Shown: positions 1 through 64,000 of the stretch, one piece after another
Layout of the letters: the number at the start of each line of letters is the position of its first letter
Position numbering within the stretch: the first letter of the stretch is position 1
NCBI GenBank assembly: GCA_029546925.1
Contig: JAKPQM010000036.1
Span: 1 to 64,000 of the forward strand
Direction: 5' to 3'
Length of the DNA stretch: 64,000 nucleotides
From: Actinomycetes bacterium
Lineage (GTDB): Bacteria > Actinomycetota > Coriobacteriia > Coriobacteriales > Atopobiaceae
Notes under the pieces: model-generated
The model's input: only the letters and a program-made list of their open reading frames with translations
Database searches by the model: none
Told to the model about the DNA's origin: nothing
Program-made: the position numbers and the translations under genes

Positions 1-147
1 GCTCCTCCTCAAATCGTCAGACGCAGTGTTTACGCCTCGGTAAAATCACCTCGCAAGAAAAGCTCCGCGGATGAAACTTATAAGTAGTTTACACCTTTAC
101 TGGGAAACCGTACTGCGAGGATAGCTTCGGCGCCCATCGGAGGGATG

Positions 148-684
148 ATGAGATTCCGGAAAGCAGCTCCTGACGACCTCACCGCCGTCGTCTCATTCTA
201 CGGCGATGTATCCGATGCGATGATCGGCACGGCGTTCGACTGCCAGTGGCGCCGGGGCAAGCATCCCACGGAAGCGCAGATCGCCGATGCGATAGCAGCA
301 CAGACCCTTACCATTGCCGATGACGGAGGCGCCATTGCAGCCGCCGTGATCGTCAACCACGATTACGATGTCTCGACAGACCCGGAGATGCCTTGGTCCG
401 TCGACTGCGCGCAGGACGAGGCGGTCATCATCCACGTGCTGGCGGTATCACCCGCCTACCGGGGCGGGGGCGTGGCACGCGAGCTGCTTTCACACGTCCT
501 CGACGAGGCCCGTGCGGCGGGCATGCGTTCGGTGCGTCTCGGAGCCGCACTCAGCAACACACCCGCTGTTCGCCTGTACGAGCGCAGCGGATTTCAGCGT
601 GTCATAGTGGCTGAAAAGATGTTCGGAGATGTCAAGGTCGACGCCGTTGTCTTCGAACTCCCCCTGCAAACCGATCGGACATGA
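148..684 (+). CDS. GNAT family N-acetyltransferase
   Basis: Predicted acetyl-CoA-dependent N-acetyltransferase of about 178 residues; the substrate cannot be told from sequence. The C-terminal half carries the GNAT core: the VLAVSPAYRGGGVARELL stretch (near residue 95-115) is the acetyl-CoA pyrophosphate-binding motif, and the following RLYERSGF is the usual late helix and strand of the fold. Two ATG codons are adjacent (145 and 148); the GGAGGG at 139-144 directly abuts the first and sits four bases from the second, so the second is preferred. It stands alone, with more than 200 bases to the next gene on the same strand. Family assignment is firm, role is not. Confidence 0.85.
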   Translation: MRFRKAAPDDLTAVVSFYGDVSDAMIGTAFDCQWRRGKHPTEAQIADAIAAQTLTIADDGGAIAAAVIVNHDYDVSTDPEMPWSVDCAQDEAVIIHVLAVSPAYRGGGVARELLSHVLDEARAAGMRSVRLGAALSNTPAVRLYERSGFQRVIVAEKMFGDVKVDAVVFELPLQTDRT

Positions 685-918
685 ACACCGTCTCGCAACC
701 ACAGGGATACGGCCTGCTTCGTGACAGCCAAATCGACGACGAGATGCATCTTCTAGCTGTTTTTATCCTTGCATGTTCCCGCCCGCCGAGGTTCTCGCCA
801 GATTTCGAGCTTAGGTCCGTTTTCCTCTCACAGTGCCCGCAGGGGCTTTTTCAGCTAGACTATACAAGGTCAAATCGTCGATCAGCTGATGCGAATATTC
901 CCAGAGGAGGATTTTGCC

Positions 919-2400
919 ATGCAGATTGGTTTCGACAAGAACAAATACATCAAGATGCAGGCATCCCACATCCGCGAGCGCATCAACCAGTTCGGCGGCA
1001 AACTCTACCTCGAGTTCGGCGGCAAACTCTTCGACGACTACCATGCCAGCCGCGTCCTGCCCGGTTTCGAACCCGATCTCAAGGCGCGCATGCTCGAAGC
1101 GCTCGCCCCCGTCGCCGAAGCCCTGATCGCCATCAACGCCAACGATATCGCCGCCGATAAGCGCCGCAGCGATATCGGCATCACCTACGGCGATGACGCC
1201 CTTCGCCTCATGGATGCATTCCGCAACATGGGCCTCGTTGCGAATACTGTGGTCATAACGCACTTCGCCGGCCAGCCCGACGCCGAAGCCTATCAGGAGC
1301 GTCTCGAGAAGATGGGTATCAGGGTCGCACGCCATTACGTCATCGACCGTTACCCCGCCGACGTCAACCTCATCGTCTCGGAGGATGGTTTCGGCAAGAA
1401 CGATTTCGTCGAAACCGTAAAGCCCCTCGTGGTCGTCTCCGCGCCAGGACCCGGCTCGGGCAAGATGGCAACCTGCCTTTCCCAGCTCTACCACGAGCAC
1501 AAACGTGGCGTGGAGGCGGGCTACGCCAAGTTCGAGACCTTCCCCGTTTGGAACCTGTCCCTCAAACATCCTGTGAACATCGCCTATGAGGCTGCAACAG
1601 CCGATCTCGATGACAATAACATCATCGACCCCTTCCACTTGGAAGTCTACGGCGAGGTCGCGGTCAATTACAATCGCGACGTCGAGACCTTCCCGGTACT
1701 GCGCGCCATCCTCGAGAAGATCTCCGGTGAGAGCATGTACAAGTCTCCCACCGACATGGGCGTCAACATGGTGGGCTTCGCCATCTCCGATGACGAGGTC
1801 TGCTGCACTGCGGCCAAAGGCGAGATCGTCCGCCGTTACTTCCAGACGGCAGAACAGCTGCGCCGCACGGGTCAGGGCAGCGAGACGCTCGCCAAAATCG
1901 AGCTGCTCATGAAGGACGCCGGCATCGACAAGGACTTTTCGCCGGCACGCGCCGCTGCGCTTCAGCGCGCAGAGGCCACGGGCGCTCCCGCCGGCGCTAT
2001 GGTGCTGCCCGATGGCAGCATCGTCACGGGCAAGACCTCCGATATCATGGGCGCCGCATCCTCCCTTCTGCTGAACGCCCTTAAGAAAGTTGCCGATGTC
2101 GATTTGGAGACCTATGTGGTTTCCGACGAGGCGCTCGAGCCGATCTGCCACCTCAAAACCGAGCACCTGCACAGCCGCAACCCCCGCCTGCACTCCGATG
2201 AGACGCTTATAGCACTCTCCATCAGCTCGGCTACCGATCCGCTCGCTGCGAAGGTCATCGATGCCACGGACGAGCTCAAAGGCTGCGATGCCTATTTCTC
2301 GGTGATCATCTCGCCCACTGACGAGCGTACCTATCACAAGCTGGGTATCAACGTCTGCTGCGAACCCGTCTTCGAGACGAGGAGCCTCTACCACAAATAG
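919..2400 (+). CDS. DUF1846 (UPF0371) family protein
   Basis: A 493-residue protein beginning MQIGFDKNKYIKMQ and containing APGPGSGKMATCLSQLYH, KFETFPVWNL and SPTDMGVNMVGFAI, recognised as the conserved DUF1846/UPF0371 family found in many Firmicutes and Actinobacteria. The biochemical role is unknown to me; the glycine-rich PGPGSGKMA stretch looks nucleotide-binding but this is only a guess. Length matches the family (about 490-500 residues). The reading frame is open from 889, but AGAGGAGG at 903-910 lies eight bases before the ATG at 919, which fixes the start there. It is monocistronic, with an inverted repeat downstream. Confidence 0.88.
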   Translation: MQIGFDKNKYIKMQASHIRERINQFGGKLYLEFGGKLFDDYHASRVLPGFEPDLKARMLEALAPVAEALIAINANDIAADKRRSDIGITYGDDALRLMDAFRNMGLVANTVVITHFAGQPDAEAYQERLEKMGIRVARHYVIDRYPADVNLIVSEDGFGKNDFVETVKPLVVVSAPGPGSGKMATCLSQLYHEHKRGVEAGYAKFETFPVWNLSLKHPVNIAYEAATADLDDNNIIDPFHLEVYGEVAVNYNRDVETFPVLRAILEKISGESMYKSPTDMGVNMVGFAISDDEVCCTAAKGEIVRRYFQTAEQLRRTGQGSETLAKIELLMKDAGIDKDFSPARAAALQRAEATGAPAGAMVLPDGSIVTGKTSDIMGAASSLLLNALKKVADVDLETYVVSDEALEPICHLKTEHLHSRNPRLHSDETLIALSISSATDPLAAKVIDATDELKGCDAYFSVIISPTDERTYHKLGINVCCEPVFETRSLYHK

Positions 2401-2472
2401 CAGGCATCTTCCCACGTCCCGCCCGCCTCACCGGCTATCCCGACGACACGGCTCTCTGCGGTCCGGATGCCT

Positions 2473-2672
2473 ATTGGCAGCGGCGGGGGCCCTTTCTGCC
2501 ACGGAGGGCACTTATTCCGCACTTTTTCGATGCCGAATCGCCATCGGGCGGAGACTCGGCTCATGTTTGCGCAGGTCAGCAGAGGCCGTATGCAGCCCCG
2601 ATGGGGAAATGACACCCAAAAAGTGCGGAATAAGTGCCCTCCGTGGCAGAAAGGGCCCCCGCCGCTGGCAAT
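2473..2672. repeat. 200-bp element with 55-bp terminal inverted repeats
   Basis: The left arm (2473-2527) and right arm (2618-2672) are reverse complements over 55 bases with a single mismatch, flanking a 90-base centre that codes for nothing recognisable. The arms contain the complementary cores GCACTTATTCCGCAC and GTGCGGAATAAGTGC. No clear target-site duplication is visible. It occupies most of the 431-base gap between the DUF1846 gene and the MarR gene. It could be a small non-autonomous mobile element or two oppositely oriented copies of a shorter repeat; the transcript would form a very stable cruciform hairpin. Confidence 0.8.
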
Positions 2673-2702
2673 CAGGGTCGTAGATTCTTGGAAAGCTATT
2701 GC

Positions 2703-2714
2703 ACAGGTACCTGT
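2703..2714. promoter_or_regulatory. ACAGGTACCTGT palindrome, possible MarR operator
   Basis: A perfect 12-base palindrome ACAGGTACCTGT. A related sequence AACAGGTACCG recurs at 2792-2802, just before the ribosome binding site of the downstream marR-type gene at 2832. Two copies of the same core (ACAGGTACC) upstream of a regulator gene suggest autoregulation; the link to this particular regulator is inferred from position only. Confidence 0.4.
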
Positions 2715-2831
2715 TAATTATGAAGATGCTGTGGAACACTGTTTCCAGGCGATCCGCCTAGAGCCCTCAGGGTATGGTATCCATAGAATTAAACAGGTAC
2801 CGAAGTTTTATAGAGAAGAAAGGACCGTATC

Positions 2832-3500
2832 ATGGAAACAACTGAGACCAGCAAAGATCGCGAGATCTCCCTCGCACGCAAGACCGCGCGTCTCGGACGT
2901 CTCATCCACCGCTACTATCAGGCCGATGCGCATGAGGCCGGCATGGAGGGCGACCCTCTGCGCGGGCAGGGCCGCGTCTTGGCGTTGCTCTCTGCCAAAC
3001 CCGAGACCACCCAACGCGAGCTCTCCTACCTTCTGGATATGCGCCAGCAGTCGCTTTCCGAGCTGCTCGCCAAACTCGAGGAAAAGGGCTACATCGCCCG
3101 TGAGAAATCCGCAGACGATGGCCGCGTCACCAAGGTCATCCTCACCGAGGCCGGCGCCAAGGCCGCGCCCGACCTCAACGCCCTCAGCAAACGCAGCGAC
3201 ATCCTCGATTGCCTCGATGCCGATGAACGTGCACAGTTTGAAGCCCTGATCGATAAGGTCACGGACTCACTCGCAGCAAAACTCGAGGAGAAGGGCATCG
3301 ACCCGCATGCCATGCGTCGCGGACCCCATCACAGGCATGGCTGCCCTGGACCTGGCCCCGACGGCCGCAACCCGCACTGCGAAGGCCCTTATGGCCCGCA
3401 CATGATGCGCCGAGGCCCCCACTTCGAGGGGGAGCCCAAGGACTCCGAATCCCCCTGCCATCGTGGCAAAGGCGGTAGGCACGGTATGCGCCAATCCTGA
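2832..3500 (+). CDS. MarR family regulator with His/Cys-rich C-terminal tail
   Basis: A 222-residue DNA-binding regulator. Residues about 15-150 form a MarR winged helix: QRELSYLLDMRQQSLSELLAKLEEKGYIARE is the recognition-helix region and DDGRVTKVILTEAG the wing. MarR proteins normally end near residue 150; this one continues with about 65 residues that are low in complexity and contain nine histidines and three cysteines (GPHHRHGC, NPHCEGPYGPHMM, ESPCHRGKGGRHG). Such a tail suggests metal binding, but no metal gene is adjacent. The start is supported by AGAAAGGA just upstream. It is flanked by a repeat on the left and convergent msrA on the right, so a target operon is not evident; the ACAGGTACC sites upstream hint at autoregulation. 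Confidence 0.85.
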   Translation: METTETSKDREISLARKTARLGRLIHRYYQADAHEAGMEGDPLRGQGRVLALLSAKPETTQRELSYLLDMRQQSLSELLAKLEEKGYIAREKSADDGRVTKVILTEAGAKAAPDLNALSKRSDILDCLDADERAQFEALIDKVTDSLAAKLEEKGIDPHAMRRGPHHRHGCPGPGPDGRNPHCEGPYGPHMMRRGPHFEGEPKDSESPCHRGKGGRHGMRQS

Positions 3501-3513
3501 GCATGCGCCATCG

Positions 3514-4056
3514 CTAGCTGCGATAGTAGCTTTCATCGAACGGTATGGACGCAAGGGCTGCAATGGTCGTCTGCGGCACGTGGCAATACCCACTCGGATT
3601 CTTATCGAGATAGTCCTGATGGTATTCCTCGGCTGCGAAGAAATTCTCGAGCGGCTTCTCCTCCACGGCGAAATGCGCATGGCGAGTACGTTCGACGTCC
3701 ATCACGCGATGGACGTCCGCCTCGACCTCCGTATCGTCCGGCGTCCAGAAGACGCCTGCCTGATACTGCGTTCCCACGTCGTGGGCCTGCCGATTGACAG
3801 CTTCGGGCTCTATGACCTGGAAAAGGGCGTAGAGCAGCGCGTCGACCGAAGTCGCAGCGCTGTCGAACGCCACGCGCACCGTCTCGCGAAAACCCGTCTC
3901 GCCCGAGCAAACACGCTGGTAGCTAGCATCCCGCTCGCCCGTTCCGTTGGCATAGCCGCAGGTGGTATCCACCACGCCGGGAAGAGCCTTCATCAGGTGC
4001 TCGATGCCCCAGAAGCATCCCCCGGCAAGATAGATGGTCTTGATACGCCCTTCCAT
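3514..4056 (-). CDS. msrA: Peptide methionine (S)-S-oxide reductase
   Basis: Reduces methionine-S-sulfoxide in proteins and free methionine. The start of the protein, MEGRIKTIYLAGGCFWG, contains the MsrA signature GCFWG with the catalytic Cys14; the downstream EEYHQDYL and PSGYCHVPQ segments are the conserved substrate region and a probable resolving cysteine. At 180 residues it is a stand-alone MsrA, with no MsrB domain. The frame is open to 4089 but that start would overlap the upstream gene; the ATG at 4056 follows a weak AGGCGG and fits the family. It lies ten bases downstream of the methyltransferase gene on the same strand and is probably co-transcribed with it. Confidence 0.92.
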   Translation of the reverse strand: MEGRIKTIYLAGGCFWGIEHLMKALPGVVDTTCGYANGTGERDASYQRVCSGETGFRETVRVAFDSAATSVDALLYALFQVIEPEAVNRQAHDVGTQYQAGVFWTPDDTEVEADVHRVMDVERTRHAHFAVEEKPLENFFAAEEYHQDYLDKNPSGYCHVPQTTIAALASIPFDESYYRS

Positions 4057-4066
4057 GCTGCACCGC

Positions 4067-4813
4067 CTATCGCACTTCGAGAATCGCATACTGGTTGAGG
4101 TCGCCCGACGCTCCGTCCGCCCGATAGCGATCCATCACGCGCGCATACGAGGCGACATCCTTGAGCAGCGCATCGATCTCGCTATCGGGAAAATGATGAC
4201 AGAAGCGGAAGGCATCCCCCTCGTCCTGCCACCCCATAAGATAGTCATCCGATCCCAGACCGGAAAGATCGTAGCGCATCCGCGCAGCTTCGGTCGCGGC
4301 ACGTGCCTTCCCAAGCAGCCGCTCATCATGCGCGAACTGCCAGAACGATACGGCAACAATGCCATCGGGGCGAACCATGCGCACGAGCAGCTCCAGCAAC
4401 CGCGCCCGCTGCTCGGGGAGGGGCAGGTGGTGCATGAACGCGAGGCACACCGCGGCATCGCAGGGCGGAGCCTCAAGCGATGCGAGGGCTATGCCCTCCT
4501 CCAGAAGCAACTCGGCGAGATCGAGGTGCTGGTAGCGGATGCGCGCATCATCCGTCTGAGCCAGCTCATCGCATGAATCGACCGCCCAAGCCTGCGCGGC
4601 GGGCACGCACTTGAAGAGCTCCCTCTCAAAGCGGAGGTTGCCGCATGCGAGGTCGAGGACCTCCATGCGCCCGTCCTGATCGGGATGCAGGAAATCGAGG
4701 ATGCGCGTCCACCCCGGCCATGCGCTTCCGCGCGTCCGCGAGAAGGACTCACCCACCCGACGGTAGAAATCGCCGGTCAAGCTGGAGAGCTGCTGTGCGG
4801 TATCGCGGTCCAC
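4067..4813 (-). CDS. Trm9/ALKBH8-like SAM-dependent methyltransferase
   Basis: A 248-residue class I methyltransferase. Motif I is VLDLACGN (residues 52-59) and motif IV AVCLAFMHHLP (near 121-131). Several features resemble the eukaryotic tRNA wobble-uridine methyltransferases Trm9/ALKBH8 rather than generic methyltransferases: FYRRVGESFSRTRGSAWPGW (16-35) parallels their FSxTRxxxWP signature, DYLMGW (190-195) parallels DVxVPW, and RFCHHFPDSEID parallels RYYHxFxxGEL. Trm9 methylates the carboxymethyl group installed on U34 by Elongator; here the divergent neighbour 50 bases away is an Elp3 homologue, which supports that role. Start is GTG at 4813 with GAAGGGA upstream. The family call is by eye, so a different small-molecule or RNA substrate remains possible. 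Confidence 0.7.
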   Translation of the reverse strand: MDRDTAQQLSSLTGDFYRRVGESFSRTRGSAWPGWTRILDFLHPDQDGRMEVLDLACGNLRFERELFKCVPAAQAWAVDSCDELAQTDDARIRYQHLDLAELLLEEGIALASLEAPPCDAAVCLAFMHHLPLPEQRARLLELLVRMVRPDGIVAVSFWQFAHDERLLGKARAATEAARMRYDLSGLGSDDYLMGWQDEGDAFRFCHHFPDSEIDALLKDVASYARVMDRYRADGASGDLNQYAILEVR

Positions 4814-4849
4814 GAGTGCGGGTTCCCTTCGCCATCAGGGGTTCTACAG

Positions 4850-4855
4850 TATAAT
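4850..4855 (+). promoter_or_regulatory. Consensus -10 box directly before elp3
   Basis: A perfect TATAAT at 4850-4855 ends eight bases before the ATG at 4864. With the usual 6-8 base spacing, transcription would start at or within two bases of the A of the start codon. No Shine-Dalgarno sequence is present, so the elp3 mRNA is predicted to be leaderless. The -35 region is weak (TTCGCC around 4828). Confidence 0.6.
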
Positions 4856-4863
4856 AGCCTGTC

Positions 4864-6645
4864 ATGGAGCGCATCATCCAAGATATCGTTTCCGCTGTTC
4901 GCTCGGCACATCGCCCGCCCGACGAGGCATGGCTTGCCAAGCTCATCCGCCGCTACAACAAAGACGTGCGCGACGTTGCACGCCACACGAAAAAGCAGCA
5001 GATCCTCGCCTTCTATCGCAAGGCCAGGGAAGAGCGCGGCCCGCTCTGGGAGAGCTGGGGCATCGGCGCCGAGGAAGACCGCCAGATACTGCGCTTGCTC
5101 AAGGTCAAGCCGCGGCGCACGGCATCGGGTGTGGCCACCATCACGGTCCTCACCATGCCCCACCCCTGTTCGGGCGCGTGCCTTTACTGCCCGAACGATA
5201 TCCGCATGCCCAAGAGCTACCTCGCGAACGAACCTGCCTGCCAGCGGGCGGAACGCAACTTCTTCGATCCCTACCTGCAAGTCCGCGCACGTCTCGCCCT
5301 GCTCGAATCGAACGGCCACATAACCGATAAGATCGAGCTCATCGTGCTCGGCGGCACGTGGAGCGACTACGACCCCTCCTACCAGATCTGGTTCATATCC
5401 GAGCTCTTCCGTGCGTTGAATGACGGCGACGGGGAGGCCGAGCGCGTTTGCGCAGAACGTGCGGCCTTCTATCGGAGCTGCGGACTCATCGCCGAGGCCG
5501 ATACACTTGCCGAGCAAACACGCGACCTGCAAAGATGCGTTACGGCAGGTGCCTTAAGCTACAACCAGGCGATCGCACGGCTCTATGCGAGCGAGGCTTG
5601 GGTGCGGGCCCGCGCACGGCAGACCGCCGCCTTCGGGGAACTCGAAGAGCAGCAGCGCATAAACGAGAGCGCCCATCATCGCGCGGTCGGGCTCTGCGTG
5701 GAGACCCGCCCCGATCTCGTAGACGATGCAAGCGCCCAGCTCATGCGTCACCTCGGCTGCACCAAGGTCCAGATGGGCATCCAAAGCCTCGATCAGGACA
5801 TCCTCGACGCATGCGGCAGGCACATACGCGTCGAGCAGATCGTCCGTGCATTTTCCGTCCTGCGCCTCCATGGCTTCAAGATCCTCGCCCACATGATGGT
5901 GAACCTCGTGGGCTCCACTCCCGAGCATGACAAGCTCGACTACGGGCGGCTCGTAGGCGATCCGCGGTTCCTCCCCGACGAGATCAAGCTCTATCCCTGC
6001 GTCCTTGTAGAAAGCGCAGCCCTCGCGCGCCTCTACGATCAGGGCATCTGGCGCCCCTACACCGAGGACGAGCTGCTCGACGTGCTGGCGGCAGACGTTG
6101 CCGCCACCCCCGCCTACGTGCGCATCTCGCGCATGATCCGCGATATCTCCTCGGGCGACATCGTCGCCGGCAACAAGAAAACCAACCTGCGCCAGATGGT
6201 CGATGCCCGCACGGAGACCGCCGAGTCTGCGATTGCCGAGATCCGCTCGCGCGAGATCGCCACCGGGGACATGAGCGCCTGCGATGTGCGCCTCGATTGC
6301 ATAAGCTACACCACTGCGGTCTCCGAGGAGCGCTTCCTCCAGTGGATCACCGATGCGGGTTCCATCGCGGGGTTCCTGCGCCTGTCGCTACCGCATGGGT
6401 GCTCCACAGCCATGATCCGCGAGGTCCACATCTATGGTCGCGTGGCGGAACTCGGATCGATCGAGGCGGGCGGAGCGCAGCATCTCGGCCTTGGAAGCGC
6501 ACTCGTGGAGACCGCCTGCAAGCAAGCGTCTGCGGCAGGGTATAGCGCGATCAACGTCATCAGCTCCGTGGGCACGCGTGCGTATTACCGGAAACTTGGG
6601 TTTATCGATGATGGGCTCTACCAGAGGCGCATACTCGGAACCTAA
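4864..6645 (+). CDS. elp3: Elp3 homologue, radical SAM / GNAT tRNA wobble-uridine modification enzyme
   Basis: A 593-residue homologue of the catalytic Elongator subunit, which uses radical SAM chemistry and acetyl-CoA to put a carboxymethyl group on C5 of tRNA U34. The three cluster cysteines are at 102, 106 and 109 (PCSGACLYCPND). Further Elp3 hallmarks are VGLCVETRPD, CTKVQMGIQSLD, KILAHMMVNLVGSTPEHD, RISRMIRDISS and NLRQM. The C-terminal GNAT domain contains HLGLGSALVETAC and GTRAYYRKLGF. An acid- and alanine-rich insert lies near residues 185-265. It starts very close to a consensus -10 box and has no ribosome binding site. A Trm9-like methyltransferase is divergently transcribed next door, matching the next step of the eukaryotic pathway. 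Other Elongator subunits are absent, as expected in bacteria. Confidence 0.9.
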   Translation: MERIIQDIVSAVRSAHRPPDEAWLAKLIRRYNKDVRDVARHTKKQQILAFYRKAREERGPLWESWGIGAEEDRQILRLLKVKPRRTASGVATITVLTMPHPCSGACLYCPNDIRMPKSYLANEPACQRAERNFFDPYLQVRARLALLESNGHITDKIELIVLGGTWSDYDPSYQIWFISELFRALNDGDGEAERVCAERAAFYRSCGLIAEADTLAEQTRDLQRCVTAGALSYNQAIARLYASEAWVRARARQTAAFGELEEQQRINESAHHRAVGLCVETRPDLVDDASAQLMRHLGCTKVQMGIQSLDQDILDACGRHIRVEQIVRAFSVLRLHGFKILAHMMVNLVGSTPEHDKLDYGRLVGDPRFLPDEIKLYPCVLVESAALARLYDQGIWRPYTEDELLDVLAADVAATPAYVRISRMIRDISSGDIVAGNKKTNLRQMVDARTETAESAIAEIRSREIATGDMSACDVRLDCISYTTAVSEERFLQWITDAGSIAGFLRLSLPHGCSTAMIREVHIYGRVAELGSIEAGGAQHLGLGSALVETACKQASAAGYSAINVISSVGTRAYYRKLGFIDDGLYQRRILGT

Positions 6646-6690
6646 GGGCTATACTGCTCACGAGTCGAAGCCGCATATAAGGAGCCGACT

Positions 6691-7188
6691 ATGGCAGGGA
6701 CGATGGAGAAGATTCAGAGTTTCCAGATGAACCACCTCATTCTGGAGCCCGGCGTATATATCTCGCGCGTCGACCATGATCCTGCAAGCGGGTCGGCCGT
6801 CACCACCTTCGATCTGCGCATGACGCGTCCCAACCGCGAACCTGTCATGGATACCGGCGCTATCCACACCATCGAGCACCTGCTCGCCACCCATCTGCGC
6901 AACAACGCCGCATGGAAAGACCGCGTGATCTATGCCGGTCCCATGGGCTGCCGCACCGGCTTCTATCTGGTGATGTTCGGCGAGCTTACGAGTGCGGAGG
7001 TGCTCGAGCCCATCCGCGATGCCTTCCGCTTCATCGCCGATTTCGAGGGCGAGATCCCGGGTGCCCGTCCCGAGCAATGCGGCAATTACAGCGACCAGAA
7101 CCTCGATGAGGCCCATTGGGAGGCCGAGCGATACCTTGAGCGCGCGCTCGAGAACCCCCGCCCCGAACAGCTGGTGTATCAGGACTGA
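6691..7188 (+). CDS. luxS: S-ribosylhomocysteine lyase
   Basis: Cleaves S-ribosylhomocysteine to homocysteine and DPD, the precursor of autoinducer-2, in the activated methyl cycle. All key residues are visible: the zinc motif HTIEH (59-63), the catalytic cysteine in GPMGCRTGFY (Cys87), and the third zinc ligand in EQCGNYSDQNL (Cys130). Length, 165 residues, is normal. AAGGAG precedes the ATG by seven bases. It begins 45 bases after elp3 and is followed after 24 bases by an alpha/beta hydrolase, so it is probably in one transcription unit with the hydrolase. Confidence 0.96.
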   Translation: MAGTMEKIQSFQMNHLILEPGVYISRVDHDPASGSAVTTFDLRMTRPNREPVMDTGAIHTIEHLLATHLRNNAAWKDRVIYAGPMGCRTGFYLVMFGELTSAEVLEPIRDAFRFIADFEGEIPGARPEQCGNYSDQNLDEAHWEAERYLERALENPRPEQLVYQD

Positions 7189-7212
7189 ACATCCCGGACG
7201 AAGGAGGCCGCC

Positions 7213-8049
7213 ATGTCTTCCACACGCACTGCAAGCAGATTCATCTCCGTTGAGAAGGGCATCCAGATCCACGTGTGGGATGCGGGTGCCGAAGATGCCC
7301 CAGCCCTTGTCTTTATTCCCGGACTCACATTCTCGGGCGAGGTTTTCATGCATCAGCTCGAACACTTCCGCGGGCGTTACCGCGTAGTGCTTGTCGACCC
7401 GCGCGGCCAGGGCCTCTCCACCAAATGCCCCATGGGCAACGACTACCAGACCCACGGCGCGGACCTCATCAAGGTGATTGCGGCGCTTGGCATCGAAAAA
7501 CCCACGCTCATCGGCTGGAGCTGCGGCAACCTCGAGGCGTGGAGCTACCTCGAGCAGGCCGGGGTGGACTCCGCTGCCGCCTGCGTGACCGTCGATATGA
7601 GCCCGCTTCCCCACAATGAGGATCCTGGCGCATGGACCGAGGGCTCACCAGCCGAGCTTTCCGAGGTTATGACCCGTGTGCTCATCGACCCTGAGAGCAG
7701 CCGCGCCTTCTGGGACGAATACCTGCGCGAGGTCATGTGGGAGGGTCCGATCGAGCCCGATAGGTACGAGTACTTCATGGACATGGGCGCACGCACACCC
7801 TCTTGGGTGGCGCACGAGCTCTTCGGCGATGCAATCCTCTCCGACTATCGGACCATCGCGCAGGAGGCCGCGAGGAAGATCCCCACGCTCATGTTCATCG
7901 CCAAGCACTGGGCTGGCGTCGCCGAACCTTGGTACCATGCTCTCTGCCCCGAGACGTCCATTCATGTGATGGGCGGCCATCTCATGGCCGCGCAATATCC
8001 GGATGAGTTCAATGCGCGCTTAGAGGAATTCCTCACCTCGGGCAGGTAA
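7213..8049 (+). CDS. Alpha/beta hydrolase
   Basis: A 278-residue alpha/beta hydrolase. The nucleophile elbow is GWSCGN (Ser103), the oxyanion region FIPGLTFSG (34-42) and the likely catalytic histidine MGGHLMAAQYP (His256). VDPRGQGLST is the conserved strand/loop found in esterases, peroxidases and lactonases of this fold. Substrate unknown. AAGGAGG lies six bases before the ATG, and the gene follows luxS by 24 bases, so the two are probably translated from one mRNA; whether the enzyme acts on methyl-cycle or signal molecules is speculation. Confidence 0.85.
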   Translation: MSSTRTASRFISVEKGIQIHVWDAGAEDAPALVFIPGLTFSGEVFMHQLEHFRGRYRVVLVDPRGQGLSTKCPMGNDYQTHGADLIKVIAALGIEKPTLIGWSCGNLEAWSYLEQAGVDSAAACVTVDMSPLPHNEDPGAWTEGSPAELSEVMTRVLIDPESSRAFWDEYLREVMWEGPIEPDRYEYFMDMGARTPSWVAHELFGDAILSDYRTIAQEAARKIPTLMFIAKHWAGVAEPWYHALCPETSIHVMGGHLMAAQYPDEFNARLEEFLTSGR

Positions 8050-8136
8050 GCGGATGGCCTCGGGTTTTCTGATCCGTCCCTGATCTTCCGAGTGCGGAAA
8101 ACGCTCTCGAGCGGTGGCTCCTTTTCTCGTATCGGT

Positions 8137-8180
8137 AAAAATCGAGAATGATAGTCCAACTATCATTCTCGATTTTTTGC
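8137..8180. terminator. Bidirectional rho-independent terminator
   Basis: A perfect 18-base stem (8137-8154 pairing with 8160-8177, arms AAAAATCGAGAATGATAG and its complement) with a five-base loop and an A/T run on each side. It sits between the convergent hydrolase and AI-2E-type transporter genes and should stop transcription from both directions. Confidence 0.92.
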
Positions 8181-8199
8181 CGAACTTGGATCGACAGGG

Positions 8200-9330
8200 T
8201 TATTCTTCCCCACCGACTTCCCTCTCGGTCGCGGCCTCACGCGCTTCTATCCAGCGATCGAGCTCGGCCTTGAGGAACGCTGCCGTGGGAACCGCAACGA
8301 GCATGCCCGCGATACCGCCGATGGCGCTGCCGGCGATGAGAGCGGCGACCACGAGCAGCGGATGGACCTCGACGGCCTCCGAGAGCAGGCGTGGATTGAT
8401 GACATTGGCATCCACGAACATGATCACGGCCAGCGCGATGATGCCGGCGACCAGCTTGCCGAAGTCGCCCTCCACGAGGCAAACGATGATGGTCGTGCCG
8501 AACCCCACAGGACCCCCCACGTAGGGGATGAGGTTGCCCAGCCCCGTGAGCATGCCGATGACCGGCCAATACGGCACGTCGATAAGGGCGAAGACCACCG
8601 TGGTGAGCATGCCCACCACGAGTGCATCGACGAATTGTCCGCGGATATAGCCGGAGAACGCATGGTCCGCATCCTCGACGGCAAACGAGAGGTCGGGTAT
8701 GGTGCGCCCGCCGAGGATGGCATTGAACAGGCGCTTGAAGTACCTGACCACACCCTCGCCGTCGAGCAGGAAATAGATGCCGAAGATGATGGAGAAGACC
8801 GTCGTGGTGGCACCGCCGGTGACCTTGGACACAGCTCCGGTGATGGCGCCCGCCGTGTTGTCTCCCAGCGTGATACCGAGCTCTTCGGCCATCATCCTGA
8901 TGTTCTCGAGAAGCTTCGTGATATCGCCCTCCATCGCGTCGAGGATCGACCTCAGGGTCTCGATGGACACGCTCTCGAGGCTGCGCGTGATGACAAGGAG
9001 CAGGAGCGCGACGAGACCGACGATGATGACGGCGAGCAACGCGAAGGTGATGGCAACGCTCGCATAGAGCCTATGCGTATCATCCGCGATGAACCCCTGT
9101 TCGGCGATGCGCGTGTCGAACCAGCGCACGAGGGGAAGCAGGATATAGCAGATGAGCGCACCCCAGATGATAGGCTGGAGAATGGATTGCACGAGCGACC
9201 AAGCGCCTCCGAGCACCGCACCGGAATGGTAGAGCAGCAGAACGGCGGCAACGACAAGCAGCACCGTCACGCCGGCATAGGCGCAGATCTTCACGTACTT
9301 CGGATCAAGATGCCTTTTCAACCAGTTCAT
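8200..9330 (-). CDS. AI-2E family transporter
   Basis: A 376-residue polytopic membrane protein of the AI-2E family (TqsA/YdiK type, PF01594). The order is typical: N-terminal pair of membrane helices (VTVLLVVAAVLLLYHSG; ILQPIIWGALICYILLPL), a third helix pair, a soluble SLESVSIETLRSILDAM region, and a C-terminal block with GYIRGQFVDALVVG, GNLIPYVGGPVG and VDANVINPRLLSEAVEVHPLLVVAALIAG. The frame is open to 9438 but ATG 9330 (MNWLKRHLD) follows GGGGGT and gives the normal length. Some members export autoinducer-2, others are Na+/H+ antiporters; the neighbouring luxS makes the first idea attractive but not proven. Confidence 0.9.
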   Translation of the reverse strand: MNWLKRHLDPKYVKICAYAGVTVLLVVAAVLLLYHSGAVLGGAWSLVQSILQPIIWGALICYILLPLVRWFDTRIAEQGFIADDTHRLYASVAITFALLAVIIVGLVALLLLVITRSLESVSIETLRSILDAMEGDITKLLENIRMMAEELGITLGDNTAGAITGAVSKVTGGATTTVFSIIFGIYFLLDGEGVVRYFKRLFNAILGGRTIPDLSFAVEDADHAFSGYIRGQFVDALVVGMLTTVVFALIDVPYWPVIGMLTGLGNLIPYVGGPVGFGTTIIVCLVEGDFGKLVAGIIALAVIMFVDANVINPRLLSEAVEVHPLLVVAALIAGSAIGGIAGMLVAVPTAAFLKAELDRWIEAREAATEREVGGEE

Positions 9331-9451
9331 AGCTACCCCCAGCCCAACTCCCAGATGCGGTCTTGACAGCGCAGGTGCGCCGCAGTGTTCCCACACCCGG
9401 ACCGATCGCGCCACCCGCAATCGAGAACATGCTACCAAAAACGCATAGCCG

Positions 9452-9952
9452 TCAATCCAGCAGACGTCCGTTCGTATCTAAGCCACGCATCCTCCGCAAC
9501 AGCTCGAGACCGCGAACGTTGATATCGTCCTGCGCAATACCCTTGGCCTCCCGGATGCGCCCGATGGCATCCAGCACATCGAGCGAGTGGTAGGGGGCGA
9601 ACAGCTTGCGCAAGTCACGGGCGCCGATCTGCGCATACGCAGCCTTGCTCGATATACCTGCGGAGATACACCACGCGCGGTACACGTAGCCCATCCAATA
9701 GAGCTCGCCGGCAGAGAAACGCGCGGAACCGTAGGGGGAAGATCCGTACTCCATCTCGACTTCCCTGACGATTCCCGCAGGAGACTCGGTTTCTCCTTGA
9801 ATGCCCGCCGCATCGAAGCGCCGTGCAACAAAGGAGCGCATGAACCTCCTGATGAATACCGCAGACCCGCTTGCTGTTTCCTCACAAGATGCCTCGAACA
9901 CCTGCGCTTGGAACAGACATGCCTTCCTATCTTCTTCGCCTAGGGTTCTCAT
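9452..9952 (-). CDS. Partner protein of DUF3990 toxin-like gene (putative antitoxin)
   Basis: A 166-residue protein containing SAVFIRRFMRSFVARRFD and ELYWMGYVYRAWCISAGISSK followed by LRKLFAPYHSLDVLDAIGRI. From memory this pattern (S-x-FIRRFM-x-S, YW-x-GY-x-YR-x-W, YHSLD-x-x-x-AI-x-RI) marks a family usually encoded beside DUF3990 genes in Firmicutes and Coriobacteria; the C-terminal part resembles DUF3791. Its ATG at 9952 overlaps the stop of the upstream HTH-DUF3990 gene by four bases (ATGA), so the two are translationally coupled. A role as antitoxin or accessory factor is inferred from the pairing. Confidence 0.6.
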   Translation of the reverse strand: MRTLGEEDRKACLFQAQVFEASCEETASGSAVFIRRFMRSFVARRFDAAGIQGETESPAGIVREVEMEYGSSPYGSARFSAGELYWMGYVYRAWCISAGISSKAAYAQIGARDLRKLFAPYHSLDVLDAIGRIREAKGIAQDDINVRGLELLRRMRGLDTNGRLLD

Positions 9953-10806
9953 GAGAACAGCTCATCCACATAGAGGCCCTGTCCGCGAAACTGTCTGCGG
10001 GCGACCTTGACCTTATCTGGTCCGAGTGCAGATTCCTCGGCGCGCGTCCTGAGCAGAAGCTCCTTCTCTGCCGGAGCGAGATAGCAGCGTTCAAGCCCCT
10101 CGAGCTGTGAAAGGGCCTTGCCGCTCCTCAGAACATATTGACGGCCGAGATTCGTTGCGGCGAGGCAATGCTGGCATTGCACATCGGTGATCTCCCCATC
10201 GCCGAAGCTATCGATGAGGGCGAACATACGGTTATCGGCAATCGGGGCAACTGCGTAATCGGCTCCCTCGAGCCGTTCGCGCAGCGATCGAATCCGCTGG
10301 TGGTCAGCATAGCGGCTAAGCTTTCCCCGATACCATGCGACGGTGAGCATCCAATCCCGGCCAACCGCATAGTCGACACAGGCAAGCCCCTGAGAATCGA
10401 ATCCGAAAAGATACACCGACGAAGATGGGTAGCCTGCTACGAACATAACCGACTGCGCATAAGTCTCCCCGCAATAGAATCCCATCCCGAGATCGTTGCT
10501 CGGCTTCGATTTGCCAAGAGACACCAAGCCATCGATATCGTGCTTGGCACCATGGAAGATAAGCACCCTGCCGGATGTTTCAGCCTGCTCTTGATGGAGT
10601 TGGGACTTGATCTCATTCAGGCGGATACCTTGCCGGTAGACATAATCGTAGAGGCTGTTCTGGGAAGTTGCAGATGGCTTTGATGCACCGCTTCTCCAGC
10701 GATGAAGGGTAGCCTCGTCGACACCTGCCGCCCGCGCAAGGTCTTTGAAGCTGATGCCGAGAAGCTCTTTGACAAGCTCGATGTCCTGGTTAATGGTGTA
10801 GTCCAC
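9949..10806 (-). CDS. HTH-DUF3990 fusion protein, ADP-ribosyltransferase-like toxin candidate
   Basis: A 285-residue fusion. Residues about 8-50 (ELLGISFKDLARAAGVDEATLHRWRSG) form a helix-turn-helix of the Xre type; residues about 82-270 match DUF3990, with FHGAKH, NDLGMGFYCG (105-113) and CQHCLAATNLGRQYVLRSGKAL. DUF3990 is related to the ADP-ribosyltransferase fold, where the H-G and Y/F-Y-x-x positions would bind NAD. The frame continues upstream to 11016, but GTG at 10806 follows GGTGGG and lies immediately after a 34-bp palindrome, so this start is preferred. An N-terminal DNA-binding domain on a toxin-like enzyme, coupled to a partner gene, suggests an autoregulated toxin-antitoxin module. 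Toxicity has not been shown from sequence. Confidence 0.65.
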   Translation of the reverse strand: MDYTINQDIELVKELLGISFKDLARAAGVDEATLHRWRSGASKPSATSQNSLYDYVYRQGIRLNEIKSQLHQEQAETSGRVLIFHGAKHDIDGLVSLGKSKPSNDLGMGFYCGETYAQSVMFVAGYPSSSVYLFGFDSQGLACVDYAVGRDWMLTVAWYRGKLSRYADHQRIRSLRERLEGADYAVAPIADNRMFALIDSFGDGEITDVQCQHCLAATNLGRQYVLRSGKALSQLEGLERCYLAPAEKELLLRTRAEESALGPDKVKVARRQFRGQGLYVDELFS

Positions 10807-10815
10807 GTGCCCACC

Positions 10816-10849
10816 AAACTTACTACTTGCAAATGCAAGTAGTAAGTTT
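10816..10849. promoter_or_regulatory. 34-bp perfect palindrome, operator of the HTH-DUF3990 operon
   Basis: Perfect 16-base arms (10816-10831, AAACTTACTACTTGCA, and 10834-10849) separated by AA. On the minus strand a candidate promoter is TTGCCA (10869-10874) and TAAACT (10845-10850) with an 18-base spacer, so the palindrome covers the -10 box and lies ten bases upstream of the GTG start at 10806. This is a textbook position for repression by the HTH domain of the protein it precedes. Confidence 0.7.
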
Positions 10850-10990
10850 ATCAGAATCATACCAGATATGGCAAGCCGGTCCGCCTCTGCCCGTACACCG
10901 ATCTCGGTGCCTTGCACAAGCTGATCTTCCCGTTGACGCCCGTTCCGATGCCACGGCGGCAGCGATGGAGCAACATTTGCATGCGTCTCC

Positions 10991-12121
10991 CTACCTTTTG
11001 GGATTCCACTCCGCAAGACAGGCGTCGAGACCCGCCTCGAGCGCCTCGCGATCCATGTGGCGGCCGATGATGACCAGCTTGGTCATGCGGTCTCCCAGAA
11101 CGGGATCCCACTCGGTGAGAAGCTCGGGCTCGTTCGCGATGAGCTCGCGCATCTCGTCCTCGGGAGCAGATGCCACGAACAGGCCGTTCTCCACAAGGCG
11201 CACCTGGTGGCCGACCTGTTCGAAAAGATAGCTCATATCGGGATCTTGGATCGCCCAGATCTGGCCCTTCGTGCGGATGACCGCGCGCGGCCACGTGCCC
11301 ACATAGCCTGCGAAGGCATCGATATCGAAGGGACGTCGGCGCTGGTAGACGAAGGTGGCGATATCGTACTCGAGCACCTCGGGGTCCTCATGCTCCTCAG
11401 GATGATCCATCGCATCGAGCCAAGCGGCGGACTCATAGGCGGCATTGAAGTCGAAGCGGCCCGTGTCGAGGATCTCGCTCATGGGAACGTCGCACTGCGT
11501 GGCCTCCACGATGACCGCATCCTTCTGCAGGCTGCGGATAAGGGCCTTGAGCTCGCCGATCTGCTCGGACGTCACGAGGTCGGACTTGTTGAGGATGACC
11601 GTGGTGCAGAATTCGAGCTGCTGGATAAGCAGGGCCTCGATGTCCTCCTCGTCGATGGCTTCGCCGAGAAGATCCTTGCCGCCGTCGAACTCGTCGAACA
11701 TGCGGTCCGCATCGACCACGACGACGATGTTGTCGAGCGCGAGCGGCGCTCCTCCCGTATAGCGGCTCTCGTCGCAGAACTGCGCGATGGTGTAGGCGAT
11801 GGGGATGGGCTCGCAGATGCCCGAGGCCTCGATGACGATGTAATCGAAGTCTCCCGAATTGGCGATGCTGTCGAGCTGGCGGGCGAGGTCGTCGGAGAGC
11901 GTGCAGCAGATGCAGCCGTTGGTCATGGGGATGAGCTCGTCGGTCTGGGAAAGGCCGCCCTGTTTGATGAGGGAGGCGTCCACGTTGACCTCGCCGATAT
12001 CGTTCACGATGACCGCTGCGCGGATCCCCTCGTTGTTCGCGAGGATGTTGTTGAGGAGCGTGGTTTTGCCCGCACCGAGGTATCCGGTGATGAGCACGAT
12101 CTTGACCTGCCCTGTCGGCAT
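10991..12121 (-). CDS. CobW/COG0523 G3E-family GTPase
   Basis: A 376-residue G3E GTPase of the CobW/COG0523 group, usually metal chaperones for zinc, cobalt or iron enzymes. Visible motifs: Walker A GYLGAGKT (13-20), the metal-binding NGCICC (Cys70, Cys72, Cys73), the IEASG switch and the guanine motif NKSD. The C-terminal CobW_C domain starts near IATFVYQRRRPFDID and ends with LGDRMTKLVIIGRHMD. Translation probably starts at ATG 12121, which has GGGAGA upstream, rather than at 12154, which has none. The metal cannot be assigned, as no metalloenzyme or Zur-type site is adjacent. It lies in a run of minus-strand genes with about 90 bases to the upstream DUF1232 gene. Confidence 0.88.
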   Translation of the reverse strand: MPTGQVKIVLITGYLGAGKTTLLNNILANNEGIRAAVIVNDIGEVNVDASLIKQGGLSQTDELIPMTNGCICCTLSDDLARQLDSIANSGDFDYIVIEASGICEPIPIAYTIAQFCDESRYTGGAPLALDNIVVVVDADRMFDEFDGGKDLLGEAIDEEDIEALLIQQLEFCTTVILNKSDLVTSEQIGELKALIRSLQKDAVIVEATQCDVPMSEILDTGRFDFNAAYESAAWLDAMDHPEEHEDPEVLEYDIATFVYQRRRPFDIDAFAGYVGTWPRAVIRTKGQIWAIQDPDMSYLFEQVGHQVRLVENGLFVASAPEDEMRELIANEPELLTEWDPVLGDRMTKLVIIGRHMDREALEAGLDACLAEWNPKR

Positions 12122-12214
12122 AGTTCTCCCATCTGCTTGCATGACAGTCTTCAATCCGTATAGCGTACCTGCGAACGCCTTGGGGGCCGGACGCCGGAGC
12201 TCCCCGTGAGAAGC

Positions 12215-12637
12215 CTAGAGCGTCTCGTTGCCCGCGGACTTCTGAGCCTGCCAGTTCTTGAAGGCTTCGAGTTCGGGTTCGTTGATCTTGAGCGCGGCGG
12301 TTACCACGGCGAGGTCGTCCACGAGGCCGAGCAGCGGGATGTCGTCGGAGATGAGATCCTTTCGCTTGACGAGGTAGAGGAAGGCAGCCACGAGAGATGC
12401 GACCACCTTGGGCGAGACCTCGGTGTACTCCTTGGTCACATAGCTCTTGACCATGGCGGCCATGAGCGGCACGTTGGAAAGCGCGCCGGCAACCGTATCG
12501 GGGAGACCGGCCATCTGCACCTTGAGGGAATCCAGCAAGCCGTCGATCTTCTCGGGATCGGACAGGAAGGATTTCGCCTCCTCGAGACCATTGTCGATAA
12601 CCTGTTTCGCGCTGTCGAAGTCGAACTGTTCTGCCAT
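12215..12637 (-). CDS. YkvA/DUF1232 family protein
   Basis: A 140-residue protein with the DUF1232 hallmark near its C-terminus: VASLVAAFLYLVKRKDLISDDIP followed by LLGLVDDLAVVTAAL, matching the YkvA pattern of a helix, DLI-x-D-x-I-P, and LG-x-x-DD. Function unknown; the family often appears with membrane or stress genes. ATG 12637 (MAEQFDFDSAKQ) has GAGAGGAG upstream; earlier in-frame codons lack a site. It follows the membrane-protein gene by about 57 bases on the same strand. Confidence 0.8.
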   Translation of the reverse strand: MAEQFDFDSAKQVIDNGLEEAKSFLSDPEKIDGLLDSLKVQMAGLPDTVAGALSNVPLMAAMVKSYVTKEYTEVSPKVVASLVAAFLYLVKRKDLISDDIPLLGLVDDLAVVTAALKINEPELEAFKNWQAQKSAGNETL

Positions 12638-12693
12638 AAGGACTCCTCTCATAGGGGCAGCGAACCGCTGCAGACCCATGATACGACAAACGG

Positions 12694-13626
12694 CTAGCTC
12701 TTCGGACGTCCCAGCGAGCGCGGGGCCATGGCCGGGGCAGGCACATCGATGGGCACGCCGAGGATGATCCTGATGAGCCACAGGAAGAAGAGCAGCACGA
12801 GGATGGGGATCACGCAGGAAGTGACGATCATCACCGCAAACGTCTCGATGAAACGGTTGAGCGCTGCTTGGACCTCCTCAGACACGCCGGCGGCGGCATT
12901 CGTGAGGTTCTCGGGAATATCTTGGATGAAAGCCACGAGCCAGTCGAGGCCCTCTTGAGACCCCGCCTCAGGCTCGGTATTCTCGGCACCCGCCTCGTCT
13001 GCGGTCTGCCCGACGGCAGCGAGGGCATCGTTCATCGTCGATTCGTAGGTGGACTCGATGATATTGGAGACCGCGACGCTCGCGGGCACCACGAGGACGA
13101 TCGCGATGCCGAAGATCGCCAAGCGCTTCGAGAGCTGGTAGGCCGGCTGATGCAGCCCTATGCGCCTGGGAAGCAGCACGGCGGCAGCGAAGAGGACGCA
13201 GCTCGCCGGGATGATGAACCTGAAGGCTGCAAGGCCGAGGATGGTGAGCAGGTACTTCTCAAGGTAGATGGCACCGAGGACGATGGCGAAATTGGCCCCG
13301 AGGTCGAGGAGCTTCTCGGCGATGGGCGTGCCCACATCTCCGGGCAAGAGCGTGATGGCGGCAGACGTGCCGGTAGAACCCGCGACGAGGCACATCACCG
13401 CATCGCGCTTCTCATCAAGCGAGGCGATGACGCCCGCGTAGGTATCGGGCGAGCCTGCCCAATCCGCTGCAACGAAGAACGACACGAGCGCCAGCACGAG
13501 GACCGCGCCCGCGACAAGGTAGCGCAGACGCGGCTTGTCCTCGGGAAGGAGCTCGTCGAAGACGCTTTGGCGGATAGCCGCGTCCTCGATACGGGTGATC
13601 TCCTCTGGCATGGCATCGCGTTCCAT
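12694..13626 (-). CDS. Hypothetical multi-pass membrane protein
   Basis: A 310-residue protein of unknown function with about five hydrophobic segments: YLVAGAVLVLALVSFFVAA near residue 36, AIVLGAIYLEKYLLTILGL and FIIPASCVLFAAAVLL in the middle, FGIAIVLVVPASVAV, and TFAVMIVTSCVIPILVLLFF near the C-terminus. An acidic loop (TADEAGAENTEPEAGSQEG) lies between the last two. I do not recognise the family. AAGGAGG precedes ATG 13626 with good spacing. It begins 20 bases after deoC ends, so the two are probably co-transcribed, although no functional link is obvious. Confidence 0.75.
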   Translation of the reverse strand: MERDAMPEEITRIEDAAIRQSVFDELLPEDKPRLRYLVAGAVLVLALVSFFVAADWAGSPDTYAGVIASLDEKRDAVMCLVAGSTGTSAAITLLPGDVGTPIAEKLLDLGANFAIVLGAIYLEKYLLTILGLAAFRFIIPASCVLFAAAVLLPRRIGLHQPAYQLSKRLAIFGIAIVLVVPASVAVSNIIESTYESTMNDALAAVGQTADEAGAENTEPEAGSQEGLDWLVAFIQDIPENLTNAAAGVSEEVQAALNRFIETFAVMIVTSCVIPILVLLFFLWLIRIILGVPIDVPAPAMAPRSLGRPKS

Positions 13627-13645
13627 AATAACCTCCTTGGACGGC

Positions 13646-14356
13646 TTAGAGTTCGATGGTATCCGATTTCGCCTCGGCCATACGCGTCCTGATCTCGCGG
13701 ATGATTGCGACACCGGCGCTCGTGCCGATGCGACGGCAGCCGAGCCGCACATACTCGAGGAACGACCCGGCATCGCGGATGCCGCCCGCAGCCTTCACGC
13801 ACACCGCAGGATCGACATGCTCCACCATGAGGCGCACGTCGTCGAAGGTGGCGCCGCCCGTGCCGAAGCCCGTGGAGGTCTTGATGAAGTCGGGGCGCGC
13901 CTCGCTTGCGATCTCGCACAAGCGGATCTTCTCGGCATCCTCGAGGTAGCAGTTCTCGAAGATGACCTTGGAGATTGCGCCCAGCTCATGGCAGGTCGCG
14001 ACGATCTCTTCCATCTCTTCGGCAACGTAGTGCCAGTTTCCATTCTTGACCTCGGTGAGGTTCACCACATAGTCGATCTCGTCCGCACCGTTGGCGATAG
14101 CATCGCGCACATCGAAGATCTTCGAGGCGATGGTCGTCTGGCCCAGCGGGAAGCTGATCGCCGCGCCCACGTGGATGTCCGTTCCCTCGAGGAGGGCTGC
14201 GCAGAGGCGCGCCTGCACTTGGTTCACCGCCACCATGGCAAAATGGTTCGTGCGTGCCTCGTCGCAGAGTTCGCGCATGTCTGCCGCGCGGGCGAACGGC
14301 TTCAGATTGGTATGGTCGATCAGGCGCGCAAACTCATCGAGCGTCCACGATCTCAT
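13646..14356 (-). CDS. deoC: Deoxyribose-phosphate aldolase
   Basis: Cleaves 2-deoxyribose-5-phosphate to glyceraldehyde-3-phosphate and acetaldehyde in deoxynucleoside breakdown. The TIM-barrel class I aldolase motifs are present: DHTNLKP at the N-terminus, NGADEIDYVVNL, and the Schiff-base lysine in DFIKTSTGFGTGGAT (Lys159), followed by VKAAGGIRD. At 236 residues it has the usual length. The frame extends to 14455, but ATG 14356 has GAGAAGGGAA upstream and gives the family start. Other deo genes (deoA, deoB, pdp) are not in the window. It is the first gene of a minus-strand run. Confidence 0.95.
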   Translation of the reverse strand: MRSWTLDEFARLIDHTNLKPFARAADMRELCDEARTNHFAMVAVNQVQARLCAALLEGTDIHVGAAISFPLGQTTIASKIFDVRDAIANGADEIDYVVNLTEVKNGNWHYVAEEMEEIVATCHELGAISKVIFENCYLEDAEKIRLCEIASEARPDFIKTSTGFGTGGATFDDVRLMVEHVDPAVCVKAAGGIRDAGSFLEYVRLGCRRIGTSAGVAIIREIRTRMAEAKSDTIEL

Positions 14357-14511
14357 GGGGATTCCCTTCTCCGACAGCTTGTCCGATAGCCTTATAGTAG
14401 TACCTGTGCGGGTAGGTGTCGCGCCATGTTGGAAGGGCGCCCGATCGGTTTGCACCTCTGCTGGGATAGCTTGCCTGATTCATGGCTCGACTCAAAGAGA
14501 GGGACGGGAAG

Positions 14512-15534
14512 ATGCTCAACGTATGCGTGCTGGGATGCGGTCGCGCAGGTATGATACATGCGCGCAGCTACGCTCGATCGGTTGCGGGAGCACGGCTCAT
14601 CGCGCTCTGCGACCCAGTGGCCGGAATGCGTAACGCAGCCGCAGCCGAGCTCGGTGTCAGCCGCTGCTATGCCGATTGGCAGGATGCCCTCGCCGATAAG
14701 GACATCGATGCGGTCATCGTCGTGACGCCCACCGGCTACCACCATGACATCGTGGTGGGCGCTGCCGCCGCCGGCAAGCACGTATTCTGCGAGAAGCCCA
14801 TGGCGAGCTCCGAGAAGGAGTGCGACGAGATGATCGCCGCATGCGCTCGGGCGGGCGTCAAGCTCCAGATCGGTTTCATGCGCCGCTTCGACGAGAGCAT
14901 ACGCCACGCCAAGGAGGCCGTCGATGCGGGTGAGATCGGCGACGTGGTGCTTGTCAAATCGCTCACGCGCGGCCCCAGCCGCCCCAAGGACTGGATGTAC
15001 GACGTGCGCGCAAGCTACGGCCCCATCGGCGAGGTGGGCTCGCACGACCTCGATATGCTCCGTTGGTTCGCGGGTTCGGAGGTCGCAAGCATCTACGCCG
15101 TCGGGGGTAACTTCCGTTCGTCCGAAATCGCGGGCGACCACCCCGAGTGGTACGACAGCTTTGCCATGACGCTCTCCTTCGATGACGGCAAGCTCGGCAT
15201 GGTCGATGGCGCGCAGTACGTGCAGTATGGCTACGATACCCGCCTCGAGGTGCTCGGCACGCATGGCTCGATCCTCGTGGGCCAACAGCCGCGCGAGGCC
15301 TACACCATCGCGCATTCGGACGGCAGCGTGAGACGGCCCATGAATGATTCCTGGACCTATCTCTTCCGCGAGGCCTACGTACATGAGGCCCAGGCCTTTG
15401 TCGATGCCGTCGCGCGTGACACCGAGCCGCTCGCCACCGGGCACGATGGCAAGATGGCCATCCGCCTCGTAAACATGGGCCTTGCATCCCTGCTCGAACA
15501 TAGGGTGGTCTTCGATACGGAGAAGCACATGTAA
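14512..15534 (+). CDS. Gfo/Idh/MocA family NAD(P)-dependent oxidoreductase
   Basis: A 340-residue two-domain dehydrogenase acting on sugars or cyclitols. The N-terminal Rossmann motif is GCGRAG (8-13) and the family marker EKPM follows at 94-97; YGPIGEVGSHDLDMLRWFAG is the substrate-side helix with the conserved HD pair, resembling inositol 2-dehydrogenases. The exact substrate is not determinable. ATG 14512 is preferred over the in-frame ATG at 14482 because GAGAGGGACGGG precedes it. Divergent from deoC and convergent with the GH3 gene; a hairpin follows the stop. Confidence 0.88.
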   Translation: MLNVCVLGCGRAGMIHARSYARSVAGARLIALCDPVAGMRNAAAAELGVSRCYADWQDALADKDIDAVIVVTPTGYHHDIVVGAAAAGKHVFCEKPMASSEKECDEMIAACARAGVKLQIGFMRRFDESIRHAKEAVDAGEIGDVVLVKSLTRGPSRPKDWMYDVRASYGPIGEVGSHDLDMLRWFAGSEVASIYAVGGNFRSSEIAGDHPEWYDSFAMTLSFDDGKLGMVDGAQYVQYGYDTRLEVLGTHGSILVGQQPREAYTIAHSDGSVRRPMNDSWTYLFREAYVHEAQAFVDAVARDTEPLATGHDGKMAIRLVNMGLASLLEHRVVFDTEKHM

Positions 15535-15579
15535 GCGCTGCAGATGCTGACAGCACATGGATCGCGGAGAAGGAGCGCA

Positions 15580-15604
15580 GCCTCGCGGATATTCTCCGCG
15601 AGGC
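15580..15604. terminator. Hairpin between convergent genes
   Basis: A ten-base perfect stem (GCCTCGCGGA pairing with TCCGCGAGGC) with a five-base loop between the ends of the oxidoreductase and GH3 genes. No strong U-run follows in either direction, so it may be a weak or factor-dependent terminator. Confidence 0.55.
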
Positions 15605-15615
15605 TTGGATATATG

Positions 15616-18042
15616 CTAGTTTCTGGCTTTCTTCGGCTTGAGAATCGGGTCGACCTTATAGGTGGCTACGCGTCCATCGTTGATCACACCGGACCAGTTG
15701 AGACCGTAGGCGAAATCGTAGATATTGCCTTCCGAGTCGACGTAGCAATCCATGTCGCGCGGTGTATCCTCGAGCTGTGTTTCAACGGCGTCCATGCTCG
15801 CAGGAAATTGCAGCGGCAACAGGCCGGAAGGCTCCGCTTGGCCGGATGCTATGGCGAGGAGCGCCTCGTTATCCGAGCCGAAGCTCACGAGAATGCCTTG
15901 GACCCTATCCTCGAACTCGGAAACCACAAGCGGTTTGGAAGCATTGATACATGCGATGACGGGCTTGCCGTCCATGAGCTCGATCGTCGTAAGCAACTTG
16001 TCGAGCTCAGAGGAGTTGGAAACCTGATAGGTCCTCCCCTTGTAGGAGCGGTTCTCTTTGGTGCCGTCTTCAAGGGTATCGCCCGAAATCGAGGTCTCGC
16101 GTACGGAAGCGTCATCGGCGGTGTAGGGGCCATAGACCAACGGAATAGGCACATACTCCACAGCCGTGTAGTCGGCATTGAAGACAGCACCTTGGCCGGG
16201 AGCGGAACCGGCAGAACCGGCGAAGGGCGTATCCATGAAGACGATGGCGAAATCGCAGCTGGCAAGCGTCTCGGCATCGGGATGGCTCATGTCGTTCTCG
16301 GTGGGGTGCCCCGGATCCTCGGATTCGATGATATCGGTGACGAGATCAATGTAGTTGGCTGCGATTGCAGGATCGATGCCGCAGTCCCAGCTGGCGGGCG
16401 AGCCGGGGACGATACCGCCGTACATGGGCTCGACTTCGGGCGAGAAGGACTGCGGGATGTACACGCGCGGCTTCTCGGAACGCTCGGAGATGAGTCCTCC
16501 CGCATTCTTGAGCATGACGATACCGCGGGTCTGCGCCTCGCGGGTAAGGGCAACGACATCATCACCGGTAAGCAGGGCATCGACCTTGGAGGAATCAACG
16601 AAGGGATTCTCAGAATGGAAGTTCTTGAAGATGGTTTCGAGCACGCGGCGGCCATGATCGCGGAAGTCGGCCTCGGCGGCTTCCTCTCCCATTTCGACCT
16701 TCATGATCTCGAGCGCATCCATGCAGAGATTGTCGCTCCCACCACCGATCTGATCGCAGCCGGCCATGAAGAGGCGGGCATAGCGCTCGGTCTTGGAGAT
16801 ATCCTCAACGCCCCAGCAGGTGGCGTTGGTCTGACCGGGATCGCTTGTGACCGACCAGTCTGAGCAGATGAGGCCGTCGAAGCCATAGCCCTGGCGCAAG
16901 AGGTCGATCTTCCATGCGGAATAGGCTGAGCCTACGGGCTCGCCGTATTCCCCATCATCGCCGTAGGCGATGGAGTAGCTGGTCATGACCGATGCGCAAC
17001 TCTCGGTCCTGCCGTCGAGCGTAAGGCCGCCATCCACGAAGGGGACGAGGCTCGTATCGAAGTTATCACCTGGATACACGGTGTACTTTCCGGAGTCGGT
17101 ATGCGATTCGCGGCCACTCTCCCCATTCCCATCGCCGGGGAAGTGCTTCATCATGGCGATGACAGAATCCTCTCCCCAACCGAGATCGTTGCCCTCCTCG
17201 TCATAGGTGGACTGCAGGCCGTCGATGGCGGCACGCGTCATATCGCGGGAGAGTGCCGGATCCTCGCCGTAGGTGCCTTCGATGCGGTTCCAGCGTGGGT
17301 CGGATGCGATGTCGATCTGCGGGCCGAGAAGGGTCTGCAGGCCGGCAGCCCGATACTGCTTGCCCTGGAGCTTATAGATCTCGGAGGCGAACTCGGAATC
17401 GAAGGATGCCGCGATACCGAGGCTGCCCGGCCAACCGGAAAGGGTTTCGGGGTTGCATGAGATCGTGACAGGGATACCGTACTCCTCGGACTCGGCGAGT
17501 TCCTGAACCGTATTGTTCCAGCGGGCGTGCAGCATATAGGGCTGGGTCGAGAAGTTGATGGCCTCGCGGATATGGGTATTCTTCACCAGATCGAGGAAGC
17601 CCTCGTCATCCATCGACATGCCCGATACGTGGAGCAGAAGGCCCGAGATCCACTCGAGCGGCAGAATGGCGGCAAGCTCCGCGGCACGCACGGATGCCGG
17701 TTGGCGCCAGTCCTCCCACACAGAGAGCTTGCCGTCGCCGTCGAAATCCTTAAAAGCATAGCCTTCTATCTGAATGATGGGCTTGCCGCCCTTAGTGCTT
17801 ATCGTGGGAGCACCATCCTGCTGGACGTACCTCGTAAAACCACCCGAGCGCGCGTCGATCTCCTCGATCTCGTATTTCGCCTCGACACCTTCTCCATCAG
17901 GGTCGATAGGGTAGGCACTTAAGTCGGGCGTTGCAAGACCTCCTGCGGCGGGAGCCTCCCCCTCGCATGAGGTGAGGCCGAGAAGCCCTGCAGCAACCGC
18001 AGATCCGGCAAGGAAGTTCCTACGGGTCATCTGTGATTTCAT
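15616..18042 (-). CDS. Tat-exported lipoprotein glycoside hydrolase family 3
   Basis: An 808-residue GH3 enzyme, probably a beta-glucosidase or related exo-hydrolase acting outside the membrane. The N-terminus MKSQMTRRNFLAGSAVAAG is a twin-arginine signal, ending in LTSC (Cys26), a lipobox, so the protein is predicted to be a Tat-exported lipoprotein. The (alpha/beta)8 domain carries the GH3 motif KHFPGDGNGESGRESH and the nucleophile region GFDGLICSDW (Asp near 395). The C-terminal alpha/beta sandwich follows (VALTREAQTRGIVMLKN), with a long VFMDTPF region. ATG 18042 has AAGGAGAG upstream. A TetR gene is divergent 170 bases away and is the obvious regulator. Confidence 0.88.
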   Translation of the reverse strand: MKSQMTRRNFLAGSAVAAGLLGLTSCEGEAPAAGGLATPDLSAYPIDPDGEGVEAKYEIEEIDARSGGFTRYVQQDGAPTISTKGGKPIIQIEGYAFKDFDGDGKLSVWEDWRQPASVRAAELAAILPLEWISGLLLHVSGMSMDDEGFLDLVKNTHIREAINFSTQPYMLHARWNNTVQELAESEEYGIPVTISCNPETLSGWPGSLGIAASFDSEFASEIYKLQGKQYRAAGLQTLLGPQIDIASDPRWNRIEGTYGEDPALSRDMTRAAIDGLQSTYDEEGNDLGWGEDSVIAMMKHFPGDGNGESGRESHTDSGKYTVYPGDNFDTSLVPFVDGGLTLDGRTESCASVMTSYSIAYGDDGEYGEPVGSAYSAWKIDLLRQGYGFDGLICSDWSVTSDPGQTNATCWGVEDISKTERYARLFMAGCDQIGGGSDNLCMDALEIMKVEMGEEAAEADFRDHGRRVLETIFKNFHSENPFVDSSKVDALLTGDDVVALTREAQTRGIVMLKNAGGLISERSEKPRVYIPQSFSPEVEPMYGGIVPGSPASWDCGIDPAIAANYIDLVTDIIESEDPGHPTENDMSHPDAETLASCDFAIVFMDTPFAGSAGSAPGQGAVFNADYTAVEYVPIPLVYGPYTADDASVRETSISGDTLEDGTKENRSYKGRTYQVSNSSELDKLLTTIELMDGKPVIACINASKPLVVSEFEDRVQGILVSFGSDNEALLAIASGQAEPSGLLPLQFPASMDAVETQLEDTPRDMDCYVDSEGNIYDFAYGLNWSGVINDGRVATYKVDPILKPKKARN

Positions 18043-18146
18043 GCTCTCTCCTTCGCTCCATGGGGTCGAAATAAGGACCATGGCATGCCTATCATGTGGT
18101 AGATAGCACCAATCGCCCTCGTTACCCCTCATTCTCGATGCAGGAA

Positions 18147-18156
18147 TAGGATCCTA
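18147..18156. promoter_or_regulatory. TAGGATCCTA palindrome in GH3/TetR divergent region
   Basis: A perfect ten-base palindrome between the divergent GH3 and TetR genes, followed by AT-rich sequence with CATTAT and ATAATG half-sites (18164-18189). It is a candidate TetR operator by position only. Confidence 0.3.
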
Positions 18157-18213
18157 CAATCATCATTATGCGAATAAGTGTTGGAATAATGAGAGGGGTG
18201 TCGGGTTGTCGAT

Positions 18214-18792
18214 ATGAATACGAAGAACAATGCGCGCTGGCAGGCGAGCGAGCAGGGCATCATCGGTGCCGCCATCGACCTCATGCGCGAGAAGAAGGGG
18301 AAACTGCCCACCGTCAAGGCGATCTGCGAGCGTGCTCGGGTAAATCGCTCCACGTTCTACGCCCACTTCGACAATGCGATCGATCTTATCAGGAAGCACA
18401 GCAACGTCTTGCAGCAGGACAGGATGAAGAGAATTGCCGCAGAATCAGGCATCTGGCGCGACGCGACGGTAAACCGACAGCTTCTCGAGCATATTCGGGA
18501 CAACCAGGACTTCTATCGGGTGGCGCTTCCCAACTACAGGAGCTTTCTCTCCGATCGCAGCCATACAGAAAACTACGGCGAGATTTTAGCGCCTGCGTGC
18601 AGGCGACTGGGTATCGAGGACGAAGGCGAGAAGCGGCTTTTCTGCACCTTCATCGATAGCGGGCTCCAGAGCGTCCTCTCCGAGTGGGTCGAAGGGGGCT
18701 GCTCGCTCAGCATAGCCTCGGTAGGACATGTTCTCAAGATCTGCCTCTCCATGACAAGGACCGGGGATCCTGTTCCAGATCAGAAGGAGTAG
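18214..18792 (+). CDS. TetR/AcrR family transcriptional regulator
   Basis: A 192-residue regulator. The N-terminal HTH is AAIDLMREKKGKLPTVKAICERARVNRSTFYAHFDN, the classic TetR pattern ending in the TFY-x-HF recognition helix. The C-terminal ligand domain (SFLSDRSHTENYGEILAPACRRLG, SGLQSVLSEWVEGG) resembles the TetR_C type seen in regulators of sugar and fatty-acid genes. It is transcribed away from the GH3 lipoprotein gene and most likely controls it. A GAGAGGGG lies about 15 bases upstream of the ATG, a rather long spacing. A hairpin directly follows the stop. Confidence 0.88.
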   Translation: MNTKNNARWQASEQGIIGAAIDLMREKKGKLPTVKAICERARVNRSTFYAHFDNAIDLIRKHSNVLQQDRMKRIAAESGIWRDATVNRQLLEHIRDNQDFYRVALPNYRSFLSDRSHTENYGEILAPACRRLGIEDEGEKRLFCTFIDSGLQSVLSEWVEGGCSLSIASVGHVLKICLSMTRTGDPVPDQKE

Positions 18793-18832
18793 CGTGGGAA
18801 ACTGCTCCTAGAGGGGCGGCCCCGTTCCCACG
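18793..18832 (+). terminator. Hairpin after tetR
   Basis: CGTGGGAA (18793-18800) pairs with TTCCCACG (18825-18832), with an inner GGGGCGGCCCC stem. It lies immediately after the tetR stop; there is no clear T-run. The following 190 bases to the next gene hold no recognisable feature apart from an AT-rich promoter-like stretch at 18985-19010. Confidence 0.55.
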
Positions 18833-19028
18833 TGCTGTTATCGGAAAACGATTTCATGCGTACTCTCCCGAGACGATTACTTGCAGGGTCCTGAGGCAGT
18901 CGCGCCAAAATCGCAAACGGGAAGCTCTTACCAGCTTGGAAGGATTCATGGTCACACCCGGCATCAACCTTGCCGACACAGACGGTAGACTAAAATAAGA
19001 GTATTCGGGCCCTCTATAAGGAAGCCGC

Positions 19029-19631
19029 ATGGAATTTAGACGGCACAACGTGGCGCTTGCCCCGCTCACGAGCGAGGATCGCGAGCAGTTCATCTCCGAT
19101 AACCAAGAGGCATTTCTCTACGGTGCAACGGAAGAGTTCGGTGTACGCGATGAGCATTTCGAGGAAAACGGGCAGATCATATCCCGCAAAACCATCGAGG
19201 CATCCATCGATGGCGAGCATGCGAAAGCCTATCGCATCCTGCTCGACGGCGAGAAGGTCGGTGGGCTTGTCATAAGTATCGATCCCAAGACATGCAGAGG
19301 TGAGCTCGAGCTGTTTTTCGTCTCACCACATATCCATAGCAAAGGCATCGGCCAAGCGGCATGGAGGACGGTCGAGGAGCTCCATCCCGACGTGTGCGTG
19401 TGGGAACTCGTAACCCCCTATTTCGAGACGCGCAACATCCACTTCTATGTGAACAAGCTGGGGTTCCATATCGTCGAGTTTTTCAACAGCCATCACCCCG
19501 ACCCCAACGAACCCGAGGAGTACGACGAGGGTCATGAGACCGGCGATGGCTACGATGGGATGTTCCGCTTCGAGAAGATTGTAGGCAGCAGACCCGGGCC
19601 CGATTCAAGAAGGGCCTCCTCCATCCTCTAG
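19029..19631 (+). CDS. GNAT family N-acetyltransferase
   Basis: A 200-residue acetyltransferase of unknown substrate. The GNAT core is visible as KAYRILLDGEKVGGLVIS, ELELFFVSPHIHSKGIGQAAWRTVE (acetyl-CoA loop) and NIHFYVNKLGFHIVEFF. The C-terminal 50 residues are acidic and end in a loose tail. AAGGAAG precedes ATG 19029. The stop codon overlaps the stop of the convergent histidine kinase gene by three to four bases (CTAG at 19628-19631), so no terminator separates them. Confidence 0.83.
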   Translation: MEFRRHNVALAPLTSEDREQFISDNQEAFLYGATEEFGVRDEHFEENGQIISRKTIEASIDGEHAKAYRILLDGEKVGGLVISIDPKTCRGELELFFVSPHIHSKGIGQAAWRTVEELHPDVCVWELVTPYFETRNIHFYVNKLGFHIVEFFNSHHPDPNEPEEYDEGHETGDGYDGMFRFEKIVGSRPGPDSRRASSIL

Positions 19632-20947
19632 GTACCCCTCGTAGCGGGTTCACGTCTAAACCAGAGCACCGTAGTGAAAATCCCATCGGCTCTCTCCACC
19701 TGGCAGGAGCCGCCCATCCTACCCATCATGTACTCGACGTTCGCGAGTCCCACCTGCGTGCTTTCCTGTCCATCAAGACGGACGTCCACTGCGTTTTCAA
19801 AGGCAAGCCCGATACGATCGTCTTTGTGACGCAGCCCTATACGGACCGGCTTCGAGCGATCGGCGTATTTGTCGATATTGGATGCAAGGTTGTCGAACAG
19901 CCTTCTTACGAACGGTTTGCAAACAAAGATCCTATCGTCAGGCCAAGCCAGCGCGCAATCAAACCGGCAGCCCTTCTGAGACAGATACTCAACCAATTCG
20001 GAAAGCGTGTCGAAAAAGACCTCTCTCAAGGCAACGAGCTCGGGCTTCATCCCCACCTCTTCGCCTACAGCAAGCGAAAAGTGGAGGATGTCATCCGAGA
20101 GCTGCTTTATCTGCCCCGCCTTCTCATCTATCCGGACAAGATACTCCCGCATCTGCTCTTCGTTCTGATACTTCCCGCTACGCAAGATTTCGGTATAGAG
20201 CATAAGCTTAGTGAGAGGGGTTCGTAGATCGTGGGATAGGCCCGTAATCAAGGATTGGTTCGCTTGCAGGGAAAGTGCCTCGGCATTTCGCTGTTCGAGG
20301 AAAGCGCTGCGCATAGAGTCCAAGCCTTGCGCAAGCACTGCGAGCTCGTCATCGCCCCTCACCGTGATGACGTGGTCGAAATCCCCTCCCTCAAGCATCC
20401 GCACATCAGAACTCAGATCGCAGATGTACGTTGCCACCTCTCCGACGCCTTTCAAAAAGATGCCGAGAAAGACCACGACGGCAACGACTATCTCGACAAT
20501 AATCGCCCATGTTTTAAGCTGGTAAGCCTCATCGCTGAAGATGAGCAGATTGGCCTCGCCATCGACAAAATCTATTGTGTAGTAGGAATACCAGTCGTAG
20601 AGGTTGACGCCTATATCCCTGCCATACAACTCCTCTGTCTCCAGATAAGACGAATTGAACACCAGCTTCCCATTGCGGTATATCTCCATCAACACCACGG
20701 GTTGATTTTCGCACCACTCCAGCAGAGCGTCCGCATCGGTAGCAGCAATCCGGTTGCTGTCGACATACGCTTGAAGAGACTCCACGCGTGCCTCAATGCA
20801 TCTTGCTTGGAAATCCTCATTTATGGCCAGTGAGTCGATTATTCCGTCACCGACATGGTAGAGGACGCCGAACAGAGCAGCGCTGCACAGAGCAGCGATG
20901 AGCAGCAGCCGAACGAAGCGCAGGCCCAACCCTGAACGGCTATTCAT
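19628..20947 (-). CDS. Sensor histidine kinase
   Basis: A 439-residue membrane sensor kinase paired with the upstream OmpR-type regulator. Membrane helix 1 is at about 11-31 and helix 2 at about 146-164, enclosing an extracytoplasmic sensor of about 110 residues; a HAMP-like segment follows, then the H-box GLSHDLRTPLTKLM with the phosphorylated His239. The N-box is LFDNLASNIDKYA; the G1 box is degenerate (GLAFENAVD) while VGLANVEYMMGRMGG retains the G2 region, as in a subgroup of small kinases from Gram-positives. ATG 20947 follows GAAGGGGTGG and overlaps the end of the regulator gene by eight bases, so the two are coupled. Confidence 0.9.
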   Translation of the reverse strand: MNSRSGLGLRFVRLLLIAALCSAALFGVLYHVGDGIIDSLAINEDFQARCIEARVESLQAYVDSNRIAATDADALLEWCENQPVVLMEIYRNGKLVFNSSYLETEELYGRDIGVNLYDWYSYYTIDFVDGEANLLIFSDEAYQLKTWAIIVEIVVAVVVFLGIFLKGVGEVATYICDLSSDVRMLEGGDFDHVITVRGDDELAVLAQGLDSMRSAFLEQRNAEALSLQANQSLITGLSHDLRTPLTKLMLYTEILRSGKYQNEEQMREYLVRIDEKAGQIKQLSDDILHFSLAVGEEVGMKPELVALREVFFDTLSELVEYLSQKGCRFDCALAWPDDRIFVCKPFVRRLFDNLASNIDKYADRSKPVRIGLRHKDDRIGLAFENAVDVRLDGQESTQVGLANVEYMMGRMGGSCQVERADGIFTTVLWFRREPATRGT

Positions 20948-21662
20948 CGAGTCCACCCCTTCGGAAACGGTAGCCCTTCCCCCATGCAGTCTGGATATAC
21001 TTCGGATCGCGCGGATCCTCTTCGATTTTCGCCCGCAGGTTTCGAATATGCACCATAACCGTACCGCTCGAGATGTACGTATATGGTTCGTCCCAGACAA
21101 TCTCGTAGATGTTCTGAGCGGAGAACGTACGCGTCGGGTTCTTCATGAGAAGCAGAAGGATCTGATACTCGGTCTCGGTCAGACTGACTTCCCCGCCCTT
21201 GATCCAGACCTCGTTGTGGGTTCGTGCGATCTTGATATCTCCTAGCTCGAGGTAGGTACTCTGTTCCGTCTCGCCAAGCTGATCTTTACCACGATAGATG
21301 CGCCATCTCCTCAGAAGCGCTTTAACCCTGCCGCTCAGCTCCGCATAGGAGAACGGCTTCGTCAGGTAGTCATCTCCGCCTGCAGTCAATCCGATGAGCT
21401 TGTCGGATTCCTGCGCTTTTGCCGTCAGGAAGAGGATAGGTACGGCAGAGGTCTTGCGAATTTCCTCGCACGCTCTAAGACCGCTCATGCCCGGCATCAT
21501 GACATCGAGGATGATCAGGTCGATGGCATCCGAAAGCATATTCAATGCTTGTTGCCCGTTCGCAGCCTCGAGTATGGTGTAACCCTCTCCGCCTAAAAGG
21601 ATCCTGATTCCCTCGCGGATCTCGGACTCGTCTTCAACGATCAAAATCGTCTGTGAACCCAT
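20940..21662 (-). CDS. OmpR/PhoB family response regulator
   Basis: A 240-residue two-component regulator. The receiver domain starts at MGSQTILIVEDESEIREG, with the phosphoacceptor in LIILDVMMPG (Asp53) and the conserved lysine in GGDDYLTKPFS. The C-terminal winged helix shows SLTETEYQILLLLMKNP, TFSAQNIYEIVW and the wing VHIRNLRAKIEEDPRDPKYIQTAWGKGYRF. The start at 21662 has AGGAGAG upstream. The kinase gene follows with an eight-base overlap. Similar pairs respond to cell-envelope or antibiotic stress, but no ABC transporter is adjacent here; the next gene in the same direction upstream encodes a small lipoprotein. Confidence 0.93.
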   Translation of the reverse strand: MGSQTILIVEDESEIREGIRILLGGEGYTILEAANGQQALNMLSDAIDLIILDVMMPGMSGLRACEEIRKTSAVPILFLTAKAQESDKLIGLTAGGDDYLTKPFSYAELSGRVKALLRRWRIYRGKDQLGETEQSTYLELGDIKIARTHNEVWIKGGEVSLTETEYQILLLLMKNPTRTFSAQNIYEIVWDEPYTYISSGTVMVHIRNLRAKIEEDPRDPKYIQTAWGKGYRFRRGGLDE

Positions 21663-21869
21663 AGGAGCTGTCTCTCCTCTCGGACAGATCCGCGAGATGC
21701 CCCCATGCGTTGGCATGGAAGGCACCCCGCGACAGGAAGGAAGGGAGATCGTATCGCTGTCTGCTTACCCCAGTCTTTCTCATCTGCATATATTCGAACT
21801 TCTATCACTCCACATTCTAGTTGAGCAGCAGGCCACTCGGGAGCCAGGCGATTTCATCAGATAGCGACT

Positions 21870-22142
21870 CTAGTTGGACTTGCCGTTCGTAATGCTGCCA
21901 GTCTTGGTGCTGTTGTTCTTGGTGCTGTTGTTCTTGGTTTCCGTCGACTTCTTGTCCGTAGTTTCCTTACTGGTGTCTTTCGTAGTGGTCTGCGTCTGTG
22001 TTTGCTGTGTTGATGCAGCATTATTTTTACCGCCGCCTCCAACGCAACCTGCCAGCGGAACAAGGCCTAGACCCAAGGCCAGCGCCACAGCAACGACCTT
22101 CTTACCCATGCCATCCCGCATAGCATTCATGTTATTCTCCAT
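21870..22142 (-). CDS. Small Thr/Lys/Asn-rich lipoprotein
   Basis: A 90-residue predicted lipoprotein: a charged start, hydrophobic helix VVAVALALGLGLVPL and a lipobox LAGC with Cys33. After the cysteine the mature part is low-complexity (GGGGKNNAASTQQTQTQTTT, then repeats of TKNNS) and would be an extended surface tail. No known family. GAAAGGA lies ten bases before ATG 22142. The repetitive codons make it prone to length variation. It lies upstream of the two-component genes in the same direction with about 200 bases between, so separate expression is possible; a link to the sensor kinase is only positional. Confidence 0.75.
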   Translation of the reverse strand: MENNMNAMRDGMGKKVVAVALALGLGLVPLAGCVGGGGKNNAASTQQTQTQTTTKDTSKETTDKKSTETKNNSTKNNSTKTGSITNGKSN

Positions 22143-22460
22143 GATCGTGGTGTCCTTTCCAAGACGTATCGGTTGCCGTATTGCATCCGATGTCTATAAG
22201 CTTATGGAGGATTTCTTAACTCTCTTGGGTTACAGTTCTTAACGTTTATGAAGGATTGCCATTGCGTAGACAGAGAGTTCTCGAGACGATGATCGTCTAG
22301 TCTATGGAAAGATACCGGCCACCACACAGGGACATCCATCCTCTTGACGAATACCCGCAGAAATCGAGCAGCTCATGATTGTTGGTTCCGTGAAAAAGCA
22401 ACCCTGCGCGTCCCACCGCGGGGCTTGCACATATCCTCATACGCAGGCGATACGGGATGT
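22143..22460. other. 318-base intergenic region
   Basis: Upstream region of the small lipoprotein gene. It contains a perfect palindrome AGACGATGATCGTCT at 22284-22298 and, toward its right end, the terminator of the methyltransferase gene. No coding sequence is recognised. Confidence 0.5.
22393..22428 (-). terminator. Rho-independent terminator of the TcmP-like gene
   Basis: Read on the minus strand, GCAAGCCCCGCG pairs imperfectly with CGCGCAGGGTTGC and is followed by TTTTT (plus-strand 22393-22397). It lies about 30 bases past the stop of the methyltransferase gene. Confidence 0.7.
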
Positions 22461-23264
22461 TTACAGTCTCACATGGACGAGGAATGCTCGCCTAGCCTTA
22501 TCCGTGACCGCCATGGCGATGCGCGTGTAGAGGTTCACCTTATTGGCAAGGATCTTCCGAGCGGCGGTATAGAACGGACGCTGCTCGATAAGCTGCACGC
22601 CCGCTTCAGATGCGAAGGCGGATGCGTCGTCAATTGAGAAGTGCATCGTCGCAGCGGTGTTGCCCGTCTTTCTCACGTACCTGTTGGCATATCTGAGTCC
22701 CGTCGAGTTTGTGGCATCGAAGATGAGCTCGGCATCGGGAAAGCGCCCTTGGACCTTGCGGATGAATCCGAGCACATCTGCGGCGTGGAAGTACTGGAAC
22801 ACACCCGAGGCGACCATGAGCGTAGGTGCGGACTTATCCACATCCTTGGCCCACCCAAGATCGAATAGATCTCCTGCGATGAGAATCTCGTTTTCCGCCG
22901 CATCGAGCATGCGGCGGCGGATTTCGATGACTTCGGGCAAATCTACCTCATAGAACATCGTCCCTCCACCGGCGGTTCCGATGCGGAAGCAAGCCGTCTC
23001 CAAACCGCGGCCCAGATTCACGATGTTGCACGTGGGATGGATATCGATGAATGTTTGCACCATCTCGTCGAGGTTATGATAGCGCGCAACGGAGGCGATC
23101 ATCGCGTACTCGCTCGACCTTTCCTCGATGCTGGTCTCGGGAATGACGGGCTCCAGTGCGAGCGCCTTGGGATCGTGGAAATACTCGGGAAAGCGCTTCG
23201 ATACGTACACCCGTGCCGTCAGCGGGATGAACAGCGTCTCCGCTACTCCTTGGAACTCGCCCAT
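22461..23264 (-). CDS. TcmP-like (leucine carboxyl methyltransferase family) O-methyltransferase
   Basis: A 267-residue SAM-dependent methyltransferase of the LCM/TcmP family (PF04072). Diagnostic stretches are TARVYVSKRFPEYFHDPKAL near the N-terminus, NIVNLGRGLETACFR for SAM binding and YEVDLPEVIEIRRRML, followed by LMVASGVFQYFHAADV. These enzymes methylate carboxyl or hydroxyl groups of diverse small molecules; the natural substrate here is unknown and there is no biosynthetic cluster. GGAGGC precedes ATG 23264. It lies downstream of the MerR/TipAS regulator on the same strand with about 97 bases between them. Confidence 0.85.
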   Translation of the reverse strand: MGEFQGVAETLFIPLTARVYVSKRFPEYFHDPKALALEPVIPETSIEERSSEYAMIASVARYHNLDEMVQTFIDIHPTCNIVNLGRGLETACFRIGTAGGGTMFYEVDLPEVIEIRRRMLDAAENEILIAGDLFDLGWAKDVDKSAPTLMVASGVFQYFHAADVLGFIRKVQGRFPDAELIFDATNSTGLRYANRYVRKTGNTAATMHFSIDDASAFASEAGVQLIEQRPFYTAARKILANKVNLYTRIAMAVTDKARRAFLVHVRL

Positions 23265-23361
23265 CGATGCCTCCGTGCCCAGATAACCTACCTGCTCGTC
23301 GGATATAGCTTAGCAGGAAGCCGGGCCGCTCCCGTGTTGGCGGGCGGCCCGGACAGAGCCT

Positions 23362-24129
23362 CTACTCGTCGTATAGGTTATCTATCGCCTTGACGAGCAT
23401 TTCCGTGGCACCGGGCATCCATGCGTCGTAATATGCCTTGAAGCGCTCGTCGGCAAGGTAGGAGTGCGCGAGTGCCCTATGGGTCTCGGGCGCGTACAGC
23501 CCCTCGGGCCAGAATAGGCGCAGACCCTCGGCATGCAGTTCAGCCGCGCGCCGAGCGTGCGCTCCTGCAGCGTCCCCCTCCTCGAGGGCGGCGATAAGCT
23601 CGGTCTTCAGCTCTGCTTCGATCTCGGTACCGCGCTGCCACTCCGTCTGGCTAAGCCCTCTCATCTTCTCGTTCGACGCGTCGACGACCTCATCGCCCCA
23701 GCGCTCGCGCACCTCCTTTCCGTACTTCCTCTCGTTTTTCTCTACGAGGTCTTGTTTGAAGGCCTCGAACTTCTCTTCGGTGTCCATGGGGGCACCTCCT
23801 TCCAGGCTCTGCAGTGTCCGCTTGACGCTGGCGATGAGCCTTTCGATGCGCACCTCGCGCGCCTGCAATTCCTCAAGATGCCGGACGAGGGCATCCCTTT
23901 GATCGAACGACGGATCATCGAGGATCTTCCGGATGTCTGCGAGACGCAGGCCCATTTCACGATAGAGAAGCACCTGCTGCAAACGATCCTCCTCATCCTC
24001 CCCGTAGATGCGGTACCCGTTCGCCGACCGCTGCGGGAAGAGCAGTCCCTGTTCCTCGTAGTGGTGCAGGGTCCTCACGGAGACACCCGTCAACCGTGCG
24101 AACTGCCCCACCGAATAACATCGTCCCAT
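23362..24129 (-). CDS. MerR family regulator with TipAS ligand domain
   Basis: A 255-residue regulator of the TipAL type. The N-terminal MerR DNA-binding domain is CYSVGQFARLTGVSVRTLHHYEEQGLL, then a coiled-coil dimerisation helix (VRHLEELQAREVRIERLIASVK) and a C-terminal TipAS domain (EVRERWGDEVV, RRAAELHAEGLRLFW, YAPETHRALAHSYLADERFKAYYDAWMPGATEMLVKAI). TipAS domains bind thiopeptides and other bulky drugs. ATG 24129 with AAGGGGA upstream is chosen; GTG 24153 and ATG 24147 are alternatives. Its promoter contains a near-perfect dyad between -35 and -10, the classic MerR arrangement, so autoregulation is likely. Confidence 0.9.
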   Translation of the reverse strand: MGRCYSVGQFARLTGVSVRTLHHYEEQGLLFPQRSANGYRIYGEDEEDRLQQVLLYREMGLRLADIRKILDDPSFDQRDALVRHLEELQAREVRIERLIASVKRTLQSLEGGAPMDTEEKFEAFKQDLVEKNERKYGKEVRERWGDEVVDASNEKMRGLSQTEWQRGTEIEAELKTELIAALEEGDAAGAHARRAAELHAEGLRLFWPEGLYAPETHRALAHSYLADERFKAYYDAWMPGATEMLVKAIDNLYDE

Positions 24130-24192
24130 CACCATATCCCCTTGCATCGACACCCCAATTGCGAATCTGCGGCCACGTCTCGCGATAAGGAT

Positions 24193-24221
24193 GCTATATC
24201 CTTACGTTACGTGAGGGTCAA
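24193..24221 (-). promoter_or_regulatory. MerR-type promoter with spacer dyad
   Basis: On the minus strand TTGACC (24216-24221) and TATAGC (24193-24198) flank a 17-base spacer containing a CCTTACGT/ACGTGAGG dyad (24200-24216, one mismatch). Position between -35 and -10 is where MerR-family activators bind. Confidence 0.65.
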
Positions 24222-24265
24222 GCACCATTCTGATTCACACTGCCATATCCTCGCCTCCCTTATCA

Positions 24266-24311
24266 CCAGCAAGGCCCCTATCGACTGTACAGTCACCGGG
24301 GGTCTTGCTGG
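24266..24311. repeat. 46-bp palindromic repeat with GACTGTACAGTC core
   Basis: Nested palindrome: CCAGCAAG (24266-24273) pairs with CTTGCTGG (24304-24311), CCCC pairs with GGGG inside, and the centre is GACTGTACAGTC (24283-24294). The same core occurs three times at 95-base intervals near 42.86-43.07 kb. The remaining bases to 24598 hold nothing I recognise. Confidence 0.7.
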
Positions 24312-24598
24312 CAAAGGCTCCCTTGGTATGGTTAACGCAGCAGTAACCCTACCCCAGTGCCGTCGGCCCTGCCAAACGGTCGAAATCCGGAAAATCAGTC
24401 CGTCTCGCTCTATCTGGAATCCGTGTCATCGAGAGGAGGCTCCACAGTCTACGGTCGAAACTCCAGGGGGCACGCATAGCCGCCATTAGAACATGCTGTG
24501 TTATATCTGAGCAGGAGTGCGATGCCACTGGAAGGGCACAGAGAGCTGATGACCAACTGGCGAGCATCCGCGATGGCATTTCATATACCTGCGAATAT

Positions 24599-25603
24599 TC
24601 ACTCTATACCCCCACTCGTCGCTTGGCGATATTCCCTAGGTGTCATCTTGTAGGTGTTCTCGAACTTGCGATAGAAGTAGCTCATGTTGGTAATGCCTAC
24701 CTTGTGGGCCACACCGGTGATGGCCCGGTCGGTGTTCAGGAGCAGATAGGCTGCCTCGCTCATCTGTTGGCTTGTCCTTATCTGGGTAAAAGTCTTCCCC
24801 GTGCTGGCTTTGAGGAGATTTCCAAGGTAGTTGGTACTATATCCAAACTCGGCAGCCGTAGATACGAGCGTACATTCCTTATAATTGCGCTCAATGTACT
24901 CAAGTATGCGCACAACCTTCTCGTTCGTTCCGGGAATGCCCGTTTTCTCTTCGCTACCATACGCAAGACCGCGCACCAGCTCCAAGAACACGGAGTGCGC
25001 ATAGCTCCTTATGAGCGCCTTGCTGTAAAAATCCGGATAGAGTCCTTCTTCTAGGATAAGCTGCATGAGCGCGCGCAGGTTGCCGCTGTACTTTGCGGGG
25101 ACAATCAGGAATCGGTCGTGTCTGCGCCTATGCGAGATAAACTCGAACAGAAAGCTGGTAAGGATTCCCCCTCCGGGCAGTTGGCTCAGAAATACTGCAT
25201 CAAAGAATTCCTTTCGAAATACCATCGAAATCACGATATCGTCTTCTGCTTTGGGGGTGGGAGACGAGCGCACCACGTTGGTATCGAAGATGATAGTGTC
25301 CCCGCGCTGAAGGGAAATGCTGTGTCCGGCAACTGCAAAGTCGCATTTGCCCTCGTAAATATAATTTAGCTCCATGTCCTGGTTCACATGCGGTGGAACC
25401 GTGGTGTAACGTGTTTCTTTGATTATACCGACAGCGTTTTCCTCCAAGGTGTTCTTCCAGTCAAAAAGAAATACGCTCTGACCATCCATATCTACCAAAG
25501 GCGTGCGTGCATAGACAGGGCTGGGCTCTCCAGGGTGCGCAAGGTGCCACTCTTCAGAGGGAGTCAGCTTATGGAGCAACGTTTCGAGTTGTGCCTTGTC
25601 CAC
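24599..25603 (-). CDS. AraC family transcriptional regulator (cupin N-terminal domain)
   Basis: A 334-residue regulator. The N-terminal half is a cupin-like sensor (VPPHVNQDMELNYIYEGKCDFAVAGHSISLQRGDTIIFD). The C-terminal half is the AraC double HTH: VVRILEYIERNYKECTLVSTAAEFGYSTNYLGNLLKASTGKTFTQI and ITGVAHKVGITNMSYFYRKFENTYKMTPREYR. The start is GTG 25603 with a poor ribosome binding site. It is divergent from the GH1/PTS genes, whose expression it most likely activates in response to a beta-glucoside. The 157-base divergent region contains two nested palindromes. Confidence 0.9.
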   Translation of the reverse strand: MDKAQLETLLHKLTPSEEWHLAHPGEPSPVYARTPLVDMDGQSVFLFDWKNTLEENAVGIIKETRYTTVPPHVNQDMELNYIYEGKCDFAVAGHSISLQRGDTIIFDTNVVRSSPTPKAEDDIVISMVFRKEFFDAVFLSQLPGGGILTSFLFEFISHRRRHDRFLIVPAKYSGNLRALMQLILEEGLYPDFYSKALIRSYAHSVFLELVRGLAYGSEEKTGIPGTNEKVVRILEYIERNYKECTLVSTAAEFGYSTNYLGNLLKASTGKTFTQIRTSQQMSEAAYLLLNTDRAITGVAHKVGITNMSYFYRKFENTYKMTPREYRQATSGGIE

Positions 25604-25636
25604 GCTTATCGCCGTTCTGTCATAAGATTAGCCGTA

Positions 25637-25687
25637 TTCTTTGAATATGTTACAGTTATTATCGAATAATGACATTATATTCAAGAA
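25637..25687. promoter_or_regulatory. Nested palindromes in AraC/GH1 divergent region
   Basis: An outer inverted repeat, TTCTTTGAATAT (25637-25648) against ATATTCAAGAA (25677-25687), encloses ATTATCGAATAAT (25658-25670). This AT-rich block contrasts with the GC-rich surroundings and is the probable control region of both genes. Confidence 0.5.
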
Positions 25688-25760
25688 CTTTACCGCCTAC
25701 GATCTTCTCATACGTCGGACGGCCGCATAGCAGGCTCCCGCATCGCATGAGGAGGCGTAG

Positions 25761-27233
25761 ATGCTCAAAACCTGTTTCGACAAGGACTTTCTTTGGGGCG
25801 GGGCAATCGCTGCGTCGCAAGCGGACGGAGGCTGGAGGGAAGGAGGTAAGGGTACTTCCACCCAAGACTGCCGTTGGCTCGATGGCAGCTGGACCCACGA
25901 ACAAGTGGAGGAAAAGCACCAGAATAACCCTTTCAGTAGGGCGGAGTTCGAGGCAGCTCTTGGAGACGAGGGCACGGAATACTATCCATTCCGTCGTGGC
26001 ATCGATTTCTACCATCACTATCGGGAGGATATCGACCTCTTTGCCGAAATGGGCCTTAAGCTCTTCCGTACCTCCATCTGTTGGAGCCGAATCTTTCCAA
26101 ATGGCGATGACCCAACGCCCAACGACGAGGGAATTGCCTGGTACCGTGATGTGTTCTCCCGATGCCATGCGCACGGCATCAAAGTCTTTGCCACTATGTT
26201 GCATTATGACATCCCCGTGAACCTAGTGCTGAAGTACGGCGGGTGGAAGAGCCGCAAGACCATCGACCTGTTTGCGCGTTATGTCGAGACCATCGTGACC
26301 GAGTTCCGTGGGCTGGTCGATTTCTGGCTGCCTTTCAATGAGTTCAATGCCGGGCGCTTTAGTCCTTGGGATGGGGTTTGCCTAATTAAGGACGTCGAGG
26401 GCGAGGACTTCGATCAGTCCATCTTCCAGTGCCTGCACCATGAGTTTGTCGCAAACGCCCTCGCGGTGCGCATCGTACACGAAAAGAGCCCCGAGACTCC
26501 AGTCGGAGGGATGATCGCGCGCTTCTGCACCTATCCGGCTACGTGCAAGCCCGAAGACAATCTACAGTCAATTCATGACGACCAGTATGCCAACTGGTTT
26601 TATACCGACGTCATGGCACGTGGCAGCTATCCCGCCTATATGGACCGCTATTTTGACAAGCTCGGAATCCAAGTCTGGGTAGAGCCTGATGACAAAGAAC
26701 TCATAGCCCAGAACACCGTGGACTTTTTAGCCTTCAGTTACTACTTCAGCCAGATCTCCACTACCGACCAAGATTGGGCGAAGACTTCTGGCAATCTTGT
26801 CATGGCAAACAAGAACCCCTATCTCTCCACATCAGAGTGGGGTTGGCAGATGGATCCTATTGGATTACGCATAACCCTCAACCAGATGTGGGATCGGTAC
26901 CAGCTACCTCTCTATATTGCCGAAAACGGCTTAGGGACGTCGGACACCCTCAATCCCGACGGAACAGTCCATGACGATTATCGCATCGATTACCTGCGCC
27001 GTCACATCCAATGCCTCAAGGAGGCTGTCATCGATGGTGTTGACGTGCGCGGATATATGGTCTGGGGCTTCATCGACGTGGTCGCATGCGGCCCTCTCAC
27101 CATGGACAAGCGCTATGGCCTCATCTATGTGGACCTGGACAACGCAGGTAACGGCAGCGCAAAGCGCTACCGCAAAGACTCGTTCTATTGGTACCAAAAG
27201 GCCATCTCCTCAAATGGTGAGAACCTCGAATGA
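25761..27233 (+). CDS. GH1 6-phospho-beta-glucosidase
   Basis: A 490-residue family 1 glycosidase, predicted to hydrolyse phosphorylated beta-glucosides delivered by the PTS. FDKDFLWGGAIAASQADGGW is the GH1 N-terminal signature, LPFNEFNAG holds the acid/base Glu194, and LYIAENGLG holds the nucleophile (about Glu388). The C-terminal DGVDVRGYMVWGFID and KRYGLIYVDLD are also typical. GAGGAGG lies before the ATG. The PTS IIBC gene follows 94 bases later on the same strand, which supports the phospho-glucosidase assignment over plain beta-glucosidase. An AraC regulator is divergent. Confidence 0.92.
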   Translation: MLKTCFDKDFLWGGAIAASQADGGWREGGKGTSTQDCRWLDGSWTHEQVEEKHQNNPFSRAEFEAALGDEGTEYYPFRRGIDFYHHYREDIDLFAEMGLKLFRTSICWSRIFPNGDDPTPNDEGIAWYRDVFSRCHAHGIKVFATMLHYDIPVNLVLKYGGWKSRKTIDLFARYVETIVTEFRGLVDFWLPFNEFNAGRFSPWDGVCLIKDVEGEDFDQSIFQCLHHEFVANALAVRIVHEKSPETPVGGMIARFCTYPATCKPEDNLQSIHDDQYANWFYTDVMARGSYPAYMDRYFDKLGIQVWVEPDDKELIAQNTVDFLAFSYYFSQISTTDQDWAKTSGNLVMANKNPYLSTSEWGWQMDPIGLRITLNQMWDRYQLPLYIAENGLGTSDTLNPDGTVHDDYRIDYLRRHIQCLKEAVIDGVDVRGYMVWGFIDVVACGPLTMDKRYGLIYVDLDNAGNGSAKRYRKDSFYWYQKAISSNGENLE

Positions 27234-27327
27234 TATGTAGGGCGATTGGGGCTTAGCTCTACACATCGGCTAACCGCCTTGTGGTTCTATCGACAGACAG
27301 TACGGTTGTAGGCAGAAAGGAGAAATA

Positions 27328-28725
27328 ATGGCAGGCAGGGACAAGAAAGAGCTGGCTGGCGAGATTCTGCAGCTCATAGGTGGTGCGGACAACATCATTG
27401 CCGCCACGCACTGTATCACGCGTCTGCGATTCAACCTCAAAGATGCTTCCAAGGTAAATCTCGAGACTCTAAAGAAAGTGGATGGTGCTCTGGGAGCCCA
27501 AGTGAAAGACGGCCAATGGCAGGTCATCATCGGGCCGCAGGTCGAGAGCGTCTACAGAGAGCTAGAGCCATTGTTGGAACCCTCCAAACTCGGAGGAGAA
27601 GTTCCCGTTGACGATGGACAACCCGAAGTTGAGGGCTCAGGACACCTTGGCGCCTTCGAAATCATCACGGGTATCTTCTCGCCCATTATCCCAGCCTTGG
27701 TGGCAGGCGGCATGGTCAAGGGCATCCTTGCGGTCATAGCAGGCTTTGGGATCGACACGGGGGCGAACGATTGGGCAGTCTTCAACATGATTTCGGACAT
27801 CCCATTCTACTTTCTACCATTCCTCCTAGCGGTAAGCTGTGCAGACAGGTTCAAAATCAACCGCTCTTTGGCGCTGTGCGTTGCCGGATCACTTATGTAT
27901 CCCACCATCGTCAATGCCATCGGGACTAATGAGGTGCCCCTCACGGTCCTTGGCATCGCGGTACCCGTCTTCACCTACGCAGACTCCGTCTTTCCGGTCA
28001 TCTTTGGCGTGGCTGGACTCGCGCTGGTCTACCGCATGCTCGATAAGGTCGTTCCCGATCTCTTCAAGCTTGTCGTCGTTCCCGCCGCATCGTTGGGAAT
28101 CGTCATTCCCATCAACCTCATGGTGCTCGCACCCATAGGGGCATGGTGCGGCATTGGCCTTGCCAGTGGCATCGTCTGGCTTTTCTCGACGCTTGGACCC
28201 GTAGCCGGCTTCCTCTTGGGCTTCTTCATGCCGCTCATCGTCCTCTTTGGTATGCACCAATCCACAAGCCCTATCCAGATTTCCAACATCGCAACACTTG
28301 GCTACGACTATCTACTGCCCGTATCCTTCTGCCACAATCTGGCCGAGAGTGGTGCTGCCTTTGGCGCCGCCTTGCGCATGAAAGACAAGAGGCTCAAGTC
28401 TGCTGCGTTCACCTGTTCGTTCTCTGCGTTCATGGGTATTTCCGAGCCCGCGCTCTTTACCGTCCAAGTCCCCAACCGTACCCCACTTGCTGCCGCAATG
28501 ATCTCAAATGGCATTGGCGGCGCCCTTACCGCAATCCTCGGAGCCAAGTGCTTTGGTTTCGTGATGCCGGGTATTACCTCTCTGCCAGTCTACATGGATC
28601 CCACCGGAGCCGTGTGGAATATCGTGTCCATCATCATCTGCATCATGGCTACTTGGATTATTGGCGCCGTACTGAGCTTCGTCCTTTGGGGCAGGTTTGG
28701 AGGTGTCAAGGAGAGTATTAACTAA
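27328..28725 (+). CDS. PTS beta-glucoside-type transporter, subunits IIBC
   Basis: A 465-residue sugar permease of the glucose/beta-glucoside PTS class. The IIB domain is at the N-terminus with the phosphorylated cysteine in ATHCITRLRF (Cys29). After a linker (residues about 85-105) comes the IIC domain with about ten membrane helices, including GIFSPIIPALVAGGMVKG and GMHQSTSPIQISNIATLGYD, and a C-terminal GISEPALFTVQVPNR motif. There is no IIA domain, so phosphate must come from a IIA encoded elsewhere. AAAGGAG precedes ATG 27328. It works with the GH1 enzyme upstream. Confidence 0.92.
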   Translation: MAGRDKKELAGEILQLIGGADNIIAATHCITRLRFNLKDASKVNLETLKKVDGALGAQVKDGQWQVIIGPQVESVYRELEPLLEPSKLGGEVPVDDGQPEVEGSGHLGAFEIITGIFSPIIPALVAGGMVKGILAVIAGFGIDTGANDWAVFNMISDIPFYFLPFLLAVSCADRFKINRSLALCVAGSLMYPTIVNAIGTNEVPLTVLGIAVPVFTYADSVFPVIFGVAGLALVYRMLDKVVPDLFKLVVVPAASLGIVIPINLMVLAPIGAWCGIGLASGIVWLFSTLGPVAGFLLGFFMPLIVLFGMHQSTSPIQISNIATLGYDYLLPVSFCHNLAESGAAFGAALRMKDKRLKSAAFTCSFSAFMGISEPALFTVQVPNRTPLAAAMISNGIGGALTAILGAKCFGFVMPGITSLPVYMDPTGAVWNIVSIIICIMATWIIGAVLSFVLWGRFGGVKESIN

Positions 28726-29129
28726 GACCGGAGCAGCTTGGATGGCGGGCGCGGCGATCCTTGAACTGGGACACTGCACCCGTCTCCCTCAAGGAGACTT
28801 CTAGGTCGGCAGAATAGGGGCAAAGTCGTGGCAGCCCCTCCAACAACAGATAGTCGTAAGAGGAAACGCCCTGCTTGACGCTTTCAGATGTGTTACCTCC
28901 CCGACAATCCACAGGCCTGAGAGGATTTGCACTCTATGCGCCAGACGCTGTCCCGCGCGGGTTACGTATAGGTATGCATTCTCTTCAGTTAAGCACCTTA
29001 CGTATATTGGGCGTTCCCCAAGGGGCATCGACAGGCTGAGAGCACTTGGATGGATGCTTTCGTCGAAGCGTGATCTGATCACATACGGAGGAAAACCACT
29101 CTGATATCGTTTGATCAAGGAGGTGCACG
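28726..29129. other. 404-base intergenic region
   Basis: No gene recognised. A short hairpin GTCTCC/GGAGAC (28782-28798) followed by TTCT could be a weak terminator of the PTS gene. Two short minus-strand frames cross the region but resemble nothing known and have no good ribosome binding site. Confidence 0.4.
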
Positions 29130-29537
29130 ATGAAGTATTCAAAGATGGTTATCGCTGCCATATTGATGGTTGCCGGCCTGCTCGTTGGGTGCTCGCAGGA
29201 AGGCGCCCAGCCCACGAATGGCTCCACAGGATATCGTCAGGTCAACGCCCAAGAGGCGAAGGAGCTGATGGACTCCGAAGAAGGCTATGTCATCCTCGAC
29301 GTCCGTACAGACGAGGAATATGCCGCAGGGCACATCCCCGGCGCAATCCTGATCCCCCATGATGACATCACCATCCAAGCGGAGGAGATCTTTTCCGATA
29401 AGGATCAGCTGATCCTCGTCTATTGCCGCAGTGGGAATCGCAGCAGGCAGGCAGCCGAGGCTTTGGTGGGGCTCGGTTATACGAACGTCGTCGACTTCGG
29501 CGGGATCAACGACTGGCCCTACGAGATCGAACGGTAG
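29130..29537 (+). CDS. Rhodanese-domain lipoprotein
   Basis: A 135-residue extracytoplasmic sulfurtransferase-like protein. The N-terminal helix KMVIAAILMVAGLLVGC ends in a lipobox with Cys21. The rhodanese domain follows: GYVILDVRTDEEYAAGHIPGA and the active-site loop CRSGNRS with Cys99. Such proteins may transfer sulfur or handle thiol redox at the cell surface; no partner is evident. AAGGAGG sits seven bases before the ATG. About 200 bases separate it from the next gene. Confidence 0.9.
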   Translation: MKYSKMVIAAILMVAGLLVGCSQEGAQPTNGSTGYRQVNAQEAKELMDSEEGYVILDVRTDEEYAAGHIPGAILIPHDDITIQAEEIFSDKDQLILVYCRSGNRSRQAAEALVGLGYTNVVDFGGINDWPYEIER

Positions 29538-29741
29538 GAACTCGAGCCGCTCATGCTTCTCCAGCTAGACGCCGAGACAGGCGAGGGGCTTCACTGAATC
29601 GCGGCAGGGATGCCGCAGGATGCTCTTGGGTCGCCTGAGGTTGTATCATAGCTTTTGTGGCAGAACCAGAAGGAACGCAGCTAGAGGGAGGGAGACGCCA
29701 CGACGCGTCGTGCAAGGGCGTCGGCAGGCACAGAGGAGGAT

Positions 29742-32486
29742 ATGAAGACGTTCGGGCAACTTCGCTACAATCGTCCTCTCCGCGACTACCAGCAGCGAGT
29801 TCTCAACCGCTTTGCCACCTATGCAAGCAACGGCAAGGTCAACATCGTCGCCGCCCCCGGCAGCGGCAAGACCGTTCTCGGCCTTGAGATGATTTGTCGG
29901 CTCGGCAGGGCGGCATTGGTCCTCTCCCCCTCCGTCACGGTGCGCCAGCAATGGGGCCAGCGCTTTGCAGAGGGATTCCTACCCGAGGACGAGGATGCGA
30001 ACGATTACATCTCGCACTCCCTGCGCACGCCGAAGCTGCTCACATCAACGACCTACCAAGCACTCCACGCAGCTTGGACGAGGGGAATCAGCCGAGAGTC
30101 ATCCGAGGACGAGCCCGACGGCACGCCCGCAGAACCCGAGGACTTCTCGGACTTCGATATCCTTGCGGCCATAAAGGAGGCGGGCATCGGCACCATCTGC
30201 CTCGACGAGGCCCACCATCTGCGTGCGGAATGGCATCGTGCCCTCGAAGCGTTTATCAGGGCACTCGACGGCCAGGTCATCATCATCTCGCTCACGGCCA
30301 CTCCCCCTTATGACTCGACAGCTGCGGAGTGGAAGCGCTACATAGACCTGTGCGGAGAGATAGACGAGGAGATCTACGTTCCCGAGCTGGTGAAGCAGGG
30401 GATCCTCTGCCCGCATCAGGACTATATCCACTTCAGCTACCCCACCGCAAGCGAACGGGAGCTCCTGCGACGCCACCGCCGGCAGGCGGCAGAAGCCCTC
30501 GCCGACATTCGCGACGCAGGCATCGTGCCCAAGGCGCTCGATGTCTTCCTCAAGGGGAATGCCGAAGCCATCTACCAGGTCCTCTACATCTACGAGGCGC
30601 AGGTGCGGTCGCTCTTTCGCTTGGCAAAGTTCATGGGAAGGGATGTCGACCATGCGTGGCGTCGTGCCGTGGCGCCGCACGGACGGCTGGGCAGGTACAG
30701 CATCGACGATGCAGAATACGGGCTCCAGCTTGTGCTTGACCGTCCCGACCTCTTCGGACAGGAGACCGCAGGCGAGCTCGAACACATCCTTGCACGGCAT
30801 GGCATGCTCAAACACCGTCGGGTAAAGCTCAGAACGAACCGCAAGCTGGATCGCACGCTCGTCGCATCCATGGGCAAGCTGGGTTCTATCCAGCGCATCG
30901 CGATGTGCGAGACGGCCAGCATGGGAGCAGCACTGCGCATGGTGATACTTGCCGATTATATCCGTGCCGACCTCACGGGCCTCATCGGTCGCGCAACCGC
31001 ACTCGACCAGATGGGCGTTGTCCCCATCTTCGAGGCACTCAGGCGCACCGATGGCATCGACGGGCGGATTGCGCTGCTCTCGGGCTCGCTCGTAATTGTA
31101 CCTGTGTCCTCTGAGGAGGGAATCAGACGCATCGCAGCCGAGAAGGGCGTGACCATGCGGTTCCGCCCCATTCCAAGCGCCGCCGATGTGCCCTATGAGG
31201 AGGCGGTTTTCTCCAACTCGAACCAAGAGCGTGTCGCGGTTATGACCGAGGCGCTCACCCAGGGACTCGTGCGGATACTCGTGGGCACCAAGGCGCTTCT
31301 TGGGGAAGGATGGGACTCGCCCTGCGTGAACACACTGGTGCTCGCCTCGACCGTGAGCACGTTCATGCTCTCGAACCAGCTGCGCGGGCGCGCCATCCGC
31401 ACCGACCCTGCCATGCCGGACAAGACGGCCGACATCTGGTACCTTGTTACGGTGGAGCCGCCGATCGATCCCAATGACAAGCTGTCCTCCTTCTTCTTCG
31501 CAGATGAGCTCTCGCAAGATGAGGCGGTGCTCGGCAGTGACTGGGACACGCTCGTACGTCGTTTCGACTGCTTCGTGGGACCTGTTTATGACGGGCCGCC
31601 GGAGATCACAAGCGGCATCGAGCGTGTGAGCATCATACGCCCACCCTTCACCGAGCGCGGCATCGAGGAGATCGATCGGCAGATGGAGATGAGGGCCTTC
31701 GGTCGTCCCACAATGGCGGCGCAGTGGCAGGGCGTGCTCAAGGATATTACGACACCCGAGCTGCATGAACGCGTCGTGACGTCTCCCAATGTGGGCGTGG
31801 GGACCTTTGAGGTGCTCAACGGGCTGGCTCTGGCCCTTTCGGTCGGACTCCTGAGCTTCCTCGGTTGGATGCTCAGGATGTTGACAACCTTCTCGTATAC
31901 GGGCGCGGACGAGACCACGATCATAGCGCTGCTCATTGCTTTGGCAATCATCGCAGTAGCGATGGTAAGGCTCTCGATACGCCTCGTACGCCGGCTCTCG
32001 CCAAAGCGCCGCATGCAATCTATGGCCGAAGCCCTCCTCGCGGCAATGCGCTCGATGGGCCTCATGAGCGGAACGGGCGGCAGGGTGATGGTGAGGTCCG
32101 ATCCGGCGCAGAGTTCCTTCCAAGTGAGTCTCGAGGGAACCACGTTGCATGACAGGCATCTCTTTGCCGAGGCCGTAGCCCAGATGTGCTCGCCCATAGA
32201 CAATCCGAGCTATGTGCTGGTGGAGAATGTCCTGCGCGGGACCTCGGGTACGCGGAACTATCGGCAAAGCTTCGCCTGCCCCGCTGTCATGGGCACCCGT
32301 GCGGGTGCCAATGCGCTCGCGGAAGAGCTCGAACGCACCGTGGGCAGCTTCGAGGTTGTATCCACCCGATCACTGGAAGGTCGCGCGACGCTCTGGAAAT
32401 GCCGCGAGCGTTCGCTGGTCAACCTCAACGATCGGCTCGTACGGGCGCACCGGGTGGTCCGAGGGACAGCCCGCTTCCAAGACTGA
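29742..32486 (+). CDS. SF2 DEAH-type helicase with two membrane segments
   Basis: A 914-residue superfamily 2 helicase/translocase. Helicase motifs: Q-like DYQQRV (15-20), Walker A APGSGKT (38-44), DEAH (155-158), SLTATPP (183-189), ILVGTKALLGEGWDSP (motif V region) and QLRGRAIR (about 546-553). Between the two lobes lies a helical insert of about 250 residues. After motif VI, residues about 690-710 and 725-745 are strongly hydrophobic (LALALSVGLLSFLGWML; IIALLIALAIIAVAMVRL) and look like a membrane hairpin, followed by a basic stretch and a 150-residue C-terminal domain I do not recognise. A membrane-anchored DNA or RNA helicase is unusual. GAGGA precedes the ATG. Neighbours give no clue; phage defence or DNA uptake are only guesses. 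Confidence 0.85.
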   Translation: MKTFGQLRYNRPLRDYQQRVLNRFATYASNGKVNIVAAPGSGKTVLGLEMICRLGRAALVLSPSVTVRQQWGQRFAEGFLPEDEDANDYISHSLRTPKLLTSTTYQALHAAWTRGISRESSEDEPDGTPAEPEDFSDFDILAAIKEAGIGTICLDEAHHLRAEWHRALEAFIRALDGQVIIISLTATPPYDSTAAEWKRYIDLCGEIDEEIYVPELVKQGILCPHQDYIHFSYPTASERELLRRHRRQAAEALADIRDAGIVPKALDVFLKGNAEAIYQVLYIYEAQVRSLFRLAKFMGRDVDHAWRRAVAPHGRLGRYSIDDAEYGLQLVLDRPDLFGQETAGELEHILARHGMLKHRRVKLRTNRKLDRTLVASMGKLGSIQRIAMCETASMGAALRMVILADYIRADLTGLIGRATALDQMGVVPIFEALRRTDGIDGRIALLSGSLVIVPVSSEEGIRRIAAEKGVTMRFRPIPSAADVPYEEAVFSNSNQERVAVMTEALTQGLVRILVGTKALLGEGWDSPCVNTLVLASTVSTFMLSNQLRGRAIRTDPAMPDKTADIWYLVTVEPPIDPNDKLSSFFFADELSQDEAVLGSDWDTLVRRFDCFVGPVYDGPPEITSGIERVSIIRPPFTERGIEEIDRQMEMRAFGRPTMAAQWQGVLKDITTPELHERVVTSPNVGVGTFEVLNGLALALSVGLLSFLGWMLRMLTTFSYTGADETTIIALLIALAIIAVAMVRLSIRLVRRLSPKRRMQSMAEALLAAMRSMGLMSGTGGRVMVRSDPAQSSFQVSLEGTTLHDRHLFAEAVAQMCSPIDNPSYVLVENVLRGTSGTRNYRQSFACPAVMGTRAGANALAEELERTVGSFEVVSTRSLEGRATLWKCRERSLVNLNDRLVRAHRVVRGTARFQD

Positions 32487-32551
32487 GCTTGACAGGGGCA
32501 CGGTTGTTTCCAGCTGCATATGCGCAGCAGGCGATCTTCGCATGCAGATGC

Positions 32552-32998
32552 CTACGCACCCTCCAAGCTGCGTCCGATGCGGTATATGCACACGGTGAAA
32601 AGCGCAGGCGGAAGCGCGAGCACAAGCATGGCTACGATACGGTCGATAGAGGCATCTGATACAGCGGTCACCAATGTCAGCGTCCATACTGCCCACCAGA
32701 GTCCTGTAGTCACCTGTGCTGCAACCAAACTTGCGCGCACGGGGCGCACGGCTAGGACGACTGCAGCCAGGGAAGGAGCGGCAGGAACCAAGAGGATCAG
32801 GGCAAGGAAGCGCCCCACGGCCACACCCAAGTAGTCGGAACCGCTGGCGCCGGAGCCCGCAAGTCGGGCCTCCTCCTCGAAGGACTGGACTGCCAGATGA
32901 ATGCCTCCCACAGCATAGAGCAGCAGGATGAACGCAAGTATTCCAAGGGCAAGGCGCGCGCCGGAAGCACCGGCAGGCTGTTCGGGATGATCTTCCAC
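32552..32998 (-). CDS. Hypothetical four-helix membrane protein
   Basis: A 148-residue protein with four hydrophobic segments (LALGILAFILLLYAVGG; FLALILLVPAAPSLAAVVLAV; AQVTTGLWWAVWTLTLVT; IVAMLVLALPPALFTVCIYRI). No family recognised. It is convergent with the helicase gene, 65 bases apart. Its start, ATG near 32998, is the only sizeable option. The product may be a small integral membrane protein of unknown role. Confidence 0.6.
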   Translation of the reverse strand: MEDHPEQPAGASGARLALGILAFILLLYAVGGIHLAVQSFEEEARLAGSGASGSDYLGVAVGRFLALILLVPAAPSLAAVVLAVRPVRASLVAAQVTTGLWWAVWTLTLVTAVSDASIDRIVAMLVLALPPALFTVCIYRIGRSLEGA

Positions 32999-33310
32999 GA
33001 GAATCCCCCGTCTACGATACGCGCCTGTTTGGAGAATGCTGCAATAGATGATCTATCCTAGGCGAGGCCTTAAAGCCGATGCCAGACTCGATAGGGTTTC
33101 CATCTGAATCACATGGGCTAAGAGCTCATCCTCCTATGCAGTCCCATATCAGCCGCAAGTATCTTCGCCCTGATGAGTACCGCCGCTGCAAATCCAACGG
33201 TCAACCCTCAAACAGCGTCGGTTGGAAACATAGCTAAAATCGTATCTAATTAGGTTGGAAAGATAGGTTGCTGAGCTCGTCACTGCTCTCGAGGATGGGG
33301 ATTCATACAT
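32999..33310. other. 312-base intergenic region
   Basis: No coding sequence or repeat recognised. The right part (33225-33270) is AT-rich and probably holds the promoter of the DUF488 gene. Confidence 0.4.
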
Positions 33311-33676
33311 ATGACAAGAATACAGATCAAGCGCGTCTACGATCAAGTGGAGGAGTCAGACGGGATGCGCATCCTGATCGACCGCCTGTGGCCGCGTGGC
33401 ATCAGGAAGGAGGCTCTGGAGCTCGACGCATGGCCGAAGGAGCTCGCACCATCCGCCGAGGCGCGTAGGGAGTTCGGCCACAGGGCCGAAAACTTCGACG
33501 CATTCGCCCACCGCTACCGCATGGAGCTCGACGCGAGCGATGCCGTTAGGGCATGCGTCGAAGGATTGCGCTCCAAGGCTCCCCAGACGCTCACCCTCCT
33601 GTATGCGGCACGGGATCCGCAGATCAACCATGCTGTTATCCTGAAGCAGTGGCTTGAGGAGAGGCTGGGAGGCTGA
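33311..33676 (+). CDS. DUF488 family protein
   Basis: A 121-residue protein of the YeaO-like DUF488 family. The signature DRLWPRGIRKEAL (residues 24-36) and EFGHRAENFDAFAHRYRMEL followed by TLTLLYAARDPQINHAVIL are typical. Function unknown; members are small cytosolic proteins often found in accessory regions. The site upstream (GAGGATGGGGA) is somewhat far from the ATG at 33311. Stands alone. Confidence 0.87.
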   Translation: MTRIQIKRVYDQVEESDGMRILIDRLWPRGIRKEALELDAWPKELAPSAEARREFGHRAENFDAFAHRYRMELDASDAVRACVEGLRSKAPQTLTLLYAARDPQINHAVILKQWLEERLGG

Positions 33677-33715
33677 GCGTATAGGATCCATCCCAACCGA
33701 AATCGGATCGGGCGG

Positions 33716-33982
33716 CTAGCGCTCCGTCTCGACAAGGACGGCATTGAAAGTCTCATAGGAAGCCACGAGCTGCTTGGCGCGCTCCTCCCCCTGATCGGTG
33801 AGGTACACGGGCCTCGCCCGGTGCAACGCATCGATAAGGCCCTCGTCGCACAAAGCATCGACGGTATCCCGATCGTAACCCTTTCAAGAACGCATCACGG
33901 TACCAACGTGCACATCCTCTTTACAAGAGGTGAGATAGATGAGCATCAGGATCATATCGTGGATGAGCTTCTCGCGGTCCAT
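33716..33982 (-). pseudogene. DUF6429-like gene interrupted by an in-frame TGA
   Basis: Read in one frame of 89 codons from ATG 33982 (with GGGGAGG upstream) to TAG 33716, the translation is MDREKLIHDMILMLIYLTS... then ...KGYDRDTVDALCDEGLID and ARPVYLTDQGEERAKQLV. This matches the small winged-helix-like DUF6429 family as I remember it (LLYLTSWKED, then WKGYDFD, then VYLTEEG). A single TGA at 33884-33886 falls exactly where the family has Trp in WKGYD, so a TGG to TGA change has split the gene; the other Trp (SWKED) is Cys here. Reading frame is otherwise intact, so the damage is recent or the call is a sequencing error. Confidence 0.65.
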
Positions 33983-34050
33983 GGCGGCCTCCCCAGCTCG
34001 AACGTTACGGCGCATGGCGTCCTGAAACGTATATAGCCTGCAGACGCCGG

Positions 34051-34150
34051 CCCTTTCCACGAACATCCCAGCCCGAACACGAACATCCTGCAGATGTTCA
34101 TGAACATCCCGGGGATGATCATGTTCGCATTGGGATGTTCGTGGAAAGGG
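34051..34150. repeat. 100-bp repeat with 20-bp terminal inverted repeats, copy 1
   Basis: Starts CCCTTTCCACGAACATCCCA and ends with its exact reverse complement, a perfect 20-base terminal inverted repeat. Internal sequence contains two further GAACATCC direct repeats and the palindrome-like CATCCCGGGGATG. A second copy, also exactly 100 bases and about 86% identical, lies at 63705-63804. It carries no coding capacity; a small non-autonomous mobile repeat or regulatory hairpin. Confidence 0.85.
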
Positions 34151-34173
34151 TCTCCCAGTGCATCGCGCCGCCA

Positions 34174-34212
34174 GCTCTTGCACACTGGGAATGGGGCTTA
34201 ATGTGCAAGAGC
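34174..34212. repeat. 11-bp inverted repeat
   Basis: GCTCTTGCACA (34174-34184) pairs with TGTGCAAGAGC (34202-34212) across a 17-base loop. The minus-strand frame to its right, up to about 34430, translates to a 60-75 residue peptide (SELHKFVERGRERGRVAFKH) that looks like a gene fragment, but I cannot identify it. Confidence 0.4.
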
Positions 34213-34442
34213 CAAGACCAAAAACGATAATGAAACGTTTGCAATCGAAATTGCGCGCCATAGAGGCAACCATACGGGCTCTTCGATCGCATCTGTGGTA
34301 AGCAGATCGAGGCTGGCCAGCGTACGCTCGACCGTCTCGTGCTTGAAGGCAACACGCCCTCGCTCGCGACCGCGCTCCACGAACTTGTGCAGCTCGCTCG
34401 TACTCCTAGGTTCATGGACGATCCCTCCCTTCGCGCATAGTC

Positions 34443-35162
34443 CTAGTAACCGGAATTGTGCGGGATGGCGGACACGACCTTCTTTATTTCGTCCAAACTC
34501 AGCAAACGGCCCGTGAGCAGGTGCTTGCGCCAGATCTGGCTGAAACAGCGATTCATGCGGCGGTACACATCGAGGTTCCTGTGATGGGAGTTACCGTCAT
34601 CTGAAAAGCGCGAGAGAGGCTCCGCGAGCTCGGTATAGCGTTCTTCCTTGAACAGGTACTCGACATAGCCGGGCAGCGCCGTCTCCCCATCAGCGCTGTA
34701 GTCGAAACCTCGAAACGATATGTCCCTCTCCTCGATCTCGGCTCTCTCTTTGTCATCAAGACTGTCATACGATGCCCTGAGGACGCGGAACATGTCGAGA
34801 ATATCGAGGAGCTCGTCACTACGGGAACTGGGAATCTCCGGCTTGAGGGCCGCAAAGACCCGATGGTACTCTCCCGTGAATCCCTCCTCTAGGATTCTGG
34901 CATTCTGCGTGTGGTGGTCGCGCTCGTCTTTATCAAGGCCCTCGCACTGCGAGAGAATCAGCTCGGTGTTGCGGAGGATGAGCCTATTGGCGTTGTTTAT
35001 GGTGTAGGGAGCCGTCTCCTCCGGATAGTCCTCACGCCCGAGTCCTGTGATGGAGTTGAGCGCCTCGATGATGACTCCAGAAAGGGTGCTCTCGCTCTCC
35101 TGCGCGAGCGTGTCGAGCCGAGACTTAAGCTCGTCGCTGACTCTGATCGATACGGTGGGCAT
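34443..35162 (-). CDS. RHH-YfbU fusion protein
   Basis: A 240-residue fusion. Residues 1-45 (MPTVSIRVSDELKSRLDTLAQESESTLSGVIIEAL) are a ribbon-helix-helix DNA-binding domain of the CopG/Arc type. Residues about 60-240 match YfbU: TINNANRLILRNTELIL, YHRVFAALKPEIPSSRSDELLDILDMFRVLRASYDSL, ISFRGFDYSADGE and YVEYLFKEERYTEL. E. coli YfbU is a stand-alone protein of unclear function, reported to affect cell death. The fusion suggests a self-regulated antitoxin or transcription factor. ATG 35162 has AAAGGAGGG upstream. Two palindromes (35186-35202, 35209-35223) lie directly upstream and are likely operators. Confidence 0.82.
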   Translation of the reverse strand: MPTVSIRVSDELKSRLDTLAQESESTLSGVIIEALNSITGLGREDYPEETAPYTINNANRLILRNTELILSQCEGLDKDERDHHTQNARILEEGFTGEYHRVFAALKPEIPSSRSDELLDILDMFRVLRASYDSLDDKERAEIEERDISFRGFDYSADGETALPGYVEYLFKEERYTELAEPLSRFSDDGNSHHRNLDVYRRMNRCFSQIWRKHLLTGRLLSLDEIKKVVSAIPHNSGY

Positions 35163-35185
35163 TCCCGCCCTCCTTTCATTGATGA

Positions 35186-35223
35186 AATACATGCCGTGTA
35201 TTACTGTGTTACATATACTGTAA
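35186..35223. promoter_or_regulatory. Two adjacent palindromes upstream of the RHH-YfbU gene
   Basis: AATACA-N5-TGTATT (35186-35202) and TTACATATACTGTAA (35209-35223; arms TTACA/TGTAA) lie in tandem 25-60 bases upstream of the start, close to a TTGACA on the minus strand (about 35226-35231). Tandem short dyads are the usual target of ribbon-helix-helix proteins, so autoregulation is likely. The remaining sequence to 35554 holds no recognised gene. Confidence 0.5.
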
Positions 35224-35554
35224 GCTGTCAAGAGTGGAAGGTTGCATCGTCGGCACATCGCATCCCGACGCGAGCAGTTCCAGCAAGCTGTCTATGGGCG
35301 ATCGTTGCTTTTCTCCCGAATCGTGCTATCGCTTCTTCGGCTCTGGCATCTTCGCGAGCGACAACGACGAATCATCGGTCAAAAAGCCCGAGGGGTGCAT
35401 CCTCCAACATACGACGAGAACCGCAACCCTTCGGTTTGCCGTGCCTGGTCAGACCGGCCAAACCCTGATGTTCGTCGACACATCGAATAGCCTACAACAG
35501 CTACCGACAGGTTTTCCGGACTCCCTGATGAGGCCGACGCGCAGGGATGGATCG
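35224..35554. other. 331-base region without a recognised gene
   Basis: Sequence between the RHH-YfbU promoter and the end of the PH-domain gene. Apart from a small AACCG/CGGTT hairpin near 35420, nothing is identified. Plus-strand frames crossing it continue as the complement of the PH-domain gene and have no family resemblance. Confidence 0.4.
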
Positions 35555-36175
35555 CTACTTATCCTTGTATCGCGTACGATATCCGGGATTCTCATCCGGG
35601 CGATAGGCATTGGGATACAGCTGATCGGTCGAGACATCGAGGGAAACCTTCTTGATGCGGTTGTACAGCTCGTAGGGATCTTTGATGTGCTTGAGGCGAT
35701 ACCCCGCAACGGTGCGACGGCGGCGGCCGCTCCCCGTACCCGTATCTGGGGTCAGCCGAATCGTCCCTAGGCCGAGCAGGTTCTCCACAGGGTTGACGTT
35801 GACGGCTAGGTTGCTGATCTCGCGCAGCTCGAGACTGCTGACATCCGTCCCGAAGATTCCCGAGCTGTGATAGACCCGTCTGTCAGTCAGCGCATACTCG
35901 ATCCTGTGCCACGTGACCGCCCGGTAGATCAAGCTTCCGAACACGTACCACACCGGCATCAGGTGAACGAGCATGAAGGGGGCGGAGATCGCCATGAATG
36001 GGTCGCCTGCAAAGGTCTCGACACCACGCAGGGTGCCGAAGAGGCTCAAGTCGAAGAGGAGCCATATGATCGCGACGAGGTAGGCAAGGGGATTTCCCAC
36101 GATGTGCAGCAGGGCGTGGGGCCTGCCGGACCAGAGGACGCGCTCGTCCGCGTCAATCATTCTATCGAGCATCAT
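35555..36175 (-). CDS. PH-domain (bPH2/YdbT-like) membrane protein
   Basis: A 206-residue protein with two or three membrane helices at the N-terminal half (GNPLAYLVAIIWLLFDLSLF; FMLVHLMPVWYVFGSLIY) and a bacterial PH domain after them: HRIEYALTDRRVYHSSGIFGTDVSSLELREISNLAVNVNPVENLLGLGTI. The YALTDRRV pattern is the bPH hallmark. Role unknown; such proteins sit at the membrane. Two adjacent ATG codons (36175, 36172) are possible starts after GGAAAGCGAGG. Confidence 0.82.
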   Translation of the reverse strand: MMLDRMIDADERVLWSGRPHALLHIVGNPLAYLVAIIWLLFDLSLFGTLRGVETFAGDPFMAISAPFMLVHLMPVWYVFGSLIYRAVTWHRIEYALTDRRVYHSSGIFGTDVSSLELREISNLAVNVNPVENLLGLGTIRLTPDTGTGSGRRRRTVAGYRLKHIKDPYELYNRIKKVSLDVSTDQLYPNAYRPDENPGYRTRYKDK

Positions 36176-36415
36176 CTGAATGCCTCGCTTTCCAATCGGT
36201 GCCGTCTCATTGTAGGAGAGGACAGCGGCGATACCCGATAAGACCAGACAATCCGCACTTCTCCTTGAGCCTGGAGAAGCCCCCGGCGCAACGGATCAGC
36301 GCATGCGCAGCCAGCTCCAACCATGCGCGTCTTTTGCAAAACCTATGATGCGGAAGCGCTTGCGGTAGAATTATACAGATAGCGGGAAATCAACCGCCCA
36401 TTTCGAAGGGGTCTT

Positions 36416-37960
36416 GTGGCGCGACGCGGAGCACATAGACGCATGACCGCAGAAGAGCAGGCACGCTATTCTGCAGAACGCCGCACATACGCATCGCAGG
36501 AAGGCACCCGCTCGGCAACACGCAAACGCACGGGTGCCAATCGCGCGGCAAAGCATGCGGGCGTACCCCAACATGCCGCAGCACGCTCCGATGGAGCCGC
36601 CGGCCAGTATGCCCGACAGCGTGTCAACAAAAAACGCTCGGGCATCGGCAAGAAGATCCTCGTTGTCCTGCTCCTTCTGCTCGCTGCGGGCGGAGGAGCG
36701 TTCGCGTGGTTCTATCACGATGTCAACAGCAGGCTCTCCGAGGGCATCGATCCGGGGATGCAGCAGGTACTCGTCGATTCCAAACTCAACCAGCCGTTCT
36801 ACATGCTCCTCCTCGGCGTCGATAAGGACGAGGATCGTGCAGCAGAGTGGGGCGATTTCGAGGGAAACTGGCGTGCCGATTCCATCATCCTCGCACGTAT
36901 CGACGCCCCCAACCACCAGGTCACGCTCGTCTCGATTCCGCGCGACACCGAAGTCGACTACGGAGATGGCACCAGGGGAAAGATCAACGGCGTCTACTCG
37001 GACGGCGGAGCTGCGCACATGGTCGAGGTTGTCTCGAGCCTTGCAGGCGTGAATATCTCCCACTACGCCGAGATCAACTTCGACCAGTTCATCGATATCG
37101 TCGACTTGGTCGGCGGCGTCGAGGTCACCCTGCCTGTCCCCGTCTCCGATATGGAGAATGCGGGCATCGATCTGCCAGCAGGCACCCAGACTTTGAGCGG
37201 CGGGGATGCTCTCGGCTTGGTCCGCAGCCGGCATGCTTACGACGAGTACGGCGGCGGCGACTTCTTCCGCGCAGCCAACCAGCGCATGGTCATAGCGGCC
37301 ATCATCAAGAAGGTACTCGCACAACCGGTCACCTCCCTACCCGGCCTCGTGACGTCCATGGCCGACGGCGTGGTCACCGACCTCACGGTCGACCAGATCA
37401 TCAGCCTCGCCCTAGCCATGAGCGAGCTCGACACCGACCGCGACGTCTACGCAGGCCAGCTCCCCACCATCTCCGAATACATCGACGATGTCTGGTACGA
37501 GGAAGTCGACACCGATGCGTGGGTCAGGATGATGGGCCGGGTGAACACGGGGCTGCCCCCCTATGCAAGCGATGACGAGGATTTCACTGCCGGCATCGCG
37601 GGCTCGGTAGGAGTCGATGGCAATTCCGGCGGTATCGATTACGAATCCCTCGAACCCGCATACGACGGCTATGTGCTTGTGTTGAACGGTTCGGGCATCT
37701 CGGGCCTCGCCTTCGAGAGAGCGGAGCAGCTCAACGCCGCAGGTTTCGATGCGACTGCCGATAATGCCGACGATTTCGAGCACGGGGTCACCCACGTGTA
37801 TTTCAACGGCGGATCGACCGGGGCGGCACGCGCCAAGGGCGTCATCCAAGCACTCGGCCTCGACATCGTAGCCGAGAAGAACAACGGCAGCTACTCCACA
37901 GATTACAGCGTCATCGTCGTCTTAGGTACCGACGCCGATACATCCGCGCAGGAAACCTAA
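36416..37960 (+). CDS. LytR-CpsA-Psr (LCP) family cell-wall polymer transferase
   Basis: A 514-residue membrane protein predicted to attach secondary polymers (teichoic acid-like or capsule) to peptidoglycan. A basic, disordered cytoplasmic region of about 75 residues precedes a membrane helix (KKILVVLLLLLAAGGGAFAWFY). The extracellular LCP domain has LLLGVDKDEDRAAEWGDFEGNWRADSI, LVSIPRDTEV and GGVEVTLPVPVSD, with the conserved arginines of the polyprenyl-phosphate pocket (RADS, IPRD, VRSRHAYDEYGGGDFFRAANQ). A LytR_C domain ends the protein (VLVLNGSGISGLA, VYFNGGSTGAARAKG). Start is GTG 36416 with GAAGGGG upstream. Confidence 0.92.
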   Translation: MARRGAHRRMTAEEQARYSAERRTYASQEGTRSATRKRTGANRAAKHAGVPQHAAARSDGAAGQYARQRVNKKRSGIGKKILVVLLLLLAAGGGAFAWFYHDVNSRLSEGIDPGMQQVLVDSKLNQPFYMLLLGVDKDEDRAAEWGDFEGNWRADSIILARIDAPNHQVTLVSIPRDTEVDYGDGTRGKINGVYSDGGAAHMVEVVSSLAGVNISHYAEINFDQFIDIVDLVGGVEVTLPVPVSDMENAGIDLPAGTQTLSGGDALGLVRSRHAYDEYGGGDFFRAANQRMVIAAIIKKVLAQPVTSLPGLVTSMADGVVTDLTVDQIISLALAMSELDTDRDVYAGQLPTISEYIDDVWYEEVDTDAWVRMMGRVNTGLPPYASDDEDFTAGIAGSVGVDGNSGGIDYESLEPAYDGYVLVLNGSGISGLAFERAEQLNAAGFDATADNADDFEHGVTHVYFNGGSTGAARAKGVIQALGLDIVAEKNNGSYSTDYSVIVVLGTDADTSAQET

Positions 37961-38079
37961 GACGCGGGAGGAGGAGGCTGGGCACCGTCGGCGAGAACCG
38001 GCGTCATCCAGCAGCCTATCGACGTGATTCTGCATCCAGCGGCTCGCGCCGAGCACGGCAGGGGTTTTCGCCGGGTGCG

Positions 38080-39144
38080 TCACACGTTGAAGCGGAAGTG
38101 CATGACGTCGCCATCTTGGACAACGTACTCCTTGCCTTCCATGCGCAAGCGGCCCGCCGCCTTGCATCCCGCCTCGCCGCCCAGAGAGACATAATCCTCA
38201 TAGGAAGCGACCTCGGCCTTGATGAAGCCCCGCTCGAAATCGGAGTGGATGACGCCGGCGGCTTCGGGAGCCTTGGCTCCGATGCGCACGGTCCAAGCCT
38301 TGACCTCCATCTCACCTGCCGTGAAGTAGCTCTGGAGCCCGAGCAGGCGATAGGCTTCCTGCGCGAGCGTCTCAAGACCGCTCTTCTCGAGTCCAAGCGA
38401 TTCGAGGTACTCGGCAGCCTCGTCATCATCGAGCTCGGCGAGCTCCGCCTCGACCTTGGCGCAAACGGGAATGGGCTTGCGACCGGCAATCTCGGGCAGG
38501 TCCGCGCCGAGAGCCTCCTCATCCACATTCGCCACATAGAGGACGGGCTTCATCGTGAGCAGGAACAGGTCGCGCGCAGCCGCGCGCTCATCATCGGTCA
38601 TATCGAGATCGGCAGCACGATGACCGTCATTCAGCCATGCCTGCAGGCGCTGCGCGATGGCGAGCCGAGGAGCCTGCTCCTTGTCGCGCCTAGCCTCCTT
38701 CTCGAGTTTGGGGATGGCCCGCTCGAGCGTGCCGAGATCGGCGAGCACGAGCTCGGTCTGGATGATATCCACGTCGTCTTCGGGATCGACGCGGCCCTCC
38801 ACATGCACGACATCGGAATCGGAGAAATAGCGCACGACCTCGCAGATAGCATCGGTCGTGCGGATGTTGGCTAGAAACTGGTTGCCGAGGCCTTCTCCCT
38901 CATTGGCACCCTTGACGAGACCGGCTATGTCGACGAACTCGACGGTTGCGGGCACGATACGACCGGGATGCACGATATCGGCGAGTGCCTGCAGGCGCGT
39001 GTCGGGTACGTCTACGATGCCCACGTTGGGATCGATGGTCGCAAAGGGATAGTTTGCAGCCAAGCCGCCTTTCTTGGTGAGGGCCGTGAAAAGCGTGGAC
39101 TTGCCCACGTTGGGAAGCCCGATAATACCGATCGAGAGCGCCAT
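38080..39144 (-). CDS. ychF: YchF (Obg-like ATPase 1) family ATPase
   Basis: A 354-residue P-loop protein associated with ribosomes and redox stress. G1 is GLPNVGKST (9-17), switch region [21 protein letters not shown], and the base-specificity motif is NVDE rather than NKxD, which gives YchF its ATP preference. A coiled-coil insert ([19 protein letters not shown]) and a C-terminal TGS domain ([31 protein letters not shown]) complete the family layout. AAAGGAG precedes ATG 39144. It begins 12 bases after the polyferredoxin gene ends, so the two form one operon. Confidence 0.96.
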
Positions 39145-39156
39145 GCACCGTCTCCT

Positions 39157-40440
39157 TTAGCTATCTTTATCGAGCGACTCGAGCATATCGCCCATCTTGT
39201 TCAAACGCTCCTTGCCCTGAGCGATGAGTCGCTCGGCCTCCGCCTTCGCCTCGGCCTTCTTCTTGGCGATCTCCTCGGCATATGGATCGGGGATAACGAG
39301 CTCGGCCGCATCGAGCGGCACCATGGTGAGCGCGTCCTCGGGGCAGACGTCAGCGCAGAAACCGCAATTCATGCAGTACGGGATCTCGATCTGGACGTTG
39401 CCATGCTTATCGAGGTCGAGGGCGTGCGTGGAGCAGGCGAGGGCGCAGTCGCCGCACATCGTGCAGCGCGTGGAATCGCAGACCGGGACCTCGAGGCCGA
39501 TGATACGCTCGGCCAAGCCCGAATCGCGCTGGAGCGCTTCGAGCATGAGCTTGCGCCGGGCGGTGAGCTGGCGCTGCTTGTTGGTCGCGGTACGCGCGCC
39601 CACGGCATTCTCGAGACTCGCTGTAAGTTCGTTCATACGGTTGGTGTGGTCTTGAATCTTGGCTGCAATGGCCTTGGCGCCGGCCAAAGCGGGGTTGACA
39701 CCCGTCATCAGACGATCGCCTGCTTGAAGTGCGCTGCTCACGAACTGGCTGCGCTTGTAGGCACGCGTATACTCGTGGTCGAGATCCGCCTCGTCGATCT
39801 CGAGGCCCACCGAAGCGTCAGCCCATTGCTCCGCCGTGGCAATCTCCTCGGAGAGCATCTCCTCGCCTGTGGTCGTCCGGCACCTATCGCAGATGCCCAT
39901 GGGCAGATAGACACTCACATTGTTGTAGTCGGTGAGGATGGCGAACCACACATCGCGCGGGATGAGCCCAACGCAGGCGAGCACCACCTCGTTGCCGTAG
40001 GGGAGCCGCCCCAATGCTCGGGTGCAGGTGATGTAGCACCTCTTATACGCAGAGGCCTTGCGTGCCACGGTCTCATAGAGGTTCTTGGGCATGCGGCTGC
40101 GCACGAAGAGGGCATCCGTCGGGCAGATCGCAGCGCAAAGTCCGCATTTGCGGCAGCTGTCATCGATCTTGATGGCTTTCTTATCGATGCGAATGGAATC
40201 GGTGGGGCAGATATCCATGCAGCGTGTGCAGATCGTGTGATCCTGCGTGGATACGCACACGCAGCGAGCCGAATTGGCGACAGGGACTTCCTTGTAGTCA
40301 GCGGGATTCCAGGTCTTCTTCTTGCTTGGATCCTGCATCAAGCTGTCTGCGATATCGCCGAGGGGATTCGAGAACGCCTGCCAATCGTTCTGCAGATCGA
40401 TGAGCTCGTCGAGAAAATCGCGTTCGTCTCTTTTGGCCAC
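39157..40440 (-). CDS. Polyferredoxin-like 4Fe-4S protein
   Basis: About 427 residues with two separated pairs of 4Fe-4S motifs. N-terminal pair: CTRCMDICPTDSI and CRKCGLCAAICPTDAL. C-terminal pair: CTMCGDCALACSTHAL and CMNCGFCADVCPEDAL. Between them are further cysteines (CVCVS, RCYITC, GICDRC), a GNEVVLACVGLIPRDVW segment and a coiled coil. The C-terminal 45 residues are a charged helix (EEIAKKKAEAKAEAERL). An electron-transfer role is likely; the partner oxidoreductase is not in the window. Two GTG codons (40446, 40440) are possible starts; AGAAAGGG favours the second. It precedes ychF by 12 bases. Confidence 0.85.
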   Translation of the reverse strand: MAKRDERDFLDELIDLQNDWQAFSNPLGDIADSLMQDPSKKKTWNPADYKEVPVANSARCVCVSTQDHTICTRCMDICPTDSIRIDKKAIKIDDSCRKCGLCAAICPTDALFVRSRMPKNLYETVARKASAYKRCYITCTRALGRLPYGNEVVLACVGLIPRDVWFAILTDYNNVSVYLPMGICDRCRTTTGEEMLSEEIATAEQWADASVGLEIDEADLDHEYTRAYKRSQFVSSALQAGDRLMTGVNPALAGAKAIAAKIQDHTNRMNELTASLENAVGARTATNKQRQLTARRKLMLEALQRDSGLAERIIGLEVPVCDSTRCTMCGDCALACSTHALDLDKHGNVQIEIPYCMNCGFCADVCPEDALTMVPLDAAELVIPDPYAEEIAKKKAEAKAEAERLIAQGKERLNKMGDMLESLDKDS

Positions 40441-40511
40441 CGCCACCCCTTTCTAACCTCTCTAGTATTGCACAAGCCATGGGCAAACACCGCAGGGGCA
40501 TGGCATCAGAT

Positions 40512-40576
40512 GGCCCCTGTCCACACGAACTTGGCACGAGAAGGCCCCTGTCCGCGGACATTCTGTGGACAGGGGC
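40512..40576. repeat. GGCCCCTGTCC repeat and hairpin
   Basis: GGCCCCTGTCC occurs directly repeated at 40512 and 40542, and the second copy forms a hairpin with GTGGACAGGGGC (40565-40576, one mismatch in a 12-base stem). It lies between the groEL terminator and the polyferredoxin gene. Confidence 0.6.
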
Positions 40577-40639
40577 GTTCCAGTGCCACGCCTCTATCGA
40601 TAGGGACATCCCGTTGCCGCGAGCTCGCCTCGGAAGAGG

Positions 40640-40674
40640 AAAAAGATCCGGAGGCCGAGCGACCTCCGGATCCA
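40640..40674 (-). terminator. Rho-independent terminator of groESL
   Basis: On the minus strand GATCCGGAGG pairs perfectly with CCTCCGGATC (plus-strand 40645-40654 and 40663-40672) with an eight-base loop, followed by TTTTT. It lies about 50 bases after the groEL stop. Confidence 0.92.
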
Positions 40675-40722
40675 GAGAAAAACGCGTTTGCATCGCGGGA
40701 TATTCGAATCCCGCACCTGCGT

Positions 40723-42366
<1,644 letters not shown>

Positions 42367-42379
42367 TCAATCCTCCGAA

Positions 42380-42670
42380 TTAGTCCTCGATGATGGCGTA
42401 GATGTCGTCGGCACGCAGGAGCAGGTACTCCTCGCCATCGACCTTGACCTCGTTGCCGCCGAATTTACCGTAATAGACCTGGTCGCCCGGCTTGACGTCT
42501 ATGGGGATGCGGTCGCCGTCGTCGTCGAACTTGCCCGCACCGACGGCGATAACCTCGCCCTGCTGCGGCTTTTCCTGGGCACCGGAAGAGATGTAGAGGC
42601 CCGAAGAGGTTTTCTCCTCTTTGGGGGCAGGCTTGACCAAAACGCGATCACCCAACGGTTTAAGTGTCAT
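42380..42670 (-). CDS. groS: Co-chaperonin GroES
   Basis: A 96-residue co-chaperonin that caps the GroEL ring. It shows the GroES signature LKPLGDRVLVKPAPKEEKTSSGLYI with the mobile loop, GKFDDDGDRIPIDVKPGDQVYYGKFGG, and ends EYLLLRADDIYAIIE. AAAGGAGGA precedes ATG 42670. It is the first gene of the groESL operon, 16 bases upstream of groEL. I see neither a CIRCE (TTAGCACTC-N9-GAGTGCTAA) nor a HAIR-type operator in the upstream region. Confidence 0.98.
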   Translation of the reverse strand: MTLKPLGDRVLVKPAPKEEKTSSGLYISSGAQEKPQQGEVIAVGAGKFDDDGDRIPIDVKPGDQVYYGKFGGNEVKVDGEEYLLLRADDIYAIIED

Positions 42671-42692
42671 AGCAATTCCTCCTTTTAGAACA

Positions 42693-42718
42693 CGATGCCC
42701 AGCGCTGTGCGGGCATCG
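42693..42718 (-). promoter_or_regulatory. Inverted repeat in groESL leader
   Basis: CGATGCCC (42693-42700) and GGGCATCG (42711-42718) form an eight-base inverted repeat around ten bases, 23 bases upstream of the groES start. A TAATAT-like -10 box lies farther upstream on the minus strand (about 42736-42741). The dyad may be a leader hairpin or an unfamiliar heat-shock operator. Confidence 0.4.
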
Positions 42719-42844
42719 CTCAATCCAACGTTAGATATATTACCCATGCATGCGCGTGAATAACAGCTGACGAGAAAAAATCTCACAATTGGGCGCTTAG
42801 ATTTTCGAATCCCCTCACACTCATCTATGGATGGGCGCGTATTT

Positions 42845-43090
42845 GCCCAGCAGGGGCTCTGATGACTGTGCAGTCACTAGGGTTTGACCAGCAATCTTGC
42901 CATCCAGAAGCTGTATCTGACATCCTTCTCGGAGCATGTGACCAGCAGGGGTTCCAGTGACTGTACAGTCAGCAACACAGGTGCTGGGCAGACTTCAAAA
43001 AGCAGGGGACCAGCGAGCCGTCTGCAGAGCGTTTCCCCAGTAAGGGTTCCAGTGACTGTACAGTCACTAGCTCAAATGCTGGGAGAACGT
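42845..43090. repeat. Three palindromes at exact 95-base spacing
   Basis: TGACTGTGCAGTCA (42863-42876), TGACTGTACAGTCA (42958-42971) and TGACTGTACAGTCA (43053-43066) start exactly 95 bases apart. Each is preceded by CCAGCAGGGG-like sequence and the last two are followed by TGCTGGG, giving nested palindromes of about 46 bases. The rest of each 95-base unit is only weakly similar. The same family occurs at 24266-24311. Located between groES and nadE. Confidence 0.8.
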
Positions 43091-43119
43091 GATCGCACAC
43101 CGCGTGACTGCCCCAGTCC

Positions 43120-45048
43120 CTACAGTTCCTCGAGCTCGGCCAGCCACAGCGACGAGAGCGCGTCGGAGGGCATGCGCAGATCGCTTCGTGGGGAGACGCC
43201 CACCGACCCCACCTTGGGGCCATCGGGCGCGCAGCTGCGCTTGAACTGCTGCGAGAAGAACCTGCGGTAGAACACCTTGAGCCATGCGAGGATCGTAGCC
43301 TTGTCGTACGCATCTCCGAACGCTGCGCACGCCAGACGATAGACCTTGCCGGGTGCGAAGGAGCGGCGCAGCACCTGGTAGATGAAAAAGTCATGCAACT
43401 CGTAGGGGCCTACCAGATCCTCGGTTTTCTGGGCGATGGTGCCATCGGCCTGGGCAGGCAGGAGCTCGGGCGAGACGGGCGTGTCGAGCACATCGTGGAG
43501 CACGGAGCTCTCCGCCTCATCACCGCAGGTATCGGCCGCATAACGCACAAGATGGCGCACGAGGGTCTTGGGGATGGCGGCATTGACGCCATACATGCTC
43601 ATATGGTCACCGTTGTAGGTGGTCCAGCCGAGCACCAGCTCGGAGAGGTCGCCCGTGCCGATCACGAGGCCGCCCTCCTGATTGGAGAGATCCATGAGGA
43701 TCTGGGTGCGCTCGCGTGCCTGGGCGTTCTCGTAGGTGGCATCGTGATCGGACTCGCTATGGCCTATGTCGAAGAAATGCTGGCGCACCGAATCGGCAAT
43801 GGAGATCTCGCGCAGCTCGGTGCCCGCGGCGGTGGCGAGCGAGCACGCGTTGCTGTAGGTACGACCCGTGGTGCCGAAGCCCGGCATGGTGACAGAGATG
43901 ATACCCGAGCGATCGAGCCCGAGCAGATCGAATGCGCGTGTGGTCACGAGCAGCGCAAGCGTGGAATCGAGGCCGCCCGAGAGCCCGATCAGGGCACGGG
44001 TCGAGCCGGTGTGGGCGAGGCGCTTGGCCAGCGCATGCGCTTGGATGTCCATGATCTCCTCGCAGCGCGCCCGGCGCTCTTCCTCTCCATCGGGAACGAA
44101 GGGATGGGCGTCGATCGTGCGCGTGAGCTTGGCCGCAGCGATGCCGAGCGAGAAGGACGTGACCGTGTAGCCCGCAAGACGGGCATCGGGGCCGACCTCG
44201 AAGCCGGTGAGACGGCGGCGCTCGGATGCGATCAGGTCGACGTCTATCTCGCTCATGGCGATACCGTCTCCGAAGGGCGCTGCTTCCGCGAGCAGGCGAC
44301 CGCATTCGAAGACCATATTGTGACCGGCGAAAACACCATCGGTGGTGGACTCTCCCCAACCCGCATTGGCATAGATGTAGGCGCAGGCCAGACGTCCGCT
44401 TTGGGCAGAGAGGAATGTGCGCTGCCATGCGCTCCTGCCCACGAGGGCGCCCGTTGCGGAGAGGCTCGCAACGAGCGTGGCGCCGGCAGCGGTGTGGGCG
44501 ATGGCGGGGGCAGAGGCGACCATGCTGTCCTCGCCGATCTCGACCGCGATCACGAGGTTGGGCATGGAATCGCATGAGAAGAGCTGGTGTGCGCCGAAGG
44601 GGATGTCGTCGAAGCCCGCGAAGCTGATGGGAACCACGTCATCCACACCCGCTGCGAAGTGACGGCCCTCGTAGAACTCGTTGTACGTGGGGATATTCTG
44701 CTTGGGCACGATGCCTATGATCTCGCCACCGCAGAGGGCGACGGCGCAGTTGTAGAGTTTGGCATTCACGCATAGAGGTGCGCCCACGAAGATGAGGGCG
44801 TCGAGCTCGGCGGTCTGCTCGGCCAAGTAGGCGAGGCCATCCTCCGCAGCAGCGAGGAGTGCTTCTTGGAAGAAGAGGTCGCCGCAGGTATATGCCGTGA
44901 TGCAGAGCTCGGGCAGCACCACGATCTTTCTGCCGCGATTGTTCACCGCAGTGGAGATGGCCTTGAGGCACGAACCGACGTTGTACTCGACATCGGCGAC
45001 CTTGATATCGGGCGTGAGTGCTGCGGCAGGAACGAAACCGTACCTCAT
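43120..45048 (-). CDS. nadE: Glutamine-dependent NAD+ synthetase
   Basis: A 642-residue two-domain enzyme making NAD+ from nicotinic acid adenine dinucleotide with glutamine as nitrogen donor. The N-terminal nitrilase-type glutaminase shows VVLPELCITAYTCGDLFF (catalytic Glu), KQNIPTYNEFYEGRHF (Lys) and FSCDSMPNLVIAVEIGED. The C-terminal synthetase has the ATP pyrophosphatase loop GLSGGLDSTLALLV and TGDLSELVLGWTTYNGDHMSMYGVNA. ATG 45048 with GAGGAGG upstream is chosen over the in-frame start at 45081. Length matches actinobacterial NadE. Confidence 0.95.
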   Translation of the reverse strand: MRYGFVPAAALTPDIKVADVEYNVGSCLKAISTAVNNRGRKIVVLPELCITAYTCGDLFFQEALLAAAEDGLAYLAEQTAELDALIFVGAPLCVNAKLYNCAVALCGGEIIGIVPKQNIPTYNEFYEGRHFAAGVDDVVPISFAGFDDIPFGAHQLFSCDSMPNLVIAVEIGEDSMVASAPAIAHTAAGATLVASLSATGALVGRSAWQRTFLSAQSGRLACAYIYANAGWGESTTDGVFAGHNMVFECGRLLAEAAPFGDGIAMSEIDVDLIASERRRLTGFEVGPDARLAGYTVTSFSLGIAAAKLTRTIDAHPFVPDGEEERRARCEEIMDIQAHALAKRLAHTGSTRALIGLSGGLDSTLALLVTTRAFDLLGLDRSGIISVTMPGFGTTGRTYSNACSLATAAGTELREISIADSVRQHFFDIGHSESDHDATYENAQARERTQILMDLSNQEGGLVIGTGDLSELVLGWTTYNGDHMSMYGVNAAIPKTLVRHLVRYAADTCGDEAESSVLHDVLDTPVSPELLPAQADGTIAQKTEDLVGPYELHDFFIYQVLRRSFAPGKVYRLACAAFGDAYDKATILAWLKVFYRRFFSQQFKRSCAPDGPKVGSVGVSPRSDLRMPSDALSSLWLAELEEL

Positions 45049-45141
45049 GATGGCCTCCTCGTTAAGCGCTACTGCCTGCAATTATATAGTGCGCGAGTTG
45101 ACCCCGCGACATAGCTTCCGGGAGAATCCGCCTCGCGGAGC

Positions 45142-47568
45142 TCAATCTCGCACCGACCAGCTCCCGAGCGGGGCGTTGGGATCGGCGTCGAGCGAGAGAT
45201 CCGCGAAGAGGCCCGCCTGATACGAGCGCAGCGCTACGAGCGCGATCATCGCCGCATTGTCGCCGCAGACCGAGAAGGGCGGCACGGTCACGCGCACGCC
45301 GCGCTTGCCGAACGCCTCGAGGTACGCGTCACGCAGCGCCGGATTGGCCGCAACGCCGCCGCCCACGCAGAAATCGGACACGCCGAGCTCCTCCACGGCC
45401 GTCACGGCCTTGGCCACCTGCACATCCACCACGGCAGCCTGGAACGACGCCGCAAGATCGGGCAGGTTGATGGGTCGACCCGCGCGGTTCTCGCCCTCGA
45501 TGTAGGTGATGACCGCGGTCTTGAGACCCGAGAGAGAGAAGCGGTAATCGTGGCTGTGCATCATGGCGCGCGGGAACGGGATGGCATGCGGATTTCCCTC
45601 GGCCGCCAACTGGGAGATGATGGGGCCGCCCGGATATCCCAAGCCGAGTGCCTTGGCAACCTTATCGAAGGCCTCGCCCACCGCATCATCGATGGTGGTA
45701 CCCAAGATATCGTAATCGCCCCAAGCGCGCACGTGCACGAGCATGGTGTTGCCGCCCGAGACGAGGCTCGCCACGAAGGGCGGCTCGAGATCGGGCGTCT
45801 CGAACAGGTTGGCGAAGAGGTGCCCTTCGAGATGGTTCACCGCGATGAGCGGCAAGCCTGTGGCGGCACAGAGCCCCTTGGCGAAGGCCACGCCCACCAC
45901 GAGCGCACCCACGAGACCGGGGCCTGCGGTGACGGCAACGGCGGAAAGATCGCGCGGCGTGAGCGTATCGCAACCGAGCGTCTCGCCGGCCTGCCTCAGC
46001 GCCTCCTCGAAGACGCCCACGATGGCCTCGGTGTGCTTGCGCGAGGCGATCTCGGGAACGACCCCGCCGAAACGCGCGTGGAAGTCGATCTGGGTTGCGA
46101 CGATGCTCGAGAGGATGCGGCCCTTCGCATCGATGACCGCGATGGCCGTCTCGTCGCATGAGGACTCGACGGCGAGGATGAGATCGCCTGCATCGGCGAG
46201 CGCAGCCTCTGCGGCTGGGCCGCGCGGGGATGCCTTGATGGGCCAGGGGCGGATGGATGCGGCAGGTGCGGGCAGTTCTTTATCTGCTGCAGCCAGAAGC
46301 GGGAGCTCGGCGGCCATGATGAGGGCACCGTGGCCGGGACCGTAGTAGTCGGGCCGCTCTCCCGTCTGCTCGAAACCGAGGGCCGTATAGAGGGCGCGCG
46401 CAGACGCGTTATCCACATCGACCTCGAGCGAGGCGGTTCGGGCATTGAGCATCTGAGCATCGTAGGTGAGGCGTGCGAGCAAGCGCGTTGCGATGCCCTC
46501 GCGGCGGCGCCCATCATCCACCACCACATCGCCGATCTCGAAATCATCGCCCGCGAGCACACCGCCCGCGAAGCCGATGATGGTGCCGCGATCATGCGCG
46601 ACCCACCAGCTGCGGCCGGGTTGCGCGATCTCGTCCTCGAACATCTGGCGCGTCCATGCCGCATGCGGCATAGCCCCGAAAGCACGGGCCTCGAGCTGGG
46701 CGACCTGCTCCACATCGTTGATCGACATGGGTCTGAGCTGGAGGTGGATGTCGGCCAGAGCATCTGCCGTGCCGGTCGTGGCAACGCTTGCCGGCTCGGC
46801 CATGCCCAGCCTCCTGCGCTCGTTCTCCTCGGCATCCGAGAGACGTGTGTACGTCGGCAGGACAAGCGCCGGATCGCCTTGGGATATGAACGGGGGGACG
46901 GGGGGCTTGTTCACACCATCCGGTGTGAACAAGCCCCCCGTCCCCCCGTTCATTGCGCGCAGAAGCCCTTCTCCGCTCGGATACCAGAGCGCCTCCTCAA
47001 GATAGCGGGTAAACCCCGCCTCCTCGAAGCGCAGCCTGTGCTTCTTGAGACCATCGCCCGCAAGCACCAGCTCGTCGCGGTCGGCGCGCTCGCTCCACGC
47101 CGCCACGCACGAATCGACCTTGGAGACGCTCTCTGCTGCAAAGGTGCGCTGAGGTCCGCCCTCATCGAGCAGGTAGATACCGGGATAGACCTCGCCACGC
47201 ATCGCGTCATCCACTACGCCGAGAAGCCCGCGCTCCCCCGCCAGCCAAGCCGTCCACGCTACAGCATCGAGTGTCGAGACGCCGAAGAGCGCACACCCTA
47301 AACCGCAGGCGATGCCCTTGGCCGTTGCGATGCCGATGCGCACGCCCGTGAACGAGCCCGGCCCGCGACCCACGATGACGGCATCCACATCTGCCATCGC
47401 AAGGCCTGCTTGTGTGAGAGCGTCGAGGAGGCTTCGCGTGAGCTCGACATTGGACTGACGGCGGCAGAGATGATCGCGGCATGCAAGAACCTCTGCCGAT
47501 CCCCCACCGATCCTGCCCACGGTAGCGCAGAGCATATCGGTGGAGGTGTCGAGTGCGATGACGGTCAT
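45142..47568 (-). CDS. TsaB-RimI-TsaD fusion (t6A tRNA modification)
   Basis: An 808-residue protein joining three enzymes. Residues 1 to about 260 are TsaB (MTVIALDTSTDMLCATVG; GRGPGSFTGVRIGIATAKG), the scaffold of the t6A complex. Residues about 275-430 are a RimI-type GNAT acetyltransferase (RPMSINDVEQVAQLEARAF; GIATRLLARLTYDAQ; LGFEQTGERPDYY). Residues about 460-808 are TsaD (ILAVESSCDETAIAV; HLEGHLFANLF; GVAANPALRDAYLEAF), which transfers threonylcarbamoyl to A37 of ANN-decoding tRNAs. An extra peptide at about 206-228 of TsaB is encoded by a perfect DNA palindrome. ATG 47568 has GGAGAG upstream. tsaE lies 6 kb away; tsaC is not in the window. Confidence 0.93.
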   Translation of the reverse strand: MTVIALDTSTDMLCATVGRIGGGSAEVLACRDHLCRRQSNVELTRSLLDALTQAGLAMADVDAVIVGRGPGSFTGVRIGIATAKGIACGLGCALFGVSTLDAVAWTAWLAGERGLLGVVDDAMRGEVYPGIYLLDEGGPQRTFAAESVSKVDSCVAAWSERADRDELVLAGDGLKKHRLRFEEAGFTRYLEEALWYPSGEGLLRAMNGGTGGLFTPDGVNKPPVPPFISQGDPALVLPTYTRLSDAEENERRRLGMAEPASVATTGTADALADIHLQLRPMSINDVEQVAQLEARAFGAMPHAAWTRQMFEDEIAQPGRSWWVAHDRGTIIGFAGGVLAGDDFEIGDVVVDDGRRREGIATRLLARLTYDAQMLNARTASLEVDVDNASARALYTALGFEQTGERPDYYGPGHGALIMAAELPLLAAADKELPAPAASIRPWPIKASPRGPAAEAALADAGDLILAVESSCDETAIAVIDAKGRILSSIVATQIDFHARFGGVVPEIASRKHTEAIVGVFEEALRQAGETLGCDTLTPRDLSAVAVTAGPGLVGALVVGVAFAKGLCAATGLPLIAVNHLEGHLFANLFETPDLEPPFVASLVSGGNTMLVHVRAWGDYDILGTTIDDAVGEAFDKVAKALGLGYPGGPIISQLAAEGNPHAIPFPRAMMHSHDYRFSLSGLKTAVITYIEGENRAGRPINLPDLAASFQAAVVDVQVAKAVTAVEELGVSDFCVGGGVAANPALRDAYLEAFGKRGVRVTVPPFSVCGDNAAMIALVALRSYQAGLFADLSLDADPNAPLGSWSVRD
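46886..46953. repeat. 68-bp perfect palindrome inside the tsaB domain
   Basis: Perfect 32-base arms (46886-46917 and 46922-46953) around a four-base loop, lying within the fusion gene. Read in frame it encodes MNGGTGGLFTPDGVNKPPVP plus a few residues, between GEGLLRA and QGDPALVLPTYTRLSD. Because it is a palindrome, the complementary strand encodes nearly the same peptide. It looks like a mobile palindromic element that inserted without breaking the frame. Confidence 0.9.
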
Positions 47569-47660
47569 GGTTCTCTCCAAAGCGATCATCCATCCTAAAC
47601 GCAGAGCCTTATGCACGGATAGTGTACGCCGTAATGAAAGATGGCGCAGTTCCCAAAATT

Positions 47661-47692
47661 ATCTTGTGCGCGACTTAATCTTGTGCTATATA
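47661..47692 (+). promoter_or_regulatory. Promoter of the glutathione peroxidase gene with direct repeat
   Basis: TTGTGC (47664-47669) and TATATA (47687-47692) are spaced 17 bases. The nonamer ATCTTGTGC occurs twice, at 47661-47669 and 47678-47686, so the second copy fills the spacer next to the -10 box, a plausible regulator site. Confidence 0.6.
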
Positions 47693-47728
47693 TTTATCGG
47701 AAAGTTTTTACCCAAGAAAGGATACGCC

Positions 47729-48271
47729 ATGAACGTCTACGATTTCACCGTTCTCGCCAAAGACGGCAGCGAGGTCAGCCTCAAGGATTACGCAGGCAAG
47801 GTCCTCCTCATCGTCAACACCGCAACCGGCTGCGGTTTCACGCCCCAGTACGAGGATCTCGAGCGCATCTACGCAGCCTACCGCGAGCAGGGTTTCGAGA
47901 TCCTCGACTTCCCCTGCAACCAGTTCGCCAACCAAGCGCCCGAATCCGACGACGAGATCACGGCCTTCTGCACGCTCAAGTTCGGCACCGAATTCCCCCA
48001 GTTCAGGAAGATCGACGTCAACGGCGATACCGCCGATCCCCTCTTCGCGGCGCTGGCCACCGAGATGCCCTTCACGGGCTTCGGCAAGGGCATCAAGAAC
48101 GCCGCGCTCGAGAAGTTCGCGGCCATGAACAACAAGGCCTTCGGCGAGAAGTGCTATGTTGGCTGGAACTTCACCAAGTTCCTGATCGACCGCGAGGGCA
48201 CCCTTGTCAGCCGCTTCGAGCCCACGGTCGACATGGCCGAGGTGGAGAAGGCTGTCAAGGAGCAGCTGTAA
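47729..48271 (+). CDS. Glutathione peroxidase family thiol peroxidase
   Basis: A 180-residue peroxidase. The active site is NTATGCGFTPQYEDLE with Cys35 in place of selenocysteine; LDFPCNQFANQAP supplies the Gln and the likely resolving cysteine, and CYVGWNFTKFLID the Trp-Asn pair. Cysteine-type members generally use thioredoxin rather than glutathione. The frame is open farther upstream (47540) but AAGAAAGGA precedes ATG 47729 and a good promoter lies at 47664-47692. A terminator follows. Probably monocistronic. Confidence 0.94.
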   Translation: MNVYDFTVLAKDGSEVSLKDYAGKVLLIVNTATGCGFTPQYEDLERIYAAYREQGFEILDFPCNQFANQAPESDDEITAFCTLKFGTEFPQFRKIDVNGDTADPLFAALATEMPFTGFGKGIKNAALEKFAAMNNKAFGEKCYVGWNFTKFLIDREGTLVSRFEPTVDMAEVEKAVKEQL

Positions 48272-48297
48272 CAGCGGGCAGCACGTTCACGGACAAG

Positions 48298-48353
48298 ACT
48301 CCCCTCGGCGGACTGCTTCATCTAAGATAAGGCTGTTTGCCGAGGGGTATTTT
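48298..48353 (+). terminator. Terminator after the peroxidase gene
   Basis: CCCCTCGGC (48301-48309) pairs with GCCGAGGGG (48339-48347), followed by TATTTT. The loop is long (29 bases), so the hairpin is plausible but not ideal. Confidence 0.65.
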
Positions 48354-48373
48354 CAGATAGCGGGAAGAAGGAC

Positions 48374-49510
48374 ATGATGGCAGTTGAACAGGCGGAAGGG
48401 CGCGAGACGCAGATCATCCGCACGAGCGTGGTCGGAATCGTCGCCAACGTGGCGCTCGCAGCGTTCAAGGCGGTTGTCGGCACACTCTCCTCGTCCATCG
48501 CCATCGTCCTCGATGCCGTCAACAACCTCTCCGACGCGCTGTCCTCCTTCATCACCATCCTAGGAACCAAACTCGCGGCCAAAGCTCCCGACCACAATCA
48601 CCCCTATGGCCATGGACGCGCCGAATACCTCACGACCATCGTCATCGCGGTCATCGTGCTCGGCGCGGGTTTCTCCTCCTTCAAAGAGTCCATAGACCGC
48701 ATCATCCACCCCGAGCAGTCGAGCTACGAGGCGGTGATGCTGCTCATCATCGCCGTCGCCGTTGTCGCCAAGATCGTTCTCGGCAGCTACTTCAAGAAGC
48801 GCGGGCGGGCGCTCGACTCCGATACGCTCGTCGCCTCGGGTGCGGATGCCACCATGGACGCCCTCGTCTCATCTGCAACGCTCGCTGCAGCCCTTATCAA
48901 CATGTTCACCGGACTGTCGCTCGAGGCGTGGCTCGGCATCGCGATCTCCATCCTCATCATCAAAGCCGGTTACGAGATCCTGCGCGAGGCGCTCGACAAG
49001 ATCCTCGGCAAGCGCATCGATACCGATATCGCGATGGGCATCAAGGAGACCGTATGCGGGATCGACGGTGTGCTCGGCGCCTACGATCTCGTCCTCAACG
49101 ACTACGGTCCCGAGAACGCCATGGGCAGCATCCATGTGGAGGTGGACGAGAATCTCACCGCCAAGGAGATCGACCGCATGACGCGCAGCATCCAGCAGGC
49201 AGTTCTCGCCAAACACCACATCTCCCTGCATACCGTGGGCATCTATTCGGTCAACACCGCCTGCAACGCCACCGATGACGTCGCCGCCATCCGCGCCCAG
49301 CTCGACCAGATAGCCGCTGCGGAGCCCTACGTGCTGCAAACACACGGTCTCTACGTCGAAACGAACATCAAGACGGTGCTCCTCGATATCGTCGTGAGCT
49401 TCGACGCGCCCGACCGCGAAGCCGTATGCGCACGCGTGGCGCAGGCTCTCGGCGAGGCCTTCCCCGCCTATCGATTCAAGACGACCTTGGATGCCGATAT
49501 CAGCGACTGA
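48374..49510 (+). CDS. Cation diffusion facilitator family metal exporter
   Basis: A 378-residue CDF transporter that exports a divalent metal in exchange for protons. Six membrane helices are expected; the metal site in helix 2 is NNLSD (N-x3-D) and in helix 5 DATMD (D-x3-D), the pattern of the manganese/iron-type members rather than the zinc HxxxD type. HNHPYGHGRAEY is the family loop. The C-terminal cytoplasmic dimerisation domain (IDGVLGAYDLVLNDYGPENAMGSIHVEVD) follows, with an additional 80 residues including a second ferredoxin-like segment. Convergent with glgP. Confidence 0.9.
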   Translation: MMAVEQAEGRETQIIRTSVVGIVANVALAAFKAVVGTLSSSIAIVLDAVNNLSDALSSFITILGTKLAAKAPDHNHPYGHGRAEYLTTIVIAVIVLGAGFSSFKESIDRIIHPEQSSYEAVMLLIIAVAVVAKIVLGSYFKKRGRALDSDTLVASGADATMDALVSSATLAAALINMFTGLSLEAWLGIAISILIIKAGYEILREALDKILGKRIDTDIAMGIKETVCGIDGVLGAYDLVLNDYGPENAMGSIHVEVDENLTAKEIDRMTRSIQQAVLAKHHISLHTVGIYSVNTACNATDDVAAIRAQLDQIAAAEPYVLQTHGLYVETNIKTVLLDIVVSFDAPDREAVCARVAQALGEAFPAYRFKTTLDADISD

Positions 49511-49528
49511 CCGGCCCCGCTCGCATAG

Positions 49529-51790
49529 CTATCGGGAAAGGTGCCAGATGTCCTCGTCGTACTGGGCGATCGTGCGATCGGACGAGAAGAACCCCGCCTT
49601 GGCCACATTCACGAGCGCCTTACGCTCCCATGCGCGCTCGTCTTGGATGTCCGCAAGGACGCGCTCCTTCGTCGCGCAGTAGTCCGCGAAGTCGGGGAAG
49701 GTCATGAACCAGTCTTTGTGGATAAGCTCGGACTGCAGGCGGCCGAGGCTCTCCGCATCGCCCACGGCGAGCATCTCGGGTCCGGTGAGGAAGTCGACGG
49801 CCTCCTTGATAGCGCCGTCTCCCTCGTAGTATGCACTGGGGCTGTAGCCGCCCGTACGGTAGCGCTCGATCACGGTAGCGGAGTCGTCACCGAAGCTGTA
49901 GATGTTATCCGGGCCCACAAGCTCTGCGATCTCGACATTGGCCCCATCCATGGTCCCCAAGGTCACGGCGCCGTTGAGCATGAACTTCATGTTGCCCGTT
50001 CCCGATGCCTCCTTCGAGGCCAAGCTGATCTGCTCGGAGATGTCCGCAGCGGGGATGAGCCGCTCGGCAGCGGTCACGTTGTAGTTCTCGACCATGACCA
50101 CCTGCAGATACGCGCTGGCAACGGGATCCTTAGCGATGACATCCCCCAAGCAGATGACGGCATGGATGATGTCTTTGGCAATAACGTAGGCAGGGGCAGC
50201 CTTTGCGCCGAAGATCACGGTCACCTTGCGCTGCGGCAGCTCCCCATCGAGGATGCGGCGGTATGCGCGAATGGCCCAGAGCAGGTTGAGCTGCTGGCGC
50301 TTGTACTCGTGCAGCCGCTTGACCTGCACGTCGAAAACCGAGTCGGGATCGATGGCAACACCTTGGTGCATGAGCATCCAGTCGGCGAAATGCTCCTTGT
50401 TAAGCCGCTTGACGAGAGCCAGCTCATGCAGGAAGTCCCCATCATCGACATGGGACAGGAGCATCTCCAGTTCCCCGGCATCGGTCTTCCAGCCTTCCCC
50501 GATCTTGGACGAGACGAGCTCGGCAAGCCTAGGGTTGCAGGACATCATCCAGCGGCGGAAGGTGATGCCGTTGGTCTTGTTGTTGAACTTCTCGGGATAG
50601 ATCTTGTAGAAGGGCGCGAGCTCGGTCTCCTTGAGAATCTGGGTGTGGAGCTCGGCCACGCCGTTGACGGAGTGGGAGAAGTGGATGTCGATGTTGGCCA
50701 TGTGGACGTTGCCGTAATCGTCGATCACCTTCGTGAAGGGATCGTCCCCCCGCTTCGCGGCGATAGCATCGAGCTCTCGGATGATGGGCACGAGCTGCGG
50801 AACCGCACGCTCCAAATAGGATAGGGGCCACGTCTCGAGGGCCTCCGCGAGAATCGTGTGGTTCGTGTAGGCGCATACGCCCTGGACGATGTCCAGCGCC
50901 TCCTCCGTGTCGATACCGCGCTCTCCCAGCAGCCTCACGAGCTCGGGAATGACCATCGTGGGGTGGGTGTCGTTGATCTGCACGACCGCATAGCCCGCAA
51001 GATCATGCAGGTTGCTGCCACGCTCTATGCACTCGTCGAGCATGAGTTGGGCCGCATTGCTCACCATGAAGTACTCTTGGTACACGCGCAAGATGCGACC
51101 TGCCTCGTCGGAGTCGTCGGGATAGAGGAAGAGCGTGAGGTTCTTCTCGACGTGGTTCTTATCGAAATTGATGCAGTTGTGGATGAGGCGCTCGTCTGCG
51201 GTATCGACGTCGAAGAGTCGCAGGCGCCCGCACTTCGAGCCATAGCCCGTGACATCCAGCTCGTACATGGTCGAGATCACGTCGAAGCCGCCGAAGCTCA
51301 CCGTGTAGTGGCGGTCGCATCGGCGCATCCAGCTCTCGTGACCCCAGGCGAGCCAGTAGTCGGGCGACTCGAACTGCTTGCGCTCGGAGAAGCTCTGCCT
51401 GAAGAGCCCGCAGTGGTATGCGAGCCCCACGCCATCGGTCGGCAGCCCGAGCGTTGCGCAGGAGTCCATGAAGCAGGCTGCGAGACGGCCCAAGCCGCCG
51501 TTGCCCAACGACGGCTCGCGCTCGAATTCCTCGAGCTCGGCGAGGTCTTTGCCGGCCTGTGCGAGCTCCTCGCGCACGGAGTCGTAGAGTCCCAGGTTGA
51601 TAAGGTTGTTGCTCAGCAGCTTTCCGATGAGAAATTCTGCGGAGATATAGTAGAGCTTCTTCTTGCCCTCGTTGTAGCCCTTCTCGCGGGCGGCATCGGA
51701 GCTCAGGTTGAGAAGCGCGTTGAAGAGCTCGAGGCTCGTGCATTTCGAGAGCGGCTTGCCAACGTAGGAAGCTAGGTGGAATTCGGTCAT
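49529..51790 (-). CDS. glgP: Glycogen/starch/alpha-glucan phosphorylase
   Basis: A 753-residue PLP-dependent enzyme releasing glucose-1-phosphate from glycogen. Landmarks: KKLYYISAEFLIGKLLSNNL, EPSLGNGGLGRLAACFMDS, FEFxxDxH-like INDTHPTMVIPELVRLL, and the PLP-binding EASGTGNMKFMLNGAVTLGTMDGANVEI. The C-terminus ends EDIWHLSR. It is shorter than enterobacterial GlgP (about 815) mainly at the N-terminus, as in Firmicutes. GGGAGA precedes ATG 51790. Divergent from an AraC regulator, about 200 bases apart. Confidence 0.97.
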   Translation of the reverse strand: MTEFHLASYVGKPLSKCTSLELFNALLNLSSDAAREKGYNEGKKKLYYISAEFLIGKLLSNNLINLGLYDSVREELAQAGKDLAELEEFEREPSLGNGGLGRLAACFMDSCATLGLPTDGVGLAYHCGLFRQSFSERKQFESPDYWLAWGHESWMRRCDRHYTVSFGGFDVISTMYELDVTGYGSKCGRLRLFDVDTADERLIHNCINFDKNHVEKNLTLFLYPDDSDEAGRILRVYQEYFMVSNAAQLMLDECIERGSNLHDLAGYAVVQINDTHPTMVIPELVRLLGERGIDTEEALDIVQGVCAYTNHTILAEALETWPLSYLERAVPQLVPIIRELDAIAAKRGDDPFTKVIDDYGNVHMANIDIHFSHSVNGVAELHTQILKETELAPFYKIYPEKFNNKTNGITFRRWMMSCNPRLAELVSSKIGEGWKTDAGELEMLLSHVDDGDFLHELALVKRLNKEHFADWMLMHQGVAIDPDSVFDVQVKRLHEYKRQQLNLLWAIRAYRRILDGELPQRKVTVIFGAKAAPAYVIAKDIIHAVICLGDVIAKDPVASAYLQVVMVENYNVTAAERLIPAADISEQISLASKEASGTGNMKFMLNGAVTLGTMDGANVEIAELVGPDNIYSFGDDSATVIERYRTGGYSPSAYYEGDGAIKEAVDFLTGPEMLAVGDAESLGRLQSELIHKDWFMTFPDFADYCATKERVLADIQDERAWERKALVNVAKAGFFSSDRTIAQYDEDIWHLSR

Positions 51791-51995
51791 GATACAGATC
51801 TCCCAAGGTAGGCGTGAGTTGGGGGCAGCGCAGCGAGCGTTCTTCTCGCCCGATACCCATGAACTGCACTATACCCGCAATGATCATCATATATCTTGTA
51901 CAAACCCGCTATACTATTGCACAATACTATCATCCACACGGCCTCTCCGATCGGTAGGGCCAGAAGCGGATAGCACGGGCAAGGAGGCGGACGCC

Positions 51996-52907
51996 GTGGA
52001 GTACGACGAGTACGTGCAATACCGCGAGACCAAGCTGCACGAGCAGCCCGGCTTCGCCTACAACACCTACCTCTGCACCATCCCCCAAGATTTCGACCGT
52101 GTCGCTCCCCATTGGCACGACCAGATGGAAATCGTCTACATCAAGCGCGGAAGCGGCGCCGTATCGGTCGATTTCGAGCGGTATCCCGTGCGGGCGGGTT
52201 CGATCGTGGTGGTGTTGCCCGGCGAGATCCATGCCATAGAGGGTGACCCCGGAGTACGCATGGAATATGAGAATGTGATCTTCTCGCCCGCTATGCTCGG
52301 CGGGGGCGAGGAGGATGAGTGGTTCAGGGAGAATATCCTCGCACCGCTGCATGCGGGTACGCTGCGCCCACCGCGGCCCCTGCCCGAGGAGAGCACCCTC
52401 TACGAAGAAGCGAGAAAAGCCCTCGATGCCTCAGACGCCGTCTGCACGGATCGTCAGCCGGGATATTCGCTGCTCGTGAAGAGCAACCTCATGCTGCTGC
52501 TCCACGCCCTCTACACCTACCGCCCCGAAGGATCTCCCGCCCGGATCCCCCACCTGACCGAGCAGCTCAAGATGGTCCTCGAGGAGATCCGGCTTCGCTA
52601 TGGCGAGCCATTGAGCGTGGGCGATGCAGCGCGCCTTGCCGGCTATAGCGAGGCGCACCTCATGCGCGTCTTCAAGCAGGTGACCGGCCAGACTTTCGTG
52701 GGCTACCTCAACGACTACCGGCTCTCGGCAGCGAGTTATTTCCTGAGGAGGACGGATGACTCCGTGAGCCACATCGCCCGAAGTTGCGGGTTCGACAACC
52801 CCTCGTATTTCAACAGGAGGTTTAAGGCGCGCTACGGCGTCACGCCCGGCGCGTACCGCAAGGGTGCCGAAACTGGTGGGCCTGCCGTTGGATCCCCGGC
52901 CCTGTAG
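51996..52907 (+). CDS. AraC family transcriptional regulator (cupin N-terminal domain)
   Basis: About 303 residues. The N-terminal cupin is PHWHDQMEIVYIKRGSGAVSVDFERYPVRAGSIVVVLPGEIHAIEG; the C-terminal AraC HTH pair is GEPLSVGDAARLAGYSEAHLMRVFKQVTGQTFVGYL and SVSHIARSCGFDNPSYFNRRFKARYGVTPGAYR. The frame extends to 51789, overlapping the glgP start, but AAGGAGG at 51981-51987 lies eight bases before GTG 51996, which is preferred. It probably responds to a sugar; glgP, divergent, is a possible target but this is only positional. Confidence 0.9.
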   Translation: MEYDEYVQYRETKLHEQPGFAYNTYLCTIPQDFDRVAPHWHDQMEIVYIKRGSGAVSVDFERYPVRAGSIVVVLPGEIHAIEGDPGVRMEYENVIFSPAMLGGGEEDEWFRENILAPLHAGTLRPPRPLPEESTLYEEARKALDASDAVCTDRQPGYSLLVKSNLMLLLHALYTYRPEGSPARIPHLTEQLKMVLEEIRLRYGEPLSVGDAARLAGYSEAHLMRVFKQVTGQTFVGYLNDYRLSAASYFLRRTDDSVSHIARSCGFDNPSYFNRRFKARYGVTPGAYRKGAETGGPAVGSPAL

Positions 52908-52949
52908 CGGCTTCATCGAGGCTGTATCGCAGACCACCGGGAGACTCCC

Positions 52950-53438
52950 CTATCGTGCCGGCTCCCAGGCAAGACGGGAGACGATCTCCTCGGCACGCAC
53001 GCCGTGGGGTATGAGCTCGATGGCACGCGGCGGCTCCTCGCCCGGATCGGCCACCCCATCGAGGCGCGTGAGGATGACGTCCAAGCGCTCGTCGCCGATC
53101 TCGTCGGAGAACTGCTCGCCCCATTCGATCACGCATACACCGTCTGCACCGAGCGCATCGAAGAGCCCCGTATCCTCCAGCTGGTCGGCATGCTCCAAGC
53201 GGTACAGATCGAAGTGGTTGAGATCGAGATCGCGCCCGTGATAGACCATCTGGATGGTGAAGGTGGGGCTGGTGACCGCCCCGTCGACGCCGAGCGAGCG
53301 CGCGATGCCCTTGGCAAGCTGGGTCTTGCCGGCACCGAGATCGCCCGTGAGCACGAGCACGTCGCCGGGCCGGAGCGCCCGTCCCAGCTGCTCGCCGAGC
53401 GCGATGGTCTCCTCAGCCGTATGCGTGATGGCCCTCAT
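52950..53438 (-). CDS. tsaE: tRNA threonylcarbamoyladenosine biosynthesis ATPase TsaE
   Basis: A 162-residue P-loop ATPase that drives turnover of the TsaB-TsaD complex. Walker A is GDLGAGKTQ (32-40), then [26 protein letters not shown] and CVIEWGEQF, all family-specific. The frame extends to 53753 but ATG 53438, just after the stop of the uracil-DNA glycosylase gene, gives the usual length. The ribosome binding site is weak, consistent with coupling to the upstream gene. It is the last gene of the glmS operon; its partners are in the fusion gene 6 kb away. Confidence 0.94.
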
Positions 53439-53443
53439 GGCTG

Positions 53444-54049
53444 CTATCCAGCCGGATGCTCGGCAAGCCACGCCCCCAGCATCTGCATGTCGGCGCGCAG
53501 ATCGTCGAGCCAATCGGGATGGTAGATCGTCGCCGCAGGGTGGAATGTGGGCATGACGATGAAATGCCCTGTCCGGTGGAAGCGGCCGCGGAGCTTGGTC
53601 ACGCCCTGATCTGTCTTTAAGATGAACTGCGTGGCGAAATTGCCCAAGCACACGATCACATCGGGCCAGATACTGCGGATCTGCTCGCGCAGAAACGGCG
53701 CACAGGCCTCGATCTCCTCGGGTCTGGGATTGCGGTTGCCGGAGGGGCGGCACTTCACGACATTGGCGATGTAGATATCCTCGCGGCGCAGACCCGCTTC
53801 GGCGAGAAGACCGTTGAGCTTCTGGCCGGCAGCGCCGACGAAGGGCTCGCCTTGCAGATCCTCGTTGCGTCCGGGACCCTCTCCCACGAACATGACGCGC
53901 GCATGGGGGTTGCCCACCCCGAAGACCAGATTGGTGCGCGTCTCACCCAACGGGCAGAGATGGCAGTCGCCGAGGACGGCGCGCACTTCTTCGAGCGTGA
54001 CCTCGCGGGGAGCTGGTTTTGGATGTCCGGGGATATGCAGGATGCTCAT
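53444..54049 (-). CDS. Family 4 uracil-DNA glycosylase
   Basis: A 201-residue iron-sulfur uracil-DNA glycosylase that removes uracil from [23 protein letters not shown] has the first two cluster cysteines; [18 protein letters not shown] is the active-site motif; [13 protein letters not shown] and VCLGNFATQ follow, with [10 protein letters not shown] near the end containing the late HP motif. Length is normal. The ribosome binding site (TAAGGT) is weak. It lies ten bases after alr and six bases before tsaE. Confidence 0.93.
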
Positions 54050-54058
54050 GGGAATACC

Positions 54059-55219
54059 TTACACGTAGATTTTCTCGAGACGCAAGCCGAAGTCGCACAC
54101 GACCTCGTAGTTGATGGTACCGCGCTGGGCGGCGATCTCGTCGGCGGTGATGGTATCCGCGCCATCGGAGCCCATGATGGTCACCACGTCGCCCACCTCG
54201 ATACCCGACACGGGCCTGTAGGCGCGCGCGCTGTTGACGTCCACGGCGAACATGCACTGATCCATGCAGATGTTGCCCACCTGACGGCAGCGCATACCCC
54301 TCACCAGCACGGATGTGTTGCCCGAAAGGGTGCGGGAGAGCCCGTCGGCATAGCCGATGGGAATCGTCGCGATCTGGATGTTCCGGCGCGGCACACGGTA
54401 GTTCATGCCGTAGCTCACACCATCGCCCACCTCAGGCCATACCACGCGCGTGACCTTGGCACGCACGCTCATCACCGGCTCGAGATCGATACGCGGGACG
54501 GTGGTGTGCGCGGGATGCAGACCGTAGAGGCCGATGCCCACGCGCACCATGTCGTAGTGGCACTCGGGGTGCAAGATCGTGCCGGGAGTATTGTCGCAGT
54601 GCACGAGGCCCGGATCGAAACCCGCCTCGCGGAGTGCCTCGACGGCTTCATTGAAGCGCTTGAGTTGGAGCGTGAAATCCCAATCCGAGACCACATCGGC
54701 CGTGGCGAAGTGCGTGAACGTGCCCGCGCACTCCAACCCGCGGTGGAAATCGAAGAAGGAGCGCAGGTCGCATACCTCGCTCCACGAGACGCCCGTACGC
54801 GTCATGCCTGTATCGATGGCCAGATGGTAGCGACCGATCTTATCGGCGGCTGCGGCAGCCTCGCCGAAGGCGAGCGCGAAATCGCCGGTGGAGACCGACG
54901 GCATGAGGTCATACTCCACGAGCACATCGACGCTCTCGACAGGGGGCTCGGAGAGGATGAGGACAGGGGCGGTGATGCCGCCCGCGCGCAGCTCCACCCC
55001 TTCGTCGACCGTGGAGACAGCCAACTGGTCGGCGCCGGCGGAGAGCATGGCCTTAGCGCAGGGGATGGCTCCGTGGCCGTAGGCGTCGGCCTTGACGACG
55101 GCCATGAGCTTCACGGAGCGGGCGAGAAGCGCTTTGAAAGCGCGGGCGTTGCGGCGGAGCGCGGCGAGATCGATCTCGACCCACGCCCAACGCGTCTGGG
55201 GAGCTTCTGCGTGCGCCAT
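54059..55219 (-). CDS. alr: Alanine racemase
   Basis: A 386-residue PLP enzyme making D-alanine for peptidoglycan. The N-terminal barrel has WVEIDLAALRRNARAF and the PLP lysine in VVKADAYGHG (Lys43); the C-terminal domain has VSYGMNYRVPRRNIQIATIPIGYADG, with the catalytic tyrosine region, and CMDQCMFAVDV. AGGGAGG precedes ATG 55219. It begins 17 bases after the NAD(P)H-hydrate repair gene. Confidence 0.97.
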   Translation of the reverse strand: MAHAEAPQTRWAWVEIDLAALRRNARAFKALLARSVKLMAVVKADAYGHGAIPCAKAMLSAGADQLAVSTVDEGVELRAGGITAPVLILSEPPVESVDVLVEYDLMPSVSTGDFALAFGEAAAAADKIGRYHLAIDTGMTRTGVSWSEVCDLRSFFDFHRGLECAGTFTHFATADVVSDWDFTLQLKRFNEAVEALREAGFDPGLVHCDNTPGTILHPECHYDMVRVGIGLYGLHPAHTTVPRIDLEPVMSVRAKVTRVVWPEVGDGVSYGMNYRVPRRNIQIATIPIGYADGLSRTLSGNTSVLVRGMRCRQVGNICMDQCMFAVDVNSARAYRPVSGIEVGDVVTIMGSDGADTITADEIAAQRGTINYEVVCDFGLRLEKIYV

Positions 55220-55236
55220 TTCCTGCCTCCCTGTCC

Positions 55237-56853
55237 TTACTCGCCATCCTGCATCAGGGTGTCGGGATAGTAGCAATGCTCCTCGATGGCATCGGTAGCC
55301 AAGCCGAGGACATCGATGATATCAGCAGCCATCACGCCGCGCGAACCGTAGCGTTCGGCCGCAACGGAGCCGGCATAGCCGTGGATCTCGCAGGCCAGCG
55401 AGCAAAGAAGCGGCAGGTTGCCGACCTCGCCGCCGTTCTGGGCGAGCAACGACGCGATGATGCCGCCCAGCACGTCACCCGAACCGGCGGTGGCAAGCGC
55501 GGCAGGACCGGGCTTGGGAAGGATAGCCTGTCCGACGCCCACGCAGCCCGTAGCGGAACCCTTGGCCACGATGACAAGCTCGGTACCGCCGTTTGACCAG
55601 ATGATGCGGCGTGCAGCACTGAGCTGGCCCACGAGCGAATCGGGGGGATTCTCCATACCCACCAGACGACCGAGCTCGCCACGATGCGGGGTGAGCACGA
55701 GCGGATAGGCCCGGCGTGTTATCTCGGGATATTCGTCGAGCTTGCCCGACACGATGTGCGCAAGGCTGTTCAAGCCGTCTGCATCGACGACGAGCGAGGC
55801 ATCCGAGTTGAGCAGGACCGACATCACAGCATCCGTGCCCGCAGAAGTGCGCATGCCTGGACCGACGAGTGTTGCCGTATTGTTCGCGGCGAGCTTGGCG
55901 ATGCGCTCGGCGGCGGCGGCAGAGAAGGTCCCGTCCGCATCGCACGGGAGCCCCACCACGGGAATCTCGAGCAGGTGGGTCTGGGCGAGGGCTGCAATCG
56001 ATTCGGGAACGGCAAGGGTGACATAGCCGGCGCCGGCACGGGCGGCAGCCTTAGCCGCCATGATCGGGGCTCCTGGAAAGCGCGTGGAACCTCCCACCAC
56101 GAGCACCGATCCGCGTGAGAACTTATCGACGGCAGCACTCGGCTCTATGAGCACATCGAGGTAGTCGTCGAGCTCAGCGCGCCAAGCGACGGGATCGGCC
56201 TCGAAAACAAACTGCTCGGTCTGCTCGGCGAGCGGAGCCACGACGATCTGGCCGCACACGTCGCGACCGCGATCGGCAAGGAGGCCCGGCTTCAAGGCGA
56301 GCATGGTCACAGTCAGGTCGGCAACCACGCAGGCTCCGGGCGTGGCACCGGTTTGGGCGGAGAGGCCGCTGGGCACGTCCACGGAGACGACACGGGCACC
56401 GGAAGCGTTCAGGCAGTCGATCCAGATATCGAAGGGCGCGCGCGGTTCTCCATCGAAACCGGTGCCCAGTATGCAATCCAAGACCACATCGGTCTTGTCG
56501 AGCAGGGCTTCGAGCTCGGGGCGCGCGGGGCCTACAACGATGGGCACGCCGGCATTCACCGCAGCCTGAGCGACCACGCGGGAAAGATCTCCGCGCAGAT
56601 CATCGGGGGCGACCGGCGTCACCACCTGGACGGCCCTGCCCTTCTCCTTGAGCATCTCGGCGGCAACCCAACCGTCGCCGCCGTTGTTGCCCGTGCCCAC
56701 GAGCACGACGATGGTCCCGGCATCGGGAAGCGACATGACCTCCTGCGCGGCTGCATAGCCTGCGCGATGCATGAGTTCGGAGACGCTGATGCCGGCGCGG
56801 GTGAGCGCGACTTCCACGCGTTTGACGTCCTCTACATTCAAGATCGGCTGCAT
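55237..56853 (-). CDS. nnr: Bifunctional NAD(P)H-hydrate epimerase / dehydratase
   Basis: A 538-residue metabolite-repair enzyme. The N-terminal YjeF_N epimerase (to about 215) has VLVGTGNNGGDGWVAAEML (GxGNNGGDG at 53-61) and CILGTGFDGEPR; the C-terminal ADP-dependent dehydratase has GSVLVVGGSTRFPGAPIMAAKAAARAGAG, LVLTPHRGELGRLVG and ATAGSGDVLGGIIASLL. Together they restore hydrated NAD(P)H. AGGAGG precedes ATG 56853, which practically abuts the end of acpS. Part of the glmS-acpS-nnr-alr-udg-tsaE operon, an arrangement common in Gram-positives. Confidence 0.95.
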   Translation of the reverse strand: MQPILNVEDVKRVEVALTRAGISVSELMHRAGYAAAQEVMSLPDAGTIVVLVGTGNNGGDGWVAAEMLKEKGRAVQVVTPVAPDDLRGDLSRVVAQAAVNAGVPIVVGPARPELEALLDKTDVVLDCILGTGFDGEPRAPFDIWIDCLNASGARVVSVDVPSGLSAQTGATPGACVVADLTVTMLALKPGLLADRGRDVCGQIVVAPLAEQTEQFVFEADPVAWRAELDDYLDVLIEPSAAVDKFSRGSVLVVGGSTRFPGAPIMAAKAAARAGAGYVTLAVPESIAALAQTHLLEIPVVGLPCDADGTFSAAAAERIAKLAANNTATLVGPGMRTSAGTDAVMSVLLNSDASLVVDADGLNSLAHIVSGKLDEYPEITRRAYPLVLTPHRGELGRLVGMENPPDSLVGQLSAARRIIWSNGGTELVIVAKGSATGCVGVGQAILPKPGPAALATAGSGDVLGGIIASLLAQNGGEVGNLPLLCSLACEIHGYAGSVAAERYGSRGVMAADIIDVLGLATDAIEEHCYYPDTLMQDGE

Positions 56854-56854
56854 C

Positions 56855-57379
56855 CTAAACCTCCTGAGACGATTGCGTTTCCTGGACGATATGCTTGCTC
56901 TGCAGACGTTCAAGCTCGTCGATAACCGAACGGGCCTCCTTGAACGATGCCGCGAGTTCGGAAGCAGCATCGGCTTTCTCGTCTTGCTTGGGACGAACCC
57001 CGTCGGTCACGCATACGGCGTTGGCAACTGCCACATCATGGGTGTGGGAGAGCGAGAGGGCTATCTCGCGCACGCCCTGATCGGCGGCAATCTCTGCAGC
57101 GCGACCGGTGAGGATGGCAAAGGGGCGACCGTTCTCGCCGCGTCCGACCGACACATCGAGCAGGCCCACGCCATTCCCGAAACCGCAGCCCAAAGCCTTG
57201 AGGATGGCTTCGTGGGCAGCGAAACGGGCGGCATAGTGCTCGGCGGGGCGGGTGCAGCGAGCGCAATAGGCACGCTCCTCGGGCGTGAAGACGCGTTCGA
57301 TGAAACGCGGATTGGTATCGAGCACGCGCTGCATGCGTGCGATCTCGAGCATATCCACACCGATCCCTGCAAGCTGCAT
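56855..57379 (-). CDS. acpS: Holo-[acyl-carrier-protein] synthase
   Basis: A 174-residue phosphopantetheinyl transferase that activates acyl carrier protein. GIGVDMLEIARMQRVL holds the magnesium aspartate; RFAAHEAILKALG is the second motif, where the usual AAKEA reads AAHEA while the catalytic Glu and the second Lys remain; SLSHTHDVAVA is the third. The enzyme core ends near residue 125; the remaining 50 residues are a charged helix not found in typical AcpS (about 120-130 residues). GGTGGAG precedes the ATG, two bases after glmS. Confidence 0.93.
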   Translation of the reverse strand: MQLAGIGVDMLEIARMQRVLDTNPRFIERVFTPEERAYCARCTRPAEHYAARFAAHEAILKALGCGFGNGVGLLDVSVGRGENGRPFAILTGRAAEIAADQGVREIALSLSHTHDVAVANAVCVTDGVRPKQDEKADAASELAASFKEARSVIDELERLQSKHIVQETQSSQEV

Positions 57380-57381
57380 GG

Positions 57382-59232
57382 CTACTCCACCGTGACAGAT
57401 TTCGCGAGGTTGCGCGGTTTATCGACGTCGCGACCGCGCGCGAGCGCCACGAAACGGGCAAGTATCTGGAGATGCACGATAGCGACCACGGGCACGAGCA
57501 GCTCGTCGGGCAGCGGAGGGATCCAGAGCACGTGCTCGACCTGGGATGCCACCCCCTCATCGCCATCGGTTGCCACGGCGATCACGTGCGCGCCGCGCGC
57601 GATGCACTCCTGGATGTTGGAAACGGTCTTGTCGTGCCAGCGATCTGCGGGCACGATGGCGACCACGGGGAAACCCTGCTCGATGAGGGCGATGGGGCCA
57701 TGCTTCATCTCCCCGGCCGGATATCCCTCGGCGTGGAGATAGCTGATCTCCTTGATCTTGAGCGCGCCCTCGAGTGCCGTGGTCGCATTCACGCCACGGC
57801 CGAGGTAAAGCGACGAGGAGGAGCGGCGGAAGAGCGCCGAGGCCTGCTTGTCCTGCCAACTGCGGCGAAAGACCTCGCGGATGGCATCGGGTAGGAGGCT
57901 CAGGTCGTGATAGTGGCGGGCAACACCGTTCTGGTCCATGGTGCCATTTGCGCGGGCGAGCACGAGGGCAAGCAGGGCACAGGCCACGAGCTGGGCGGTA
58001 TAGGCTTTGGTCGAGGCCACGCAGACCTCGGGGCCGGCCTGCACGTAGAGCACGCCGTCGGCCTCGCGCGCAGCAGTGGAGCCGAGCACATTGGTGACGG
58101 CGAACACGTGGCAGCCAAGGGCCTTCATGCGGCGCGCGGCGGCGAGGGTATCGGCCGTCTCGCCCGATTGGGTGACGATCACGCAGAGGGTGTTGGGTGT
58201 GACGAGCACTTCGGGCTCGTAGTTGAATTCGGAGGCGTACGCCCACGTCGCGGGTACCTTGGCCCAGCTCTCGATCATGGTACGTGCTATCTGGCACACA
58301 TGGCTCGAGGTGCCGCAGGCGATAAGGAACACGCGGTCGATGGAGGCAAGCTCGTCGCGCGCGAGGCGCAGCTCGTCGAGTCGTATGCCATCCTCCCCCA
58401 AACGTCCTTGGAGCAGGCGCTCGATGGCCTCGGGTTGCTCGGCGATCTCCTTCTCCATGAAATCGGCATGGCCGCCGAGCGTTGCTGCGCTGGCGTCCCA
58501 GTCGATATCGATGGTGGAGGGATCGCGCACCATGTCGCCCGTCTCGTCGTAGACGGTGATGGTGCCGTTGGACTCGAGCAAGGCGAACTGGCTGTTCGCA
58601 AGCTGGATGACGTGGCTCGTTATGCTCGCGAGCGGCATGACGTCGGACGCAGCGTAGGCGCCATCCGCCGTCGAGGCGACAACGAGCGGCGAACCGTTGC
58701 GTGCGACCGCGATTTGACCCGGTGCGTCGGCACAGATGCAGGCGATGGCCCACGAACCCTTGAGGCGCGAGCATGCGTTGCGCAGCGCCGCCACCAGATC
58801 GCCCTTACGGGGACCCTTCCAAGCATCTTCCACCAAGTGCGCGATGACCTCGGTGTCGGTCTCGGAGGTAAACTCGTGGCCGGCGGCCATGAGCTGCGCT
58901 TTGAGTTCACGGAAATTCTCGATAATGCCGTTGTGGGTGACAGCGATGCGTTCCGAGCAGTCGCGGTGCGGATGGGCGTTCTTATCGTTCGGCGCCCCAT
59001 GCGTCGCCCAGCGCGTATGTGCGATGCCCGAGGTGCCCACGGGATTTGCAACCTTGCAGCGCTCGACAAGCGCGGAGACCCGCCCCGCATACTTCACGCC
59101 GTGGAGCGCTCCATCAGGCGAGAGAACCTCGAGACCCGCCGAATCGTATCCACGGTACTCAAGGGTTTGAAGGCCCTTCAAAAGGAACGGGGACGCCTGA
59201 TTCGTGCCGGTATAGCCTACGATTCCGCACAT
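57382..59232 (-). CDS. glmS: Glutamine-fructose-6-phosphate aminotransferase
   Basis: A 616-residue enzyme making glucosamine-6-phosphate for cell-wall amino sugars. The N-terminal glutaminase starts MCGIVGYTG with the nucleophile Cys2 and contains GIAHTRWATHGAPNDKNAHPH; two SIS domains follow (FLIACGTSSHVCQIA; VIVTQSGETADTLAA; SSSLYLGRGVNATTALEGALKIKEISYLHAEGYPAGEMKHGPIALI), ending KSVTVE. AAAGGGAG precedes the ATG. It opens the cell-wall/repair operon. No glmS ribozyme was recognised in the short leader. Confidence 0.98.
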   Translation of the reverse strand: MCGIVGYTGTNQASPFLLKGLQTLEYRGYDSAGLEVLSPDGALHGVKYAGRVSALVERCKVANPVGTSGIAHTRWATHGAPNDKNAHPHRDCSERIAVTHNGIIENFRELKAQLMAAGHEFTSETDTEVIAHLVEDAWKGPRKGDLVAALRNACSRLKGSWAIACICADAPGQIAVARNGSPLVVASTADGAYAASDVMPLASITSHVIQLANSQFALLESNGTITVYDETGDMVRDPSTIDIDWDASAATLGGHADFMEKEIAEQPEAIERLLQGRLGEDGIRLDELRLARDELASIDRVFLIACGTSSHVCQIARTMIESWAKVPATWAYASEFNYEPEVLVTPNTLCVIVTQSGETADTLAAARRMKALGCHVFAVTNVLGSTAAREADGVLYVQAGPEVCVASTKAYTAQLVACALLALVLARANGTMDQNGVARHYHDLSLLPDAIREVFRRSWQDKQASALFRRSSSSLYLGRGVNATTALEGALKIKEISYLHAEGYPAGEMKHGPIALIEQGFPVVAIVPADRWHDKTVSNIQECIARGAHVIAVATDGDEGVASQVEHVLWIPPLPDELLVPVVAIVHLQILARFVALARGRDVDKPRNLAKSVTVE

Positions 59233-59253
59233 GTCGTCTCCCTTTGAGCTGCG

Positions 59254-59287
59254 ATGACCCGTCTATTCTACCCTATCGACGGGTCAT
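59254..59287 (-). promoter_or_regulatory. Inverted repeat flanking a -10 box upstream of glmS
   Basis: ATGACCCGTC (59254-59263) and GACGGGTCAT (59278-59287) form a perfect ten-base inverted repeat. On the minus strand a TAGAAT -10 candidate (59265-59270) lies between the arms, about 35 bases upstream of the glmS start. This could be a repressor site or a leader hairpin. Confidence 0.45.
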
Positions 59288-59312
59288 GATGGCCGCCGGG
59301 GCAGCGTCCACA

Positions 59313-59352
59313 CGACACGGGCACGCCCGGCTATGCGGGCATGCCCGTGTCG
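59313..59352. terminator. GC-rich hairpin between glmS promoter and deoR end
   Basis: CGACACGGGCACGCCCG pairs with GCGGGCATGCCCGTGTCG almost perfectly around a short loop. It lies 20 bases past the end of the deoR-type gene and probably ends that transcript, although no U-run follows. Confidence 0.6.
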
Positions 59353-59371
59353 GCAGTTGCGTATATGCAGG

Positions 59372-60130
59372 CTACAGCAGCGTCACCTGCGCTGCAGCGC
59401 AATCGGAGACGAAGACCGCCGAGAGCCCGCCATCCGAGACGACCATATCAACCTGCGAGAGACCGCAGATGGGAAACGTCGAGTGGCGATCCTCCTTATC
59501 CGAATCCATGAGGACGATCTTCTCGTCGGATTGGTTGAGCACGGCGCGCTTGAATACCGCTTGGTCGTCGAGACCGCAGGAGAAGCCGCGTCCGCGCTCG
59601 TAGCCGGTGACGCCGAGATACACCTGGTCAAAGGAGAACGAGTCGACAGCCTCGATGGCGGTTCCGCCCGAAGTGCACATCGAGTGCTGGTTGAGCTTGC
59701 CGCCCACGAGCATGGTCTCGATGCGCTCGAATCGTGCGAGCTCGATTGCCACGGTGAGCGAGTTGGTGAAGACGAGCAGGTGGATGTCGGGCATGGCCTG
59801 GGCAAGCGCCGTCGTCGTGCTCCCGGAGTCGAAGAAGACCACGGTATCGGGATGGAGGAGCTCTGCCGCTTTGCGCGCGATGGCGTGCTTGGCGGGGGCG
59901 TTCCTGCTCACGCGGCGGGAGAAAAGGTCATCGGTGCCCACGGCGAACCCCACGGATTTGGCACCGCCGTGCACGCGCACGATGCGACGCGCCTCGTCGA
60001 GCGTCTTGAGGTCGGTGCGCAAGGTCATCTCGCTCACGTCGGGAAACGTACGCTTGAGGTGGGCGAAGCTGACGCTCCCCTCGGAATTGATGAGATCGAC
60101 GATGCGCTCGCGGCGCTCCTCCATGACCAT
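59372..60130 (-). CDS. DeoR/GlpR family transcriptional regulator
   Basis: A 252-residue repressor of sugar metabolism. The N-terminal HTH is ERRERIVDLINSEGSVSFAHLKRTFPDVSEMTLRTDLKTLDEARRIVRVHGGA; the C-terminal ISOCOT sugar-phosphate domain shows VFFDSGSTTTALAQAM, TNSLTVAIEL, VGGKLNQHSMCTSGG and SDEKIVLMDSDK. It follows the zinc dehydrogenase gene by 15 bases on the same strand, and the mannitol PTS gene is divergent beyond. It most likely represses both, sensing a phosphorylated hexitol or ketose. ATG 60130 or 60124 could be the start. Confidence 0.93.
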   Translation of the reverse strand: MVMEERRERIVDLINSEGSVSFAHLKRTFPDVSEMTLRTDLKTLDEARRIVRVHGGAKSVGFAVGTDDLFSRRVSRNAPAKHAIARKAAELLHPDTVVFFDSGSTTTALAQAMPDIHLLVFTNSLTVAIELARFERIETMLVGGKLNQHSMCTSGGTAIEAVDSFSFDQVYLGVTGYERGRGFSCGLDDQAVFKRAVLNQSDEKIVLMDSDKEDRHSTFPICGLSQVDMVVSDGGLSAVFVSDCAAAQVTLL

Positions 60131-60145
60131 AGCTGCCCTGAACCC

Positions 60146-61411
60146 CTACGACTGCGCCCAATGCTCGAGCAGATAGCGCTCGGCAGCAGGCGACCAAAGC
60201 CCGTTGCTGCCATCGATGATATCAGCAAGCTCCGCAAAGCGCACGTCCTCGGCCGCATGGTCGCGCAGCTCGCCGAGGGCGATGAGCGGAAGCTCGATAT
60301 GGGTGTAGATGAGCTTCTTGCCACCGGGGATCTTGGGCAGGTCGCATATGGCCTCCGCGGCAGCATCGAGGCCGCCGATATGGGTGACCATGACCGCCGG
60401 GTCGATCCGTCCGGCCGCCGTGAGCTCGAGCGACTCTATCATATCGGCGGTATTGCCGCCCGTGGTGCCCATGACGTGCGTCGAGTTGTAGTGGATGTCG
60501 TAGAAGTTGATGGGGGCCTTGAAAGCGGTGTCGGTGGGGCCGGCGAAGAAATTGAGGCAGCCATCGCGACCGAGCACGTCGCTCGACTGCTCGATGACGG
60601 CGGCCACGGGAGCGTAGCAGAGCACGTCGTCATAGCCCGCGCCGCCCGTGAGCGAGCGCAGGTAGGCGACGGGGTCGTCCATACTCCCGGTGTTCACGAA
60701 ATGCAGGTCGATGCCGGTCTCGTCCTTGACCTTCTCGGGCGGGAAGAGCGCTGCGGCACGATCGAGGCGATCCTGGTCGATGTCGGTGACGGTAATGAGA
60801 CCGGGTTTGCGGTCGCGGTGCAGCGCGTAGGTGAGCGCGCCCAGACCCATCGGGCCGGCACCCGCCATGATGGCGAGGTTCCCGCCCTCGCGGATGCCCA
60901 TCTCGTGCGTGTAGACGCCCATCTTGGTGTGGTAGGCGGCATTGAGAGCCCCGACCGAGCAGGACAGGGGCTCGGCGAGGGATGCCTGATAGTAGGCCTC
61001 GCCTTCGTAGACCAAGAAGCTGTTCGTGGCGAAGATCTCCTGCGGCAGGATGCAATAGGTGGAATCGCCGCCGCAGAACTCGTAGGAGTATCCGGGCGAT
61101 GCCATCGATCCCTTGTAGTTGATGGCGGGCTGGATGGTGAACTTCTGGCCGGGGTGGTAGAGATCGGCGTACTTGGCACCCACCTCGACGATGTCGCCTG
61201 CGAACTCATGACCGCAGATGACGGGATGCTCGGCCACGTCGGCCGGGACGCGCTTGTGATCGACGCCCAGCGTAGCCATCTTGTACGTGGACATGCAAAT
61301 CGAATCGGACACGACCTTGACGAGCATCTCGTCATCCTTGATGGGGGGCAGCTCGAACTCGTCGAGCCTCAGATCCATCGCCGCGTGGAGCCTGACCGCC
61401 TTCGTCTTCAT
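60146..61411 (-). CDS. Zinc-binding dehydrogenase, L-sorbose-1-phosphate reductase-like
   Basis: A 421-residue medium-chain dehydrogenase of the threonine/sorbitol dehydrogenase class. SDSICMSTYK has the first zinc-ligand cysteine (Cys39), VICGHEFAG (66-72) the His-Glu, and AIMAGAGPMGLGALTYAL the NAD(P) fold. The four-cysteine structural zinc lobe is absent, as in SorE-type L-sorbose-1-phosphate reductases, which this resembles by recollection. GAAAGGA precedes ATG 61411. It is divergent from a mannitol-type PTS gene and in an operon with DeoR, so it probably oxidises or reduces the hexitol phosphate that the PTS brings in. The exact substrate is uncertain. Confidence 0.8.
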   Translation of the reverse strand: MKTKAVRLHAAMDLRLDEFELPPIKDDEMLVKVVSDSICMSTYKMATLGVDHKRVPADVAEHPVICGHEFAGDIVEVGAKYADLYHPGQKFTIQPAINYKGSMASPGYSYEFCGGDSTYCILPQEIFATNSFLVYEGEAYYQASLAEPLSCSVGALNAAYHTKMGVYTHEMGIREGGNLAIMAGAGPMGLGALTYALHRDRKPGLITVTDIDQDRLDRAAALFPPEKVKDETGIDLHFVNTGSMDDPVAYLRSLTGGAGYDDVLCYAPVAAVIEQSSDVLGRDGCLNFFAGPTDTAFKAPINFYDIHYNSTHVMGTTGGNTADMIESLELTAAGRIDPAVMVTHIGGLDAAAEAICDLPKIPGGKKLIYTHIELPLIALGELRDHAAEDVRFAELADIIDGSNGLWSPAAERYLLEHWAQS

Positions 61412-61455
61412 AGCGCATCCTTTCGACAAGAACTGTTAATCCAACGTCCATCAAC

Positions 61456-61625
61456 TGTTATTCTAACAATTACCACTATCCTGTCAACGTTCGGGGATAT
61501 TTTTTCTTATTCACAGAAAATATCAGTTAAAACCACTTGTTTTCTACATTTCCTCGGGTATAATCCATAGCAACGTTAGTTGTTGTTTCGAAAGTGTATA
61601 GCGCCCTTTCGCTGTTGAAACAACA
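61456..61625. promoter_or_regulatory. Divergent control region of the mannitol-PTS locus
   Basis: AT-rich region between the dehydrogenase and PTS genes. TGTTATTCTAACA (61456-61468) is a near-perfect dyad suited to the DeoR protein; GATATTTT (61496-61503) and AAAATATC (61517-61524) form another. The PTS promoter is TTGTTT (61537-61542), 16 bases, TATAAT (61559-61564). In the leader TGTTGTTTC (61581-61589) pairs with GAAACAACA (61617-61625), with an inner CGAAAG/CTTTCG stem, giving a hairpin 40 bases before the start codon. Confidence 0.65.
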
Positions 61626-61665
61626 TATCATCTGTCGCAATGCCACTACTTGGAGAGGAGTTTCA

Positions 61666-63528
61666 ATGGCATCGATACGCGAATCCGTGTCACGGTTCGG
61701 CAAGTTCCTCAGCTCGATGGTCATGCCCAACATCGGAGCCTTCATCGCATGGGGTTTCATTACCGCGCTGTTCATCGACACGGGCTGGATCCCCAACGCC
61801 GACTTCAGCCAGATCGTCGGCCCTATGCTCAGCTATCTCATCCCTATCCTCATTGCCGGTCAGGGCGGTGAGATCGTAGGCGGCAAGCGCGGCCGCGTCA
61901 TCGCCTCGATCGCCATCGTGGGCGCCATCGTGGGCTCCGAGTACACCATGCTCATGGGTGCCATGCTCGTCGGCCCGCTCGCCGGTTGGATCATCAAGAA
62001 GTGGGACGCCTGGTCCAAGACCTGGATCCCGGCGGGCTTCGAGATGCTCATCGATAACTTCTCGCTCGGCATCCTCGGCCTTCTGCTCACGCTCTTCAGC
62101 TACGTGGCAGTCGGCCCGTTCATGGGAGCCATCCTCGTCATCCTCACCGCCGGCGTGCAGGTGCTCACCAACCTCAACCTCGTACCGCTCCTCGCCATCT
62201 TCATCGAGCCGGCCAAGGTGCTCTTCCTCAACAATGCCATCAACCACGGCATCTTCACCCCCATCGGTACCACGCAGGTCGCCGAAGCGGGCAAGTCGAT
62301 CATGTTCATGCTCGAGGCCAACCCCGGCCCCGGTCTGGGCGTCCTGCTCGCCTACATGTTCTTCTCCAAGGATAAGACCACGCGTCAGTCTGCGCCCGGA
62401 GCCGCTATCATCCACTTCCTCGGCGGCATCCATGAGATCTACTTCCCCTACGTGCTCATAAATCCTGCGGTCATCATCGCCCCGATCGTGGGCAACATCG
62501 CAGCCATCTTCTGGTTCACCATCACCGGCTGCGGCCTCGTCAGCCCCGCATCGCCCGGCTCGATCATCGCCTTCATGTCGATGAGTGCGCCCGGCACGCA
62601 CATCATGACTCTGCTCGGCATCGTCATCGCCGCAGTCATCTCGTTCCTGATCGCCGCACCGATCGTCCGTCGTGCCAGCGTCAAAGACCTTTCCGAAGCA
62701 CAGGCCGAGGTCTCCGACATGAAGGCCGCAGCCGCCGGCACTGCTACCAGCAGCGTACGCTCCGGTTTCGGCGACAAGATCATCTTCGCCTGCGACGCCG
62801 GCATGGGTTCCTCCGCCATGGGCGCAACCCGCTTCCGCAACCGGATCAAACTCGATCGCCCCGATTGCATCGTCGAGCACTCCTCTGTCGATGAGGTTCC
62901 TGCAGACGCCAGCATCGTCGTCGTCCAGCGCAACCTCGCCCCGCGTGTCCAGACAAGCGCTCCCAATGCGCAGCTCGTGCTCATCGACAACTTCCTAGCC
63001 GATCCCGCCCTCGACCAGCTCTACAACGACCTCGTGAGCATATCCGCCCAGTCCGGTGTGGGCAAGGTGGATGTCGCCAGCGCCGAAAAGGCCGGAGGGC
63101 GCGAGGGCGCCATCGCCATCGACCGCGACGGCATCAAACTCGGCTGCCCGTCGGTCAGCAAGGACGAGGCCATCCAAGCCTCCGGCGAGCTGCTCCTAGC
63201 CCATGGCGCCATCGACAAGGACTACATCACCGCAATGCACGAGCGCGAGCGCGTCCAGAGCGTCTACATGGGCATGGGCGTCGCTATCCCGCACGGCACC
63301 AACGAGGCGAAGGGCAGCGTCAAGAAAACCTGCGTCACGCTCCACCAGTATCCCGAGGGAGTGGACTGGGGCGAGGGGAAGGCCTATCTGGTCTTCGGTC
63401 TCGCCGGTGTCGACGGCGAGCACCTGCAAGTGCTCGCGAATATCGCAAAGGCCCTTGAGGACGAGAGCATCGTCGAGAAGATGTGCACCACCGACGATAT
63501 CGACTGGCTCCTGAGCGTCCTGTCGTAA
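61666..63528 (+). CDS. mtlA: PTS mannitol transporter, subunits IICBA
   Basis: A 620-residue single-chain permease. The IIC domain (residues 1 to about 340) starts ESVSRFGKFLSSMVMPNIGAFIAWG and contains GGIHEIYFPYVL, the mannitol-family signature. The IIB domain carries IIFACDAGMGSSAMG with the phosphocysteine at about 376. The IIA domain (from about residue 475) ends the protein with the phosphohistidine in GVAIPHGTNEAKG (about His543). GGAGAGGAG precedes ATG 61666. No mannitol-1-phosphate dehydrogenase (mtlD) is seen; the divergent zinc dehydrogenase may take its place. A terminator hairpin follows. Confidence 0.95.
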   Translation: MASIRESVSRFGKFLSSMVMPNIGAFIAWGFITALFIDTGWIPNADFSQIVGPMLSYLIPILIAGQGGEIVGGKRGRVIASIAIVGAIVGSEYTMLMGAMLVGPLAGWIIKKWDAWSKTWIPAGFEMLIDNFSLGILGLLLTLFSYVAVGPFMGAILVILTAGVQVLTNLNLVPLLAIFIEPAKVLFLNNAINHGIFTPIGTTQVAEAGKSIMFMLEANPGPGLGVLLAYMFFSKDKTTRQSAPGAAIIHFLGGIHEIYFPYVLINPAVIIAPIVGNIAAIFWFTITGCGLVSPASPGSIIAFMSMSAPGTHIMTLLGIVIAAVISFLIAAPIVRRASVKDLSEAQAEVSDMKAAAAGTATSSVRSGFGDKIIFACDAGMGSSAMGATRFRNRIKLDRPDCIVEHSSVDEVPADASIVVVQRNLAPRVQTSAPNAQLVLIDNFLADPALDQLYNDLVSISAQSGVGKVDVASAEKAGGREGAIAIDRDGIKLGCPSVSKDEAIQASGELLLAHGAIDKDYITAMHERERVQSVYMGMGVAIPHGTNEAKGSVKKTCVTLHQYPEGVDWGEGKAYLVFGLAGVDGEHLQVLANIAKALEDESIVEKMCTTDDIDWLLSVLS

Positions 63529-63550
63529 GCGCTTCTCAGCCCCCTCTCGC

Positions 63551-63586
63551 ATGCGGCCCGCCCCGATCATTCGGGACGGGCCGCAT
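63551..63586 (+). terminator. Terminator hairpin of mtlA
   Basis: ATGCGGCCCG pairs with CGGGCCGCAT and inner CCCGA with TCGGG around TCAT, 22 bases after the mtlA stop. A strong stem with only a short T-run. Confidence 0.75.
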
Positions 63587-63589
63587 CTT

Positions 63590-63687
63590 CTGCACGCCGG
63601 AGGATGCACACTAGGGACGGTCCTTCCTGTGCATTTTTCTGCACGCTGGGGGGTGCACACCAGGGACGGTCCTTCCTGTGCATTTTT
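63590..63687. repeat. Two tandem 49-bp repeats
   Basis: Units at 63590-63638 and 63639-63687 differ at only a few positions. Each contains an imperfect palindrome TGCACA...TGTGCA around GGGACGGTCC and ends in TTTTT, so each could also act as a terminator-like hairpin. Directly downstream of the mtlA terminator. Confidence 0.8.
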
Positions 63688-63704
63688 TAGCGGGTGCTCA
63701 TTAG

Positions 63705-63804
63705 CCCCTTTCACGAACATCCCAGCTAAAACGCGAACATCCCGCAGTTGTTCGCGAACATCCCGGGGATGTTCATGTTCACATTGGAGTGTTCGTGGAA
63801 AGGG
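63705..63804. repeat. 100-bp repeat with terminal inverted repeats, copy 2
   Basis: Exactly 100 bases, about 86% identical to the element at 34051-34150, including the GAACATCCC repeats, CATCCCGGGGATG centre and TGTTCGTGGAAAGGG end. Its left end has one shift (CCCCTTTCACG). A solo left-end-like piece, CTCTTTCCACGAACACC, follows at 63841-63857. Confidence 0.85.
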
Positions 63805-63908
63805 CCTCTCGATGTGGTGTCTTATCGCGAATTCTTTGAACTCTTTCCACGAACACCGAAGCATGGCGGGGCTTGAACGCTGCGGATGTGATGGGTTGCA
63901 GGATAGTC

Positions 63909-64000
63909 TTACGCCATAAGGCTGCGAATCGTCCTCGCAACATTGCCGTCGGCCTTGGATAGCTCCGCTCGGCATACGTTTTCAGATGCTCCCGAGATGG
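63909..64000 (-). CDS. C-terminal end of a gene cut by the window edge, possibly murQ-like
   Basis: Thirty codons in frame to a TAA at 63909-63911, ending ELSKADGNVARTIRSLMA. The pattern of a final helix A-L-x-x-A-D/N-G-x-V-x-x-A-I resembles the C-terminus of N-acetylmuramic acid 6-phosphate etherase (MurQ), but 30 residues are too few to be sure and UBA-like tails also look like this. The bulk of the gene lies to the right of the window. Confidence 0.35.
   Translation of the reverse strand, partial: ISGASENVCRAELSKADGNVARTIRSLMA

Follow-up and report, generated by a model that had tools for sequence, protein, structure and literature searches.

A two-gene bacterial pathway leading from cm5U to mcm5(s2)U is by far the best reading of the locus analysed here, and we consider it likely, with the nucleoside itself remaining unproven. 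The locus lies within a stretch of DNA of 64,000 nucleotides (the window) and consists of a gene for Elp3 and, diverging from it, a gene for a methyltransferase resembling Trm9. A preliminary description, made from sequence alone, had suggested that the two might form a minimal mcm5U system; this suggestion was supported in all of our computational tests, and the product mcm5U is still an inference. The features of the locus are:

4067-4813, minus strand: reading frame of the Trm9-like methyltransferase, 248 residues, GTG start; predicted carboxyl methyltransferase converting cm5U34 to mcm5U34
4814-4863, no strand: divergent intergenic region, 50 bases between the two start codons
4864-6645, plus strand: reading frame of Elp3, 593 residues; predicted to make cm5U34 from acetyl-CoA (radical SAM / GNAT)

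The locus and its Elp3

Both reading frames, their divergent layout and the 50-base gap were confirmed exactly as the preliminary description had placed them, as were the sequence features it had named, namely Cys102/106/109, ETRPD and a C-terminal GNAT domain in Elp3, and FSRTRGSAWP, DYLMGW and RFCHHF in the methyltransferase. The GTG start of the methyltransferase is supported because its orthologues, when aligned, share the same first residue. Reading of the intergenic sequence revealed a TATAAT (4850-4855) that stops 8 bases short of the elp3 ATG. Since a consensus scan of 4814-4863 did not detect a complete sigma-70 pair, this is a -10-like hexamer only; were it the -10 box, the elp3 mRNA would be leaderless or nearly so. 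The neighbours of the pair in the window are msrA and luxS. Among named organisms, the closest relative is Coriobacteriales bacterium OH1046, whose methyltransferase is 70% identical, which places the source of the window among the actinomycetes of class Coriobacteriia; the scan of named genomes gave two relatives only.

The window protein is a true Elp3 of the TIGR01211 family in which the catalytic residues are present, with E520 at the position of Q461 in MinElp3, the archaeal Elp3 that we used as the reference for mapping residues. It matches TIGR01211 over its full length (residues 68-587) with 393.5 bits against a cut-off of 350, and it matches Elp3 structures in the PDB from bacteria, archaea and eukaryotes with E values from 1e-83 to 1e-60. 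The Fe-S cysteines C102, C106 and C109 align with C90, C95 and C98 of MinElp3, and K156, K339, K375, Y377, H522 and Y574 with K150, K266, K302, Y304, H463 and Y517. Among these, K156, K339 and Y574, together with E520 at the Q461 position, are the residues for acetyl-CoA and its hydrolysis, while K375 and Y377 belong to the rSAM site. The replacement of Q461 by glutamate is a conservative change, and the pocket of the Dehalococcoides mccartyi Elp3 likewise has a glutamate, E386, according to the paper describing it. Three further cysteines of MinElp3 (C384, C386 and C389) are replaced by I, E and S; their loss does not exclude membership of the Elp3 family, because the site is an interdomain linker and not catalytic. 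Since the catalytic residues are retained, we infer that the window Elp3 should be active, and its synthesis of cm5U34 is likewise an inference. Two further peculiarities of the protein, relative to the D. mccartyi enzyme, are an insertion inside the radical SAM part, at residues ~190-256, and ~80 additional residues at the N terminus.

Identity of the neighbouring methyltransferase

That the neighbour of elp3 is Trm9-like, and more than a generic methyltransferase, is well supported, whereas its activity is inferred. Taken alone, the window protein gave only generic class I matches in Pfam (with Methyltransf_23, _25 and _11 over their cut-offs) and NCBIfam, and its matches to the PDB were weak, led by the uncharacterised 3sm3 (E 1.6e-4) and followed by the Yarrowia Trm9, 5cm2 (E 6.1e-4). 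Owing to this weakness, we built a profile from an alignment of 41 orthologues (A1), for which Trm9 (5cm2) became the top match in the PDB with an E value of 3.5e-9, the next chain standing at 4.6e-4. Adding distant elp3-linked relatives to this profile (A2) gave 3.7e-17 for Trm9 and 9.7e-10 for the next match, and one such distant bacterial relative, searched on its own, gave 1.9e-18 against 5.1e-13. Thus the Trm9-like identity proposed in the preliminary description held, the best profile match being Trm9, well separated from the small-molecule methyltransferases.

The alignment of A1 with Trm9 covers profile positions 26-223, which is more than the SAM core, and takes in, one after the other, the TRxxxWP motif, HH, the W in 'VWAL', DxxxxW and RYxH (RYxHxxxxxE at the C-terminal side). 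The generic class I matches, in contrast, were mostly confined to the SAM-binding core, and the uncharacterised 3sm3 has, within the aligned portion, nothing that corresponds to N59 and H128. On the strength of the gap in the profile search and of the conserved residues outside the core, we reject a generic small-molecule methyltransferase.

In the Saccharomyces enzyme (ScTrm9), the substitutions R29A, H115A, R241A, Y243A and N271A reduce tRNA binding and catalysis (PMC5372719). Transferring the ScTrm9 numbering via the alignment with the Yarrowia enzyme and the shared motifs, we find counterparts of R29, H115, R241 and N271 in R28, H128/H129, R203 and N240, all conserved in the 41 orthologues. 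Across a diverse set of 63 sequences, R28, H128 and R203 are kept without exception and N240 is kept in 60, the other three being unaligned at this point (gaps). N271 lies beyond the aligned part of the Yarrowia Trm9, and its match to N240 is based on location alone, in the last strand near the C terminus. The fifth position, that of Y243, is occupied by cysteine (C205) in 61 of the 63 sequences, by tyrosine in one distant member and by phenylalanine in one. A cysteine at one of the five mutated positions makes the claim to a Trm9 somewhat weaker without excluding it.

The AlphaFold model of the methyltransferase (pLDDT 95) has two extra strands outside the core, at 190-195 and 198-206, which fit the lid region of Trm9. 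A fold search with this model across 350,542 chains placed Trm9 (5cm2) at rank 9, with METTL6 also in the top ten; METTL6 and an uncharacterised archaeal methyltransferase ranked above it. This search was unselective, however, returning 1030 chains at E<=0.001.

Linkage to elp3 and pathway context

A functional linkage of Elp3 and the methyltransferase is well supported by their distribution. Of the 140 family genomes, 70 contain the methyltransferase and 71 contain Elp3, with both present in 69 and neither in 68; one genome had the methyltransferase only and two had Elp3 only. These single-gene exceptions (G004, G053 and G071) come from fragmented assemblies, or a contig ends close to the expected site of the partner. 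The co-occurrence has a Fisher p of 4e-36, a value that overstates independence, the genomes being related. All 69 pairs lie on one contig and are divergent, and 63 of them are within 1.2 kb. Furthermore, G026, a genome complete in one contig (99%), has neither gene; as its four congeners carry both, the two appear to have been lost together.

In a sample of 396 genomes from the phylum, Elp3 was found in 32 and the methyltransferase in 28, every one of the 28 also carrying Elp3. Of the four with Elp3 only, two (G210 and G401) do have a divergent adjoining homologue of the methyltransferase that fell under the search threshold, a third (G358) stops just past the start of Elp3, and the fourth (G332) holds a C-terminal methyltransferase fragment beside an assembly gap. 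We considered a joint deletion in this last genome and dropped it, as a run of N separates the genes and the case is hence uninformative. Where the two genes fall on separate contigs (G225 and G390), the 5' ends of both point toward contig ends. The linkage extends to other families of the order and to distant Actinomycetota. Two members of a single genus (G310, L199, and G395, L200) have the pair on the same strand with Elp3 upstream, and three families (f26, f35 and f64) combine an archaeal-type Elp3 (~600 bits) with a much diverged homologue of the same methyltransferase. In the distant lineages the neighbouring genes differ, and include carbamoyltransferases, an F420-associated zincin and leucyl-tRNA synthetase.

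Chance adjacency is ruled out by the 69 linked pairs out of 69 and by recurrence with other neighbours, and synteny inertia alone is ruled out by the same-strand arrangement in G310 and G395 and by the different flanking genes in distant lineages. The preliminary description had asked for conserved linkage with elp3 in relatives; we checked this, and it held across the family and beyond it, both in further families of the order and among distant Actinomycetota. Evolutionary distances of the methyltransferase and Elp3 are correlated (Mantel r 0.88), but this is expected from shared vertical descent and we do not count it as evidence.

The archaeal-type Elp3 of f26, f35 and f64 occurs in distant small-genome lineages (L136, L137, L138, L139 and L134/L135), whose methyltransferases are nearer to the eukaryotic Trm9, with an RYYH motif in L139. 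In one genome an additional full-length methyltransferase copy lies apart from Elp3, on a separate contig (G425:C4:255276-256094, L201).

The preliminary description had left open whether an mcm5U system would stand instead of, or beside, the usual bacterial MnmE/MnmG pathway, and within the genomes searched both enzymes are absent, which is compatible with the first option. MnmG (TIGR00136) was over its cut-off in 0/140 genomes of the family and in none of another 26 genomes with Elp3 from the order and the phylum, giving 0/166 in total. The controls Escherichia coli and Bacillus subtilis were positive in this search, and the actinomycete control Corynebacterium glutamicum gave no match. A weak MnmG match in the source genome was rejected as TrmFO, and the below-cut-off matches found in nearly every genome cover the same stretch as the TrmFO one, in frames of similar length. 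MnmE (TIGR00450) was over its cut-off in 0/40 relatives; its matches were restricted to the GTPase segment, under the cut-off, and were likewise rejected. We read these absences as compatibility with the proposed pathway and not as replacement, because Elp3-less relatives lack MnmE/MnmG too and C. glutamicum gave no MnmG match either. About half of the family genomes (for example G026, G057, G060 and G084) are without both Elp3 and MnmG, and MnmE was over its cut-off in none of those tested.

The source genome does contain MnmA, and therefore thiolated tRNAs could become mcm5s2U. Candidate substrates are also encoded, in the form of tRNAs for Lys(UUU), Glu(UUC), Arg(UCU), Gly(UCC) and Leu(UAA), alongside C34 isoacceptors for Lys, Glu, Arg(CCU) and Gly. 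Among the 43 tRNA matches in this 142-contig assembly, Gln is represented by Gln(CUG) only, and the failure to find a Gln(UUG) may reflect an assembly gap or a real loss.

A Trm112-like protein had also been named in the preliminary description as something to look for, and a search with PF03966 found no small standalone one, giving weak matches inside larger frames only (in the source genome, 22.6 bits within a frame of 777 residues). If the methyltransferase is a Trm9, it therefore probably works without Trm112, an inference that rests on the lack of a standalone partner.

Proposed pathway, rival readings and known systems

In the pathway that we propose, a lone Elp3, without other Elongator subunits, would add a carboxymethyl group to C5 of U34 by radical chemistry from acetyl-CoA, yielding cm5U on tRNAs predicted to include Lys(UUU), Glu(UUC), Arg(UCU) and Gly(UCC). 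The Trm9-like enzyme would bind cm5U34 via R28, H128, R203 and N240 and transfer a methyl group from SAM to the cm5U carboxylate, giving mcm5U without Trm112, and mcm5s2U on those tRNAs thiolated by MnmA. The pair would take the place of the absent MnmE/MnmG. Our analysis establishes the identity of the genes, the conserved residues, the co-occurrence and linkage, the lack of MnmE/MnmG, and the presence of MnmA and of candidate tRNAs. The reactions, their order, their product, the set of tRNAs and the independence from Trm112 are all inferred, and no nucleoside data exist for these organisms.

The rival that survives best, though we regard it as unlikely, is that the methyltransferase acts on the Elp3 product, or on the same anticodon loop, to give a product other than the plain methyl ester, for example by methylating another position near U34 or a further derivative of cm5U. 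In its favour, linkage and co-occurrence point to a shared pathway and not to the atom that is methylated, METTL6, which ranks above Trm9 in the fold search, is a tRNA m3C32 methyltransferase, and Y243 of Trm9 is not conserved. Against it, the remaining four mutated active-site residues of Trm9 are all retained, Trm9 is the best sequence-profile match by five to seven orders of magnitude, and METTL6 is not among the listed sequence matches.

A second rival, which we hold to be very unlikely, is an unrelated small-molecule or lipid methyltransferase whose only tie to elp3 is a common divergent promoter. The purely generic class I matches of the window protein in Pfam and NCBIfam would allow this, but the gene co-occurs with Elp3 throughout, is found in a same-strand layout in one genus, recurs with a different type of Elp3 and other neighbours, and encodes Trm9-specific residues outside the SAM core. 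Least probable of all is that cm5U is converted to ncm5U or left unchanged and that both proteins have since taken on a regulatory function or one unrelated to tRNA, for example protein acetylation and methylation; eukaryotic Elp3 has proposed non-tRNA roles and nucleoside data are lacking here, but the radical SAM cysteines and the residues for tRNA-coupled acetyl-CoA hydrolysis are intact in Elp3, and the tRNA-binding residues of Trm9 are conserved in its partner.

The two-gene mcm5(s2)U pathway, as the preferred reading, resembles that of eukaryotes, where Elongator acts with Trm9-Trm112 or ALKBH8-TRMT112. Shared with it are the radical SAM/KAT enzyme Elp3, the TRxxxWP, HH, DxxxxW and RYxH motifs and C-terminal asparagine of Trm9, and the co-existence of an s2U34 thiolase, although this is MnmA here and Tuc1/Ctu1 in eukaryotes. 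The present system differs in being bacterial, in the adjacency of its two genes, in the cysteine at the Y243 position and in that further Elongator subunits are not expected; and whereas the eukaryotic Trm9 needs Trm112, no standalone Trm112 was found with the bacterial pair. An Elp3-Trm9 pair has also been predicted in the archaea Haloferax volcanii and Sulfolobus solfataricus, with the genes clustered in the latter (PMC2584109, PMC5372719). That pair similarly combines an Elp3 lacking Elongator partners with a Trm9 homologue, but it is a prediction only, whereas the pair described here is bacterial and systematic in Coriobacteriales. Within the bacteria, the Elp3 of Coriobacteriales is diverged (~390 bits) compared with the archaeal-type Elp3 (~600 bits) of other actinobacterial lineages, and the window Elp3 shares its domains and catalytic residues with the D. 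mccartyi Elp3, also bacterial, for which a structure has been solved. The bacterial MnmE/MnmG pathway to (c)mnm5U34 (with MnmC and MnmL/MnmM) modifies C5 of the same wobble uridine, but by aminomethylation, as opposed to the carboxymethylation of Elp3.

In textbooks, (c)mnm5U34 is the bacterial modification and mcm5U34 the eukaryotic one. Bacterial Elp3 has been regarded as a rarity (PMC6367351), and a 2017 review described bacterial genomes as being without detectable genes significantly similar to Trm112-dependent methyltransferases (PMC5372719). Neither a bacterial Trm9 nor bacterial mcm5U is reported in the literature that we searched, which did not extend to most subscription papers. What is new here is, by inference, the same chemistry as that of the known Elp3-Trm9 pair, in another domain of life and with fewer parts.

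The linked Trm9 indicates a probable purpose for this bacterial Elp3, and a two-protein system might make it possible to reconstitute the whole conversion of cm5U to mcm5U in vitro with neither Trm112 nor the Elongator scaffolds. A bacterial pair also bears on the question of whether mcm5U predates eukaryotes. A bolder reading, which we regard as fairly probable, is that mcm5(s2)U34, a nucleoside held to be eukaryotic and predicted in some archaea, serves in the decoding of split codon boxes throughout a substantial branch of Actinomycetota, made by only two proteins, a lone Elp3 and a Trm112-independent bacterial Trm9. If so, these bacteria would possess a natural minimal Elongator pathway standing in for MnmE/MnmG.

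Follow-up and report, generated by a model that had tools for sequence, protein, structure and literature searches.

The window, which is the whole stretch of 64,000 nucleotides that was analysed and comes from a Coriobacteriales bacterium, contains a single-copy tsaB-rimI-tsaD fusion gene with a perfect palindrome of 68 bases in its tsaB part (Table 1). tsaB is a tRNA-modification (t6A) gene, essential in many bacteria. The palindrome consists of two 32-nt arms that are 100 % complementary and separated by a 4-nt loop. The gene runs on the minus strand from an ATG at 47568 to a stop at 45142 and its frame, of 824 codons, is open through the palindrome, which is translated in the tsaB frame as MNGGTGGLFTPDGVNKPPVPPF(I) just ahead of the VLPTYTRLSD segment. 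The encoded insert includes a single Lys and no Arg. Both the perfect palindrome and its in-frame position in a TsaB loop, as given in the initial annotation, were thus confirmed. Two of the three reading frames across the palindrome are open, and the third contains two TGA codons, one per unit. The very stable mRNA hairpin proposed for the site agrees with the predicted fold of the insert by itself as RNA (-72 kcal/mol). The sole other match to tsaB in the genome is its own antisense reflection. A match to the fusion gene is present in 39 of 40 relatives and in all 29 good genomes.

Table 1. Features of the palindrome and its carrier gene (positions in the window).
Feature	Position	Strand	Basis
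tsaB-rimI-tsaD fusion gene (TsaB, GNAT and TsaD domains), carrier of the insert	45142..47568	-	
Ancestral linker remnant, gene-downstream side: A TCC CAA ahead of GDPALV	46879..46885	-	
In-frame coding insert, fusion-protein residues 206-228, MNGGTGGLFTPDGVNKPPVPPF plus the first two bases of an Ile codon	46886..46953	-	
REP unit, palindrome arm 1 (ATGAACGGGGGGACGGGGGGCTTGTTCACACC)	46886..46917	+	palindrome arms and family consensus
Loop between both units, 4 nt (ATCC)	46918..46921	.	
REP unit, palindrome arm 2, exact reverse complement of arm 1	46922..46953	-	
Ancestral linker remnant, gene-upstream side: CGC GCA adjoining the conserved EGLL	46954..46959	-	

The insertion site in relatives

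The insert is absent from all 38 aligned relatives, in which nothing insert-like is found at the TsaB loop and the linker at this place is unrelated in sequence, so that the peptide could be rejected as a conserved TsaB loop common to relatives. EGLL and GDPALV stand 14 residues apart in OH1046 (L010 = L048), the nearest relative, and the linker is of comparable length in most of the others, the loop varying in both sequence and length. At the DNA level the nearest relative has a linker of 42 bp where the window reads CGCGCA, then the palindrome of 68 bp, then ATCCCAA. By this comparison the linker lost about 29 bp and the net change is +39 bp, or +13 residues, which explains why the reading frame was kept. 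The element does encode about 23 residues, as had been noted, but the linker was replaced and the protein gained 13 residues, not 23. Inspection of the tsaB site by eye revealed neither a target-site duplication nor an IS terminal repeat.

TsaB is 85 % identical to that of the closest relative, G003, and Ka/Ks against this relative is 0.09-0.14 across all three domains, indicating purifying selection. The AlphaFold2 model, built from alignment A1, predicts disorder for the insert (pLDDT mostly <50 at residues 211-231, compared with about 90 in the TsaB core). The open frame and the predicted disorder of the added residues would account for the tolerance of the insert by an essential protein, and the insertion appears to have been nearly neutral.

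Family A in the genome

The palindrome is built from two copies of a unit of about 30 nt, RTGAACRGGGGGACGGGGGSNNTGTTCACG, arranged as an inverted doublet, and the repeat is referred to here as family A. The arm sequence recurs elsewhere: in a census based on pattern and BLAST searches of the own genome, the degenerate pattern found 26 units in 14 clusters, compared with 0 for the reversed control pattern, which places the palindrome far beyond chance. The units start with RTGAAC and include CGTCCCC within the unit, not at its end. No GTAG (or GTGG) tag was found at the unit foot and, lacking it, family-A repeats are not GTAG REPs in the strict sense. A lone unit forms a weak hairpin (stem GTGAAC..GTTCAC) and two units placed head to head give a near-perfect long hairpin; the family includes eight inverted doublets.

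The clusters are nearly all intergenic. Outside C34 and C41, whose clusters lie at contig ends, tsaB is the sole gene in which an intragenic copy was verified. The description of the palindrome as a gene-inserting element therefore holds for tsaB but not for nearly all of the other copies, which lie between genes. The neighbours of the clusters include genes for a barstar-like protein and a class II tRNA synthetase, SIMPL and a flavoprotein, two GHKL kinases, HydF and a radical SAM protein, a glycosyltransferase and ClpX, YkuD and SRP54, and others; among the genes with recognisable domains around the intergenic clusters, no common neighbour was found.

Four contigs have an end in or beside family-A repeats (C33 at its end, C34, C41 and C58 at their starts), and the true copy number is therefore probably above the count. 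At L038, L036 and L042 full units are accompanied by incomplete tandem copies that comprise the unit's first half (GTGAACAGGGGGACG or GTGAGCAAGGGGAC), sometimes mirrored on both sides.

Two transposases and their bracketing repeats

The genome encodes two Y1_Tnp (Pfam) genes of the RAYT/TIRYT class, one on contig C33 and one on C112. Their products are 48 % identical, have an HUH motif (NHVH / NHFH) and a YIHxNP motif, which read NHVH and YIHQNP in the C33 RAYT, and are closest to NCBIfam REP_Tyr_transpos, scoring under its cut-off. Residues 210-252 gave weak, sub-threshold matches to HTH / sigma-70 region 4, and a PDB sequence search with the RAYT gave no match.

One family-A unit (TGAACGCGGGGACGGAGGCTTGTTCA) is located directly before the ATG of the C33 RAYT gene and three inverted units (TGAACAAAGCCCCCGTCCCCTTGTTCA) follow it, the first of these supplying the stop codon. 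The C112 RAYT gene (G000:C112:8047-8796, L045) has a different repeat on both sides, family B, GTGACAAGGGGACAGGTCAC..GTCAC, of which 30 dispersed units and at least four inverted doublets are present in the genome. Each RAYT is paired with one repeat family, A with C33 and B with C112. Of 30 RAYT loci, counted over this genome and the relatives, 23 have the gene bracketed by an inverted repeat with a score of at least 22, mostly with a GGGAC core, and the reversed control gave one match with a score of 12. This survey used an 11-mer seed which the flanking units of the C33 RAYT escape; they were found by the unit pattern instead.

In the closest relative, G003, 0 family-A units were found and the C33 RAYT has no close homologue there (best match 49 %), from which it follows that family A tracks its RAYT. 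The RAYT locus of G003 (L106) has family-B-type repeats beside the gene.

A mixed cluster at L157 (G000:C71:30402-30507) comprises family-B units and one family-A unit, interleaved and tandemly repeated. Further intragenic copies were considered at L155 and L165, where an ORF spans family-B repeats, but these copies are intergenic, since the repeats precede the start Met and the Pfam domain of the gene.

The arrangement resembles REPIN/BIME systems (PMC3116915, PMC2817692) in its short palindromic units, mostly intergenic and often in inverted pairs giving a long hairpin, and in having one family per RAYT, whose units stand on either side of the RAYT gene itself. It differs from them in the missing GTAG foot tag, in the size of the family (a few dozen units only) and in the arms, which are identical at each locus and give near-perfect palindromes of 60-90 nt. 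With TIRtrons/TIRYT (PMC3733652), equivalent to TnpAY1 subclass 2.1 (PMC6006769), it shares a Y1 transposase of about 250 aa with a Y-x-x-x-N-P motif, and inverted repeats with a GGGGAC core flanking the gene; the weak, sub-threshold C-terminal signal may correspond to the helix-turn-helix of that type. Both transposases resemble the TIRYT / subclass 2.1 type, to which they may belong. TIRYT genes have been described as bracketed by inverted repeats with the core GGGGWSAS (PMC3733652), which GGGGACAG of family B fits exactly and GGGGACGG of family A fits except at one position. Dispersed dimers and clusters have been reported for some TIR families (PMC3733652, PMC6006769), and in a survey of subclass 2.1 REP-like sequences were not seen near those genes (PMC6006769). 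Unlike in the described systems, the TIRs found here are REP-like hairpins and one dimer lies in frame in an essential gene. The RAYT-bracketing repeats of Coriobacteriales form REP-like hairpins, and those of this genome are dispersed.

Origin of the palindrome

Five elements are directly established: the sequence, its family, the transposase with its flanking repeats, the empty site of the relatives and the identity of arms within loci. Taken together they point with good confidence to a REPIN/BIME-like doublet, most likely dispersed by the C33 RAYT, that landed in a TsaB loop with loss of linker and was tolerated there. The C33 enzyme, a RAYT/TIRYT-class HUH tyrosine transposase whose gene is bracketed by family A, would disperse family-A doublets, and it is this enzyme that would have moved the doublet, via single-stranded hairpin DNA. 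One doublet would then have landed in the variable TsaB loop between EGLLRA and GDPALV, about 29 bp of the loop being lost along with its arrival, and insertions out of frame would have been removed by selection. As HUH enzymes, RAYTs (TnpA-REP) cleave and rejoin single-stranded REP hairpins in vitro, and the mobile unit is considered to be the REP doublet (PMC3116915, PMC8266576), while dispersal of REPs by TnpA-REP in vivo is still unproven (PMC8266576). The RAYT account has to face the replacement of about 29 bp at tsaB in place of a clean insertion, an outcome that a simple IS200-like model does not predict, and also the survey that saw no REP-like sequences near genes of subclass 2.1, the likely subclass (PMC6006769).

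The identity of the arms is the less expected and most interesting detail of the case. In the eight family-A doublets the arms differ at 0-1 positions within a locus, whereas arms from different loci differ at 2.75 positions on average (permutation p = 4e-5). Family-B doublets likewise have locus-specific variants on both arms, e.g. TGACGGGGGG at C13:23427. The symmetry extends past the unit at C8 and C41, into neighbouring partial units and their rare variants, which gives arms of about 45 nt. Doublets mutating independently should look different, and the pattern therefore suggests that template-switch correction or hairpin-templated copying keeps the two arms alike; such homogenisation of inverted repeats is known even in coding DNA (PMC8604942). 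Arm identity within loci offers a means of testing how REP doublets arise or are maintained.

The same pattern is also expected if a single REP unit came first and fold-back (snap-back) synthesis at a stalled fork produced the second arm together with the linker deletion, a local inverted duplication that we regard as possible but clearly the less probable course. Arms identical at each locus and unlike those of other loci fit such an event, as does the symmetry exceeding the unit at C8 and C41, and the loss of about 29 bp at tsaB is compatible with a replication accident. Doublets with similarly short spacers are, however, found at eight family-A loci and in family B, which a mobile doublet fits equally well, and the arrival of the first unit in tsaB is left unexplained by fold-back synthesis.

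The initial annotation compared the palindrome with the Rickettsia palindromic elements (RPE), which by description are palindromes in frame in essential genes and are translated. The comparison stands as far as an in-frame palindromic repeat of mobile type is concerned, but the nearest kin by anatomy are the RAYT/TIRYT REP/TIR repeats, whose cognate transposase is present here. Many RPEs lie in genes and have no known transposase, whereas family A is almost wholly intergenic. The CGTC repeats, RPE-4 and RPE-6 of Rickettsia among them, are likewise listed with no known transposase (PMC3733652). An RPE-like or MITE repeat moved by another transposase, with a coincidental link to the RAYT, is improbable. 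The RPE hallmark is indeed a palindrome in frame in an essential gene, and the genome has two or more other palindromic repeat families for which no transposase was identified, but the family-A unit stands, inverted, on both sides of the C33 RAYT gene, and a different family surrounds its paralogue. The absence at the site, by eye, of a target-site duplication or an IS terminal repeat also argues against this reading.

An adaptive insert, acting as a regulatory mRNA hairpin or as a functional Gly/Pro-rich peptide in TsaB, is very improbable: the extreme stability of the RNA hairpin in a gene essential in many bacteria would suit it, but the insert is limited to one genome, the other copies are intergenic without a shared neighbour, the peptide is predicted to be disordered and relatives differ in the sequence and length of the loop. 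An assembly artefact or a decaying gene is hardly credible and was rejected, for although the draft contigs C33, C34, C41 and C58 end in the repeat, which evidently troubles the assembler, both flanks belong to the same single-copy gene, collinear with 38 relatives, with an 824-codon open frame and a Ka/Ks of about 0.13.

The dispersed REPIN/BIME-like doublet in tsaB adds a clean new case to a phenomenon that is uncommon but already known, in-frame palindromes being on record from Rickettsia and several phyla. Its occurrence in a different phylum, which the initial annotation had noted, is no novelty in itself, as intragenic REPs were earlier reported in several phyla (PMC3733652). The GTAG/CGTC REPs described there include in-frame dimers in conserved genes, often of 20-30 residues and presumed to be tolerated in loops or linkers; the repeat family, transposase subclass and phylum are different here, and tsaB is unnamed in the main text of that paper (PMC3733652). 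No earlier report of REPs in Coriobacteriia was found in the literature searched, and the present case extends in-frame REP insertions to this class. It also ties an in-frame insertion to an identified transposase and to a near relative whose site is cleanly empty, and it provides two paralogous RAYT/repeat pairs side by side in one genome, RAYT-driven dispersal of REPs being still unproven. As a speculative and rather doubtful generalisation, subclass-2.1 TIRYT/RAYTs of Coriobacteriales might maintain live REP dispersal, in which copying of single-stranded hairpins would yield perfect palindromes and occasionally new disordered loops in essential proteins.

Other repeats are present in the window. 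A palindromic repeat of about 85-100 bp, CACGAACATCCC...GGGATGTTCGTG, occurs at 34051-34150 and 63704-63805, also at G000:C52:82775-82860 and in total at about 21 loci of the genome; no transposase was identified for it. A short repeat family around GACTGTACA/TGTACAGTC is located at 43030-43089, 42942-42988 and 24266-24311. The copy at 43030 has about 20 genomic matches, which frequently occur in close groups (C11, C139, C120), and the copy at 24266 shares the motif by eye only.
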